Positions 1 through 64,000 of a DNA stretch of 64,000 nt are shown here, one piece after another. Positions within the stretch are counted from its first letter, which is position 1; every line of letters starts with the position of its first letter. This DNA comes from Isoetes taiwanensis. Taxonomy: Eukaryota > Streptophyta > Lycopodiopsida > Isoetales > Isoetaceae. Under the pieces are notes generated by a model. The model saw nothing but the letters and a program-made list of their open reading frames with translations. It was not told the origin of the DNA and searched no databases. The DNA lies in the NCBI GenBank assembly GCA_021234155.1, contig JAJEKV010000073.1, forward strand, positions 496,213-560,212, read 5' to 3'. Position numbers and translations under genes: made by a program.

Positions 1-1240
1 ATCTGGGATATGACGCACATCGCACGGGGAAATGGGCTAAAGGTGCGGATGCCAGGTTTCAATTAGCCATTGGGAGCTACTTCAGTATGAAAAATTTCTG
101 TAATAAAAGCAGAATAATCGACTGGGAGATCAAGTGCTACTTGTTCAGTGTAGTGGCCGTGTCGACGCAACTATATGGGGCCGAGGCATGGGGACCGAGC
201 CTAACAGATAAGAAATGGGACAAACAAGAAGGGATCCTTAGACAATGGCATAAATAGGAATTTAGGGTGAGGGCAAACACACCCTTGATAGTCATGATAT
301 ACGAGACAGGCCAGAAACCAATGGAAGTGAGAGCATGGGAAAGAACTATCAGGTACCTAATAAAAGACAATACAGGGGGTCACCTAGGAAAGCTGTCAAG
401 CATTGCAATCAACGAGTCAACAAAATCACACATCATCTTAAGCAGTGGATGGTTCAAGGATGTAGCGATATGGACAAGAGAAATGGGGATGAACCTGAGT
501 GACCTAGTAAACGAAGGGAAATGGAATGAAGACTGGGCCGACAAGGCTGCACGAGCATGGCTGCAAAAAACACCGGACCCAAGACACTTTGACTCACGAC
601 AGTTTTCAATCCAGAACAGCAGATAGGGCAACAGATGTACCGAGACAATCTGCTAGGGAAGGCCAGGAGGGATGTCCTGGCGAGATTTAGGATGAGGAGC
701 CACGATCTAAGAATTGAAAAAGACAGATGGAGGAAAATAGAAAGGGAAAATCGGATATGCAGAATCTGTGACACAGGAAAAGTAGAGGATGAGAATCACA
801 TGCTCAACGAGTGCCCAGTGTACGGAGACGTCAGGAACAAGTACAGAGGCATAAGATGGGGACAGCCAGTACACACCTTGATGATAAGGGCAGTCACAAT
901 GAAAGATCTGGCAGATGCAATCCAGGAGATGATGACCAAGCATCGAGAAGCACAGAAAGAAATAATAATATGAATCGCCCAAGAGGTGAGACATGGAAGC
1001 CCACAAAAAGCTCGGCTAAAAGCTTATTGATAATGACGCACCACCGCACGTCTATGACGCCGATTAAAAGCGGGGTGCCAGTACTAATAGAAACTAAGAG
1101 AAGTCTTCAGAAAAGGCTACAATATACCAGCGTGATGTGCTAGTAGCGCCCTTTAGGGAGCTCGCTCATGCTACATCAGTCCAGGGGCCTTAGGGCACAA
1201 GGGGCAATAATTCTATTATGTTCTATTCTATTACTACTTA
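1..1240 (+). mobile_element. LINE fragment: 3' end of ORF2 with zinc-knuckle tail
   Basis: This is the C-terminal end of a non-LTR retrotransposon ORF2; its RT domain would lie to the left of the window. The frame around 150-260 reads like the post-RT segment of plant LINEs (motif YGAEAWG) and is broken by a TAA near 254. Translation continues from 267 to 626. A second frame, 635-973, carries a cysteine-histidine cluster C-x2-C-x9-H-x4-C (codons at about 758-814, core CRICDTG), typical of LINE ORF2 tails. The sequence after the stop at 973 ends near 1240 in an A/T-rich run of TTCTAT-like units, which may be the 3' terminus. There is no poly-A tail. Stops and frame changes show it is inactive. 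Assignment to LINEs is by motif recognition; the clade is not determined. Confidence 0.72.
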
Positions 1241-4200
1241 CTTTTATCATAGAGCGGGATTTCACGTGAAGGTTTATATGGTTTAACTGCCACTGGGTCA
1301 AGTGACAACTTTCTAATAAATCTTAGAATATTACACATGATCTAGTTTGTAATACAAGGTCCAATCTTGCAATTTATTTATATGTTTTTGTGATACTATA
1401 CAATAAAGAATAATGCTATTGTTTGAAATTATTAATATTGCATTCTGAAGTTCCATATGAAAGATGTGTAACGACATAAGGTATAGTTCATAAAAGCTAA
1501 CACAATTAAATGGAGCTATTAAGCTTGTCTTCATATGACCCTCATTTTGTTCAATGTGTGTAAACTATTGTATAAACCAGTTTGTTGCATATATATGGAT
1601 GTGGTTGAGCACACAAGCATGGCTTTAAACTAAACTTACTTTGCTGCAAAAAACAAATAAAGATCTTAATTATTATTATTTTCATCTAAGTAAAACAAAT
1701 CCTTGGAAGATGTGTAATGAACACAGAGAACGGACAAAAAACAAAAAAACGTAAATCAATGAAATGCACCTTTATAAACAAAGAAGAATAGAAAATAAAA
1801 AAATAAATCTAAATGCAACTACGAGCTTCATACATTTCATTTCAATATCATCTATATTTTTTGTTTATGACTAAATGGAATCATAAACAAAGATAAACAA
1901 AGATAATTTGGAGTCAAAAAAGAAAGAAATGTCAATATTTTGGATATGGATTCAATTATTATGACTATAGAATAGGAATTCAATTTATATGAATATATGC
2001 CATTTTTGGGTTGCCCCTAGGGGGGCAAACCCTGGTTTATGTGGGTTTGTGGCATATCTTGAGTATATGCTGGAATATACCCAGGATATGCTGGTGACTG
2101 CTCCAAACCCATTGTCCCCTGTAAACTGGCAGTCACCTGCATTCTGGATTGCAGATATTCCAACCGGTTAACTGGTTAACTGGGATGGCAGACCGACGCT
2201 CAAATTTGATGAATATTTCTATGCACAGGAAATAAGAAGTCCCAGAAAGGGCTTCTTAAATCACTGGACTACATTCCACGGAACTCTATTGACACATGCG
2301 AAGCTCCCCTCTTTTACAAAAGGCCCCAAGCATTTGGGCAGAATTCGACCTGCTGAGCACACACATCTTAGGGGCGATCAGAAGCAGCGGGGCAACACAA
2401 TTGAGCATGAAGTTTTTTTTTAATGGAGATATACAAGTTTTCTTTTTTCTTACCAGCTATTGCCACGATTGTAGCTTCGGCTCTTCAAGACAGAATCAAA
2501 GTCAAGGTGCAGAGTTGATAGGCAAAAGAGTCGCAGGTTAACAAGATCCGGCCTCCTCGAATCTTCTAACAGTCTTTGACAAGTGTCTTCGAGCTTTTCC
2601 TGAAGTCGAAATAGTGAGAGTAGTTAGGAATCTGTTCGAATCTATGAAGAAATAGAGCAAATATACCTTACCTTCACATCCTGCGAAGCTGAAGAGGCTG
2701 CATGTGAGAGATTTCAAAAAAGAAGCTCTTCGAAAAGGAAAATCTCAGGAAAGGGGGAGGAGCACGCATTTCTCACCAAAGGAACAGGACATAACAGAGG
2801 GGGCTCCGTCGCCACAGCTGCCTGCAATATGTTTTAATCAGTTTAAAAAAGGGGGGAAGCGACAACATAGAGAACTCATGGTATTCTTATCTGTATCAGA
2901 CGTGTTTTAGAGATGAACGGCCGGGGTATAATCAGATGAATCTTAAATCTAGACATTTATCTATAAGCAGATAGACATTGGCGACCTTTGATGTGAGCAT
3001 TACGGCATTCTCAGAGCTGTGATTTCTGGCATAATAGGAAGCTCCAGCGACCCAAGTGAAGATATTGGCTCCGGTAACAGTGTTCAGCTTGAAGTTACTA
3101 GTATAGAAGAAGTTCAGCGGAGAGAATCCTTCTGTTAACACAGTTGAACAGGGCATGATGGAAACCTTGCCTCAGTATGCCGAAGCTGGATTTTTAAAAA
3201 AATAATGGGATCTGAAAATGCTTGAAACTGAATTTACAGAGAGAAAGATATTTTAGGAACGGTATACGCATGGCTTGCATCCCGTTTTACAATGAATACT
3301 CAGTCATCGCCGAAGAAAGAGGAGAATAGTATGGATCTGAGTAAGCAGCAGAGATCTTGTTTGCCTCCGATCAAGCTCCATCGCCACAGCTGCATGCAAA
3401 AGCTATAATCAGAAGATTCATAAAAATGAGGCGCCAAAACTTATCTGCTTTCGTCCAGATCCGTTGCTCAGAAGTTCAGGATCGATGGTGAAAAAGACAA
3501 GCCGATCCTCCATATAGTTTGTTTTATACTCAAAATCTAGAATGCAAGCAGTTCACATGCAGAACATGCAGCATGGCATGCTGAGCAATGTTAGCGACCG
3601 TAGATCTGTGCATTCCGGCATGCTGGGAAACTATAGTATTCCCAGATTGAAATTAGCGATCTCAGTATCAGAGCTTATATTGAAGTTATCAGCATCGGCA
3701 TATAGATCAAAGCTCCGGCCGGCATCGCCATAGAGTCAATCGTAACTTACAGGAAATGGAAAAGGTCCAGGGGTCGATCACGGTCTGAGCCCGACAATTC
3801 TGCCCATCTCAGACAATCATTATTCTCCCAGCTGTCTCTCACACCGGAACCCAGAGTAGCCATTGAAACCCGTACTCTTGGGTCACCCGCTTTTAATGAT
3901 GCTCACCTTTTTGGTAAGGTTTCTGCATTAATCAAGGTTAGGTTTTCCCTGTGATTTTTTATTTTAATTCTAGGGGACTTTGAGTGTATTTTTGGCTAAG
4001 GTGGAGGTAAGAGTTCCCCCCTTGGCATTTTTTCCATTATATTTCCCCTAGAATTAGTTGTTCTCTATTAATCTTTCTTGCCTTTTTGGTCAAGGGGATA
4101 AGTCCTTAAGTGTTTGGGAACAATAGATCGCTTCTGCCATCCGTGTTCCATACCGAGCACCACAGACCAATACGTTACACTCAAACCCCAAAGTCCATAT

Positions 4201-4379
4201 GTCCAGTTGGATCTTAGTCCAAGAGAAACTCAACATCTAAGGAGTTAGTGATGCAAATGGGTACCATCACCTTCACAAAATGTCAATGTTTTAAAATAGC
4301 AATTTTGATTGATTGTAAAAACATAACTTTCAAGTATGATTTAAGCCACCTCAACCTCCATCCATGGAGGGCAACCCTC
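1241..4379. other. Intergenic, no recognised gene
   Basis: The left half (1241-1980) is AT-rich and has no ORF of note. The part from 1980 to 4100 is less AT-rich and contains several short ORFs on both strands, none longer than 81 codons, with no motif I recognise. Two short segments resemble each other (CCACAGCTGC near 2811 and near 3383), hinting at an old internal duplication. I see no RNA gene here. Confidence 0.5.
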
Positions 4380-5200
4380 TGTCATGACACCCCCTTTTTT
4401 TTTTTTTTTTTTTGGGGGGGAAGGGGGCATGGCCGAGTTATTATATAACTTAGCCAACCTTAGGAGGTATGAATTCATTTCCACGTGGCATATTATATAA
4501 ACCCCAACTTATAAATGGCAAATCACTGGACTTAAACCATTTTTTGACTCCAGCAGTTCTTGACCTCAACTTTCAATCATAACATTGTTTCGAGGATCGT
4601 CAGCTGCAGCATAGCTTATTGTGGCAGCCCTAGGAGCGTGCTTGTACCAAGAGAGGCCTGAATCTACTCCAAAACACCTGCAAGAAGATGGAGACCGGAG
4701 GAGTTATTGGAAGTCCCTTAGGTCCATGTATATTGAGTAGGCCTTAGTTAGATGCTCAAGAAGTTAGCATTTGAGATGTGCTAGCATTGCTAGTCGAGCC
4801 ATTCTAGAGCCCACAGTCCTGATTACGAACCCTAATCAATGTATGTGATTAGGATTAGTTGTTGTTCTTGTTATTTATCAAGTGATGATGTTGCACGACG
4901 TTGGTTGATCTTTTGCACCTCTTGGGTATTGGGGAGGGGGGTAGAGACCTAGCAACCATTATTTAGATGATGCTCCTAGTTTAGACCCCTTAACTATTAT
5001 ATGCCTATTCATAGAGCCCACCAGGCTACGGAGGCTATGGAGTGACTAAGCACCACACAATGGGGTCAGTGGTAAAGTGGAGGGACGATTACTGGGATCC
5101 ATATTGGGCTAGGCTTATAGTCGATCACTTCGTGTGGGCTGGGTATGAGTCCGACACTTTCTGGGTATGCTATGTTGCACTCGGGCTTTTCACTCCTGCG
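4380..5200 (+). repeat. Diverged LTR-like copy, paired with an inverted copy at 61.4-62.3 kb
   Basis: Several blocks match, in reverse complement, the sequence at about 61420-62300. Examples are the segment with GGCTAAGTAATATATAAT-like sequence near 4440, the block around GAACCCTAATCAATG near 4830, and the block around CACCAGGCTACGGAGG near 5019. The copy at 61.4-62.4 kb lies directly downstream of a Ty3 chromodomain on the minus strand, so this segment is best read as a solo or truncated LTR of the same family in plus orientation. It includes a run of 19 T followed by 7 G (about 4395-4420). The outer limits are uncertain because divergence is high. Confidence 0.5.
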
Positions 5201-6267
5201 GCACTTGCAGCTAGGAGTCAACTCATTGCTACTTATTCTAGAGATGGTTGCCTTCATAGTCGTTCCGACCAAATTCCTCATGTTCATGGCTTTTCACCTT
5301 TGGAAATTCTGCATGACTTTCTTGTCACTTGAGAACAGAGTGTGTTTTGGGGGTTTGGGGGGGGGTTCTGTGACAAAGGCTATAAAACTATTCTTCACAT
5401 GTGGGAAGGACGCCCATAATAAGGGTGCAACACAATATACATCTGCCACAAAGTTTGCAAGGAAGAGACAAAGGAATACCTCAACGTGAGGATGTCATAG
5501 CCCCTTGGCATGAGTCCTCCTTGGCAGATCATCCCAGCTTTTATGGCGTGAAAGAATCCTCCAATAGAATGGTACTCTTCGAAGTCCGCATTAACAACTT
5601 CATAGGGTGCCCTATTTTGCTCAGGGCGTTGGCCCCGACCTTTTTATGGTGACCCTATTCAAGGTCATATATGTTAACAAAATTATGGTTTTTGCTCTTT
5701 TCTTATATATTTCTTCATATAACAATGGGTTTTTAGAAAGATCGGTTTGCCCGCTTCATTTCAAAAGTTATAGTGTAGAAAGATGACAATTTTGCTATTA
5801 TGGCCCAAGGCCATTGTACTTTTTTTAAGCATATATCTCTAATGACTTCACGAGTCACAGCTTGTAGGGTGCCTAGACTTAGAAGCTATGTATAATGGGT
5901 TAGACTTAGAAGCTACACAACCTTTTTCTTATTTCAGATCTCTGTGTTCAACGAGATCCTTGTTGTTTTGGCACTTTCATATCAAGGGATTCTCATTCTG
6001 GCATTAATGTTTCTCTTGTTTTCCTTTCTGTTCGTTGTATCTTAGTCCTTTGCAAAATTTTGCGTGACACACTCTATACTTAGGATTGTCTGTTGGATTC
6101 AAGAGTCCTCACTGAGATTGTCTTGCAGGCTTATCTAGAATCCGACCTAGACACCAAACACTTTGATAATCAGGATGTGGATGTCCATAATCCAGCTGTG
6201 GGTGAGGAAGCTTGCCTGTCGATTAAAGGAGATAAACACCCCTGCTTGCCCTTTACATCAAATATAA
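5201..6267. other. Intergenic, no recognised gene
   Basis: Overlapping short ORFs (for example 5145-5489 and 5401-5652) show no domain that I recognise and no plausible exon structure. The sequence is of mixed composition. It ends at the A immediately before the Helitron CTAG terminus at 6268. Confidence 0.45.
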
Positions 6268-8103
6268 CTAGTAATGGTGCCCAGCATTGCTGGGCATAAG
6301 TTGAGAGCCTGTAAATGCTTTGAGATGAAGTGAGAAAAGCCCTATCCCTTTCCCTTTTGCTCTATCCCGCATTTCATTTTTTCTTATTTTTTCTCTACTT
6401 TTTTTTTTCTTTTCCTTTTTTTTCTCGTCTTTCTCACATGTTTCCTGGTTTTCCCATCCCTTTCCTTCCCCCTTCCCTGTTCCCGATAACCTTTTTCCCT
6501 TCCCTTTTGCCATTTTCTCCACCTTTTCCCTCTTCTCTTTTTTCTTTGCCCTTTTCCCTTCCCCTTTCTCTTTTTTTATGCCTTCTCTTTTCCCCACCCT
6601 TTTTCCATGTCTTCCCTTTTTCTCAACCCTTTACTCTTTCGCCCTTTTCCATGCCTATTTTCCCTTCTCTTTTTCTCCTTTTCCCACTCTTTTCCTCCCT
6701 TTTTTGTGTGCCCTTTTTCCTTCTATTTTTCTTTTCTCCCTCCCCTCTTTCCCTTTTCCATATTCCCTTTTTCTCTTCCACTTTTCCATTTTCCTCATTT
6801 CCTTTTTCCCGTGCCTCTCGCTCTTTCCCCCCCTTTCCATTCTTTTTTCTTTTCTATTTCCCTTTTCCCCACCCTTTTCTTATTTCTATTTTTCCCGTGC
6901 TTCCTTTTCCTCCTTGTCCCACCCTTTCCCTCTTCCCGTGCAATTTTCCCTTCTTTTAACCCTTCCTTTTTCTTTTCTCTTTTCCTTTCCTCATGTCCTT
7001 TTTCCCCTTTTCTCCCCTCCATCACTCCCCTGCTTCCCTTTCCCTTTTTTCCCGTTTCCTTTTCTTGATGGATTTTTTTCTTTCCGTTTTCCTCTTTTGC
7101 CGATCCTTTTCCTGTGCACTTTTTCCCTTCCTTTCCTTTTCCTTTTCCCCTTTTCCATGCCTTTTGCACATTTGTTTTATTCTCTTATTTCCTATACCCA
7201 TTTTCCTCTTTTCCCCACCTTTTCTCTCTTGCCCCTTTTCTTTTCCCCTTTTTTTTTCCCTTTCTTCACCATTTTCCTCTTCCCTTTTCTCTCATGCCCT
7301 TCCCCCCTTCCCTTTTCTCGTTTCCCTCTTTCTTTTTTCTTGTGACCTTTACCTAGGTTCCCTTTCCCACTTTTCCCTTTCATTTTTCTTTCTTCTCACT
7401 TTCCCTTTTTCTATGCCTCTTTTCTTTTCCCCTCTCCCCATCCTTTTCTTGTTCCCCCTTGTGCCTTCCGTTTTCCTCATTTTTCCAACCTTTCACTCTT
7501 CCCTTTTCTTGATCGTTTTTCCCTTCCCTTTCCCTCTTTTTTTTTTTTTCCTATGCCATTTTTTTTGTCCCTTCCTTTTTCCTCTTTCCTTTTTCTTCTC
7601 TTTTTCCCCCTTTTCCCATACTCCTTCCTTTTTTTCCCATGCTTTTTCTCCTCCCCTTTTCCATGCTTTTTTCTCCTTCATTCCTTTTTCCAACCTTTTC
7701 CTTTTTTTTTTTTTTTTCATACCCTTTCATTTACCTTTTCCACTTTATCTCTTCCTCCTTCCCTCGTGCCGCTTTTCGGGTTCCCTTTCCTTTTTTCGTT
7801 TTCCATGCCTTTTTCTCTTCTCTTATCCCCACCCTTTTCCCTTTTCCTTTTACCCTTTTCCCTTTTCCCCATGCTTTTTTGCCCTTCACATTCTCTCTTT
7901 CCACTTCCCTTTTCCTTTTCCCCCTTTTCATTTACCCTTTTCCCTTAAGAGATCGAAGCATGACCAATCACAGTGTTGGTAAGTCGTGCAATAAATCTAG
8001 GCCTTCGGATGCATCCAGATGATCTCGGCCATTCAAATTAGGGCTCGATGCACTACACACTTACGGTATAACATACTTACGGTATAACATTATAATATAA
8101 AGA
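6268..8103 (-). mobile_element. Non-autonomous Helitron candidate carrying a polypyrimidine tract
   Basis: On the minus strand the 3' end is a perfect 7-bp hairpin (GCCCAGC-ATT-GCTGGGC at 6279-6295) followed 7 bp later by CTAG (6268-6271) and a host T (complement of A at 6267). These are the diagnostic parts of a plant Helitron terminus. The proposed 5' end is TCTTTATATTATAATG, read leftwards from 8103, with a host A (complement of T at 8104). This gives insertion between A and T, as expected. There is no Rep/helicase ORF, so it would depend on an autonomous partner. The 3' end is well supported. The 5' end rests only on the TC plus AT-rich start and could be another position. Confidence 0.55.
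6335..7950. repeat. 1.6 kb polypyrimidine (C/T) tract
   Basis: The plus strand is almost entirely C and T for about 1.6 kb, built from degenerate units such as CCCTTTTCC and CCTTTTTC with occasional A or G, often as ATGC or GTGC. It gives long artificial ORFs on both strands (Phe/Pro/Ser/Leu on plus, Lys/Glu/Gly/Arg on minus), which I do not regard as genes. It lies wholly inside the Helitron candidate and 1.7 kb upstream of the VTI1 start codon. The tract could in principle form triplex DNA. Confidence 0.9.
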
Positions 8104-9675
8104 TGGGCTCGCCTCCGAGCTCATCCGTTTATTTGCTATGAGGGGCTCGCAGGGGGTACAACTCCCCTTTTTATTTGCTGTGGCATTTATAGCCATCACA
8201 ACCTCCCCTCCAATGTAACTTGGCACGGTTGAATTAGGTAATATTACTTTGAAATATTCTCAAAATATCCGCACCCAAGTGACGCCTCCCATTGGCGCTC
8301 ACAAACGCAACACGAAAATTACAGGTAAAAATCATGGCTTCCACCTGGTGGTTTTACGTGGGGAAAAATCGAAAGCACAGTGCGTGAGAGAGGAAGAATA
8401 GCCGAAAGCTGCTTCTTCCAAGGGTAAAGTGCTCAGAACTCAGAACGCAGGCTATGGCGATCGAATATTGAACGAAAAGTAGAGGATTAGCTCAAGCCCT
8501 GCCCCGCCCGCCCCAAGCCCGTGTGGATCCGGTATTCAACGAGTGTACGCGCTCAGGCTTTGGCAATTTAAGGTGAACTACTTTGTTCCTTTTTATGTTC
8601 TACTTTCATCATTCTCGAGATTCTTCAAGATCTTATGCGCCATAGCTACAGAAAGCCCTAAGTATAATGTTTTATTTTTAAGTGGAATGGGCATACTGCC
8701 TTCGATAACCGGGTTTTGGTTGTAAAATCAAAGTTAGTCTTCTCCCTTTCGTTTTTCTAGTACTCCAAGGGCAAAGAATTGAGACTGCAGAACAAATTTA
8801 AGGGAAAAAGGGGCTCTAAAGAATAGAGACAAATCGACCCAGAACCCTGAGTAGAATGAAAAGGTCCTAAAGCAAACAGTTGAGAATTACAGATTTTCAA
8901 GCTGATATTTAAGCTGAGAATATGATCTAAAAGAACAATCCTGAGTTATTAAGATCAGCAAGAATAGCTAAAACAGGAGTTGATCTTTGTGTATGCATAA
9001 TCATCAGTAAGGAAGAACAAAGGCTTTGAACCTTGACATCTGAATTTGATCTTTTACTTCCTGTCGACACGAGAAAAGGCACGTTGTTTGGAACGTGAAA
9101 ATCTGTGTAAGTCAAGCTTATTTTCCAGATTTTGGAACTGAATCAGCTGAACTGGGCTTTCTTCCTGGAGCAATGGCAGTGTCCTACTGCACAGACAAAT
9201 GGGAAAGGGAGATTCTGTCACAGACAAAGACAAACGGGAAAGAGAGATTCTGTCCTGATAATATTCTAAAGTGTTCTCTGTAATCAATAGTTTACAATTT
9301 TGGCAAGCAGTAATCGTAGCTCAAACGAGTTTTAGAGAAACCAACAAGGGTTAAGATAGGGTTAAGATAGAAATGTTGCAACTGCAAGCGTTCTGCATAA
9401 TATATGGTGTTTGAATATGTAGAATAGCACAATATATCACTACACATCTTGCAGATGAGATCCCCAAGTTGACCTGGTTGTATTATATAAGACCAATGAC
9501 GTGGGAAAACAATGCTATCTAATTCTGTTGTGGTTACCCATTTTTTTCCAAACTGATATATCTTTATAAGTATTTCCTCATAAACAAACACATTCATGGT
9601 TGAAGCATTTCATAAGCATGCAATGCCTATTATTTCCAGGAAAGAACTCAGGGGAGAGAATTAGCTGCTAAAACC
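8104..9675 (+). promoter_or_regulatory. Upstream region and probable 5' UTR of the v-SNARE gene
   Basis: No ORF of interest is present. A 3' splice site consensus (TTATTTCCAG ending near 9640) lies about 36 bp upstream of the VTI1 start codon, so the gene probably has a 5' UTR intron with its first non-coding exon upstream, perhaps around 8330-8540 where the DNA is more GC-rich. I could not fix a TATA box or transcription start. Confidence 0.4.
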
Positions 9676-11283
9676 ATGAGTGATATTTTTCATGGCTATG
9701 AGCGGCAATACTGTGAGCTTTCAGCGAATCTCTCCAGAAAATGCACATCGGTTGGTCTTCTCAGTGGAGGTAACGAATCTTATATACAAGGCAATTATGT
9801 ATATAGATGAAGCAGAAGCTAATAAAAAATGGCACTTGTCTTTTCAGAGCAGAAGAAGCAGAAGGTGACTGAATTGAAGTCTGGTATTGATGAAGCAGAT
9901 TCTTTAGTGAGTACCTCGTATGAAGAAAGTTGTAGATCAAAAGAAAAGTTTTAGTGGCTAATGTTTGTGCTTGCTGTCTTGGCAGATTCGACGGATGGAC
10001 TTGGAAGCTCGAAGTCTTCCTCCATCACAAACAGCTGCGTTGCTTGCAAAGTTGAGGGAATACAAATCAGATTTAACTAACTTGAAGCGGGAAGTGCAGA
10101 AATGTGCAGCATCCAATGATAGACTTACTAGTAGAGAAGAGCTTCTTGAAGCTGGACTGGGTGATTCTTTAACTGTATGTCTCATTAGCTTATCTGTCTG
10201 TCTTTCTGTTTGGTCATTTATCATAGAAAAAGTGCTGTGTGGGTCTTATAAGAAGATAGAAGAAATGCTTCTAACGAAACTTAGGCATGGGATGATTGCC
10301 ATGTTATGGGATGATTGCCTTGTTATGGAGTGATTGCCTTGTCTTATGCTTCTTGACAACAGACATCTAGTTATAAGGCGATATCTTATCATTATCATGG
10401 CTGAGTAGATGGAGTTATGGTAAGCCATTACAATAAGATTAGCCGCTATATATCTAGCCTAATTCCTTAACAGTGGATGCTAGTACTTTCAAGGACATTT
10501 TCTAATGGCTGCATTGCTGACAAGCCCTGGTTTGTAGGAAACCATTTATTCAAAGACTTAAAGAACTTGAAATCCATAAGCTAGTTTAAAGTAGTCTCAA
10601 TTTTGAGCTCAAAATTCCATTTCCTCTTGGTTCAATTAGATGAGACAAAAATGATTCAAATCCTTGTAGGAAGACATTATTAATGCAGATGTTAATTTCT
10701 ATTATTGCATAACTTTGTGGCATTAAATTTGTGATGTCATAGTTGGGATACAGATTTGGGCTAAAGATCAGACCTAATAAATAAAGTAGGTCTTGTTGTA
10801 TATGCTGTCTTTCAGGACATGATATTCTGACTTTTGATTGCAAAAATAATGGCTTTCACACTTTTTCATACATACCCGGCAGACATCTGATGATCAGCGA
10901 GGACGATTGTTGCTGGCTACAGATCGGTTGAATGAATCTGGAAACAGGATCAAGGAAAGTAGGGCCAAACTTCTGGAAACAGAGGAGTTGGGAGTTTCAA
11001 TACTGCATGATTTGCATCAGCAACGCCAAACATTGCTGCATGCAAGTACTACGGTATGGTTAATTTACTTAATTTGCACCATCAGTTTTTATGCCATTTT
11101 TGACATGAACAAGTTGTTTAATTTCAGCTTTATGGAGTGGATGACAATGTTGGAAAAAGTAGAAAAATACTCAACAGCATGGCAAGAAGGATGAGCAAAA
11201 ACAAGTGGATTATGGGGGGAATGATAAGCGTTCTTGTGGCAGCCATATTGCTCATATGTTATTTCAAGTATATCAGTCATTAG
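9676..11283 (+). CDS. VTI1: Qb-SNARE VTI1 (VTI11-type v-SNARE), complete, five exons
   Basis: VTI1 proteins are Qb-SNAREs that drive fusion among the trans-Golgi network, prevacuolar compartment and vacuole. Coding exons: 9676-9769, 9848-9906, 9986-10174, 10883-11053 and 11128-11283. All introns begin GT and end AG, and phases agree, giving 222 residues against about 221 for Arabidopsis VTI11. The N-terminus starts MSDIFHGYERQYCELSANLS, the usual start of this family. Residues 1-95 correspond to the three-helix N-terminal domain. The SNARE motif spans about 125-190 with the expected zero-layer Gln near residue 161 (LHQQRQTLL). The C-terminal anchor is about 199-218, ending YFKYISH. No frameshift or stop is present, so this looks functional. 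Identification is from memory of the family and from the exact fit of length and motifs. Confidence 0.95.
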
Positions 11284-13115
11284 CTCTGCTATCTTTTTAA
11301 TCTAGCGCTGCATATATACACATGTAAAAAGAATAATAATTATCTATAATGTTTTTTGTGGTCATGCGCATGATATGGCCCCTTGCTTTCTTGCATTGCG
11401 TTGAAAACAAGTACCGATTCTATTGCACCAATTCGATTGTGTGTTTTTCAAGTGTGGAAAGGATGACAGATGTCTAAGGATCCATCCAGCTGTTAAGTTA
11501 TGATTATATGTATCTTTTATTTAAATGTGAAGATCGGTAAGGCTACATTGAGCCTGGAGCTGCAACTTCAAATGCCTGCGGTCTTCCTTTGGCAGCCTGG
11601 GCAGTAGTTTGCCTTCCATTCTGGACACTTCATGGTTTTCTTGCCTTCAACATTCTGGTGATTTACCTTGCATTCCAGATACCTGTGGCTTAACGATTTT
11701 CACATTTTAAGACGAGTTGCACGATGCATCCTACGGTTCTTATATGCTTGACACAAGCCACTTCCATAGATGCTTATTGACTGAAACTTGGAAATAAAGT
11801 GACGTCACTCAACAATACTATGAATATTATTTTTTAAGTCAATTGATTGACAATAAATAGCTTGTGTCCTCTCACAAGCTATACAAGTACAATGTGTGAT
11901 ACAGGTGATTCTTCTTTTTGGATTTGATATCAAATTTGATTACCAAGGTCACTTTATAACCATTGAATTTGGTAAAATTGTTGGGCTAGTAGTATCTTGA
12001 ATTTACATTTAAAGAGAAGCCATAAGGGCCCCCAAAAATAGGGGAGCAACTCAATTGTTTTAATGATCTACGAAAGAGTGGATTTCAACCTGGCCGAAAT
12101 TGCAACTTACCGAGAATTTGAGGTTTTCCTATGGGGGAGGTGCTTATACCGCGTGCCTGATGTAATTGCAAGTTCATCTTTGGATAAACACTGATGTATT
12201 TTCAAACCGTGGTGGTTATATTTGAATGAAGCATGGATTGCACATTAATAAAAAGTTTCTCCTTTGGCTTTCTAAGGAATACTGGTTATGTATAATAGTG
12301 GCGAAGATAGCCCTATGGTTAAGAATAATGGCAGACAAAATTTATAGTGGTGCTTTGAATTTAATTTTTGCTGCTCAATGATGGGCACGCTTGACAGTTT
12401 GCTTTGACCAGAGTAGGTCTTAGGGAAAATCTGGAATGGTTGAATGGAAAACTTTATGAACAGGTTTATGCATATGGTATGTTAAAGGTGCTATTGGATG
12501 TTGATCATAAGTTTGGGTCCAATGCATATACCCATAGCAATATAACAATAGCTTTGAAATCCATGTGAAAATGCCATTGTCATTTTAGATTATTCAGAAG
12601 CAAAAAAGTAAGACACTAGCTTTACGTTTTTTGTTTTGGTGTGTTAGGGAGATGTTTTTTTGGTTTGAAAAAAAAATTCAAAAAACATTGGCAAGTTCAT
12701 CAATAACATATAAGACATTAAATATAGCACAAATCCCATAACAAACCAAAACAAAAATTAAATTTTTTTTTTTATACAAAATGCAACAAAAAAAGCGTGG
12801 CCACCATAACATCATCTCCCAAAGTAAGGAATGAAAGAGGCCCAAACCGCCCAACATGCCTGTCTTAGTTTCAATATCTTCATAAAAACTTACTGCATTA
12901 CAATGACCTTTCGCATATAGTTTGCAATGCTGCTTTTTGCAGGTCTTCTGGCTTGTTCAGCCATGGCTAAGCTCTGGAAGTAACCAAGCCTCTCCTGGTC
13001 TTCTCCTCTTTCCTGTCTTGCCGCGATCCTAAATTTTGCCATGCATTAACCTAGAAAGCCAGATAAACTCAATTTATAGCCAATTCAACACAATCTGGCG
13101 GTAAAACATCAAAAT
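11284..13115. other. 3' flank of VTI1 and intergenic sequence
   Basis: The 3' UTR of the v-SNARE gene must lie in the first few hundred bases; I did not identify a single convincing polyadenylation signal. The rest is AT-rich with no ORF of interest. The 3' end of the minus-strand L1 probably falls somewhere between 12760 and 13100; an 11-T run at about 12763 is a possible tail. Confidence 0.4.
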
Positions 13116-16011
13116 CTATGTTTCAGAATCAAGCACAAGCTCAAGCTCAAGCATAACGAAGCTCAAACTTATTAGGATCAAGCAAACCCTTGAGTCCAGA
13201 AATGATATCACCCCCTGCAATAGTCTGCCCGCCAGCTCATTTGGGCATCCTCCGACATGCAAGCGGCTGTCCAACAAAAACTCCTTCATGCCTTCGCGTT
13301 TGGGGTTTCGAAATAATAAGGCCTTAAAAAGATAAACGAAAAAAGTACTTAAAAAGTTTGTTAGGTTTAAAAATAACAAGCCCAATCTCATTCCAGGCGA
13401 ATGTACCATACCCACCAAGTAGCGACAAATGAACTTAGATATCATAATTTTACTCTGTAAATGAAAGTCAATCATACCTAGACCTCCAGCAAATTTTGGT
13501 TTGATACATGTGGACCAAGCGACCTTCACAACTACACTGTCTCGATTTTGCCCAAATGAAATTTACGGACAATTGCGACAACCTCTTGAAACTTTGTTTG
13601 TGAGGCAAGCCACGGCCAGATGCCATATATACATGAGTGTTGCCGAGAACACCTTAGCAACTACTATCCATCCGCCAGAAAGCTTAGGCAGTATTCCACC
13701 AAAAAAGATGCTTACCTTGGGCCTTCCACTATAACATCCCATGTATCTGAAGTAGAGATATGTATACCTACATGAATGCCCAAGAGTTTAGTGGCCTTCC
13801 CTTGAGGAAGCACTTTCCACGGATACTCGTAAACACAGGGAGGAACATCCACATACAAAGTCCATAAAGCAGAGCCCTTTAGCCACCCAACAAGAACCCC
13901 TGATGCCAGGGAGAAAGAGTCCAACAAAAGCTTAGCATTCTGAAGATTATCATTCTCAGCCACTAGAAAGAGAAATGTATCATCGGCAAACTGATTACAC
14001 ACTTCTTGAGAACCATCTTCCATAGTCAATCCCTGAATTACGCCATCTTGAGTAGCCGAAGAGAATAGCTGGGACAATATCTCTGCCACAATAGTGAACA
14101 ATAATGGGGCAAGGGGACATCCTTGTCGAACTCCTCTACCAACAAAAAACACAGCCGACGGTTCTCCCTGAAAAAGCACATTAGACCGAGTAGAAAGATG
14201 GAGCTTCATAACTCTCCAAATCCCAATGTCAGAAGGCATTTTTGTAGGAAATTCCAATCTATACTGTCATAGGCTTTAGCAAAATCCAATTTGAGATATA
14301 CAATGTGCTGACCCTTAAGACGCGCCCAATACATCCCCTCATAAGTTGCGGCCACATTATCAAGAATACAGTGCTTAGGTAAAAATCCTGATTGTGTGAA
14401 GGAGATAGACTCTGCCAAGATATCCCTCACTTTCTCTGCCAAGGCCTTAGCAAATATCTTGTACACCGTAGATAGCAAATTTATAGGGCGCCAATCCGAG
14501 ATAGTTTTAGGCTCTTTGCACTTAGGAATAAGGGAAATGCAACGAGTGTTGATGATCTTATCCAAGCTTCTGAACTGGCGAAACTCAGAGAAAGCATTGA
14601 AGATGTCATCACCAAGCCAATCCCAATAAGCTTGGAAAAACTCTGCAGGAAAACCATCCAAGCCTGGGCACTTATTCTTCTTTAAAGAGTCTACAGCAGA
14701 ATGCAAATCATCGACAGTAATAGTTGATTCCAACTGAACACGCTGTTGTGGGAAAATAATAGGAGGGATCTTAGATAAAACTGCCTCCTGCATGTCCTCT
14801 TGGAAGGGCAGAGACTGATCAGCAAAAAAAGCAGAAAAATGATAAAAAGAAACTGCTTCAACTGTGCAGCATCAGAAATTTCAGAGCCATCAGGTAGGAG
14901 TAGCGAAGATATGGAGCTTGACACACGTCTTCCCCTTGCCGCCCTAAAGAAGAAGTGAGAGCACCTATCTCCCAATTTAAACCAATCCAAACCGGCCTTA
15001 ACGCGAGCTTGAGTTGCCTGTATAGACTCAATGTTTCTTATTTCTGTCAATGACTCTTTCTCTCAAATACCTAATGAAGGGGGTTTGTGAACGACACATT
15101 TGAAGCTCCATATACAAATCTAGTAGCCGGCCTCTAGTTTCCTGTGCCTTCCTACGTCCCCACTGCTTAACAAAGGATTTAACTGCTGCCAAAGCGTCAA
15201 CAACCCCAGACATACCTCGAAGACAAGAAAATGTAGAGGACCAGGCATGCCTGCAGCCATCCGTAAACTCTGGGTCTGACAAATATCGAGTGTTAAGCTT
15301 GAAATAGGTTCTTGTAGCTCGTCTATGCACTGGCGTTGTAACCGAAAGCCATTGTGGATTGTGATCAGATGTGGAACTATCCAACATATTTGTCCTTTGC
15401 AAGTTACCCAGTTAGCCAGCAGCTATTACATTATAATACCCACGATCATGCCGAGCGTAAGCTCTGTCCAGCCCAGCCATTACACCATGTAAAAGACTGG
15501 TCTCCGTCAACCTCTACCATTCTGCAGTCTAGCACAAGCTGCCTCCACTACTCACGTTCAAATCCCTGAACAACCTGTGTACCCCTACCACACCTATCTG
15601 CTTCAAACTCAACCATATTAAAATCACCAACTAGTAGCCATGCTACATTATGACCGAGCCGCATAATCTTAGTCCGTAAAGTGGCCCATAGAGAACCTCG
15701 CTGACGTGGCTGATTAGGTGCATACACATTCACAATTCCCCATTCTTGCCCCTTATCCATCCATTTGACTATTATCCACCGTCCAAATCTGTCCACTTGA
15801 GTAAAAGTAACATTAAGGGAAGGTTTCCAAGCAGTGAGGACTCCAGCCTTAGCTAGCAACCAAGACATTGTAATGAGGACCCACAATTGCAGCCAGCTTC
15901 TGCACCCCATCTTTACAGCACTTGTGCTCTTTAAGACAGCAAAAATCCATCGGAAACTTAGACAGATAATTAGATAGCTACTCCCCTCACATTCCAAGAT
16001 AGTATGTTCAT
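13116..16011 (-). pseudogene. Decayed plant L1 ORF2 (endonuclease and reverse transcriptase)
   Basis: Read on the minus strand, ORF2 starts at 16011 with MNILSWNVRG, the standard L1 ORF2 start. The apurinic endonuclease domain occupies about 16011-15400 and contains the conserved GDFNM near 15610. The linker (GDRCSHFFFRAARGRR near 14960) leads into an RT domain with KLDFAKAYDSIDW near 14270 and the catalytic FADD variant of motif C near 13980. The C-terminal part (near 13500) shows the L1 motif IKPKFAGGLG. At least five frame breaks separate the ORF pieces, so the copy is dead. It ends at its 5' side only about 10 bp from a T-run and the RT element at 16.04 kb. It is probably the downstream half of the L1 whose ORF1 lies at 24.8-25.96 kb. 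Confidence 0.9.
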
Positions 16012-16035
16012 CAAGATGTATGTTTTTTTTTTTTT

Positions 16036-18300
16036 TTTTTTATTATTATTAAAGATGTTTGTTGCCTATATGGATATGCGCATTACTTGAGTAAACATTG
16101 ACATGGCTTGTCTATGGTTAGTATTGTTTAAGTTCATTATAGTATCTACTTGGAGGGTTACTATTGACCTTTAATTATATAATTGAATATTTTGTGTATT
16201 GGCAAGTTTTAGGGCTTGTGACGAACACTTAACAGGGAAATACGACACTAAGGGTTCGTGTCGAACTCACGGCCAGAGTATGGCTCTGGCCAAGTCAGGT
16301 TATGTGCATAGCTGGAAAGATACTTGGAGACAGTTTTAGACATGTTACTGGAGCAGTAGTGAGATTGGTGTTCTTAAATTTAAGAACTGTCGGTAGTACT
16401 TGAGCTTGTGCATATAAGCAGATTATAGGCCTCATGTGCGACGCTGAAATGCTGGCGACCCTATGCTTATGATATTACTCTTGTTAGTCTGCTAGAATTG
16501 AGAAATGAGGAAGAAAGGTGACCTTAATATGGCTACTAGGAAGAGGTTGGCTGAGGAGAAGAAGAATGCTAGCAGCAAGAGGAAATTGTTCGATTTCCAC
16601 AAGAAGCTTACCACTCCTGGATCTGAAAAGGCTAGTGATACAGTTGTTACTGGAAATCTTGAGAGCAGGAAAGAGGACCAGGGCGGTCCAGCAAATGCAT
16701 CTGCTGCAGTAATGATCATTGATTCTGCCACTCCAATACAAGAAATCCTTGGATCCTTCAACTCCAAGCAAACTGATGCTAACATCGGGCCTTCAACTCA
16801 GGTTTGGGCATACATCTTTTTGCATAATTCATTAGAAATATTTCCCTGCTTACATGCTCCTGTTTCATTATGAAAGTATGGATGAATCCACAAATAATGG
16901 GGTAATTAAAGTGGACTTAGATCTGGCCTTGGTAATTCTGATCTTCATGCAGGCATTATGATGTGCAGAGATGAATACGATTGATGTCTACATGTATAAA
17001 TATTGGGACAGGAATACATAAGATTTAGAGGAGATAGATACATGAAATGAATCTAATGAACACTAGGTTTATATTCTTAATCTAAGATTTGCTGGTAGAC
17101 TATAGGAAATCCTTTAATGATCTTACGATATGTACTTGTTTTACATATGTCCTAGCATGCTACATAACTGATAAATGAAATGTTCTTTATGTTTCAATGA
17201 AAATAAGGGCAAAAAAGCATGCAGATCTGCAGAATAATGACAGGATTTAGCTTCTATAGTGGTAGTGGTCCAAAAATAAAGCTAGTATTGATGAGTGTGG
17301 GCCAGTTTCTAGGTTATTGTAAGATATGTATAATTATTTCTTTATCTCTGGTTTTCTCTATGAGTATGATTCATTTTCTGATAAATAGGGAAAACTCTTT
17401 GAGACCCGATATGACTGCCAGGATTTTCAGGCACCTTTTAATGTGTAGATGTGAATTAATAATTTGTCACTTAGGGAAATTCTCTGGAGCTATTTGGTTG
17501 ACATTATTATTAGTCCTATGATAAATACTGCTTAGGCATTTGGCTAAGTCTACTCAGCTCTGTGTAATCTGCTTGTTACATGAACACTTAGCACATTTTG
17601 CTTTACTATGCTAAGATTATGTTACTGTGCTAACTGAATGATTATGAATCTGGTTTCCTCTGTACTACTATGCTGATGTGTTATCATTGTTGGTTGAAAG
17701 CTAGGGTGTGGTAACAGTCACACCTCTGACCACTCCCTGATTATAAAATGTCTTGTTATTCATGTATGACAGCAGGAGTTATGGTTTAAAGGTTTCTACT
17801 GTCGGAATGTTAATGTGACCTTACCCATATGTAATGTTTGTATTAAACAAGTAGGGTGAAGGGCCATAAACCTATAAGATCTTATGACACCTGCTACCCT
17901 AAACAGTGCAACCATGACTAATGCTTGTGTTTGTTTCTTTGGGTGCAGGTAACAGGATCTTATACTCCCTACTTTTGTTTTTTCAAAAAATTGAGGAAGT
18001 TTGTCAAAGATCTGGAATTTCTTCGAATAAGATTATGACAAGTTTTGAAGACCTTATTGTACACATAGGATTACTTAAACTTTGGTATCTGTATTTTGAT
18101 GTACTGTTGTATATCAACGTGAAGGTTTGGAAGGTTAAAGTTTCTGGTATAATATTGTATATCTTTTCTGAATTATTCTTGTAATCAGATTAAGGTCTTT
18201 TATTGAAATCACCTATTCAATGAAAGGACTGCCTATTGAATCCCTTGTTTTCTCGTAGAGATCTTAATGGATTAAAGCCTGGTTGTACAGATTTAAAGGT
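16036..18300 (+). repeat. Left direct repeat (pseudo-LTR) of the RT element
   Basis: This 2.26-kb segment is repeated at 22354-24636 with an offset of 6316 at the left rising to 6329 at the right through small indels. Most stretches are identical by eye. It holds the presumed promoter region, exon 1 of ORF1 (16505-16801) and almost all of the first intron. A second possible 3' splice site (GGGTGCAG ending at 17949) may allow an alternative exon. Confidence 0.92.
16243..16291 (+). other. Paired hairpins upstream of ORF1 in the direct repeat
   Basis: Two inverted repeats lie next to each other: CGACAC/GTGTCG (16243-16248 and 16258-16263) and a perfect 8-bp stem GGCCAGAG/CTCTGGCC (16271-16278 and 16284-16291, loop TATGG). 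Both are conserved in the right repeat (second hairpin at 22587-22607). They sit about 210 bp before the ORF1 start codon. They could be RNA structures at the 5' end of the transcript. I looked for hammerhead-ribozyme core motifs, known from Penelope-like elements, and did not find them. Confidence 0.55.
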
Positions 18301-19959
18301 TTTTTTGTTTTAACTCCAGTATATTGGTTATACCAATATCCTTAATCTTGATTACTTTTAACTATAGGTGATTTTATACATACTGAACTAACTCATTATG
18401 TTGATGTCTATTAGGAGCTTGGAAATGTAACTGAAGTGGATAAGAACAATCTTTGGATTAAGGAGTTGATAGCTCTCAACTATCATATCTGCAATATTGA
18501 CAGCCCAAACGTAGCTGTACAAACCATACTTGGTTGTATCAAAGGCAAGGAAATTCATTCTTTTATCACGTTTAAAGAATGTAACTTGTTTGATAAAAGG
18601 AAGTCCCCTGTGACTTTCTATGGTTTTAATGGGTGGTTCAAGGTGTATCAGCTCATGAAAGGAGTAAATTTTCAGTACACCAAATGCAAAGATATTGTTA
18701 TCAATGTTTATGATAACATGAATAATGTGCTGTACGAACGGACTTGTCTAGAAGATGAGCTGGCTAAAAAGTTCATGATAGGCCTGACAGCACTTGAGAA
18801 TGCCAACGACATTGTCCTTACCTTTGATGACAAGAAAGGAAATATCATTAGTGCTGATGAATCTGACATGGATAAACCTAATGGCTGCTTGTTTTCTGAT
18901 GAAGATTTGGTGGAAGATTTCACACAGAACCATGATGTGCATGACCAAGCTGATGGAATAACTAATTCTGAAATCAGCAGTGAAGAGGTACCAAATTTGA
19001 CACTTAGTAATTCTGCATGTTTTCCTATTCTTATGGAACAGTCTGTTGAAGCATACTCTGCTGTATATTCTTATGCAATCTGGGAAAGCCAGAATTTTGG
19101 TGCCATTGCTCCTTTGAGTTTGGAAACAATTATGGCACTTTTGGGTGTCAGTAAGGAAGAAATTAAAGGTGCTAAAGTTGCTGCTTCTAGGCTGGATAAG
19201 GTGTTTAATAAGTTGGATGTTGACTTACCTTTTAAGATGGATTTTTTTGGGCTTACTTGTATCAGAAATACCAACATTCAGCTTGGTCAGAAGGGCCATA
19301 TGGCCTTTCCAAACATGGATAGGGATGACTTCTACCTCAAGCGTATTTTTAGGACTCATTGTCCCTACTTCAAATGTAAATGTGACAAAAACAGGTTCCC
19401 CAAGAAAAAAGATGAATGTAGCTGTGGTATAATTTGGTTGGACCATGGCTTATGGTACCTCATCAACCATATGGAAGAGATACTGCTTGAATCTACACCG
19501 ATCATGAAAATGGTAACTCTGTCCAAATTCCTTAATCAGGAATTAAAGCCCGCTGTTATTGCATATGCAGCCTATCTGGAGGTACGAAAAATTATGATTG
19601 ACATGACCATGGCCTATGCTGAGAACCCTGAGAAGAATCTCAAGATCATGTTTGGCAATAACAAGCTTGCAGACATAGCAGAAAAACCTATAAAGCCTAT
19701 TACTTTTCTCTCTATGCAGGCTCCTAATAAAAGGGCAGGTTTTGCACAAAAGGCACTGTTTGTCAACAAAAAAGAAACCAAGATCTATAAGGTCAGTGCA
19801 AAGCTGGCACCCAGGGTGGAACATGACCCAAAAGTGATGAACAATAATATGAGGGCTGCTATCAAAGACACCACTGACAGTAATAAGGAAGCTGCAGCTC
19901 ATATTATCTCTTTGGATGACAATGAACACAATGAAGAATGTGTACCTGATACACAATAA
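16505..19959 (+). CDS. ORF1 of the RT element, unknown protein, two exons
   Basis: Exon 1 (16505-16801) encodes 99 residues with a basic start (MRKKGDLNMATRKRLAEEKK) and ends at CAG|GTTTGG. Exon 2 starts after TATTAG at 18415 and runs to the stop at 19959. Both junctions are in phase 0, joining PSTQ to ELGNVTEVDKNN and giving about 613 residues. The intron would be 1613 bp. Residues in exon 2 include a cysteine cluster, C-x3-C-x-C-x10-C-x-C (around 19360-19425, core CPYFKCKC and ECSCG), which may bind zinc. The N-terminal half has an acidic segment near 18870-18990. I recognise no family. The ORF is long and uninterrupted, so it has been under selection recently or the copy is young. Splicing is a prediction. 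A 3' splice consensus just before 20147 suggests ORF1 may also be spliced to the RT frame. Confidence 0.7.
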
Positions 19960-20146
19960 ACTGATTTGACTCTGAATTTTTGTTAACAAAGGAGCTAAAC
20001 CTAGCAAGAATCCTTTGTTTCTTTGTGGATATATATAAATATAAATCTACACTTCAATGGCCATTTGGCTTGGATTATATATAATCTAATGTCTTTATGC
20101 ATACATGCAATTATATTAAAGCCTAATACAAAGTTTTTTACTGTAG

Positions 20147-22233
20147 GTGTTAAACTACAAGAAAAGGACTATAGCCAAAGGGGCTGATAAAAAACGTCAT
20201 CTGGTAAGCCAGAACATAGAAGAAAATAAGTACATTGTACACTTTACTTTTTTCAACAAAGCATTAGAGAGGTTTAATATCAGAAGACTTTTCCATATCG
20301 GGCTGTCTGAATGCCTTCAAGAAAGAGGGATTGAACTGTTGGAAAAAACCACATTCTCGTGGAAGTACATTGATAATATCAAGGACAAAGTATATAAGCC
20401 TTACCCAATCTTTGCAGAACAGAGGAAAATAAAGTGTCCCTGCAGCAATCCAAATCTAAAAAGATTCATTGACCTTAGGATTGGACATATACGCACCATT
20501 GATCTTGATATTATTCATTGTCCAAAACTGAGAAAAGCCTTTGAAAACGGGCTGAATCACATTCCGGATCATTCATTCAATGTAAACCAATTTATGACTG
20601 AGTTTACAACTACATGTAGACAGTTCTTCAATGTGCATAAATTTGAGCTGCTGGATCTGCAGGAAGAGGATATTGCCAATACTATACAGGTACTTACACA
20701 ATATGCCCACATGGATATTGTGGAATTCATGAGCAGTATGACTGCAAAAAGATATTTATGGAATGACTTGGAAGTGATCAAAAATATCCGATGGCTAAAT
20801 GAAAACCTCTTTGTTACAGGACTTGACAAAGCTTCAAACAATGCAGCTTTCATCTGCCAGAAGCATATACATGATATGACATTGATCAGACTTCAAAGTA
20901 ATGATTTTCATAAATGCTTATAGACTGCTGATGATATCAAACTTGAATGTAAAAAAGAAATACTCAAGTTCATGAGCTCTGATAGGGGTTTAACAGAAAA
21001 TTTGCCATACCTGATGGCCTCATATAAAGCTCACAAGGGTGAGTACCGTTGGCTGACAAATGCACATGATACTATATTTTCTGACTTAGCAGCTCTCATA
21101 ACTGCTATTTTGAATAATTATATTGAAATTTGGCCAAACGTCTGCCATATTGCTACTGCCAAATACAGACTATGGTGTAATAAACCCATTAATGCCTGCT
21201 GGTTGGTTAACTCCCTTTATGACGTGATCCTAAACCTACCACAAAAGATCCATGATGTGTATGCTGCAGACATAACAAAATGTTATGAAAACATACCAAT
21301 TTATGGGCAGAATGGTATCATTGAAATCATGGACGATATCACGGATCTAGTATGGGATTATATGCGTGATGATAAACATCTCTTTGAATTGTTGTTTAAA
21401 TACAAAAAGGGGAAGTATGTGGTCAAATGGGCAAGATCCATTTGGATAAAGAAAACGTTAGCTCGGAGCCTGTTACAAGAGTACAGTTTAAGGATATGAA
21501 TAATTGGTTAGTCTCCCATTGTTATTTACTAATGGGAAAAGGTATTTGGAAGCAAGTTAAAGGTATACCAATGGGGTTTGCATGCAGCCCGGCATGGTGC
21601 AACCTATACCTTGCTTGGTATGAGTTAAGGTTTATCCTTCAGCTGGCCCATAATGGAAAAATGAAGGAAGTACAGAGATTTCAATATGCTGCTAGATATA
21701 TTGACGACTTGAACATTATAAATGGGGGCCACATACAAGAGTTCATGGAAGGACAGGCAAAAATCACAATTTACAATCTTGAACATCTTGGGATAAAAGA
21801 TGAGACAAAATATAAGGTACAGACTAGCACAGGCCTACCTATTGGATATGAATGCAATTTTTTAAATATTACCATCAAGGTTATTGATCAGGGTAGAGGA
21901 CTGTTTGAGATCAGCAGATATGACAAAAGAGCAAATTTACCATTTGAAACCTGCAAATATATAAAAGCCTCGAGTTGTAGACCATATGGTCAGGCCTCAA
22001 AGGTGATAATATCTCAAGTTCTTCCATATGTTTATGCACACTCAAATGGTGAAAATGCTGCTAGGGACATTCTGGAATTAATGATGGCATTTTGCCATAA
22101 TGGATTTGCAAAAAGAGACATCGAAAGGAATGTCTTTGGGGTGTTGAAAAATGATGACTTCCCAGGTACCCTATATAATGTCAATGACATGACAAGTATA
22201 CTTATGAAATTGTGGAAAACAGAGGCAATATAG
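20147..22233 (+). pseudogene. Reverse transcriptase ORF of the element, one stop and one frameshift
   Basis: The frame opens at 20147 directly after TACTGTAG, an ideal 3' splice site, and would encode about 695 residues. A single in-frame TAG lies at 20921-20923, and a one-base deletion near 21430 shifts the frame. RT motifs are clear: a template-grip block HKGEYRWLTNAHDTIF (near 21033), motif A DITKCYENIP (catalytic Asp at 21269), motif B GIPMGFACSPAWCNLYLAWY (from 21562), motif C RYIDD (21694-21708) and the following FLNITIK and ISRYDKRANLPFE blocks. The order resembles Penelope-like RTs and, from memory, a family of animal RT-like proteins with the signature MGTNCAPLLADLF and RYIDD. The 3' end lacks a GIY-YIG domain. 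The two lesions suggest this copy is inactive unless the stop is read through. Confidence 0.85.
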
Positions 22234-22353
22234 GTGGGTTGGGCCTGGCAACAAGGTCCAGCTCACCTTGTTGCTTCATATATGCTACAGAGCAATAATT
22301 ACCATTGGTTTTATGCTCAGATATGGCCCACCTGACCTAGGGAAGGAGGAAGG

Positions 22354-24622
22354 TTTTTTTATTATTAAAGATGTTTGTTGCCTATATGGATATGCGCATT
22401 ACTTGAGTAAACATTGACATGGCTTGTCTATGGTTAGTATTGTTTAAGTTCATTATAATATCTACTTTGTGGGTTACTATTGACCTTTAATTATATAATT
22501 GAATATTTTGTGTATTGGCAAGTTTTAGGGCTTGTGACGAACACTTAACAGGGAAATACGACACTAAGGGTTCGTGTCGAACTCACGGCCAGAGTATGGC
22601 TCTGGCCAAGTCAGGTTATGTGCATAGCTGGAAAGATACTTGGAGACGGTTTTAGACATGTTACTGGAGCAGTAGTGAGATTGGTGTTCTTAAATTTAAG
22701 AACTGTCGGTAGTACTTGAGCTTGTGCATATAAGCAGATTATAGGCCTCATGTGCGACACTGAAATGCTGGCGACCCTATGCTTATGATATTACTCTTGT
22801 TAGTCTGCTAGAATTGAGAAATGAGGAAGAAAGGTGACCTTAATATGGCCACTAGGAAGAGGTTGGCTGAGGAGAAGAAGAATGCTAGCAGCAAGAGGAA
22901 ATTGTTCGATTTCCACAAGAAGCTTACCACTCCTGGATCTGAAAAGGCTAGTGATACACGGTTATTCTTCGGAAATCTTGAGAGCGGGGAAAAGAGGACC
23001 CGAGGCGGTCCAAACAAATGCATCTGCTGCAGTAATGATCATTGATTCTGCCACTCCAATACAAGAAATCCTTGGATCCTTCAACTCCAAGCAAACTGAT
23101 GCTAACATCGGGCCTTCAACTCAGGTTTGGGCATACATCTTTTTGCATAATTCATTAGAAATATTTCCCTGCTTACATGCTCCTGTTTCATTATGAAAGT
23201 ATGGATGAATCCACAAATAATGGGGTAATTAAAGTGGACTTAGATCTGGCCTTGGTAATTCTGATCTTCATGCAGGCATTATGATGTGCAGAGATGAATA
23301 CGATTGATGTCTACATGTATAAATATTGGGACAGGAATACATAAGATTTAGAGGAGATAGATACATGAAATGAATCTAATGAACACTAGGTTTATATTCT
23401 TAATCTAAGATTTGCTGGTAGACTATAGGAAATCCTTTAATGATCTTACGATATGTACTTGTTTTACATATGTCCTAGCATGCTACATAACTGATAAATG
23501 AAATGTTCTTTATGTTTCAATGAAAATAAGGGCAAAAAAGCATGCGGATCTATGAGAATAATGATGCGATTTAGCTTCTATAGTGGTAGTGGTCCAAAAA
23601 TAAAGCTAGTATTGATGAGTGTGGGCGGTTTCTAGGTTATTGTAAGATATGTATAATTATTTCTTTATCTCTACGGTTTTTTCTCTATGAGTATGATTCA
23701 TTTTACGATAAATAGGGAAAACTCTTTGAGACCGATATGATTTGCCGGGATTTTAGGGCACCTTTTAATGTGTAGATGTGAATTAATAATTTGTCACTTA
23801 GGGAAATTCTTTGGAGCTATTTGGTTGACATTATTATTAGTCCTATGATAAATACTGCTTAGGCATTTGGCTAAGTCTACTCAGCTCTGTGTAATCTGCT
23901 TGTTACATGAACACTTAGCACATTTTGCTTTACTATGCTAAGATTATGTTACTGTGCTAACTGAATGATTATGAATCTGGTTCCCTCTGTACTACTATGC
24001 TGATGTGTTATCATTGTTGGTTGAAAGCTAGGGTGTGGTAACAGTCACACCTCTGACCACTCCCTGATTATAAAATGTCTTGTTATTCATGTATGACAGC
24101 AGGAGTTATGGTTTAAAGGTTTCTACTGTCGGAATGTTAATGTGACCTTACCCATATGTAATGTTTGTATTAAACAAGTAGGGTGAAGGGCCATAAACCT
24201 ATAAGATCTTATGACACACTGCTACCTAAACAAATTGCAACCATGACTAATGCTTGTGTTTGTTTCTTTGGGTGCAGGTAACAGGATCTTATACTCCCTA
24301 CTTTTGTTTTTTCAAAAAATTGAGGAAGTTTGTCAAAGATCTGGAATTTCTTCGAATAAGATTATGACAAGTTTTGAAGACCTTATTGTACACATAGGAT
24401 TACTTAAACTTTGGTATCTGTATTTTGATGTACTGTTGTATATCAACGTGAAGGTTTGGAAGGTTAAAGTTTCTGGTATAATATTGTATATCTTTTCTGA
24501 ATTATTCTTGTAATCAGATTAAGGTCTTTTATTGAAATCACCTATTCAATGAAAGGACTGCCTATTGAATCCCTTGTTTTCTCGTAGAGATCTTAATGGA
24601 TTAAAGTCTGGTTGTACAGATT

Positions 24623-24636
<14 letters not shown>
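22354..24636 (+). repeat. Right direct repeat (pseudo-LTR) of the RT element
   Basis: This is the second copy of the 2.27-kb repeat. The exon-1 ORF starts again at 22821, but changes in 22955-23020 shift the frame, so a transcript starting here could not make normal ORF1. Other differences cluster at 23545-23760 and at 24214-24235, while the intervals between are almost identical. The repeat ends in a run of 27 T (24629-24655), where the left copy has only seven T followed by G. Confidence 0.92.
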
Positions 24637-24655
<19 letters not shown>

Positions 24656-25959
24656 GAAGGGTGACAATCTATTATCAAGGAATATCAAGATACATACAAG
24701 GGACCTGTGACATGGGACTCAAAACCTAGAGGACGAGATGGTCCATTAAGCAAAACCACCCATACACAGTACATAATCATACTCCTTGTGCCACCTTGAG
24801 GTGTTTAATGGCCTCATCACAATCAACATGTTCTGCAACATCGAGATGATCATCAACAGATATCAAGTTATCATGCCACTGAATAGAAAGAGGCAAGATA
24901 GCCTCGTGAGATGATATAACCGACTTCTTCCTCGCTGCCTTCTTCCAATTGACCTGTTGCCATGACTCTTTAGCGCACTGAAGATTAGGACCATCAGCCA
25001 TAATAACCTCAGAAGCATGAGAAGCAGAAGCAACAACGGGAAGAGTGCTAGGAACTATAGCTGCAGCTGACAGTGCTAAGGACGACACCATTGGAACTGT
25101 GTGTAGCGCATCTTCCATAGCCGAGGAATGCAAGGCAACTGGCAAAGGTTGGTCATGGATAGATGAAGAAGATGTATGATGATGTTCTACATCCATCTCA
25201 TCAGCATCATCAAGTGGGAGATCTGCCCATTGTGTTTTGGAAATTGGTAAGGGGGAGCCTCCTCTCTGTTCCATCCTTCCATTGTGTAAGATACCTGGCG
25301 AAGGAGAGCCTCCGCTCTGCTCATTCCTCCCAAAAGAAGGAGAGCCTCCGCTCTGCTCCCTCCGTATGCTGACCCGCAGGTGGTAAGGGAGAGCCTCCGC
25401 TCCGCTCAACCCTTCCATGTGTGCCTTCAGAAGAGCGCGGTGTGACATGTGCATGCTTATTTTGTGTCGCCTTCTTTAAATTGACTCGCAGCCATCCCTC
25501 ATTCATCATTTCATGCTTTTCTTGTGTCTCTTGAATGACTTGCAATCTACGACGTACCTCGTCATCAAATGGTTGATGTTGGGCAGGAGGTGAAGGGATT
25601 GATTGAGTAGGCGTGGAGGACACAACAAGAAGACATGAAGGCACATGAGCAACAGTAGGATGTATGGTCACAGTAGAGGTGAAAGTGGCAGGTGCAGCAG
25701 TAAAAGAAAGAACAGGCTTCAAGGGAGAGGCAAGACGGTAAGCAGCAAAAGTATCAATATCAGGGAACATCTTACCTAACTCAGGACAATTGAGCAAAGA
25801 TAGATTATATCTAAAGAACAAAGGGCCACTCCTACCCATAACAGACTTTGGTAATGAAGCAGAAATAGGCAGAGATACACAAATGCGAGGACCATTGACA
25901 ATAGAGTGGGCAAGATGCAACCCCAGACTGTTGGCAATAGCCACCATGAACTGAGGAAC
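24656..25959 (-). pseudogene. 5'-truncated L1 ORF1, decayed
   Basis: Read on the minus strand from 25959, the sequence begins in mid-ORF1 (VPQFMVAIANSLGLHLAHS) and contains the plant L1 ORF1 block PRICVSLPISASLPKSV. A later part holds repeats of the motif EQSGGSP (five DNA units between about 25250 and 25420). A frameshift lies between 25320 and 25450. The frame ends with a stop just before 24777, and about 120 bp of non-coding sequence leads to a T-run on the plus strand (poly-A on the minus). The 5' side is joined directly to a U6 snRNA copy. It is either ORF1 of the same L1 as 13.1-16.0 kb, split by the RT element, or a separate short insertion with its own poly-A tail. Confidence 0.7.
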
Positions 25960-26011
25960 AAAAAATTTGGACCATTTCTCGATTTATGCGTGTCATCGTT
26001 GCGCAGGGGCC

Positions 26012-26043
<32 letters not shown>

Positions 26044-26061
26044 TCGGATGTCCCGAAGGAC
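25960..26061 (-). ncRNA. U6: U6 snRNA copy fused to the L1 (retro-chimera)
   Basis: The minus strand reads as nearly complete plant U6 snRNA from the 5' stem-loop (GTCC-TTCG-GGAC, one pair shorter than the usual) through ATACAGAGAAGATTAGCATG, the universally conserved core, to the 3' T-run (six T). One internal base differs from the plant consensus as I remember it (AACGATG instead of AAGGATG). The upstream flank lacks the plant USE element and a TATA box at the proper distance, so it is probably not transcribed. It joins L1 ORF1 sequence immediately after the U-tract, as in the U6-L1 chimeras of mammals that arise from template switching. Confidence 0.88.
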
Positions 26062-27600
26062 ATAAGACTACTTGTCATGTTCCACAACTTTCCTTCTAGG
26101 CCATCAGATTATAATTGTTTCTATTCTAACCTCTCTGAGTGGGCGGGCAATAACATGATGCAGTACAAGGCAACGCGACAGCGGCAAAGGCTTGCCAAAT
26201 GTTAATCCATTGGCACTTTGTCTCCTTCAAAATTTACTTGCGTTTGATCCAAAAAAATAGACAAACCATCCATGTAAGTTATTTTTTGAATCGAGAAACT
26301 AAACCCATTTCCAAATTGGATTTTGAGTTTGAGTTTTGGGTTTCTGGCGAAAACTTTTCTTTCACTCTATGTTTTGAGTTAAAAAATTTCGGCAGAGATA
26401 CTGGAAACCAAGATACTGGGCGGCATCCTTCTCTGCCTTCCATGATTAGGCAAGTGGAGTTTAAATCTGAGAGTTTTTTGTGCCTAAAGATGGTACATAA
26501 CTTATCCCTTTCTCGTTTTACAACTTGAAGAGTTCTTTGTAGTACAAAGACAAAAGTTCTTTGAAGATTCAGATCAAAGGCAAGAGCACCATTTTTGGAG
26601 CCGGCAATGTTTTGTTTCTTTTACTGCAAAGGAAGAGGGGCAAAATCATTGGCGTTAGCTATGAGAGATCTGAGAGATTTTTGTGCCTAAGGATGGTTCA
26701 GGGTTTCCAGTGTTCTGGATTTCACCAAAGGCAGGGGTATTTTTTATTTTTTCCTCCAGCTCCATAGATGGAGCTTGAAGCATATTACATAACTTATCTC
26801 TTTCCTTATTTTTACAGCTTGAAGAGTTCTTTGTAGTACAAAGACAAGAGTTCTTTAAAAGTTTAGAACAAAGGCAAGAGCACCATTTTTAGAGCCGACA
26901 ATTATTTGTTTCTTTTCTGGAAAGAGGAGAGGGGCCAATGGCGTTATCTATGAGAGCATAGAGGTCGGTCTTATGATAGAGCCGATTTACTTCTTCAATG
27001 ACTCTGGTTGAATAATGGTACGAAATCTTGCTTATTTCATCTAGATTTAGGATTTGTCGGATTAGGGTCTAAAAGCAAAAAACTGATTTGGCTGGCTGGC
27101 TTGCTTACTTGCTTGCTTGCAGTTGTTGTAGTCCAGATAGCAATGAGCTGGAGCTTCAATGGTCTAAACTTTCAGTTAAAATGCATCTGTGTAAGCATTA
27201 TTCTCCATATTATTAAGAAAAACAGGTTTGGACTCTTGTTTCTGCAAAACTAGCTTTGTCTTTCACATTGCTAGAATACTAGAATACATTAGAGGAAATT
27301 TCACTTGTAAAGCAGAATAACAGATTCCTTTAAGTATTTTAAGCATGAAGATTGAATCAATTGTATCAATAAGGTTAGACATCATTTGATCAACACAATT
27401 CTTTCTAAGCACATGCTTGTGATAGGAAGTTTAGATTATTGTCCATAAAACAAGAGGTAGGCAGGCGAAAAGTTTTCTATTGCTTGGTAAGTGACAGCCC
27501 AGAGGATATGCGTATAACCGGAGAGTATGTATAAAACGAGCTACTAAGGCCAATTACCTTCTTCAAACACACTAAATTCTTGCCGCTATTTAATTTAATT
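26062..27600. other. Intergenic, with degenerate ~290-bp direct repeat
   Basis: A segment around 26493-26670 is repeated with divergence at about 26785-26955 (shared cores: GAAGAGTTCTTTGTAGTACA and GGCAAGAGCACCATTTTT). A piece of it (TTTTTGTGCCTAA-GATGGT) also recurs near 26675. No protein family is recognisable. The last 80 bases (about 27520-27600) match 60345-60429 and form a related empty site for the Helitron at 60430. Confidence 0.5.
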
Positions 27601-27626
27601 ATTTTTTTGGCTAACCAGACTAAAGA

Positions 27627-27926
27627 ATGAGGCTAATTGTGCAGCAAAACTTGCCATCTTGGCTGGAAGCTCAAGAGAATAAAAGCAATGCTGGACAACC
27701 TCAAAATAATCTTGGTAGACATAAAATGAAGCATGAGGAACTTGGAGAATGTAAAGTTATTTCTGCTTCTAGCAATCCAATTGACCAGGTTGCAAGAAAT
27801 TTTCAATCTGCCTGTCCATCACGAACTTATGAGGATGCGCATTCAGAAGATTTAGAATATGGAAGTAGAGCTACAAAGGAGTCCACCAGTCAAGATGATG
27901 CAGAAACCATGCAATCTGCTTCATAA
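27627..27926 (+). CDS. Possible terminal exon of an unrecognised gene
   Basis: This 99-codon frame follows a good 3' splice consensus (GGCTAACCAG ending at 27620) and reads like ordinary hydrophilic plant protein (motifs LPSWLEAQENK and SEDLEYGSRATKE), ending in a TAA. I do not recognise the family and found no convincing upstream exon. It may be a captured gene fragment. Confidence 0.25.
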   Translation: MRLIVQQNLPSWLEAQENKSNAGQPQNNLGRHKMKHEELGECKVISASSNPIDQVARNFQSACPSRTYEDAHSEDLEYGSRATKESTSQDDAETMQSAS

Positions 27927-27999
27927 AACCTTATGAGAATGCATTTTTCCTTTATAGATAGAGATCATGGATCCTACCTAATACATTGCTGGAATACCA

Positions 28000-28113
28000 G
28001 CGGTCATACCAGCGCTACCACACCGGATCCCATCAGAACTCCGAAGTTAAGCGCGCTTGGGCCGGAATAGTACTGGGATGGGTGACCTCCCGAGAAGTCC
28101 CGGTGCTGCACCC
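28000..28113 (+). rRNA. 5S rRNA-like sequence, probably a pseudogene
   Basis: From 28000 to 28113 the sequence follows plant 5S rRNA: it contains CACCGGATCCCATCAGAACT, the internal control region AGTTAAGCGCGCTTGGGC, and GATGGGTGACCTCC, and ends GTGCTGCACCC. The first bases before 28000 (ACCA) do not match the expected GGGT and would not pair with the 3' GCACCC end, so helix I is damaged. No T-run terminator follows directly. A single copy away from a tandem array also suggests a dispersed pseudogene or a 5S-derived SINE head. Confidence 0.8.
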
Positions 28114-28136
28114 AACCACCACACTTTGAAGCCAGT

Positions 28137-28310
28137 GGTGCACTAGACTAGTGCTTTGAACATGTTGTAAATTTTGCCATAGAGGTCTGGGGGCCTAAAT
28201 GGCTTGATCAATATATTTAATTTGGTGCACTAGACTAGTGCTTTGAACATGTTGTAAATTTTGCCATAGAGGCCTGGGGACCTAAATGGCTTGATCAATA
28301 TATTTAATTT
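28137..28310 (+). repeat. 87-bp tandem duplication directly after the 5S-like sequence
   Basis: Two units (28137-28223 and 28224-28310), starting GGTGCACTAGACTAGTGC, differ by only two or three bases. They start 24 bp after the end of the 5S homology. Confidence 0.9.
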
Positions 28311-29574
28311 AAACAATACTATGCTAATAATAAAACTTCTGAAGCACCAGGTATGAGTACTCCAAACATGTAAATTCAATTTGTGTAGGTGCAACTGACA
28401 TGTTTAAAACATAATACAGCATATTGCCCTTGCTTGGATGGAGGAATCTGAACTCAAAGCAAGTTGCCAGGAAGTCCTTGTAGTCAATTCTGTTCAGTGC
28501 TCAGTTGTTTGTGATGGACTACAACATGCTTTATCATTAGTCTACAATTTACTCACTTTATATCCAATATGTGTGGTACTGGTGCTTGTGTTTGCTCAAA
28601 CTAAATTTAGCCTTAAAGACTTCGAAGGTGGAATGGACGAAGGTGGGCTAGGCCAGATAATATTCTATGCATCCCAACAATTGTGGAACCAGTATGCCAG
28701 TTGTGAGAAAATGTCGCATTGCTTGTTTTGACGACTTCATTGGGACAAAATCATGCAACAGGATGTATTGAATTAGAAATGAAGGAAATGGAAGGGCCGA
28801 TAACTCCGGTGCAGAAACATCAAGCTTACAAAGGGAAAGCAACAGGGCCTTATCAGCCACGGCAAGCATCCTCCACACCAGCAGGGCACCAATATCAGGG
28901 AAAGACGGATCGGAGAAGATCTTACAGGGAACAGAGGAAGAAGGGAGGCCCAGGGGGGAAATCAATCAAATTCTTTTTGGATAGTATCCCGAAGGAAAAA
29001 TTGCCAACACAACTAATCGAAAAAAGCTAAGATTCGCCTCACATTCTTAATTATACCTATGAAAATTTGGGCTTAAGGGCTACCCTGGTTTTCACAAGGC
29101 CTTTTCCCACTTTCTAATGAGCACCACTCCAGATAGAATCATGTCTTCATAAAGCAAACAGGCAAAAAAGGAATAATGAGATTCTTGTAAAGTTTACGCA
29201 AAAGACTCAGGTGCAATGTGCCAAATCTTTTAGTTCAGCAAGTCGACTATTCTCAAGAGATGAGACTGAAAAAGATTGTAGGAGATGTTAAAACACCCTT
29301 TCCACATAACCCTCAAAATGTTCTGTCTTCTACAGACAATATAAGAGGAGAGGGATGCAAGAATATCATATCTTGCAAATATGCAATAAAATAGAGTTCA
29401 GATGTATATAGAAGGAGAATCCTCGCCCCAAAATATCATGTCTATTATATCTAAATGTGACAATAGTTCATGCAAGGAACTGGTCCAAGGGAGATCTTGG
29501 CAATAATTTGCAGACATAGCATAGATCATTGTATTGCATTCTTTGGTAAAAACATTAAGAGCATCCTCCACTTC
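28311..29574. other. Intergenic with weak ORFs
   Basis: ORFs at 28438-28731 and 28719-29030 on the plus strand overlap in different frames. The second is rich in Gly, Lys and Gln (EQRKKGGPGGKSIKFF) but belongs to no family I recognise. Low coding support. Confidence 0.35.
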
Positions 29575-30564
29575 TATTTTGAGCATATGCTGCAACTAGC
29601 TAGCAGTCCAAGACGAACATTTTTTATCAACATTTTCTCAGATACTGCTTTCAAGACTCAACGTTTTTCATATATGGCAATATTAACAGTTGTAACAGGC
29701 TGCAAAGATCCCACTGGATTTCAAGTGCCAACATAGTGGCCATGCATTGGAAATTTCATGTATAGTCCAAATTAATTATGTAGCCATGAAACTTGCCAAA
29801 TACATAAACACAATGGTTTAGAGACATCATCTCAGAAGATCAGTTATTCATCTGATATCAGATAGACATTTCAGTTATCATCTAAACGTGACATATTTAC
29901 TAAAATTTGGACTTATTTAGATATAGTAGTTATACTTCAGTTCAAAGATGTCATGATAAGATTATATGTATTTTTTAACTTATTGATTTTAATAAACTGT
30001 TCAATTCATTATTTGATCAAAAGTATGATGGTTACTATAGTATAATGGTTACTATAGTATAAAATTGCTTTCTAATCTAAATTTTCACTTTCATCTCTTT
30101 AAAACTAAATTTACATCTAAGATAAATGAGGAAAAAAGTTTTAGACTAAAATAATTTAAATGATTATGTTTATATTTTACTAAAAAAAAACTATTACTGA
30201 ATAATTTCCATATATTTTATTTCATCAATAATAAATTATTCAATATCTATTATTAAAATATTTTTTTATTTGATTAATTTCAACTTAAAATTTTTCTTAA
30301 AGAATTTTTGAAAGTGTAAAAGTTTATAAATTGTGAATTCTCATAATAGATTTTAAGTCAATCCCTTTTCAACTCATTAGATTTGAAAGAGAAATTATAA
30401 TGATTGCCAAATTTTAAATTTGTAAATCACCGAAAGTTAAAATTTTATATTTTTGAAATATTTAATTCTAAATAGATTCAATAGTTCGAAAAGCAATTTC
30501 ATTTTTTGATAACCATTATAGTTTTAATTTAAAGATAAACTTATATAATTAAAACTTATAAAAA
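29575..30564 (+). repeat. AT-rich dispersed repeat, copy A
   Basis: The first part (29575-30145) matches, inverted, the block at 58875-59415. The second part (30181-30562) matches, inverted, the block at 48650-48992. The sequence GACATATTTACTAAAATTTG near 29890 also resembles the sequence downstream of both Fic-like fragments (47.9 and 48.55 kb). It includes a 17-bp tandem repeat (GATGGTTACTATAGTAT near 30027). No coding capacity. Copy A ends exactly at the Helitron terminus at 30565. Confidence 0.8.
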
Positions 30565-31501
30565 CTAGTTATGGTGCCCGGCGTTGCCGGGCTTTTGCAC
30601 ATTTGAAGAGGTGGTTGTTTCATGGTTGGCTAGAACAATCAATGTCGCTTGGAGGGGGCAAGGGTAATTCGTTGACATAGAATTCAATATATAAATTTTG
30701 TGTATGTGGTATTTGGACTTAAACTTGATTATATTATGTTGTTTGATGATCAAATAGCACCTGTATTTTCTATATAAACCTTTGAATTATCATAACATGG
30801 ACATCGTGTGTACATTTAGAAAACTCTGGTGCATCAATAAAATTGGGGCTTATGGAGAATATATATAGATAACAATAGATTATCTTTTTGATATGGGGTT
30901 TGTTGAGAAGCATGAGGCACAATAAAACAATTGCATGAGTCAACTTTGAAGGTAGGCCTTCGTGGTTAGCCTCACCTCGATTGGTTGCAGTGTGAAGGTC
31001 AAATGAACATTCCTATGTTGGAATAAGGTCAACTTGTATGATTTTAAAGTTTCCACTTGAATAGGATGTTGCACTGTAGCACTTCTAGGGCTTGGCATTA
31101 CCCTACATCTTATCATTTCATTTTCTATTACCTGAATTGTCTATTTGGCTTTCTGTGGGTTGCATTGTCAGTTTAAGTTCTATTAGCTGCATTGTCAGTT
31201 TGGCTTTCTATGAGTTGCACAGACTTTTTCCCATTCAATAATTACTGGGCATAAGTTGATTTTGTGTTTATCTCTTAAAAACTTTTGTATGAACGTTATG
31301 CTCCAGCAAATGTAGAGCATTTTGAATATAAAACCAAGATCAATAATGTTGAACAATATTTTGAGTAGAAAATGAACCCCAACATTGCTGGGTCGAGGAT
31401 TTTGTATAAACTTGGCTTTATAAATTATTGTAGCATGTGTAATCTTCGTTGGAGATCGTTGGTAATGTTAAATTAAGCAGCCTTGATTTATATAGTATAG
31501 A
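30565..31501 (-). mobile_element. Small non-autonomous Helitron, both ends visible
   Basis: On the minus strand the element starts TCTATACTATATAAATC at 31501, the classic plant Helitron 5' end, preceded by host A (complement of T at 31502). It ends with a perfect 7-bp hairpin (GCCCGGC-GTT-GCCGGGC at 30576-30592), then CTAG (30565-30568) and host T (complement of A at 30564). Size is 937 bp. No ORF encodes Rep or helicase. Confidence 0.85.
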
Positions 31502-33026
31502 TACAAAATAAACAACTTAAAGCTCATTAAAAGCATAGTTGCTAAGTATTTAACGATATATGTAGGTTGTTTAATTTAACAAATCAGTCACATCTTAAAA
31601 GCAAAATGCATGAAGAAAATATCTAACATATGATATTTCACTTATGAACATGCTAATAGTTTATATATATTTCACTACAAATTGTGGCCACGGATTAGGG
31701 CATGCTTTACCCTATTGCCTAGGGGAAGGCATTATAGCATCTCTGCAAAAATATTTCTGTAAGAGAAGAAGATTCTGATAGATTTTGACTTGCAAAAAGA
31801 ACATGGCAAACTATGTTGAATATGGGTGGAGAACATATTTTATGTTAAAATTGAGCAGCATAACAACCGTCCTGCGATATTTTCCAAGGCAAGCGATCAT
31901 AAAGCCCACAAACATACCTGCTTCCTTTTTAGCAAACAAAATATTTAGTTCTCAATCGGTTCTTTGCCTATGCCACCATAATAGACATATGTTAAATCCA
32001 TTACCTCTGAGGTCTGCAGCTGATTTGCCTGGGTTGTATGGCTTCTTGTAGCTGTGAGATTAGCTGCATCGTGATTCTGCAAATTCAGCATGTTGCAATA
32101 ATTAGTAAGGTATAAAGGGAAACTTTATTAGTCTCCCAAGTGGTGCATGACTAAGAAAAAAATAGATGTGCAATGATAGCAGTTAGTTTGTCGCATAAAG
32201 CAGGCAAACAATATGAAAAGAAACAAATTAGTGCTGTGACAGACAGAATTGTCTCCAAAATGTTTCGTAGCCTTAACTTGGTGGCGTAAAGATAGCCATC
32301 ATGGCATTTTCTTGAAAGGTAGATGCCACATTGTTGAACAAATTATCTCAAGTGGTGTGTCCTTTTGCAGCAAGCTCTAGTTATAATCCAGCTATATCTG
32401 ACCGCCAAAGATTAGGTACATAGAGCAACCTAATCAGGTATGGAGAGCTGCCTCTTTTTCAAATATATCTACAGAATTCATTCAAGCAAGTCAAATATTC
32501 AGCTGACATTTTAATCACAAAAGTCAAGACATTTTCTGAAACAGGTCTACAACCTTCAATCAACCAAATTAATGCATGTGGGAAAACATGTAAAGTCTAG
32601 AATCTGTGGAATAATTGAGTCAGATTACATCTTTATGTTTTTACCTGAATCTTCATTTGCTTGGTAGTACAAAGCATCTTCAATTTGTAATAGTTTTGCG
32701 TGGATACTTACAAAACATACAAACTAAAACTATAGAATGGATAAGGAGGCCGGGAATGTAAATCACCTATAAACACATGAAAACTATACATACTTCTACA
32801 TGGTGCTGTCAACCAGCTCGAATTAATCTCAGAAGGGGGCTCCAATCTGTTAGAATAGCCTCCAGTGGTTGTTTGTTCTTTTGCAAGATGCAGGTGAGTA
32901 AAGAGCAACTCCAATCTGAAGTAAGCATAAAGAATAGAATAGAATATGATTTTATCGTCCATGGAGACCAACTGGCCTATGGGACCCAAGTACAAAGAGA
33001 GAGCAGCAGGCGTATTACTACCAGGA
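31502..33026. other. Intergenic, no recognised gene
   Basis: Contains only short ORFs (31785-32051 plus, 32708-32995 minus) without recognisable motifs. It ends at the presumed 3' boundary of the GC-rich LINE. Confidence 0.45.
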
Positions 33027-36000
33027 TTAAAAAACCCCCGCCCCGAAGGGTTTTCGGGGGAAAAACCTTAGTAGCAATAAGGATGCGACATCTTGCCTGA
33101 TTATATACATAATCACAAATACGGTGAGGTTAATGTCGGACGGGGGCATAAGCGAGTCAGCGTATCCATTACCTCCCGGAGGTCTGATCCCAACAACCCT
33201 ACGAGGCCGGTGCTCGATAGCTCATGCAAGGCGATGGGGCACAACCAACTTAGGAAGCATCACCGAGTCGGATATGCTCAAATGCCAGCCGACGAGCACG
33301 AGAGGCGTGACTTTTCATCCTCAATGGCCTCGTGGCAAGCGGCGGCGGACTCGTCCTCACGGCTCCGAATCCATCTCCACGTCTCAATGCGGAGGTGGTG
33401 TGCACTGTCTGAATGGAAGCAATCACCCTGCGCTTTTCATGGGTAGATGGGTGCTTGAGGTAGTGGTGTGGGCCCCTCGTGAGCATGGGATTAACCTGGT
33501 CGATAATTTGCCACCTTGACATGTGACGGGGCCTCTCGCATCCCAAAGCTTGGCCATGAAGCAAGCATCCAAATCTTGCTTCAAAGGCGTAGCGTTCCTT
33601 CGGTGTATGCCGGTCCACATCGTGTGCTGCACATTCTATAGCGAGAACCAGCGGGCTTGCTTGTCTTTCAGCCCAGGCTTTGAGTCGCTGCGGGCCCATC
33701 GCCACTTTGCCAAAGCAAGGTTGGGCGGCGGGCTTCATCCATAGCCACCACCTTCCGGAAGTAAATAATGTGGCGTTCGGTAGCAGCCCCTCGTAATGGA
33801 AGGAAGCTTTGTCTCCTGGAGCAAGATCGATATGGGACCGTGGATTTCACTCCCGATTGCGGGCCAAGAAGGCCTTTTGTACCTGCTCTAGATCGTTCCA
33901 AGTGGTGAGGGATATCGGCCCCCACATACGCCCCATAGAGGAGGACCGGTTCAACCAAGGCCCGAACAAGTGTGCTGGTGACCCCATGCATCTGACTCTA
34001 CCTTGTATTTGTTGTTTTGCATTGCATACGAGGGGCTTTCCGACTGCGGTGACCCGTAACGATGGATGCATCCCGGTGTGTGGTAGTAGCAAACTCAATG
34101 CCTAAATACTTATAAAGGTGAGCCACCTCCACTACACGCCCTTTTGGTAAGTGAATGAGGGAAGGCGTGGGTCAGGATGATGGGACCGGCAGCACCCTTG
34201 TCTTGGCCAAGTTAACTCTCATGTCGGTGAATTGGCGAGAAAGTGTCCAAAGCATCCGGTGCGTTGCATGTCCTACGGGGTATATGCGGCGGGTCAACAT
34301 CATCGGCATATATGAGTTGCGGATTATGTGGTGCATCAGCTGGCCTCCCAGGTGCTTTCGACTAGCCATTCTTCTAGCTGGTCAATGTACAAGCCGGGCG
34401 TCGGGGATAGAGGGCAGCTACTGGCGCATCCCAATGCTACTAACAACGGGCTCCCGGCGGTGTGAAGGCGGCCGGAGCAAGCCTCATTATAGTGCGTATA
34501 TATAGCATTACGCAAGTCGGCGGGGTCCCTAAATTTGTCTCAATCGTCCCACAACTTATCCCGAGGCTTTGTGTCAAAAGCCTTTGCGAAATCCACAAAG
34601 CAGCGATTATAGATTACGGCGTCGATTAGGCTATCCTCTATGAGTGTTCGCATCGAGTGAAGATATGGTCAATAGTAGAATGCGGAAGAAGCTGCTAGCG
34701 TGAGAGCACTTCTCCATCCCTACGCCCAAAGTGTCAATCGTGGCTCAATAATCGGCAAGCAACTTGGCAAAAGCGAAGCTGACCATAATGGTGCGATAGT
34801 TGGATGGGCTATGGGGGTCCCCTGCTTTGTATATGGGCACAACTCTCTTGGTAGTCGGTGTGTGGGGAAACCTTCTTGCAATGCCTGTTGAAGAGTCTTT
34901 GTGAGAACCGGCACCATTGGGGGCCCGGCCCACTTGAGAAGCTCTGCACGCATACCATCCAAATCTGCTTTGCCTTCGGATTAGCGTAGGCGTTGCGGGC
35001 CCATTATGACATCCCTTCGGTAATGACCCGGTGCTAGGCTTTGTCTGGGAATGCGGTGCCGGCTTCCCATTGGGTCATCACAATTTCTTGCGCAAGTATC
35101 TCACCCATTGTTCGGGGTAATATTTCTGTGAAACATGCGGGCTTACTCAAGACCTTTCTCTCGAAGGCCCTAGGGTGGCGGTCTAGAAGACCAAACATCA
35201 CATTCTTTGGTGCCGCCCAAGGTACACGGCTTTCTTGGTCTTGAGGAAGGGCGGTATTGCCGGACGCGCCTGGCGGAGAATGGTGGGGTCCGGCACTTGG
35301 CCGGAACCATCGTTTCAACTCCCGACATTCGTCATCGAACCGATGATTGTGGGGAAGGTGGTTTGCAGCCCCGTGGATCGTCGGGGCGGCCTCTCCCAAA
35401 GCATCTGTCCCCTACCCTCGAAGGAGCTGGTTCGGTTGGGCCATCTGGCTGTTGAAGTGTGGGGAGTTGCAGCACTCCGGCAGCTCATGCTCAAGCATCC
35501 TCGCATAGACCGCGCGATGATCATAGTCGACGCTTGGCCGTGGTGGTACACATGGGGTGTTGGGGCAATGGGTGCTCGGTTATTTTGCCAATCTATCTGC
35601 AGAACAGTGATGATGGTGGTCTACTTCCTCGTCGACCACGTCCGGAGCAAGGCGAGTGATCAAGTGTAGGCATTGCTCATCTGGTAGCACGTAATCCACC
35701 ACCCGGTGCCGCCCCCAGTTCTCCTGTCTACAAGTGGAAGGGGGAGGGGCGACCGTGCCGACCCATTGCAAATGACCGGTCAAAGATCTTGCCCGACAGC
35801 AATAGCATGCCGCCATACCAGTGTCACACTGGCGTCATCGATGCCCTTGGCCAAACCATCTCCGTGGGGTCCATTTGCAACACATCCTCGGCTAGAGGTC
35901 GCGAATTTTTGGGATCTGCTTCTTTTGTGTCGTGCATTGAAATCTCAAAAGCAACATGACCTTGCCCAATTGTCGATGCTGGCGTATGTCATCATATAGA

Positions 36001-36825
36001 TCGACATAGGGCTCTGCGCAATCCACATCAAGTGCGTGTGGTAAAAGTTGCTCGGCGTATGTGGGAAGTAGCAAGCCGCCACAAAAGAGGGCTGCCATCG
36101 TTGTTTACGACTTTCGTACCCACGGTATCTGTTGTGCGCAATGCCTTGGGGGAGACCGATTGGGCCAAAGTCATGCGGTAGTAACGCGCCAATTCCTCGG
36201 GTGTCCTCGTTTCCGGTGCACTCATTGAAGGCGAATTAGTATTTGGTATCTGGCAAATCGGGTAGCTGTGACCGGCATGTTCCCATGTTTCCATGAGGAA
36301 GATAAGGTTCATGTCCATGGCGGACGGAATTGAGGCTGTCCCCCTTACGCCATGGAAAGCCGCGGCAATTCCGGGGATACCACGTTGAGGCCGCGATCCC
36401 TATTTAGTGGCATGCATCGCCACCAGGTCGGTGGTAGTGGTGGTCCCGGGGAGTGGAAGATGTGGATGCATGTGCATTTGGGCCCCCCTCGAGGGGACTC
36501 GAGGGGCGGAGTGCTGCATCCTGTTTGGTGCTGAATTCCCGCATCCTTCCCCGGACCAGCCCCGCTGCCCCTCCATGTTTGCGGCAGTCCCTGACTTTGG
36601 CCAGCTCATGCCTTCGGGTCTCTTGCTGTGCTGGGTCAAGTCCCGGTCAACGTACAGAGCCGTCCCCTTCAACTTCCGGCCTTGACGCAGGATGGCCACC
36701 CGCTCTGGCACGCTCTCAACTGTGAAACACAAACACCCAAAATTAAGAAACACAAACACCCAAAAATTCAGTGTTTGCCCTCTGTTCCAAGCACTGCATC
36801 CATATCCATAGACATGGGCAACCAT
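33027..36825 (-). pseudogene. GC-rich LINE relic: ORF1 tail, endonuclease, RT, C-terminal region
   Basis: The minus strand, read from right to left, shows an ORF1-like tail near 36700 (ERVAILRQGRKLKGTALYV followed by DRDLTQ), an endonuclease start at about 36318 (LIFLMETWEHAGHSYPI), a linker near 35330 (HRFDDECRELKRWFR), an RT block at 34940-34780 (DGMRAELLKWAG; VPIYKAGDPHSPSNYRTIM), the catalytic YADD near 34300, and the post-RT motif ALVEPVLLYGAYV near 33960. Frame changes occur between nearly all blocks, so it is dead. The 3' end is probably near 33027-33060, where a hairpin CCCCGAA/TTCGGGG sits next to an A-run. Base composition is clearly more GC-rich than its surroundings. It differs from the L1 at 13-16 kb and may belong to the family seen at 1-1240 or a related one. 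Confidence 0.78.
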
Positions 36826-36910
36826 AGATCAAAGCTAAATAGGCACAGTTCATCCATGCAAATAAAGCAAGCAGTGTTGTATTTAGCTGATTAAATGTGC
36901 AACTGTAAAT

Positions 36911-37024
36911 AAATGAACAAAGATAAATCATCTACTATAGAGCAGGACTCATTCTACAAAAGAATGCGCTAAATGAACAAAAATAAATTATCTATTATAG
37001 AGCAGGACTCATTCTATAAAAGAA
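36911..37024 (+). repeat. 60-bp tandem duplication
   Basis: Units at 36911-36970 and 36971-37024 share AAATGAACAAAGATAAAT-type sequence and AGAGCAGGACTCATTCTA, with a few substitutions. Confidence 0.85.
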
Positions 37025-37048
37025 CATGATGGTTATAGTAATCCATGC

Positions 37049-37298
37049 AATGCAATGGTTCTCTTCTTATATAGAAGAGAACCATCATTCTAGGGATAGG
37101 GACGCCAGTTTTGGCGCCAGCTCTGCTTTTGGATCCAAGCTTTCTTTGGCACAAGCCTGCTATAGTGCAGGCTTTCTTTGGCACAAGCCTGCTATAGCGC
37201 ATGCTTTCTTTGGCCTTTTCTCCCATAAAAGCCTTGTGTCTTCCTGCATTCCTCATCGGCGTTTCCTCTGAGCTGAATCTTGTTGTTGTATGGAGTTC
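37049..37298 (+). repeat. 250-bp direct repeat, copy 1
   Basis: This segment is identical by eye to 44550-44799. It opens with a perfect 11-bp inverted repeat, TGGTTCTCTTC/GAAGAGAACCA, around TTATATA, and holds an internal 33-bp duplication (GCACAAGCCTGCTATAG twice). It contains a TATA-like sequence, and the following 300 bp (TTTGGCTCCACAAG and CT-rich) resemble a plant 5' UTR. It lacks TG...CA ends and has no target duplication, so it is not a typical LTR. Confidence 0.85.
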
Positions 37299-38243
37299 TC
37301 TTGAGCTCCTTTCCATTCCACTCATCTTTGGCTCCACAAGTTTTTCTCCCTTTACCCAATACATTTTTCAACCCATTCATTCTTTCTGCCCAACGGGTTT
37401 TTGTTTCAATCATCTCTATTCAGAGTTTTTACTTGTTTTGATCTATTAGATTTCGTAGCCTTTGCTTTCAGATGATTTGGGTTTTTGCTTTTCAGCTTTT
37501 GATTTGTTGAGGAAGCGATTCTGCTTTTGATTCGTTGAGGAAGCGATTCTCCAGTCTGACTCTAGCTTTCTGACTTTTGGCGATGTCTCGACTTGCTGCT
37601 GGCCATTTTCATTTCAACCAAGTCCTCTGGACAATCTAGGATAAGTATCAGCAAGGTAACTATTTGTTGTTCTTCCTTTTTCTTTTTCTTTTTGGATATA
37701 TTACAGTAGTTGTTGCAGCCCATCTCGTGATTTTTTGGGTGGTTTTAATCTAAGTTTATATTCTTTTTTTAGCGGCGAGAGCACTGGACATGCGGGTTAT
37801 CACAGGAAAGGCCAGATATGTTATTCGTGTTTTTGTAGTGTATGTTTGCCTTTTGTTTCTGGCTTCTTTAGAATGTCTTTGTCGGTGGATGAATGGATGA
37901 ATAGCATGAGCTTCAGCTAAAGGCTTTCTATTTTTGTTCACCCCTTATAATTCTGTCTGGATCACAGGATTTTAATCGACTTTCAAATCTCATTTGGATT
38001 TGTAATCCATACTTACAACTCCATTCTGTTGTATATTGATTTGAATCAGGGTTCTGGACACTCTATGCTTGGTTAAGTTGCAGATTCATCCTTTAAATTA
38101 TACCCATATCATATCTGAGACAGTGCGCTGCTTGGTTTATGCTGTAATGTCTGGTTTAAGTTTCAGTGAAGGACACAGTTAGGTGGTTGTTAATAAAGTT
38201 GATTCAGTTATCAAATCATAAAACTTTTTCAATGTCATTGTGT

Positions 38244-38440
38244 TGGCTCGTTGGTATATGGTTTTGCTTGTTGTCGTGGAGACCAGGGTTCAAATCTCGA
38301 TTTGCACAGGTATGTTTCATATTTTTTGTATTTCATTTGTAGATGAAGTATATTGTATTTGAAAATATGGTTCGAGATGCACCAAGGTTCAAATCCCGAT
38401 TTGCACAGGTATGTTTCAAATGTAATGTACTTGAAAACAT
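38244..38440 (+). repeat. tRNA-like SINE head candidate with duplicated B box
   Basis: An A-box-like TGGCTCGTTGG (38244-38254) is followed 43 bp later by a B-box-like GGTTCAAATCT (38287-38297), close to RNA polymerase III promoter spacing. A second copy of the B-box part, GGTTCAAATCCCGATTTGC, lies at about 38388. Cloverleaf folding is poor, so it is not a tRNA gene. Confidence 0.4.
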
Positions 38441-41400
38441 GGTTCAAGAGTTGTTACTGTGTGGTTCGAATGTTTGTTATTGTATTTATTTTGATATTGA
38501 AGAAGGTTTTCATTTCTCTTCGAATTTGCCTTAGTGAACATTGATCTCATGTGAGGATGCCTCATTGGATTGTCCCTTAAATCTAGTTTCTTATGTTCTT
38601 GCCTCATTATAATGAGTCTACTTGCTTCTTATATACATGTTTGTGTTTTCTCATCATTGTGTAAGTTGGAAACTCATGGTTACCATTCATTTCTTCGTCC
38701 TGGTTTGCATGGACCATTATAGGTTACACAAGATTGAGACCTTAGGCTTGTATGCCCCTTTTTTAAACATTTTTGTCATCTCTTAACGACAGAATTGAAT
38801 TTTCATAGGCTTTATATGATTGTCATCATGATTTTGGCTCGTCAATTTTCAAGTCTTTGAACCATTGTCGTTGTAATGGGTTATACTAAGCATTTTTTCC
38901 GTGAAGCGTCATGGTTTCTGGATTATCATTATCTCAAATTGTTTCATTATTCCATTAGCATAGTTTATATAGGTGACATCATGTGATGGGGCTTGCCTCA
39001 TGTGGTTTTGCATGAATCATGATATCGGTTGTGGTTTCTCATGGTCTCGATGTAATTTTACTAGTTTGCAAGTGGTTTACACATATTCACCAGTTGTTTG
39101 CCACGTTGGGCCTTTTCTATATGAAGGTTTCATGACTATGTCATCTTTCTACACTTTCTGTGCTACTTCCATAGTCGGACCCTTTCTTTCACTTTATTTC
39201 CTTATTTGTTTGCTTGGGGTTCTCGCATTTTAGCACCCATTCGTCTTTGTTGATCCAGGTAGCATGATTGAGTATGGTATTTTAACATATGGCTGGTAAT
39301 GTCTTCGTCCCATAGTAGTTTGAGTTGTCCGTCCTTCCCTAGTTTTTTATGTCCGATGATGTATTGTGGATACAAGTGCTATGTGCTTGGTGCTAATGGT
39401 TGAATTGATTTGCAGGTTATGACTTGATTATTGTGTCCTAAGGGTTTCAGTCTGAGGGATAGTTCGTGTTTTGGTATTGCATTGCATATGTCTCTTCTCC
39501 TCTTGCATGGTGGTCATGGTTGCAATAGTTGTTTGGTGTTGTGGTCTAGAGCTGTCAGTAGTTGGCTAGTCGCACATGTTTGTTGGATGTTCCTGATATG
39601 GCGTAAGTTCCCTTGCTAAGTTTTCATTATTTCCATCCGCCCCATTTTTGCACCATCAACAGAAGTTTCTTTGTTCCCACTGCTTCTTTGATTCCGTTTT
39701 TCTTCAAGTCATCTTTGGCCCTGTGCTTTATTATCATGTCAGGTTCCATAGGTCGCAATTATTAAACATTAATAACCAAATGTCTTGGTGCATATTGTTA
39801 GACATTAATAACAAAAGGTCCTGGTGCATAGGTTGGTTGTGTCTAGGTTGAGTTGGTCCGTCTAATCGACGACGCCTCATCTATCTTATTGTTTTGATGC
39901 CCATTGTGCCCTTTTATTTTTTGTTATAAACGTTGAACCTTTTTTGTTATAAACATTATAATAAGGGGTCCTTGTGCATAATATTATTAAATATTAATGA
40001 CAAGAGGTCCTCGTGCATATTATTAGCCATTATTAACACAAAGGTTTTGGTGCATAGGTCGTTGTGCTTGGGTCCGTTGTGGCCCTACCCCCCCCAAAAG
40101 AGCATTTTCTGGTTTGTATTGTTTTTCTGTTGGTTGCCTTGGATGTGCTTGAACTTGGAGTCTAGAGTCAGTCCTTGTTTGCTTTGTTGCTTTCTTGGTT
40201 GTCTGGTTCTTGCATGGGTCGTGTTAGGTTCGCTGCATATTTTTGGTTGGTTTCTGATTTTTTGCTCGTTTGGTCGGTGTGCTGCTTGGATATATGATGC
40301 ATTGTCGTCTAGGAGTTTTTTCGTGTGTTGGGTTTTGTCCTTTATGTCGATCTTTAGGTAGTTTTCATATTGTTGTTTTTCTTTTAATGGTATGCGCTTT
40401 CTTTGTTCTTTCTTTCAGCTTTTTGGGTTGGTCGATTTATGGTGTCCATCCTCATTGTCTCTATTTTTTCGTATCTAGATTAACCATCTTACGTGTCAAA
40501 TCCTTTTTTGGCTTTCTTACTTGCGTGTATTTGTAAATGTATAAATTATGGGTTATTGCTCATTTTTGCAGAGTCGTCTAGTTCTTTTCTTGGGTCGGTT
40601 TGCATTTAGCTTTGTATAATTGTCGTGGTTGTATGTTTCCTTGGTCCTAGTGATAGTTTCTCTCTTTGGTGGTCTATTTTATGTCCTTTTGCTCTCTCTT
40701 TCGGATTTGAAGGTTTGAAACCCCATCTTGTTTTGTAAGTTACATAGTGGGTAAAAGTAAGGTTGTTAGATGTTGGTTTTACCAGGTTCTCTTGGGCCAG
40801 TTGGTGTTTAGATTAGTATATTTGTCAGAGTTGATGGTTTTTTCCTTTGGTGGCCTGACCATGTATGGTTCCCTCGTTTTTGCAAATCTTGGTTTTTAGT
40901 TGCAGGGTTCTTGGGTGGAAAAGATTCGAGCTATGGTTCGGTTGGGGATGGCATCTCGAGTAGATGCTGTTAAGAATCATTTTTTGACTTGGCGACTAGA
41001 GGGGTTAATGTCTGGCTTGTTGGTATTTTTCTTCGTCTTATCATTATGAAGGGGTGGTGCCATCTCTAGTCGACATTGATGGGGATCGTTGTCAACTCTT
41101 TGTCCACATAGTTCAACAAGGGACTAACTACTTTGTATGTTGCTTTTAGTTTTGCATTTAGTTGCAGTCATTGCATTTTGGGCAATTCCTCACTATATCC
41201 GGTATTTAATCAACACATGCCGGTTGCCCCCTTTTGTTGACATTTTGGCACTTGACCTAAGGACTTTAGCACGAGTTGTTGGGCGAGTCAGGTATTTCTA
41301 GTATCTTGTTTATAACCTTCTCCGTTTGGATATTCTGGCATTTTTTCTACTCATGAACTTTTCCTTAGCTGCATTCGTCATGCATGTTAGTTCATGCCAT

Positions 41401-42983
41401 GTTGCTTTTGGTTATTCTCGACACTTTCAAATCTCGTAGACATGGTTGTGGTCCATAACGTCTCTATTTTCTACCGCAATTAGTCCTTTTAATGCGCTTT
41501 GCTTCCATTCTTAGATGTGGTCCCTTTTTGCTGAGGATCTCAGGTTTCCCCGTCGTTGGTCTATTGGTACCATTTGTGGTGGTCGCTTACATTTGGTCGT
41601 TTTGCAGGAGTTTTACAATTGGTGGTATTTGTTAGAATCATTTGGCTCGTGTATACATGGCTTTTGCCAGTGCCATTTCTCAGTTTACATTTTGTATGGG
41701 TTGAGCTATTGCATTCTGGTTGCATTGGTGCTTGTAACATTTAGTTGCAAATCTTCTTTTATATTCCTTTAGGTGGCTAGTTCCATGTACTTGTGATGAC
41801 CACCTAGCCATGTGCCCCTTCAATTCTTTTGGTTCATTGGCCTCTTTCCACTGCCTTTACTCGTTCCCTTTACTACATGATGTCCATTTTTTCCTTTTTG
41901 TCGACTTTTGTTCCAGTTGTCTCGTTGAGCTCTTATGGTGTCCCTTGAGTCCTAGCTCTTGCAGTCCGGGTTGTGCTTGAGTAGCTTCCACACGTCGTTA
42001 CGCTGCTCTGCTTGTCCGAGTTATTCTGAGTTTTCCCATCTGTCTGGTTGCTCTTAGCATTCTTGTCTCATGATTTCTCAGCAGTAGTTTGTTCACTTGC
42101 ACATGCATGATTTGTTCCTCTTACTCGTGCTTTTTCCCGGGTCTTTTCAGTTGTAGTTTATTCGATTGCCCAATTTATTTCCCTCGTCTTTCCATTTCAG
42201 AGAGGTTTTCTAGTGCCTTTTTTCTTTATCCCATTTCTCCATCCATTTCATTTGTTTTGCTTTCCTTTTTTGCTCTAAGATTCTTGAGTTTTGTTTCTAG
42301 GTGTATGTATAGGTAGATAAGTGCTTGTTTCTCATATGTTCTCAATTGTTCTTTTGGATGCCCTGATGAGGGCCCATACTCTTCTCTTTTATCATTGATT
42401 CTTAGTTTCTTGTGAATGCCTTTGAGGGCTTTATTTGCATTTGTGGCCTTAGCTCCTTTGTCCCAATTTGCTCTGTTCCTCTATTCCTAATCCCTTATTC
42501 CATCCATTTCATTATAATCTCGCATTCCTTTCTTTTTTCATTTTGCACTTTGTCCCTTTCCTCTTTGTTTGTTCATTTTATCTCTTGAAACGTCTTTGCT
42601 CTTCTATTGTCTTGACTCCCTCCTTTGCCCGCCTCTTGACTCATCATAGTGCTTTTTGCCCTAGTGGTGTCCATTCATTATGTTGTTGTACTATGTTGTT
42701 GGTTGTTTCATCCACCTTGCTTAGCCTTTTTATTCTTGTTGGTTTGGTGACGGTTTACCCTCGTCATCCAAATTTGCAAGTTGTTCACCGAGTTGTTCTC
42801 TTAACTCTGCTTCTTCCGACGATGTCATATAGCACCCATCTTTCTCCATCTTTCTCTCACCATAATGGGTTCTTTGGTCCAGTCCTCTAGATTGTGCTTG
42901 AGTCTCAAGTTTCCTATCGTTGTTTCTACGTTGAAAATTCGCTTGGATCGGTTATGCATGTGGGTATACATTCATGAATTTTA

Positions 42984-43316
42984 GTCCTTGCTATTTATTG
43001 TTGTTGCTCTATTTGTTCTTTTACTCTAATATTCTCATATGTTCTCAGTGGTTCTCATGGATGCCCTTATGAGGGCCTATACTCGCTCTTTGTCATAGAT
43101 TCTTGGTGTCTCATTAGTGCCTTTGAGGGCCTTTTTAGTTATTTCCATTTTTGTCCTTGCTATTTCTTGTTGTTGCTCTATTTGTTCTTTTACTCCAATA
43201 TTCTCATATGCTCTCAGTGGTTCTCATGGATGCCCTTATGAGGGCCTATACTCGCTCTTTGTCATGGATTCTTAGTGTCTCATTAGTGCCTTTGCAGGCC
43301 TTTAGTTATTTCCTTT
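42984..43316 (+). repeat. 169-bp tandem duplication
   Basis: Units 42984-43152 and 43153-43316 are nearly identical (shared TTCTCATGGATGCCCTTATG). A more diverged third copy lies at about 42330-42440. Confidence 0.9.
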
Positions 43317-44549
43317 TTGTGCCCTCGGCCATTTTGTCTCGTTTGCTTTGTTTCTTTGTTCTCGATCCCTTTTTCTATCCATTTCATTCTGGTCTTCTGT
43401 TTGTCTTTTTTCACCCTATGTTTGTTCCTTTCCTCTTGTTTCCATTTTATCCCTTGAGATACATCTTTGCTCTGCTATTGTCTTGATTCCTCCTTTGTCT
43501 GCCCCTTGATTTGACGTAGTTCTTCTTGCCTTGTTGGTCCAGTCATCATGCATTTTCTATGTTGACCTCTTACAAACTAAAGGAGTTGTTTGGTATTCCC
43601 TTTTTCCCCCGACATTCTCCCATTTGGCCTGCGTTTTTAAATTTCAAAATGCGGTTGCATCTTCACAAATTCATGCATGTTATAGTGGTTATTGTGGTCC
43701 GTTGTCTTGCATTCTTAAATGGTATTTGTTCTTGTTTCAGGTTGCACTCAGTTTTCTTCATCCATTCTTTTTTCTTGGCCTTGATCCCATCCTCGCTGTC
43801 TCTGTGGCATCGTCTACCGGTGTTCTCAATTGCATAATTGTTCTGTCACCTTATGAAACCTTTTTGTTCTTGGGGTCCCTATTGTCTTGTTCCCGTCGGT
43901 TATGTTGTTTCTAATTTTGAAAGTTTGTTTGAACTGGTTATGCATGTGGTGTATATGTTTAGGTTTTAGTCCTTGTTTGTTGTAGTGTTTTGTCATTATG
44001 GTATTCACTGTAGTTCACTGATGATACGTTGATTCTTGAATTTTGGTTCTAGGGGCTCTTTGTTAGCTTGTTGACTATGTCCGGTCTCGATGTCTTCTCT
44101 TTTTATGCATTCCATGGTGCATAGTTTTTGGTCTTTCTTATTATGGGGTTTGCATTGTCTTCAGGAAAGTTTGCTTGAGTCTGTTCTGCATGGAAATATA
44201 AGTTAGGTATGTTTGTTCTTACTTCCATAGCGTCTTGTCGTTAGATATTCTCTGTAGTTTGTTGGTACGTTGGTTCTACAATTTGATTTCATGTGCTTTG
44301 GTGTGGTGGCCATTGGTCTTGTTTGTGTTCGATTTTCATGCCTTCTTTGCCTTATGCAGTCCAGTTGTCTTAGGGTTTCTTGCGCCCCTTCCCCTCTATT
44401 TGCAGTGGCATCCCACCTCATCTCATGATCGTTACACTTTCCTAGCAGTGTGCCTTACAATCTCTCGTGGTCTCAATGTATGAGGGGGTTTGAGGGAGAT
44501 TCCTCTTTGTGTCGGATGTTGATATTTGTGCATAAGGACCTTTCCCTAG

Positions 44550-44799
44550 AATGCAATGGTTCTCTTCTTATATAGAAGAGAACCATCATTCTAGGGATAG
44601 GGACGCCAGTTTTGGCGCCAGCTCTGCTTTTGGATCCAAGCTTTCTTTGGCACAAGCCTGCTATAGTGCAGGCTTTCTTTGGCACAAGCCTGCTATAGCG
44701 CATGCTTTCTTTGGCCTTTTCTCCCATAAAAGCCTTGTGTCTTCCTGCATTCCTCATCGGCGTTTCCTCTGAGCTGAATCTTGTTGTTGTATGGAGTTC
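44550..44799 (+). repeat. 250-bp direct repeat, copy 2
   Basis: Identical by eye to 37049-37298. The 45 bp to its left (44513-44557) are repeated at 45701-45745 with one difference, but there followed by unrelated sequence, so a rearrangement happened at or near this border. Confidence 0.88.
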
Positions 44800-44945
44800 C
44801 CCCCCTCCCACCTCTTACTCTCCTATATGAGTTTTACTTTTTTCAGTGTTGGCCGATGGGCTTTTCCATTTTTCCCAGCGTAGCACATGGCGCTTCTGGA
44901 GGGCACCAAGGGGAATCCCCCCTGGGTCGGGACTATATTTTTCTT

Positions 44946-45370
44946 ATCTCGGCATAGCCCCGTGGCTTCCGAGGATCATTATGGATCATATCTTCAATTT
45001 TCGATATTATGCTCTTGTATTTCTATTCCGACTTTATAGTTTGCTGACTCTTGACCTGTGGATGGCTTTTAACACATTTGATAGTCGCATATGGTTCGGT
45101 CTTGCAGTTTGGAGCTCGCTCATGTGCAAGTAGCTGCTTTTTATATGCTTCTGGGTTACCCGATCTCGGCGTAGCCTCATGGTTTCCGGGGATCCTCATG
45201 GATCATCTTTTCCATTTTGATATTGTGCTCTTGTATTTCTAGTCCCACTTTGTAGCTTGCTTACTCTTGGCCCGTAGATGGCTCCTAACACAGTTGACAA
45301 TCACATGTGGTTTGGTCTTGCAGTTTGGAGCTCTCTGATGTGCATGGGGCTGTTTTTAATACAAGTGGCC
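44946..45370 (+). repeat. 216-bp tandem duplication
   Basis: Units 44946-45161 and 45162-45370 share ATCTCGGC-TAGCC, GATATT-TGCTCTTGTATTTC and GGTCTTGCAGTTTGGAGCTC with moderate divergence. Confidence 0.88.
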
Positions 45371-46425
45371 AGGTGGGTCGCATGGAGCGGTATCTTAGCG
45401 GGGCGGATTTGAGTCACTGCTTGGATGGGTGGCGCGACCTGATTTTTGCAATTGTTGCAGTTTGGGAGCATTACCGTACAACGGCCTTCTAGATGTTCTA
45501 CGTGAGGGCCTGTACTTATTGTATACAATTATCTTATATATCGGATGGTCTAACCCGAGGTTGTGTTTGTTGATTTTACCCATTTGGGGTTCATCATTTT
45601 GTTCCCCTCTTCACTCATTTTGGGATTCATCAGTTTGTTTTCCCATGGGTCATTGTACTATTTTTTCATTCAGCTCAATGGAACACCACTTCACTTCAAT
45701 CGGATGTTGATATTTGCGCATAAGGACCTTTCCCTAGAATGCAATAATTAATAATGTTATACTTGTGATTGTATTCATCTTCATCTCAATGATTGTGAAA
45801 CAAAGAGACACATATGTAAGCACATAAAGAAGAAATCACAGCCTAGCATGCTCAAGTGCTTAAGAGAAAACGTCATCATGAAGGCATAGCGGTGGAGCCC
45901 CAAAGACCATCATTGTTTGCATAGGCTAGGATCAGACATTACTTGTAGATTGATTTGCTGAAGATGGAGTTGCTAAGCGTAATCAAGCAGGTGCAGTCAT
46001 GACTGTTTTAGAAGATGAGTATGGCCACATAGCTCATTTTAAACTATCTGGCCAGACCTATCTTCTAAAACAGCCATGGCTGAGTAGATGAGACCCTGGT
46101 AGATCAAAAATAACAAAATTTAGAACTTTGAAAGAGACGTCACATTTATACAAATAGTGCAAATTCGGAAAACAAATATGAAATATATGGGTGGGCCTGT
46201 ATTAGCTGCTAGAAAAGGCAAACCACTTGAGGTTCAAACTTCTAAGAAGAAAACGTAACCCCAACCGGAATTCCTACTGGAATTCCGAATCTAAATATGT
46301 AGATAATGCACAAACGACCTTGGCAACTCTGCAACTTAAGAAGCAAGAAAAGAATAGGCCTGAAATGAAACTTCATTGGGGGCAAATAAATATGTTTTGC
46401 TTCTTTTGTCTGAATACACCAAAGC
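45371..46425. other. Intergenic
   Basis: Includes the 45-bp repeat at 45701-45745. The remainder is AT-rich with no recognised gene. The minus-strand gene model that follows ends at 46426. Confidence 0.45.
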
Positions 46426-47263
46426 TTAGAACCCCACAACAATGATCCCATAACAACCATAGCCTGAAAAGAATAAAGTTCTTAATGAGAATAATAAAGA
46501 TGGGAAAGCAGAAGTCCAGTACCTGAGAAAGAATAGACAACGAAGGTTGGCCACATCGATCTATGTTTTCTTCTCATAAATATTGGTGGAGCTGCCAAGG
46601 ACATGAAACTGCTACATCCAATGCCCTGCAAAACTCAGAGTATCAGTAAAGCATTAGCATTTTCCACCTGAAATATGGTTGAACTCTGGAAAAGCACATA
46701 TATTATGAGCTATAGACCTCTTCTCAAATCCTATATTGGAATCTTGCAGCCAAATTCTTTCAAAGTAGGTTTTTCGCATAACCCTGATTTAAATGACAAA
46801 GTTATTAAAGAGAAACAAAGGAAGAAACTTACGTCTGAAGTCCATAATAGATGTCCAGCTATCTCTGCACCTGAGATAAATGCGCAAAGTTGTAAGAAAC
46901 GCACCAGATCAAAATCAGAAGCAGCAAAGCGAATGAGCCTCATTTCCAAGAACATTACAAAAGATATTATTGCCAAGATTGAATGCAAGAAGACCTTTGA
47001 GTCCTTTGCAGTTGCTAAGCACAGCCTCTAGATACATCTAGTAAATACTTGCATCTATTAACCAAGAGGGTTTTGGAGCATTTCAAGCCATAGCAGGCTT
47101 AGAAATTCTGACATTTAACAACTATATGCCTCTAAATCTTGCATCTGCATGTGTAAACAGTCATACCAGATGTGCTTGATATGTTTGCTCCCAGCATAGA
47201 CATGCATGATTATTACGGCAATACCCAAGTAATCGATGGCTGTCAGCTCACCTCCTCTGCCAT
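46426..47263 (-). CDS. Predicted small membrane protein, four exons
   Basis: A minus-strand model is consistent in frame and splice sites: exon 1 47263-47252 (MAEE, then GTGAGC), exon 2 47027-46833 (after ATCTAG, 65 codons, donor GTAAG), exon 3 46625-46523 (after TTTTGCAG) and exon 4 46463-46426 (after TTTTCAG, stop TAA). The product is about 115 residues with two or three hydrophobic stretches, for example HSILAIISFVMFLEM and LVRFLQLCAFISGAEIAG, and a basic loop RRKHRSMW. I do not recognise the family. Exons 2 and 3 are well supported by coding-like sequence and splice signals; exons 1 and 4 are weaker. It may be a gene fragment captured by a transposon rather than a working gene. Confidence 0.4.
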
Positions 47264-47839
47264 AGCTCTCCCTCCGGCAGTCCAAATTGCAGGCAACATT
47301 GAGTCCGGCGCTCGTTATATGCTGGTAAATCTTTTTATCCAACTCTGTTCATAGGCTCAAGATTTTACATGGACCTCTTATAATTTTACACGCAGGACAT
47401 TTTTGTCATGTTTTCAACTGCGTCCTCTCAGATGCAACCCGTCACATCCGACATTAGATTTTGCCGACAACCTATTGAGTTGCGGTGCATGCCATCGATC
47501 AGAAAAAGGATGAGGTCATACCAGGAATAATCGAAGATGTTCTTCTTATAGCTCCAAAATCTGCATGTGCCGAATTTGGATGTAGCTCTACCCTGCCAGC
47601 ATCCCTATCGATCTCACGACACATGAAGGAGATCGAACCGTCTCCTTGCACGTGAACCCCTAATTTTTAGTTCAGTCTCTTTTTTTTTCCCTCCATCTCA
47701 TTTTTGGTTCACCTGAAAAAACTTCCGGCAACCAAAAAACCCCAAACCATAGGAAATCAAGTTAAGGGAAAAATCTGAAAAGTTTTTGAGGTGCCGGAAA
47801 AACCAAATTTAAACAATAGATATATTTTAACAAAGGTAT
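47264..47839. other. Intergenic
   Basis: No ORF or repeat that I recognise. It could hold the upstream part of the small minus-strand gene. Confidence 0.4.
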
Positions 47840-47899
47840 ATTCTTATAACTTGAATTGCCATCTATTAAATCTGAATAAGTCCAAGTTTTGTTGAATGT

Positions 47900-48436
47900 A
47901 GACACTACAGGGTACAAAAGACACATACAACTGATCCTCATCATCTTTCTCCAAGCTAAGGTTGTTCCCATCCGTAAGCATCTTGTGGAGCTCTTGAATC
48001 ATTGGCTCATCGAAATCAATGTCATTGTGAACATATTGCCAGCAGGATTCCTTGTTCTTCAGGCCGTCACAATCTTGTCCTTTCTGATGCGATTGGTAGC
48101 GGAGATCCCCTCAACGGAGTTCACATAGAATCCATGTTTCACCAACTTCGACATACTCTGACCATCAACTAAGAACACTCCTTCTGGGATGTTTGTGGAG
48201 ATTGCTACATACGTGGCAAATTCAGCAATTGCCTCCTGAGTTTTGGTCTGCTCCAAGACTTGCCAAGCTTTCCGAATGCCCTCCACGCTCCAAGAACATT
48301 GGACTGCTGAAAAATATCCTGGTCGCTTATAATAAATGAATGTAATGCCTTCCTCCCTTTCCTCCTCACGTTTAGCCTCTACAATCTTCGATCGCTCGAT
48401 GCAGGCTTCCCTCCTATTGTTGTATCTAGCGAGCAC
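47900..48436 (-). pseudogene. Fic-like gene fragment, N-terminal part
   Basis: Fic proteins transfer AMP or similar groups to target proteins. On the minus strand the frame 48436-48059 holds GFYVNSVEGISATNRIRKD, and a second frame continues with LKNKESCWQYVHNDIDFDEP and MIQELHKMLTDGNN. This order (N-S-x-EG, then a helix, then I-x-ELH-x-L) resembles the region preceding the catalytic motif in Fic proteins. The catalytic HPFxxGN motif is absent. The frame change near 48065 marks it as broken or incompletely spliced. The downstream sequence (CATTCAACAAAACTTGGAC) is shared with the fragment on the other strand. Confidence 0.4.
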
Positions 48437-48553
48437 AAGTACAAGTATTTCGATGTATTGTTGGAAGCTGATAGTTCTGATGATTTAGTACCGCTGGCTT
48501 CTTTCCTCAAGGATGAGATTGACCTGGCGATCACTCATATCTCTAGTTTATGA
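48404..48553 (+). pseudogene. Fic-like gene fragment, C-terminal exon
   Basis: The plus strand from 48404 reads GFPPIVVSSEHKYKYFDVL and continues with EADSSDDLVPLASFLKDEID up to a TGA at 48551. This resembles the end of the Fic domain, where G-[YF]-PPI is followed by a Tyr-rich helix and a DL-x-PL motif. A 3' splice consensus (GATGCAG) directly precedes it. It sits head to head with the N-terminal fragment on the opposite strand, so the parent gene has been cut and one part inverted. Confidence 0.5.
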
Positions 48554-48649
48554 CATATTCAACAAAACTTAGACTTATTCAGATTTAATAGATAGCAATT
48601 CAAGTTATAAGATTATACATATTGTTTAATTCTTCTTGATTGTTAAAAT

Positions 48650-48992
48650 TTTTATAAGTTTTAATTATATAAGTTTATCTTTAAATTAAAACTATAATGG
48701 TTTAAAAAAACCCAAATTGCTTTCTGAACTATTGAATCTATTTAAAATTAAACATTTCAAAAATATAAATGTTTAACTTTCGGTGATTTACCAAATCTAA
48801 AATTTGGCAATCATTATAATTTCTATTTGAAATCTAATGGGTTGATAAGGGATTGACTTAAAAACTAGTATGAGAAATTAAGAATAAAGTTTTAGATTGA
48901 AATTAATAATAAAGTCAATGTTTTAATAATAGCTATTGAACAATTTATTATTGATGAAATAAAATATATGGAAATTATTCAGTAATATTTTT
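48650..48992 (-). repeat. AT-rich dispersed repeat, copy C
   Basis: Reverse complement of 30181-30562 with moderate divergence. The 100 bp before it (48552-48620) match, inverted, 47840-47905, so the Fic fragments are framed by inverted repeats. Confidence 0.75.
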
Positions 48993-49176
48993 TAGCACGT
49001 TTGCACAAACGCAAGTGGACACTTTGAAGCAATTTCAGAGTGTCCACGTTGCTGCCAAATGGGATTTTTGTGCAGGTGGCTGATGTTTCCGTCGTTGGAT
49101 TTAATCTACGGTGATAAAAATTCATGGAAATTCCAGCTTGTTCTTCTTTTCTGTGCGTGGCAGTTTAGCGACTTTC

Positions 49177-49300
49177 GCAAATAGGCTATGGCAAAAAGAG
49201 GATGGATCAGCGGCTATGGAAACAGGTAGAGCGGCTTGGGCAAATAGGCTATGGCAAACAGAGGATGGATCAACGGCCATAGAAATAGGTAAGTTAGAGC
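49177..49300 (+). repeat. 63-bp imperfect tandem duplication
   Basis: GCAAATAGGCTATGGCAAA and GAGGATGGATCA occur twice at a spacing of 63 bp, in the region upstream of the SEC23-like pseudogene. Confidence 0.8.
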
Positions 49301-49746
49301 TATGGAAACAGGCAAATCTATGGTGCTCTTTGATTTTCTTTGAGTTTTTTTAGATGGTGGAAGCACAGCTATGGCGAACAGATATAGGGCTTGGTGGATA
49401 GGACAGAGTTCTGTTTCTTCGTGTTCTCTCTTTCTTTTACAGATTCGGCAGTAGGATGTCCTTTTCTCTGTGCCACGGTAAGCCGATCTGCGTCTTAAAG
49501 CCAAATCCATGGAGCAAGCTGCTATGGAGGCACCGGAATTCCCCTATTTTTGGGATGCTTTTGGAGTTATTGCGCCATCAGCAGCTCAGCTTGAGTAAGA
49601 AGACTCCCGTTTGGAATTGAATTCTTCAAGTAACCCATTGGGAGTTTTTACTCTATTTTATGCTCTTGCAGCTAAGAAAAGGTAACTCTCTAGGCAGATA
49701 TCTTTGTTAAGCATTATGACAGCTTCGACTTCTGAATCACAGAATT

Positions 49747-51185
49747 TTGGTGAGCAACCTAACAATCGAGATCAAGTTCATGCACCCCACCTTCTCAAGT
49801 CCAGCTGCCTGTGTTGGAACCACTTATGGTTTGCATTCACATGTTCATCCCGGTAAAGGCTCTCCCCTGCCTGGAAGGGCTTTTCAGGGCCAAAGATCTA
49901 ACTTGGTCCGGGCAATTTCTAATAATCAATCGTTACAAGATGGTTTCCATGGATTGATGGAGAGACCTATGTCTGAAGGGTCTAGTGAAGCTCCTAAAGA
50001 TGAAGCTAATGCTACAGAAGGTATAAATATTTCTTCATTATCGTTATCAAATGGTTCTTTCGAAGAGTCTGATCTAAGAAAATATGGGTCTTTCCCAGCT
50101 GGGCCAGCCACATTGCCCAGTGTTGCCGCCTTAGACGGTGTCCCTTTGTCTAGGCTTCCTGGGTCTCCATCTTTTTCTTCTCCTTTGAGGCCTTCATTTT
50201 CTCCAGTACAATTGATGCCAACTCCTGCACCTCCAAGTTTTTCTCCACCTCCACGAAATTTTGATGTCCATGGCAAGGAGCACCATTCTCATAAATAACC
50301 ATCAGTCCAGCAAAGGAATATCCAAGAGAAATAACTCTTTTAGAATATTTAGCTGCAGACAGGAAGCAATATCAACATTATGATAGCTGGTCCTCATCGA
50401 CAGCAGCATCCCGTGTGTTGTTTTCTTCCCAGCTGGTAAGATTGGATATCTTGGCTAATTGTTGTTTTGTTGTGTCGTAATAAGGAACATCTTCATTACT
50501 TTTTTCCAATCACTTAAAAATGTGTCTTTGGATGCTAGGTTTTGAGGGAGAAAAAGTTGATGAATATAGCAAGTCTAGGTTTTGGAGCATTGGTCTCAAA
50601 GGGGATTGTCTCCAAGTCCTCCAACAGTTAGACGCAATCCCTTCCAGTGCCAAACTTGTGGTGCATATCCAAATTTATATTGTAGTATTGTTGCAAACTC
50701 AAGCCAACGGAAGTGAATCTTTTATGATACCATCAACTGCAGTGATGGTGAATATAGAGCAGCAAAGACGATCTTCGTAATTGGATAGAGTTTGTTACTT
50801 CCATTGTGGACTATGTTGTTGCTACGACATGGCATCCTGGGTTTGTGCCAGTTGCAGATTCTACCATGGCAACTCCAGTTATCATCGTTATAGACGGCTG
50901 CTTGGATGAGCCTCATTTACAACATTTGCAAAGCTCTTTGAACTCATTCCTTGACTCTTTGCCCCAGTCAACTCATTTAGGTATATTGTTTATGATCTTT
51001 CTGAATCTGGGCTGGCGGCTGACGTTTTGCCAGGTGATGTATCTGCTAACCAGGAGATTTTGAAAATGCTACTCTATGGTACTAGTGTTTACTTGGAAGC
51101 AATTCGATTAAAGTATAGGATTCGAAACATAACAAGCTATGGATTGCCAATTTTAAACCACGTTGTCAGGCGTTCTTCAAATTAG
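49747..51185 (+). pseudogene. SEC23-like (COPII coat family) gene fragment, broken
   Basis: The segment 50304-50435 reads TISPAKEYPREITLLEYLAA and ends ASRVLFSSQL at a GTAAG donor. A 103-bp intron follows, and the next exon (from 50539) reads VLREKKLMNIASLGFGALVS, then the zinc-ribbon part NPFQCQTCGAYPNLYC, then VDYVVATTWHPGFVPVADS and TPVIIVIDGCLDEPHLQHLQ, the start of the Sec23/Sec24 trunk domain, and VYDLSESGLAADVLPGD. This matches the plant SEC23-like subfamily (At4g01810 type) as I remember it. Lesions: frameshift near 50296, frameshift near 50612, TGG-to-TGA nonsense at 50714, frameshift near 50768, and a small deletion near 50982. The upstream Pro/Ser-rich ORF 49747-50298 is compatible with the variable N-terminus. 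The intron is kept, so it is not a retrocopy. The C-terminal half is missing. Confidence 0.82.
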
Positions 51186-52851
51186 GTGAAATAAAGGTTT
51201 GTGAATTCTTCAAGCTTTTCATGATTGGAAGAAAGGTAAAGATTAGATTTTGCCAGTGTCATGAATAGCAATAAGAATGATGTTGCCTTGCTTCTATACC
51301 GTGGGTCGCTTTCCAAGCTAGTGTTAATGTTTTGTCCTGCTGTTGTTGGAATTGGAGTTGCGTTCCTTGCAGTCCTTTAAAATGGGGTGCATTTGCGGAA
51401 GATGAACTCATGCAGCTCTGATTCTTTCAAAACTAGTTTTTGCAGTCATTGCATTATCCTCATAGATTAGTAAGTCTTATCTATTTCTTGAAGTTCTAAG
51501 AGTTGGTCCTTTCTGTTTCAAATGGTAGTTAAAGGGCTAGCATATACTGTAAAAAGTCTTCATAACTTGTACTCCAGCCAATCATTATTACTTGCAATTT
51601 TACATATTTTACATTCACATACTTTGTTATTGGCATAATTTAATAACCGTTTCAATATGCCAGCACTTAACAAGATTAAAGCATCCTTATTTTCCAAAGA
51701 AAATGTTCTTTTTAGATGGCATATGTATGTGGCCCGTATTCCATTTTCATGAATTATGATATTGTGGTCATAAAGTGGCACTAAGAAGTTAGAATCGGCA
51801 AAGTTAATTCAGTTTGATATATTGTATCTGGCAAGTCTTTATCTTTAGCATTTTGTTCTATAGGAGATAATCTTATCAGTAGAACAGGAGATAATCTTAT
51901 CAGTAGAACATGAGATAATCTTATCAGGTTTGTTTTGGTTATGGAATTGTTGTTCAAGGAGGACTTATGGAAAAGGAGATGCATTCTGTTTATATCTAGA
52001 ACCGTGGAAACCTATATGTGACCTGAGTACCTGTACTTATACTGTCAATATTTTGTTAATCTAAGGTGGCAATTTTGCTTTTACAGGCGTTCTTGGTGTG
52101 AACGATCGGGTCGACAAGATCTTTAAAAGATTTAAAGAACATTATGCCGCAGGGGAATCTATCATTGGCATTTTTGGGGATCCTATTCGACAGTGTAAAA
52201 TTTTAAAAGTTGTGGAGCTTGACAATAGCCAAGACCATTGCAACTGTTGTCAATTATAAAAGATGTTGTCTTGACAGTAGCCAAGACCGTTACAAAAATG
52301 CCCAGTGCATGAGGTACAAAACTTTGGACAAAAACTCCCAATGCAAGAGGCACATGGGCAACATTGTAGCAAGGAAAATACCATCCTGGCTAAGCACATG
52401 CATGCTGGTAATAAGCAAAGTGATTTTTCCTCAAGGCTTACTCAACAGAAATACAACATGATGAAGATTTTGACTTTGAACTTGAGGAAAACCAGGCATT
52501 ATTCACTTGGTATGATTTATTACATTGCCTAACCAGAACTTTGAGGTACATTGGCTCTGTAAAGAATGCCCCTACTCTCCAAATGATGAAGGTTACATGT
52601 TATTTAGAACTTTTAACATCATATTACAATACTTGAAGCTGTTTCCTTAATTTATTCATGTTATACATACTTCAGTACATATTGGCATTTAGTTTCACTC
52701 TTAAGCTCTGTACATATTTTAGAAAACCAGAAAATTAGTTAATTTGTTCATTATGTTCCCCTTCTAGCTAAATTCCTGTGCAAAGGAGGTACAAATGGTG
52801 GCAGGTGGTAAACTGAGGTTGACAATGGAAACACCGACTTTCAAAAATATC
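51186..52851. other. Intergenic, possible decayed gene remains
   Basis: AT-rich. A good 3' splice site near 52087 precedes a short coding-like stretch (VNDRVDKIFKRFKEHYAAGE), unassigned; it might be another captured exon. A 25-bp unit with GAGATAATCTTATCAG is repeated three times near 51865-51930. Confidence 0.4.
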
Positions 52852-52879
52852 ATACACTATAACCCCAAAATTTGCTCAA

Positions 52880-53430
52880 CGTGTAGTTTTTTGGTATCTT
52901 TTTTGTAAAAAAACAACACTTAAAAAGCACCCATAGTTTTGTTCCGAAAATGCTAGAAACAACATGTAGTTTTTGGCTAAAAAGTCTATGCATAGAAATT
53001 TGACAGCCTATAAAAAAAATTCAATGCGTTGTTTTTAGGTGTTGTTTTTTTGTTTTTACTAAAAAAATAACGTGTGGTTTTACAAAATATCCACATGTGG
53101 TTTTTAAAACAGTAGTTGTTTTTAAGTGTTGTTTTTACTAAAACAACATGGTGATTTAACAGAATATCCACATGTGGTTTTTAAACTAGTAGTTGTTTTG
53201 AAGTGTTATTTTTGCTAAAAAAGACATGTGGTTTAGCAGAATATCCACGAGTAATTGTTTTCAAGTGTCGTTTTTACTAAATAATATGTAGTTTAACAGA
53301 ATAATCACATGTGGTTTTTTAAAATAGTGGTTTTCAATCAAATGTCGTGCTTCTCAAAAAGACACGTGGTTCTAAAGAATATCCACATGTTTTTTTCAAT
53401 AGTTGTTTTACATGCTTCTTAAATACAGTT
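52880..53430 (+). repeat. Left subterminal repeats of the CACTA element
   Basis: Degenerate ~70-bp units contain ACATGTGGTTTTTAAA, AGTTGTTTT-AAGTG and TTTTTACTAAAACAAC. In CACTA elements such arrays are transposase binding regions. Confidence 0.82.
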
Positions 53431-53851
53431 CTTAAGAAAACTAGTCATTGTTTTTTTATTGTTCTACTCTTGATTAATTCTTTACTTAAATCCATGCTTT
53501 TGGTTTACTTGTGCTTCGCTTATGTTTTAGTATAGCCTTTTGGGAATCGAACCCAAATTGATCCATTCAGGATATGATATTGTAACAATCTTACATTATA
53601 TGCACTACAAATGTAAACAAATTATTTTCCAAAGGCCAGCTAAAAGTTGTTTATCCATCTCGAGCACTCCCAATATGTTTAATACATTAAGAACTTTTCA
53701 TATCTAAGAAAAAAGTTTTTTTAACTCTAGACTATTTCCACCTAGGAAAAATTGTTCTGCTAGACCTAGTTTTACATAACAGACAAAAAGAAAAGGAGCA
53801 AACCTCTGCTCAATCTAGTCACAGAGCGGCCCCAATGCATCAGCCAAGGAG

Positions 53852-54208
53852 CTCCTCTGCTGCAAACAAAGAGAAAAATAGTGCTTCAATGTAAGAAACA
53901 AAGAAAATCAGTGTAAGACTTTAAATTTTCTGAACTAATTCAAACTAAATATCAAGAAGACTACTCTACCCTGGAAGCTCAGAATCAAATATACGGCCAG
54001 AGATGCTAGGTAGCCTCTTCTACAGGCAAGGACCTCCTCTGCTGCAAACAAAGAAAAAAACAGTCCTTCAATGTATGAAACAAAGAAAATCAGTGTAAAA
54101 CTTTAAATTTTCTGACTAGTTCAAACTAAATATCAGCAAGACTACTCTACCTTGGAAGCTCAGAATCAAATATACGCAGAGATGCTAGGTAGCCTCTTTT
54201 ACAGGGCA
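53852..54208 (+). repeat. ~182-bp tandem duplication inside the CACTA element
   Basis: Units 53852-54033 and 54034-54208 share CTCCTCTGCTGCAAACAAAG and AGATGCTAGGTAGCCTCTT with a few differences. Confidence 0.88.
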
Positions 54209-56824
54209 AAGCAATGATCTAAGTGCTGGATGTACAGCTGGTCCAAGCCTTCCATTCTCACTTCAAACAGATCAAGGCAATCTGGATAAGCTGGAAAAAT
54301 AACCAAGGCCGCTAGGAAAAACTGCATTAACTTCATCACTCATGCGTCTCTGTGTTTCTTAACAATCTGCAAAAAAAGTTTAAACCTATCGATAGTAGAA
54401 GCAAGAGGATGGATGGCAGAGATCGAGAATAGTACCGGTAAGTAGATATCATGTGCCGCCCAGCTCCTTGTTCACAAAAAATCAGAAAGGAGCCTCCCAA
54501 TAAGATCTCTGGTTCACGGCAAAAATCAATCACAGATAAAGGAAAGAATAAAAATAATCTTGAAACTCACAAGAACAACAATCAAAGCAATCAAATGTAA
54601 ATCAGAGGAGCCGCAAAGGAGAGGAGGGCCGATGTTGGATCCGCCAAGGAGATGCTGGAGTAGAGTGCCGGAGTTGGATCCGCCAACGAGATGCTGGATC
54701 AGGAAGCCATTGGGGCGGATTTGAAGCCAGGCCGCTGGCGGCTGGAGGCGCAGTTGGAAGAGAATAGGGTTTTCGATCTGATGAATGAATGAAGAATAAA
54801 AAAATAAGGCATGCTTTTCAAATTTATCCCGCCCATTGGGTCGGAGGGCGGGATAATTTGAACTAATTGTAGGCCTATTGTTTATTATGGTTTGAAAATA
54901 GCGGAGAAAACGTGGCCTGGAATTTAAGACGACTGGAAAAAATTATTGATAGGGATTTTATAGGTGGGAAATATTTTGACTTGTCTAGAATTTCTAGAAG
55001 TGGGTAACTTTATTGGGCCAAACCCCCCATTTTAGAACCATAGCCTCAATTTCCTTCTCAAATTTCATTTTGTTATTCAAAACTTTGTCACTCGTGATAT
55101 GTATGGTTAGTGGCATTGCATAATTTTGTTAGTCAGAATTTTCAATGCACTTCAATGCTACATGCTTTGAGTTTTGGATATACTTATACCTAGACTTTAG
55201 GTGCTTAGGGTGCATCCCCATTAGGCCGTTATCCCGGCCCGACTTTGCCACATGGCAAACCCAGCCAGAAAATTAGCATTCCCATTATCTTCAATGCATC
55301 GGAGTTGTGATGTTCGGTCCAGAAAATCCAGCTCTTTCCTTATGGAGATGCACCCTTATAGTACTTGACTTATAGTACTCAAAGGAAACGAATTAGGATA
55401 CTGCCAAATCCCAAGGGCCTTTGTGGACTTTTCAAAAAAAAATCAAGGCAAATGCAACTACTATGAGAAATAGTTGTAAAACGTGACGTGTGCCAATGAG
55501 TTGCCAAATTATGGTGATGACATGGCAAAACTGGCATGATGATTCGGCAAAATATCATTTTGCAATTTCTACAAGGTACGTGGAAAAATAGAAAGTTGAC
55601 ATGAAATATGATGATGTGGCACTCCAAGTAGGTGACATGTCATGCCAACTAAGCAAGGCCAACGAAGAATGAAGTACATCCTTGGTCATTCATGGGGTGG
55701 TATGGCAATGATTGGGCGACATGGTAACATATAGATGATATGGACATGATGATTAAGCATCTTTACAAGAAATAGGACAAGTTTTAAAGCTTCATAAAGA
55801 AATTAACAAGGGAATTTAGGGGCAATAAGAAAAACTTACTTATGCCACTAAAAACAAAAGCCTTTTTCAAAAAATTGGTCAAGTCATTTTCTATCTAAAG
55901 TGCATAAAATGCTTAGTCATTATGTGACATGCCACACCATCGAAAGAAATGCCATGTCATCATGGAGAAATATGCTTTCTTTAAAAAGTTGCCAAATTAT
56001 CTATGCACATTTTCATTTTTCTACCCTTTCATATTTTGCCACCTCATCAGTCATCTTTGCCACCTCACCATACTCATGCCATGTCAATGGCATCTGTCAT
56101 AATTTTTGCATGTCAACTTGGAACATGTTCCATGTGAAAGATCACTCTTGAACAAATTGGGTTGTTAACCCCTATGTGAATGGCTTTAATGGGCCTATTA
56201 ACGCCCCGTCACATTCTACTCATCAACAACCGTATATGCTAACTTTATATCCAAGCCATCCAAAGCGTACACTTGCTTGAAACAACCTTCTTTGTTGCTA
56301 TTGTTCAGTCACCATGGTTGAATTACATTCCATTTAAATACCTAATTTTCCATGCTTAGATTCTAAGGCAAGGTCTATTTATTTCCAAAATATACCTTTG
56401 CTTCAAATCACATTCGGACTATGGTTCAATTAAGTTTATAAGTTGGATTTTGATTTATCGTCCAAAAGACAAACCAAATCAGACTATCGGCAATATACCA
56501 AGAAGACATCATTCTTCTCCTCAAGGAAAAAGTTCGTTATAATCAGAATGACCACAAAGTTCATTGAATAACCATTGAAACATTCTTTACAAAGTCAGGT
56601 CGATGTTCTAAGTTTGTTGGAAGAACCAATTCATAGTTCTGGAGTGCGAAAGTTGCATGTCCGTTGCCAGGGCCATAGGGAGAGGACATTTGAGACAAAT
56701 AGCTTCCAAAAGGTTTTAAGGGTCCATCTTCTGGCGTCAACACGATCCCTTTACAAACATGACACTCTGCAAGATCTTGGTTGAATCTGACTAGGATATG
56801 GTCTCCGAAACGTAAAGCCTGTGT
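54209..56824. other. CACTA interior without recognised gene
   Basis: The stretch around 54600-54770 is GC-rich with a repeated GTTGGATCCGCCAA. The stretch 55480-56120 is rich in TGCCA and TGGCA words (ACATGGCAAA, GCCATGTCATC). The minus ORF 56869-56561 has a coding-like section (ALRFGDHILVRFNQDLAEC) resembling the basic C-terminal region of a retroelement integrase, but I cannot assign it. Confidence 0.4.
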
Positions 56825-57410
56825 GTTGCATGTTTGAGCCATCTTGGCATGTTTGAGCCTAGGTGGCACGTTGGAGCCGAGGTGGCATTTTGAGCCACCT
56901 TGGCATGTTGGAGCCTAGGTATGTTGGAGCCCACTGGCATGTTTGAGCCACCTTGGCATGTTAGAGCCTACGTGGCATGTTTGAGCCACCTTGGCATGTT
57001 TGAGCCTAGGTGGCATGATGGAGCCTACGTGGCATGTTTGAGCCACCTTGGCATGTTTGAGCCTAGGTGGCATGTTAGAGCCTGCGTGGCATGTTTGAGC
57101 CACCTTGGCATGTTGGAGCCTAAGTGGCATGCTTGAGCCATTGTGGCAAGTTGGAGCCCAGGTGGCATGTTTGAGCCACCTTGGCATGATGGAGCCTAGG
57201 TGGCATGTTGGAGTCCACATGGCATGGTTGAGCCGCCTTGGCATGTTGGAGCCTAGGCGGCATGTTGGAGCCGAGGTGGCATGTTCCGGAGCCTTCGTGG
57301 CATGTTCGAGCTACCTTGGCATGTTTGAGCCACCTTGGCACGTTGGAGGCAAGGTGGCATCTTGGAATGCGCGTGGCATGTTTGAGCCACCTTGGCATGT
57401 TGACTTTGGC
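56825..57410 (+). repeat. 19-bp minisatellite, about 31 copies
   Basis: The unit is TGGCATGTTNGAGCCNNNN. The last four bases alternate mainly between ACCT and TAGG or TACG, giving a 38-bp higher-order dimer. Because 19 is not a multiple of three and stops are rare in the unit, ORFs appear on both strands and in several frames; these are not genes. Confidence 0.93.
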
Positions 57411-57839
57411 TAACTTTGGTCTCGACAAATGGCAACGGGGTATGAAAGGAGAGAAAATGATATATAAAGAGATGATTTTTTTGGGTGGAATGGTAGTAAA
57501 GCCTTGGGAAATCATGCCTTAAGAAGTAACATCATGGCTCATGCGAAGTACCATTGAAATTCGAGTGGTCTTCCAAACTTTAACTTTGGTGCCTTCAACC
57601 TTTGACTTCAAGTGTTCAAGATGCTTAGGTAATCGAATATTCTTCAAGAAATGCCTATATGATGCCAAACCAGTGATGGATGTATTCAAATTTCACGCTC
57701 TACAAGCTCTCACACATACATGTATGAAGTCAAATGCTAGTGAAGTGTGTTAAGCATGCGTATAACTCTTGTATGCTGCCATTTTGTGGCAGTAATGACA
57801 TGTGGACAACTTGATCATACATGGATTCTTAGAAAACCA

Positions 57840-58110
57840 TAAAAAACCACACCTCAAAAAAACACTACCTTAAAAAACACCACCTTGGAAAAAACATCTC
57901 TTCAAAAAACTATACAGCTTGAGAAAACAACACATCCTTAAAAAAGATACTACGCCTGCTTAAGAAACCACACATTCTTAAAAAAAAAAAACTATGGCTC
58001 CTTAAAAAAAACTACAACATATCCTTGAAAAACCACACATCCATATAACTACGTGTAGGTTTATTTCAAATCTTCAAAAAAACAACATGTATTGCGTTTT
58101 TACTGTTGTT
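57840..58110 (-). repeat. Right subterminal repeats of the CACTA element
   Basis: Short A-rich units with AAAAACCACACATCCTTA, in the inverse orientation to the left array (which has TGTGGTTTTT). Confidence 0.78.
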
Positions 58111-58146
58111 TTCAGCTGTGGACCAAATGTTGGGGTTGTAGTGATA

Positions 58147-58874
58147 GCTTGAGTCCGCAGAGGATCTCAGCACAGTCTTTGGGACAATCTAGTGAATATG
58201 TGGATGCAAGGGATTATTAGCATGATTATACAGATCTCGTATCAAGGTCTTGGCCATGCACGGAAACTAAAAAGTTATGGTGAAGAGAGTGAAGATTGAT
58301 GCAACATCCACCCATGATGGATGATGGAGATTGAAGAAAGTATTAGATGATTTTAAAGATGAAAAGACTGTTGCGAGCAGAAACATTGGTCCCAGTTCGA
58401 ATGTATGCAAATTTTTCTTCTGTCTCTTAGGTCATGCAATTTTTCTTCTGTCTCTTAGGTCATGCAAAGTTGTCTGACGTTTAGTTTATTCTGCAGCTTG
58501 CAAAAGGTCCATACATAATATAAGAAAGAGTTCATAACCAGTCACATATAACTCAGTTGTGTGAAAAAACTAGTTTCTATACAACACATTTTCATGTTTT
58601 TGGAGTGAAGTTATATTTATATACATGATTTCTGTGGTCCACAAATGCTATCTTGTAGTGAACTATAGACACATCAAGAAATTTGAAAAGTTGAAAAGTT
58701 TTCACTTGGATTAAGCATCTGAGTGACAACCACTGTTGTCAATGTTTTGCAAAAAAGGAACTATCTAATGCCCTAATTCGACTTCAATTTTATATTCCAA
58801 AACACCACCCACATCATATCCTACAATTTGCTATGCAAAGTAATCAAACGTGCTTTTGACTAGTTTTTTCTTAT
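58147..58874. other. Intergenic, 28-bp duplication
   Basis: ATTTTTCTTCTGTCTCTTAG is repeated at 58409 and 58437. No recognised gene. Confidence 0.45.
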
Positions 58875-59415
58875 TAAGATATAAACAATCTTAGATGTAA
58901 ATTTAGTTTTAAATAGATTAAAGTGAACATTTAAAGAAAGCAATTTTATACTATAGTAACCATCATAACTTTTGATCAAATGGTGAATTTAACAGTTTAT
59001 TAAAATAAAAAAGTTAAAGCATACATATAGTCTTATCATGACATCTTTGAAGTATATCTACTAGATTTAAATAAGTCGAAATTTTATTAAATATGTCATG
59101 TTTAGATGATAACTGAAATGTCTACCTGATACCATATGAATACCTGATCTTCTGAGATGATGTCTTTAAACCATTGTGTTTCTCTATTTGGCAAGTTTCC
59201 TGGCTACATAATTAATTTGGACTGTCCATGACATTTTCAATGCATGGCCGCTATGTTGGCACTTGAAATCCAGCAGGATCTTTGCAGCCTGATACAACTG
59301 CTAATATTGTCATATGTGAAAAATGTTGAGATCTAAAAGCACTATCTGAGAAAATATTGATAAACAATGTTCGTCTTGTGCTGCTAGAGTTGCAGCATAT
59401 ACTCAAAATACAAGT
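58875..59415 (-). repeat. AT-rich dispersed repeat, copy B
   Basis: Reverse complement of 29575-30145, with one copy of the 17-bp unit that is duplicated in copy A. It probably lies within the Helitron that ends at 59981. Confidence 0.82.
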
Positions 59416-59981
59416 AAAGTATGATGCCTATTTATGCGAATAAGAACCTTATATCTTGCATGTTCATGCATTGATAAAATAGCAGACAAGGAATCTTTAA
59501 ATTCTCTATTGTGACTGAGACAATATGTCTGGTCTACTAATGTACTAAATAGCTGCACCTAAATTATTTTCACATTTGACTACATTAACAAGTGTAAGGC
59601 AACATAGCAAGGCTCCACATATTGCCATTTGCTTTCAATAAGTTTATCCTTTCAAAGTCAAATTACTTCTGATCATGTTGCGTGTTCGTATGCTAAACCA
59701 TTTTCAACCTCAAATGTAGATCAAAAACTTACATGGAAGACCTAACACCATACATGGAGAGACTTCTCTAATAAAGCAATTGGACATAACCTGTCTGGTC
59801 AAAACAATGCAAATATCATTAATGACACTCCCATATTCAAGGTCCATGAATGACCACAAATCCAAAATTGCATATGAAGCATGGTATTCCTTAGATGCTC
59901 TCAGGCTTAAATCCGTTATCTGTATTAGTTTCTGAACTTATACTTAGCAAAACACCCAGCAACGCTGGGCACTTTTTCTAG
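59416..59981 (+). mobile_element. Helitron 3' end in plus orientation
   Basis: A 6-bp hairpin CCCAGC-AAC-GCTGGG (59955-59969) is followed by CACTTTTTCTAG ending at 59981 and a host T. The 5' end was not located; it lies to the left, perhaps beyond copy B. The body 59416-59950 has no ORF of interest. Confidence 0.7.
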
Positions 59982-60344
59982 TGCCATGATAAAATGAATT
60001 TTGCAATGTACACCTACACATGAAAAATAAGTTGTCAATGGGGAATGGTAATATCGTAAAATGCCACATTTGTTGGCTTTATAAACTTTTGATAAATCCT
60101 CCAACATAGAAGAATGGAGATGTATGTACAAATAGATGAAACTTAGATCATCAAGAAGAAGATGTATGCACAAATGTAGTGTATTCTTGATTTATTGTGC
60201 ATGCCTTGTAAAACAAAACCAGGGATATCGTGATATTTGAGAAAATGTGGGCCGTTGTTTCGGATCTCTATGCAGCATGTGATAGATGTCTTAGCCTCTT
60301 CCGACACATTTAGCCTCTCAAGATCGATTATTTGGTAGCGTATA
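59982..60344. other. Intergenic, nothing recognised
   Basis: AT-rich sequence with one short minus ORF. No signal that I can support. Confidence 0.4.
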
Positions 60345-60429
60345 TATTTGGAGGGTATGTATATAACGAGCCACTAAGGCCAATTACTTCTTCAAACACA
60401 CTGAATTCTTGCCGCTTTTAATTTAATTA
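60345..60429 (+). repeat. 85-bp repeat shared with 27520-27601
   Basis: Shared CACTAAGGCCAATTAC-like and TTCTTCAAACACAC sequence. At 27601 the match is followed by a T-run; here it is followed by a Helitron end at 60430. Confidence 0.82.
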
Positions 60430-60456
60430 CTAGTAAATTGCCCACCGTTGGTGGGC
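60430..60456 (-). mobile_element. Helitron 3' end in minus orientation
   Basis: A perfect hairpin GCCCACC-GTT-GGTGGGC (60440-60456) and then CTAG (60430-60433) with host T (complement of A at 60429). The 5' end, to the right, was not found. Confidence 0.75.
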
Positions 60457-61419
60457 TGTACATGTGATTGTAGACAAAGATTGTTAAAAAAGCTTGGACA
60501 ATGTTAAAAAAGACAATGTTTTTCTAATGCTCAATGTTTTTTCACCTTGGATATAGAACCATATTTTTTTATAGCATTGAATGAACTTTCCAATGCGTCA
60601 TCACTTCATTTTTATGCATTGCTATAAGTAATTTTAAAAACGTTGAAGATCATTCCAACTACATAAACTGTCATATCAAAATGATCTTATTGCTTGTATG
60701 CAATACCAATAACATGCCAATTCATTGACATTGAATCAAGCTCGTCGGCCAACATACAACATAATCTGTAATCGTGGTTGCAAGTTGAAGCAACCCAAGA
60801 AAGTCTCGTGCATTGCTGTAGAAAAGGAGAAGCGCCCGTTCCTGAGGATGGCCAGGCTACATGGAGAGGATACGAAGGTGTCTTTTGCACCCGTTCCCTA
60901 AGGATTCCTATAACACCGGAAGCATAAACGTAAATGTCAGCACTAGTAATACAATATAATCAGTTACCTCGAAGGATAGTACCATCCATCCATCAATCGA
61001 TCCATCATAGATGTCGATACATCATCCATCATATGAGCTCCTACCCAGACTCAGACTCATGGGGAGAGTAGACTGATGGCTGGGGTCTCAAGATAGAACA
61101 GATCGAGTTATGACAATGACTTGGGTTGGCAATAGGCAATGGCTAGGATTGACCACTCCATCTGTCCCTCCTGTGCATACTATGAAGATGGGATAAATCA
61201 GGCTCTGTCGTGACTGTAACCTGCTGGAGATGTAACCTCTTGGTATCACCCAATGAGGCTACTCCGTGTTGTATCTCCTCGGTCCAATGAGATAGGAAGA
61301 GTTGCATATCCCCTTCCCGAAATACAGTGGTTCGATAGGTGGCTAGAGGATCATGGCGACACATGCCCTTACCCTACTGAACTCCCCAAAACAAGGGCCA
61401 GGCCAACACATGCAGCTCC
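60457..61419. other. Probable Helitron body and flank
   Basis: No gene. CCATCCATCAATCGATCCATC near 60983 is simple sequence. Homology to the LTR-like repeat starts near 61420. Confidence 0.4.
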
Positions 61420-62387
61420 TGAGGGTCAGGGCGACACCATCGACCCAAGAAGTGTCAGACTCATACCCCACCCTTTCAAAGACCGGCTATGAGCCTAGCT
61501 CGCTCCAAGTCCTCAGTAATCATGCTCAGCAGGGACTCCCTCTATGTTGGCACTGAATTCATTATGATGGTGCTTAGCCAATCCATAGCCTCCATAGCCT
61601 GGTGGGCTCTATGCACATGCCACATATAATAGGTACTAAAGGGTCTAAACTAGAAGCACCATCTAAACAAGGCTACTAGGTCTCTACCCCCCTTCCTAAT
61701 ACAAGAGGTGTAAACATGATTAACCAACATCATATATCCACGTAACATGATAAATAATAAGAATCGCATCTAATCCTAATGATATGCATCTAACTTATAG
61801 TTAGAGTTTATTGATTAGGGTTTGGGATCTAAACTGAGGGCTCTAGAATGGCCCTACTAGAGGTACGAATTGCTAATTAACTCACCTGGAATCCTAAGTT
61901 CCAGATGATCTACCACGAAAACTACTCCAAATACTTGCTCCAAAGGAACTTCCACCTGCTCCTGGCGTCTCCATCGCTCTGCACGCAATTTGGGGTAGAT
62001 CCCACTCCTCTTGATGTGCACACATTCCTGGGGCTGGTGTACTATGCTAAAGCCGCAGCGATCCACCAAAAAAGAGTTCCGAAGTGAACATGGTTCCAAT
62101 TTGTTGTTGGAGCCTGAAAATTGGCTTAAGTTTAGGGTTTGGCGATTAGTAGATTGGGGTTAACATGTCACGCCACGTGGCTCCAATAGGGTGCATCCAT
62201 ATGGCGGGTCACCAATAGGATGGAGCCATGTGGAAATGGTTCCATACCTACAGTTGGCTAAGTAATATATAATGACTTAGCCATGTTCCCCTTACCACAC
62301 TAATGTGTACAAGGCTACTAAGTAGGCTTGTATGGTGATGTGGCCTAAAATATACGTACTTATAACGTATATTTTAGGGAAACGTCA
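61420..62387 (-). repeat. 3' LTR region of the Ty3 chromovirus
   Basis: On the minus strand a polypurine tract AGAAGGGGAGAA (62401-62390) is followed by TATGACGTTTCCC; the LTR probably starts TGACG at 62387. It matches, inverted, the segment at 4380-5200. Near its start is a perfect 14-bp inverted repeat CCTAAAATATACGT (62344-62357 with 62365-62378). The inner 3' limit is uncertain. Confidence 0.6.
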
Positions 62388-62829
62388 TATTCTCCCCTTC
62401 TCGCCCTTAACATAATGCTACCCTCAGCATTACGATATGATGAAAAACCTACATCAACTTTACAAGATACAATAATAAGGAATATAGCATTTATTATTTT
62501 TATTGAAGGGTATCAACTTCCAATATTTAATTATAACGATAATTGTGAGGCTATACTTACATCCTTATACAAAATTATATAGCCTTAATAGTTCATCATT
62601 ATAATAGTTGACGACATAATGTCATAACGACATGTTTAGGATTTTATAGTTAAGCACAAAAATCTATAACTCCTATCCTTTCCGTGATGTGCTCCCTCCT
62701 CGATGATCCTCCTTTACTGGCCTGCAATCAGTAGCACATCACGTTAGTCTAGTTAATAAGTTGTGGTTTTAAGGGGATCACCCCCCTAATTACCTCCTTG
62801 AGCTGAACTACTAGCTCAAGTTTATCCCT

Positions 62830-63330
62830 ATTACTTGCGCCCGATCATGGCCCATAAGATTTAAACTTAAGGACTGCCTAAGACGATCCTATCATCGCCC
62901 ATGATCGCACGCTAACCCCTATATGACCTTTGGTCATGCGCACACACAGTGCATCATGACCTATGCGCACACACAGTGCATCATGACCTAAGGAATATTT
63001 AAGATGATATCATCATCGCCCACGATCACATGCCTACTCGTACATGATCTCCCCCAATCATGCACACCCGCAGTGCATCATAGCCCTAAAAAGCCTAGGG
63101 ATCATCTAGGATGATCCCATCATCGCCCATGATCACGTGCTTATTCCTACATGACCTCCCTCGGTCATGCGCACCCGCGGTGCATGGTAGCATAGAGAAC
63201 ATTTAAGATGATCTCATCATCTGCCACACTCACTGACTTAACCTACATGATCTCCAATCATGCACCTCTGCAATGCATCACAGTCTAGAGAACATAATCT
63301 CATCATCGCCCATGATCCAATGTTTATATG
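62830..63330. repeat. Degenerate ~90-120-bp tandem repeats between coding end and LTR
   Basis: CATCATCGCCCATGATCAC-type words recur about five times (near 62890, 63012, 63119, 63210, 63300), each followed by a GTCATGCGCAC and a GTGCAT motif. A perfect 25-bp local duplication (GCGCACACACAGTGCATCATGACC) lies at 62937-62990. Confidence 0.85.
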
Positions 63331-63429
63331 TACGCATCTTAGCTACCCCCGGATGCCTACGCTCTCTCCAACTTAAGCACTTACATGCTAAAGCTACAAT
63401 TTACCTGATGAGTTGGCATTGACTAAGTC

Positions 63430-64000
63430 GGAGGCAACCTGGCCGTCGAATTGCTCCACGAATTGTGGGTATTGCTTTTCGAAATCATAGTTTAACACCC
63501 ACGTCACATCTTCCATGGCCAAATGCTTCACTTGACCAAATATTGAAGGAATTCTGGCCTTCGCATTTTATTGAATGCGTTATCAAGAATTAACTTGCAA
63601 ACAATTTCAAGTTGCTCCTTAGTCATCTGCAACAAGGTTGGGGTCTCCAAAACTTCCTTTAGGTTTGAAGTGTGCTTCTTTAATAAGCTTATGTGGAAGA
63701 CCTTATGCCATAACCTTTAGATGAGCGGATAATTCAAGCTTATAGGATTGGCTCCCTATCCGCTTTACTGACCCCAACTAAGGAGAAGCAAAATTTGCGT
63801 TGTGGTTTCATGGATGTTTGGGTTAAGAAGTGCCAGTCACCCCAAAGTTTACTCTAGTCCTTGTCATAATTTGAGGTAAGAAGGCCCCATCTTGTGATTG
63901 ACATGTTCTAGGTCTTTTTCTATAGATGAACTTTTTCGATTCATAGTAGGCTATCGGGATCCCATCTTAGTAACCCTCCCTCTCCCCACCACTTCCTCTA
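63430..64000 (-). pseudogene. Ty3 chromovirus integrase C-terminus and chromodomain, frame-broken
   Basis: On the minus strand, read leftwards from about 63770, the sequence shows SYKLELSAHLK, then KVFHISLLKKHTSNLKEVLE, then ILDNAFNKMRRPEFLQYLVK and KHLAMEDVTWVLNYDFEKQY. The VFHISLLKK block is the usual integrase C-terminal signature, and YLVKW plus EDVTW define the chromodomain that targets these elements to chromatin. A one-base deletion sits within YLVKW (near 63512), and another frame change lies near 63700. It is the 3' coding end of an element that continues beyond the window. Confidence 0.85.

Follow-up and report, generated by a model that had tools for sequence, protein, structure and literature searches.

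Isoetes taiwanensis harbors a retroelement family with long direct repeats, a probably Penelope-related reverse transcriptase and putative priming from poly(A) tails

Penelope-like elements (PLEs) can carry direct repeats and introns and occur in tandem arrangement, according to the parts of PMC3846280 and PMC11167929 drawn on here, and section 6 of the former gives repeats of about 0.2 kb. PLEs deficient in endonuclease, EN(-) PLEs, are recorded for plants in the excerpts used of PMC9033089 and PMC12477314. Insertion into homopolymers is described for Zorro3 (Candida, L1 clade), which, in the portion of PMC1965478 considered, has an endonuclease, inserts at poly-A tracts, starts and ends in homopolymer with its A-run on the sense strand, and is proposed to anneal to the target on both strands.

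The window analyzed here is a stretch of 64,000 nucleotides from Isoetes taiwanensis (GCA_021234155.1, contig JAJEKV010000073.1, positions 496,213 to 560,212, forward strand), and all positions below refer to it. In the reading that we favor (probability about 0.55), the copy in this window is a decayed member of a retroelement that is autonomous, comprises several families and has real long direct repeats, a divergent and probably Penelope-related reverse transcriptase (RT) and a tail-primed cycle, with no endonuclease of its own found.

Layout, repeats and family size

The retroelement spans 16035-24635 and comprises 2.27-kb direct repeats, ORF1 and an RT frame. Its order (LTR, leader exon 1, ORF1, RT, G-rich tract, LTR) recurs in diverged copies. 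The features of the element are:

16035..18306, + strand: left long direct repeat (LTR5), T7-ATTATTATTAAAG ... TTTAAAGG-T7, ends compared with other copies
16505..16801, + strand: exon 1, 99 codons, MRKKGDLNMATRKR..., basic, donor CAG/GTTTGG at 16801/16802
16802..18414, + strand: putative intron 1, from exon 1 to ORF1, acceptor CTATTAG/GAG (TAG/G acceptor in 6 of 7 copies shown)
17946..17953, + strand: conserved CAG/GTAAC site of the LTR, where an acceptor directly abuts a donor (TGCAGGTAACAGG kept in the LTRs of the window, L051 and L052)
18321..18339, + strand: palindrome ATATTGGT-TAT-ACCAATAT just inside LTR5 (three families; covarying pair in L052)
18415..19959, + strand: ORF1 exon, 514 codons, no known family, opens directly after TAG
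20147..22233, + strand: RT exon, opens at TGTAG/GT; motif A AADITKCYENIP, B GIPMGFACSP, C RYIDD
22340..22353, + strand: G-rich tract GGGAAGGAGGAAGG, polypurine-tract-like, directly 5' of LTR3
22354..24635, + strand: right long direct repeat (LTR3), in which exon 1 is out of frame

The near-identical direct repeats of the preliminary description hold up: 16037-18311 aligns with 22354-24640 at 97.8% identity, and LTR5 differs from LTR3 by 57 mismatches in 2273 aligned columns, mostly in a few clusters. Read from the sequence, T7 lies at both ends of LTR5 (16035-16041 and 18300-18306) and of LTR3 (22354-22360 and from 24629). Repeat length is 2.1-2.4 kb among copies, inner LTR ends read T6-8, and the element's 3' end is AAAGG-T7 in the copies read, in place of a telomeric repeat.

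The host genome contains at least 140 RT and at least 85 ORF1 matches that were scored (first-look candidates: 3135 RT and 3746 ORF1), and 54 LTR matches including the window's own two. A same-strand RT match among the 140 lies 2.1-3.8 kb downstream in 49 of the 85 ORF1 rows, two of which are parts of a single frame at C974. Many copies share the boundaries, a point that the preliminary description had asked to be checked, and they include two further families of the same layout (ORF1 identity 64% and 51%); most copies are distant from contig ends. The clustered LTR differences would suit a duplication, be it of a host gene or in the assembly, but the many dispersed copies have different flanks and the same boundaries, and we give this explanation next to no chance; assembly duplication is excluded by the 54 LTR matches together with the two diverged families sharing the layout. 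New relative to the preliminary description are the RT acceptor, how large the family is, the target in T-runs or poly(A) tails, and the motifs flanking the inner ends of the LTRs.

These inner motifs bear on an LTR-type cycle, in which RNA from LTR5 to LTR3 would undergo two strand transfers that restore both LTRs, with the minus strand beginning just inside LTR5 and the plus strand at the G-rich tract before LTR3, and host microhomology repair would join the linear T7-ended DNA to A/T runs. The fixed inner LTR ends, the conserved palindrome inside LTR5 and the G-rich tract abutting LTR3 fit such a cycle. Of 27 orientable loci, 24 have the tract before LTR3 (25 if either pattern counts), and it reads exactly GG-NN-GG-N-GG-NN-GG followed by T6-9 in 21 of 30 loci. 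Also in keeping with an LTR-type cycle are the near-identical LTR pair of L052 (5 mismatches in 2121 columns, with 7 gap columns) and two LTRs that lack an adjoining internal region and have both ends in T-runs. However, the tract contains pyrimidines in several families, the LTR ends are direct T-runs instead of inverted TG..CA, RNase H and integrase were not found, and RVT_2 had no match to the window frames scanned. We consider an LTR-type cycle unlikely, though a serious contender.

Leader exon, ORF1 and reverse transcriptase

Exon 1 had been described as spliced in phase 0 at consensus sites. The phase stands, as exon 1 joins 18415 in phase 0, and the donor CAG/GT is joint best among GT sites within 16450-18450 (rough matrix); the acceptor at 18415 is of moderate score (top 6.5% of AG sites in the same interval, outside the ten best), so its support is conservation across copies. 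A coding exon and putative intron within the repeat, also claimed before, are supported. Each of the 15 sources scanned has the leader exon inside its LTR, and the frame of this exon is open through to the donor in 17 of 24 LTR copies. All 13 RT ORFs of at least 600 aa begin at TGTAG/, with the first Met at residue 149 (nine ORFs), 146 (one), 64 (two) or 7 (one). Because both internal ORFs begin at an acceptor without a start codon, we infer that one leader would be spliced to either ORF1 or RT. The CAG/GTAAC site, kept in LTRs of L051, L052 and the window that are otherwise alignable in short pieces only, may be a recursive site in LTR5 or the acceptor of a 3' exon in LTR3 (24277/24278). ORF1-RT fusion through the phase-0 donor at 19791, which ranks in the top 1.3% of GT sites, was discarded as the principal route because conservation of ORF1 extends past this donor to the C-terminus and a valine (GT) codon is lacking there in L052.

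ORF1, called novel in the preliminary description, matched no known family over its 514 codons; its invariant residues are H-C-x4-C-x-C ... C-x-C, and IISLDD is found at the C-terminus. The RT frame, likewise recognized earlier, matches RVT_1 at 22.3 bits (under the Pfam cut-off of 29.6), while NCBIfam gave a weak group II RT match alone (19 bits). In the window copy it is interrupted by an in-frame TAG (20921-20923) and, within 21400-21499, by a shift of frame. As stated before, no protease, RNase H, integrase or endonuclease (GIY-YIG or AP) was matched in the five frames scanned. PDB profile searches with RT and with ORF1 returned 0 hits, searches of viral_contigs found no relatives, and single-sequence AlphaFold models had mean pLDDT of 31 and 44.

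ORF1 and RT are under purifying selection, with dN/dS of about 0.1 where measurable: 0.091-0.097 for ORF1 (three pairs) and 0.105 for RT (one pair), with 0.34 for RT in the near-identical pair L027-L026. For exon 1, dN/dS is 0.25-0.51 in 8 of 10 pairs and 1.1 against the closest copy, C622 (few changes). The estimates cover 3 of 5 ORF1, 9 of 10 exon 1 and 2 of 12 RT pairs, the others being not computable due to saturated synonymous sites.

We compared the RT profile by hhalign with unverified reference sequences (the canonical PLE and animal-group references) and with natural ones. The invertebrate RT reference matched strongly at 96.6 (E 2e-13; best shuffle 21.3), and the natural fragments L063 and L064 matched moderately at 38.0 (best of 40 shuffles 23.9) and 36.5 (21.7), E for two natural relatives of that reference being 1.6e-4 and 1.3e-4. 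These fragments, which come from symbiont assemblies and are read as mussel DNA, cover the last part of the shared RT stretch only. The canonical PLE reference scored weakly (28.6; best of 30 shuffles 25.6), and the L1 RT of the window scored 13.3, under its best shuffle (21.3). On profile similarity, the RT lies close to the animal RT group, has a weak likeness to canonical Penelope and is not close to L1. The Penelope-like or sister lineage proposed in the preliminary description is a candidate placement.

Insertion sites and possible priming

Each of the 24 outer ends that were measured falls within a T-run of 10-45, the shortest at left ends being T10 and T11 (two ends). At the window locus the target can be traced:

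16013..16022, no strand: left TSD of the SINE-like repeat, 10 bp, AAGATGTATG
16023..16041, + strand: 5' junction T-run of 19 (target plus element T7)
24629..24655, + strand: 3' junction T-run of 27 (element T7 plus target)
24656..25168, - strand: target, a SINE-like repeat (about 510 bp); the T-run is its poly(A) tail
25169..25178, no strand: right TSD of the SINE-like repeat, 10 bp, AAGATGTATG

The SINE-like repeat's own 10-bp TSD brackets the insertion and T-run, and a T-run (7-25) occupies the same boundary in 8 of 8 further SINE copies. The right flank of C107 is a second high-copy repeat, of which two fetched copies show T24-25 at that point with different outer flanks, and next to L052 a neighboring tandem unit provides an in-locus empty site, unfilled, with T19. 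Judged from these repeats, the T-run in each of the two traced copies is another retroelement's poly(A) tail; RT slippage could account for T-runs in part. No TSD of the retroelement was seen outside the T-run.

None of the 140 scored RT matches is within 10 kb of the 121 GIY-YIG matches listed (150 of 263 candidates scored), and one is within 30 kb. Since EN(-) PLEs exist, this lack excludes membership in canonical PLEs alone. A GIY-YIG ORF beside an LTR at C1047 and C1029 was rejected as part of the element because these loci share 98% identity and their LTR starts in a T-run adjoining that ORF.

We infer that A-tails prime synthesis on the U-run at the end of the element without any endonuclease. 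In the tail-primed cycle, the LTR promoter would yield a single pre-mRNA, in which exon 1 would contribute the start codon together with a basic segment, possibly for nuclear import; spliced in phase 0 to ORF1 or to RT it would encode the two proteins, while unspliced RNA would serve as genome. ORF1, with its zinc-type cluster, would bind element RNA. Where a target A-tract is broken or nicked, the A-strand 3'-OH would pair with the terminal U-run (AAAGG-U7) and prime first-strand cDNA; the second strand would then be made after A7 at the cDNA 3' end has paired with the T strand of the target. An endonuclease would be unnecessary, and any duplication would be hidden within the homopolymer.

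Target-primed reverse transcription alone leaves unexplained how an RNA would come to start exactly at the LTR 5' end and why motifs lie at the inner LTR ends. A variant that we rate as quite doubtful has the poly(A) tail of another retroelement prime at a U7 'primer-binding site' on the border of LTR5 and internal region, whereupon LTR-style strand transfers and G-tract priming would build both LTRs on the chromosome. If true, it would be target-primed LTR retrotransposition by a PLE-related RT without tRNA, endonuclease, RNase H or integrase, a cycle matching no retroelement class known to us.

L1-type nicking at TTTT/AA frees the T strand. A LINE endonuclease opening A-tails in trans is suggested by LINE machinery operating at tails and by an L1-type RT plus sub-threshold endonuclease match in the same window; the junction geometry, however, requires an A-strand primer for the first strand, so a LINE could serve second-strand priming only, and we see a slim chance for this route.

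The element could also be an ordinary endonuclease-free PLE, with pseudo-LTRs arising from head-to-tail template jumping and T-runs as mere AT-rich landing sites. Direct repeats, introns and tandem arrangement are PLE traits in the cited parts of PMC3846280 and PMC11167929, and PMC9033089, in the portion used, lists EN(-) PLEs for plants. The element has direct repeats of the pseudo-LTR type, conserved donor and acceptors of putative spliceosomal introns, one tandem locus (C622, LTR-int-LTR-int, the sole case seen), and a solo LTR, C1056, that follows head-to-tail on the 3' end of an LTR from a different family, the T-run there belonging to that other element. (C941 was dismissed as a tandem array; its coordinates fit one full element and a separate LTR piece.) Against this reading, the 24 ends are fixed and in T-runs, the 3' end bears no telomeric repeat, the RT is weakly like the canonical PLE reference, and the repeats far exceed the length given in section 6 of PMC3846280. 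Nor was there a hammerhead match in Rfam up to E 5 in 15900-24900; a motif scan was at chance level (21 found, 21.4 expected), where minimal variants could escape. We doubt this account while giving it real weight.

Should the tail-primed reading be true, an endonuclease-free retroelement thrives inside chromosomes, not just at telomeres, by parasitizing the poly(A) tails of other retroelements, and a PLE-like RT is united with LTR architecture and an LTR leader exon common to two proteins. How endonuclease-free PLE-like elements find 3' ends could then be tested in this family, which has many open frames and one or more LTR pairs that have hardly aged.

Comparison with known retroelements

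With Ty3/Ty1 LTR retrotransposons the element shares LTRs, a putative purine-rich tract before LTR3 and LTRs without internal region; unlike them, it has direct T7 ends and no TSD seen beyond the T-run, and protease, RNase H and integrase were not found. The animal 'RT domain' group, with the motifs GIPMGTNCAP / RYIDD / YDKRDDF, shares motifs B, C and E and a YDKR-F-SS-P-ISQ stretch with the window RT; it is known here from fragments alone, with no LTR or ORF1 in them. Zorro3 is not known to have LTRs and has, in the excerpt describing it, an A-run on the sense strand, whereas the window element has a T-run there. EN(-) PLEs (Athena and Coprina; those of Selaginella and conifers) resemble the element in an RT without GIY-YIG, direct repeats and plant occurrence. 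As portrayed in the source passages they are tied to telomeres, whereas the window element ends in T7 and has copies inside contigs in T-runs, and it differs from them in its 2.1-2.4 kb repeats, a coding leader exon and an ORF1 that matches no family.

Structure and copies of the element

When the window is compared with itself, 16037-18311 and 22354-24640 align as direct repeats of 2.27 kb with 97.8% identity, which enclose a 514-codon ORF (ORF1) and an RT frame, as the preliminary description had stated. Mismatches between the left and right repeats (LTR5 and LTR3) lie largely in a few short patches, and may reflect sequencing error or local change such as patchy conversion. This copy is broken (its RT frame contains a single in-frame stop and a single frame change), exon 1 in its right LTR is out of frame, and Pfam RVT_1 matches its RT motifs weakly (22.3 bits; cut-off 29.6). 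Elsewhere the window contains a satellite-like array with many self-matches (56813-57403), and two exactly identical 250-base direct repeats 7.5 kb apart (37049-37298 and 44550-44799).

The same-genome search for further copies that had been suggested was run on the window's own assembly (1.66 Gb), and gave 54 LTR matches including the window's two (best 40 of 641 candidates scored), 140 RT matches (best 140 of 3135 scored) and 85 ORF1 match rows (best 84 of 3746 scored), two of which are pieces of one frame at C974; unscored candidates are not proved family members. In many of the RT matches scored, the frame stays open for ~690-700 aa. A same-strand RT hit, among the 140, is found 2.1-3.8 kb downstream for 49 of the 85 ORF1 rows; because both lists contain best-scored hits only, a row without a paired RT hit does not mean absence. 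Two diverged, distant families, L051 (ORF1 identity 64%, LTRs 2.4 kb) and L052 (51%, 2.1 kb), share the LTR-ORF1-RT-LTR order with the window. The L052 LTRs show 5 differences in 2121 columns plus 7 gap columns, so this copy is young; the remaining five LTR pairs have 46 to 116 differing columns each. Locus C622 contains a tandem LTR-internal-LTR-internal arrangement (L009), and its second ORF1 copy shares 84% identity with the window ORF1 and has 4 stops.

Leader exon and encoded proteins

Exon 1 (start M-x-RKKGDLN-x-ATRKR) lies inside the LTR in all 15 sources scanned, which bears out the earlier report of a coding exon within the repeat; its frame is open to a (C or A)AG/GT donor (slash, splice boundary) in 17 of 24 listed LTR copies, and broken before or at the donor in 7. 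A rough splice matrix ranks the donor within the best 1.6% of GT sites, and the acceptor before the RT within the best 4.1% of AG sites. The putative join of exon 1 to ORF1 at consensus sites, as described earlier, stands in its phase (0) and its conserved acceptor, less so in the score of that acceptor (only top 6.5%), so conservation rather than score carries the splicing argument. TAG/G opens ORF1 in six of the seven copies shown (a stop cuts the remaining one), and TGTAG/ is the opening of 13 of 13 RT ORFs of at least 600 aa, in which the first Met is residue 149 (nine ORFs), 146 (one), 64 (two) or 7 (one). Any stop-to-stop frame starts behind a stop by definition; that this stop is the TAG of the TGTAG acceptor in every RT ORF is not expected by chance. 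Since the RT acceptor is likewise in phase 0 relative to exon 1, the simplest reading would be one leader exon alternatively spliced to ORF1 or RT. A CAG/GTAACAGG site is kept in the LTRs of three families, which otherwise align only in short pieces, and is a candidate recursive site in LTR5, 3'-exon acceptor in LTR3, or both.

Nei-Gojobori dN/dS for ORF1 is 0.091 (C622), 0.095 (C107) and 0.097 (C941), and saturated against L051 and L052. For RT it is 0.105 (L027-L028) and 0.34 (L027-L026, near-identical), with the other 10 pairs saturated. Of ten exon 1 pairs, eight give 0.25-0.51; the comparison with C622, the nearest copy, gives 1.1 from few changes, and that with L052 is saturated.

Searches of Pfam, NCBIfam, PDB sequences and viral contigs gave no accepted relative of ORF1, consistent with its description as novel; an SP2_C match of one member other than the window's (E 0.004) was dismissed as stray. 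H-C-x4-C-x-C and C-x-C residues are invariant across six ORF1 copies and suggest a zinc site. The C-terminus reads (I/V)ISL(D/E)D in 5 of 7 aligned copies, with IISLDE (C107) and IIALDD (C941) at the same place.

All nine aligned RT proteins keep the motif A and motif C aspartates (D375, D520, D521). With hhalign, the profile of these nine matches a provisional invertebrate RT sequence at 96.6 (E 2e-13; best of 30 shuffled sequences 21.3) and a provisional canonical Penelope RT at 28.6 (best of 30 shuffles 25.6), whereas the L1 RT of the window reaches 13.3, under its best shuffle (21.3). Two natural relatives of the invertebrate RT, both extending only over the part after motif C, score 38.0 (best of 40 shuffles 23.9) and 36.5 (21.7); although the assemblies that contain them bear the titles of bacterial symbionts, in one case of Bathymodiolus, they are read as mussel DNA. 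By these scores the RT appears to belong with the group resembling Penelope-like elements (PLEs), not with L1, which leaves the proposed Penelope-like or sister lineage a candidate; PLE membership itself is not proved.

The genome has at least 121 GIY-YIG matches (best 150 of 263 candidates scored), many of them dispersed, small open frames (~115-155 aa), which looks like a multi-copy family of small GIY-YIG genes. Among the best-scored matches, not one comes closer than 10 kb to any of the 140 RT hits, in agreement with the earlier observation of no GIY-YIG, and a single match comes within 30 kb. Two hits beside LTR copies were rejected as part of the element, since they represent a single locus that has been duplicated and in which the gene belongs to the flank. 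The two sequences, L061 (C1047) and L062 (C1029), share ~0.9 kb at 98% identity, with the GIY-YIG ORF and the start of the LTR copy, and are a segmental duplication, in the assembly or in the genome. A family search of the frames, the one search made for other nucleases, found none.

Insertion into T-runs and poly(A) tails

All 24 readable outer ends (12 left and 12 right, from 16 sources) lie within T-runs of 10-45 on the element's plus strand; ends beyond the fetched stretches, and the right end at C622, which continues into another internal region, are left out of this count. Inner LTR ends have T6-8 (twelve ends of six copies by reading; further loci by a pattern demanding 6-9), so either the target or slippage accounts for the excess in the outer runs. 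Outside the element, homopolymers of at least 10 T or A occupy 81 of 55,300 window bases.

The right flank of the window copy (24656-25168) is a SINE-like repeat, ~510 bp long, with a poly(A) tail and a high copy number, for which 37 of 40 scored matches (best 40 of 1378 candidates) end at window 25170. A T-run (T7 to T25, some interrupted) is found at the same boundary in 8 of 8 other fetched copies with differing outer flanks, and is therefore the repeat's poly(A) tail. The target-site duplication (TSD) of this repeat brackets both insertions, so the T-run is older than the element insertion:

16013-16022 and 25169-25178: 10-bp TSD of the SINE-like repeat, AAGATGTATG

The order of insertion, judged from this nesting, is a minus-strand L1, then the SINE-like repeat, then the element inside its tail. 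The broken L1-type element (13715-16039, minus strand) has RVT_1 and a sub-threshold endonuclease match, and the nested insertions sit in the region before its ORF2.

The right flank at C107 is a different high-copy repeat (42 matches, 341 candidates), with T24-25 at the boundary and other outer flanks in two of two fetched copies. An empty site with T19 is kept in a tandem unit neighbouring L052. C1056 (L020) is a differing case, in which a solo LTR sits head-to-tail directly after an L052-type LTR, whose 3' end forms the solo LTR's 5' flank (119 columns, 71%, E 2.7e-10); the two LTRs belong to different families of the same superfamily. Either the T-run here is what an older element ended in, or template jumping produced the pair. 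The C1037 left flank looks like that of C1056 by eye, and the same test was not significant. Inspection by eye of the ends compared showed no duplication beyond the T-run.

Proposed priming and comparison with known elements

The geometry is fixed by the junctions: at the element's 3' end the A strand runs on into first-strand cDNA, which would make a 3'-OH of the tail the natural primer. This 3'-OH would pair with the RNA's terminal U7 and prime the first strand, and the cDNA A7 would pair with the target T strand.

Right before LTR3, purines adjoin T6-9 and A in 24 (one pattern) or 25 (either pattern) of 27 orientable loci, three of 30 being impossible to orient, and an exact GG-NN-GG-N-GG-NN-GG precedes T6-9 in 21 of 30. 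Right inside LTR5, the sequence around TTGGT-NNN-ACCAA is palindromic and includes a covarying pair (three families only). The polypurine tract (PPT) and primer-binding site of LTR elements occupy these same two positions. The motifs therefore keep alive an LTR-type cycle, in which RNA from LTR5 to LTR3 undergoes two strand transfers and linear DNA with T7 ends is joined to A/T runs, the minus strand starting just inside LTR5 and the plus strand at the G-rich tract. They also keep alive a hybrid, in which the poly(A) tail would prime at U7 by the LTR5/internal border and LTR-style transfers would then build both LTRs on the chromosome.

No such element was found described in titles or abstract openings, which does not prove its absence in print. 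PLE structure was checked against PMC3846280, PMC11167929, PMC12477314, PMC9033089 and PMC7761336. For priming by the tail's 3'-OH, PMC1965478 offers Zorro3 as a precedent of annealing at both ends, although Zorro3 has an endonuclease and is opposite in strand sense.
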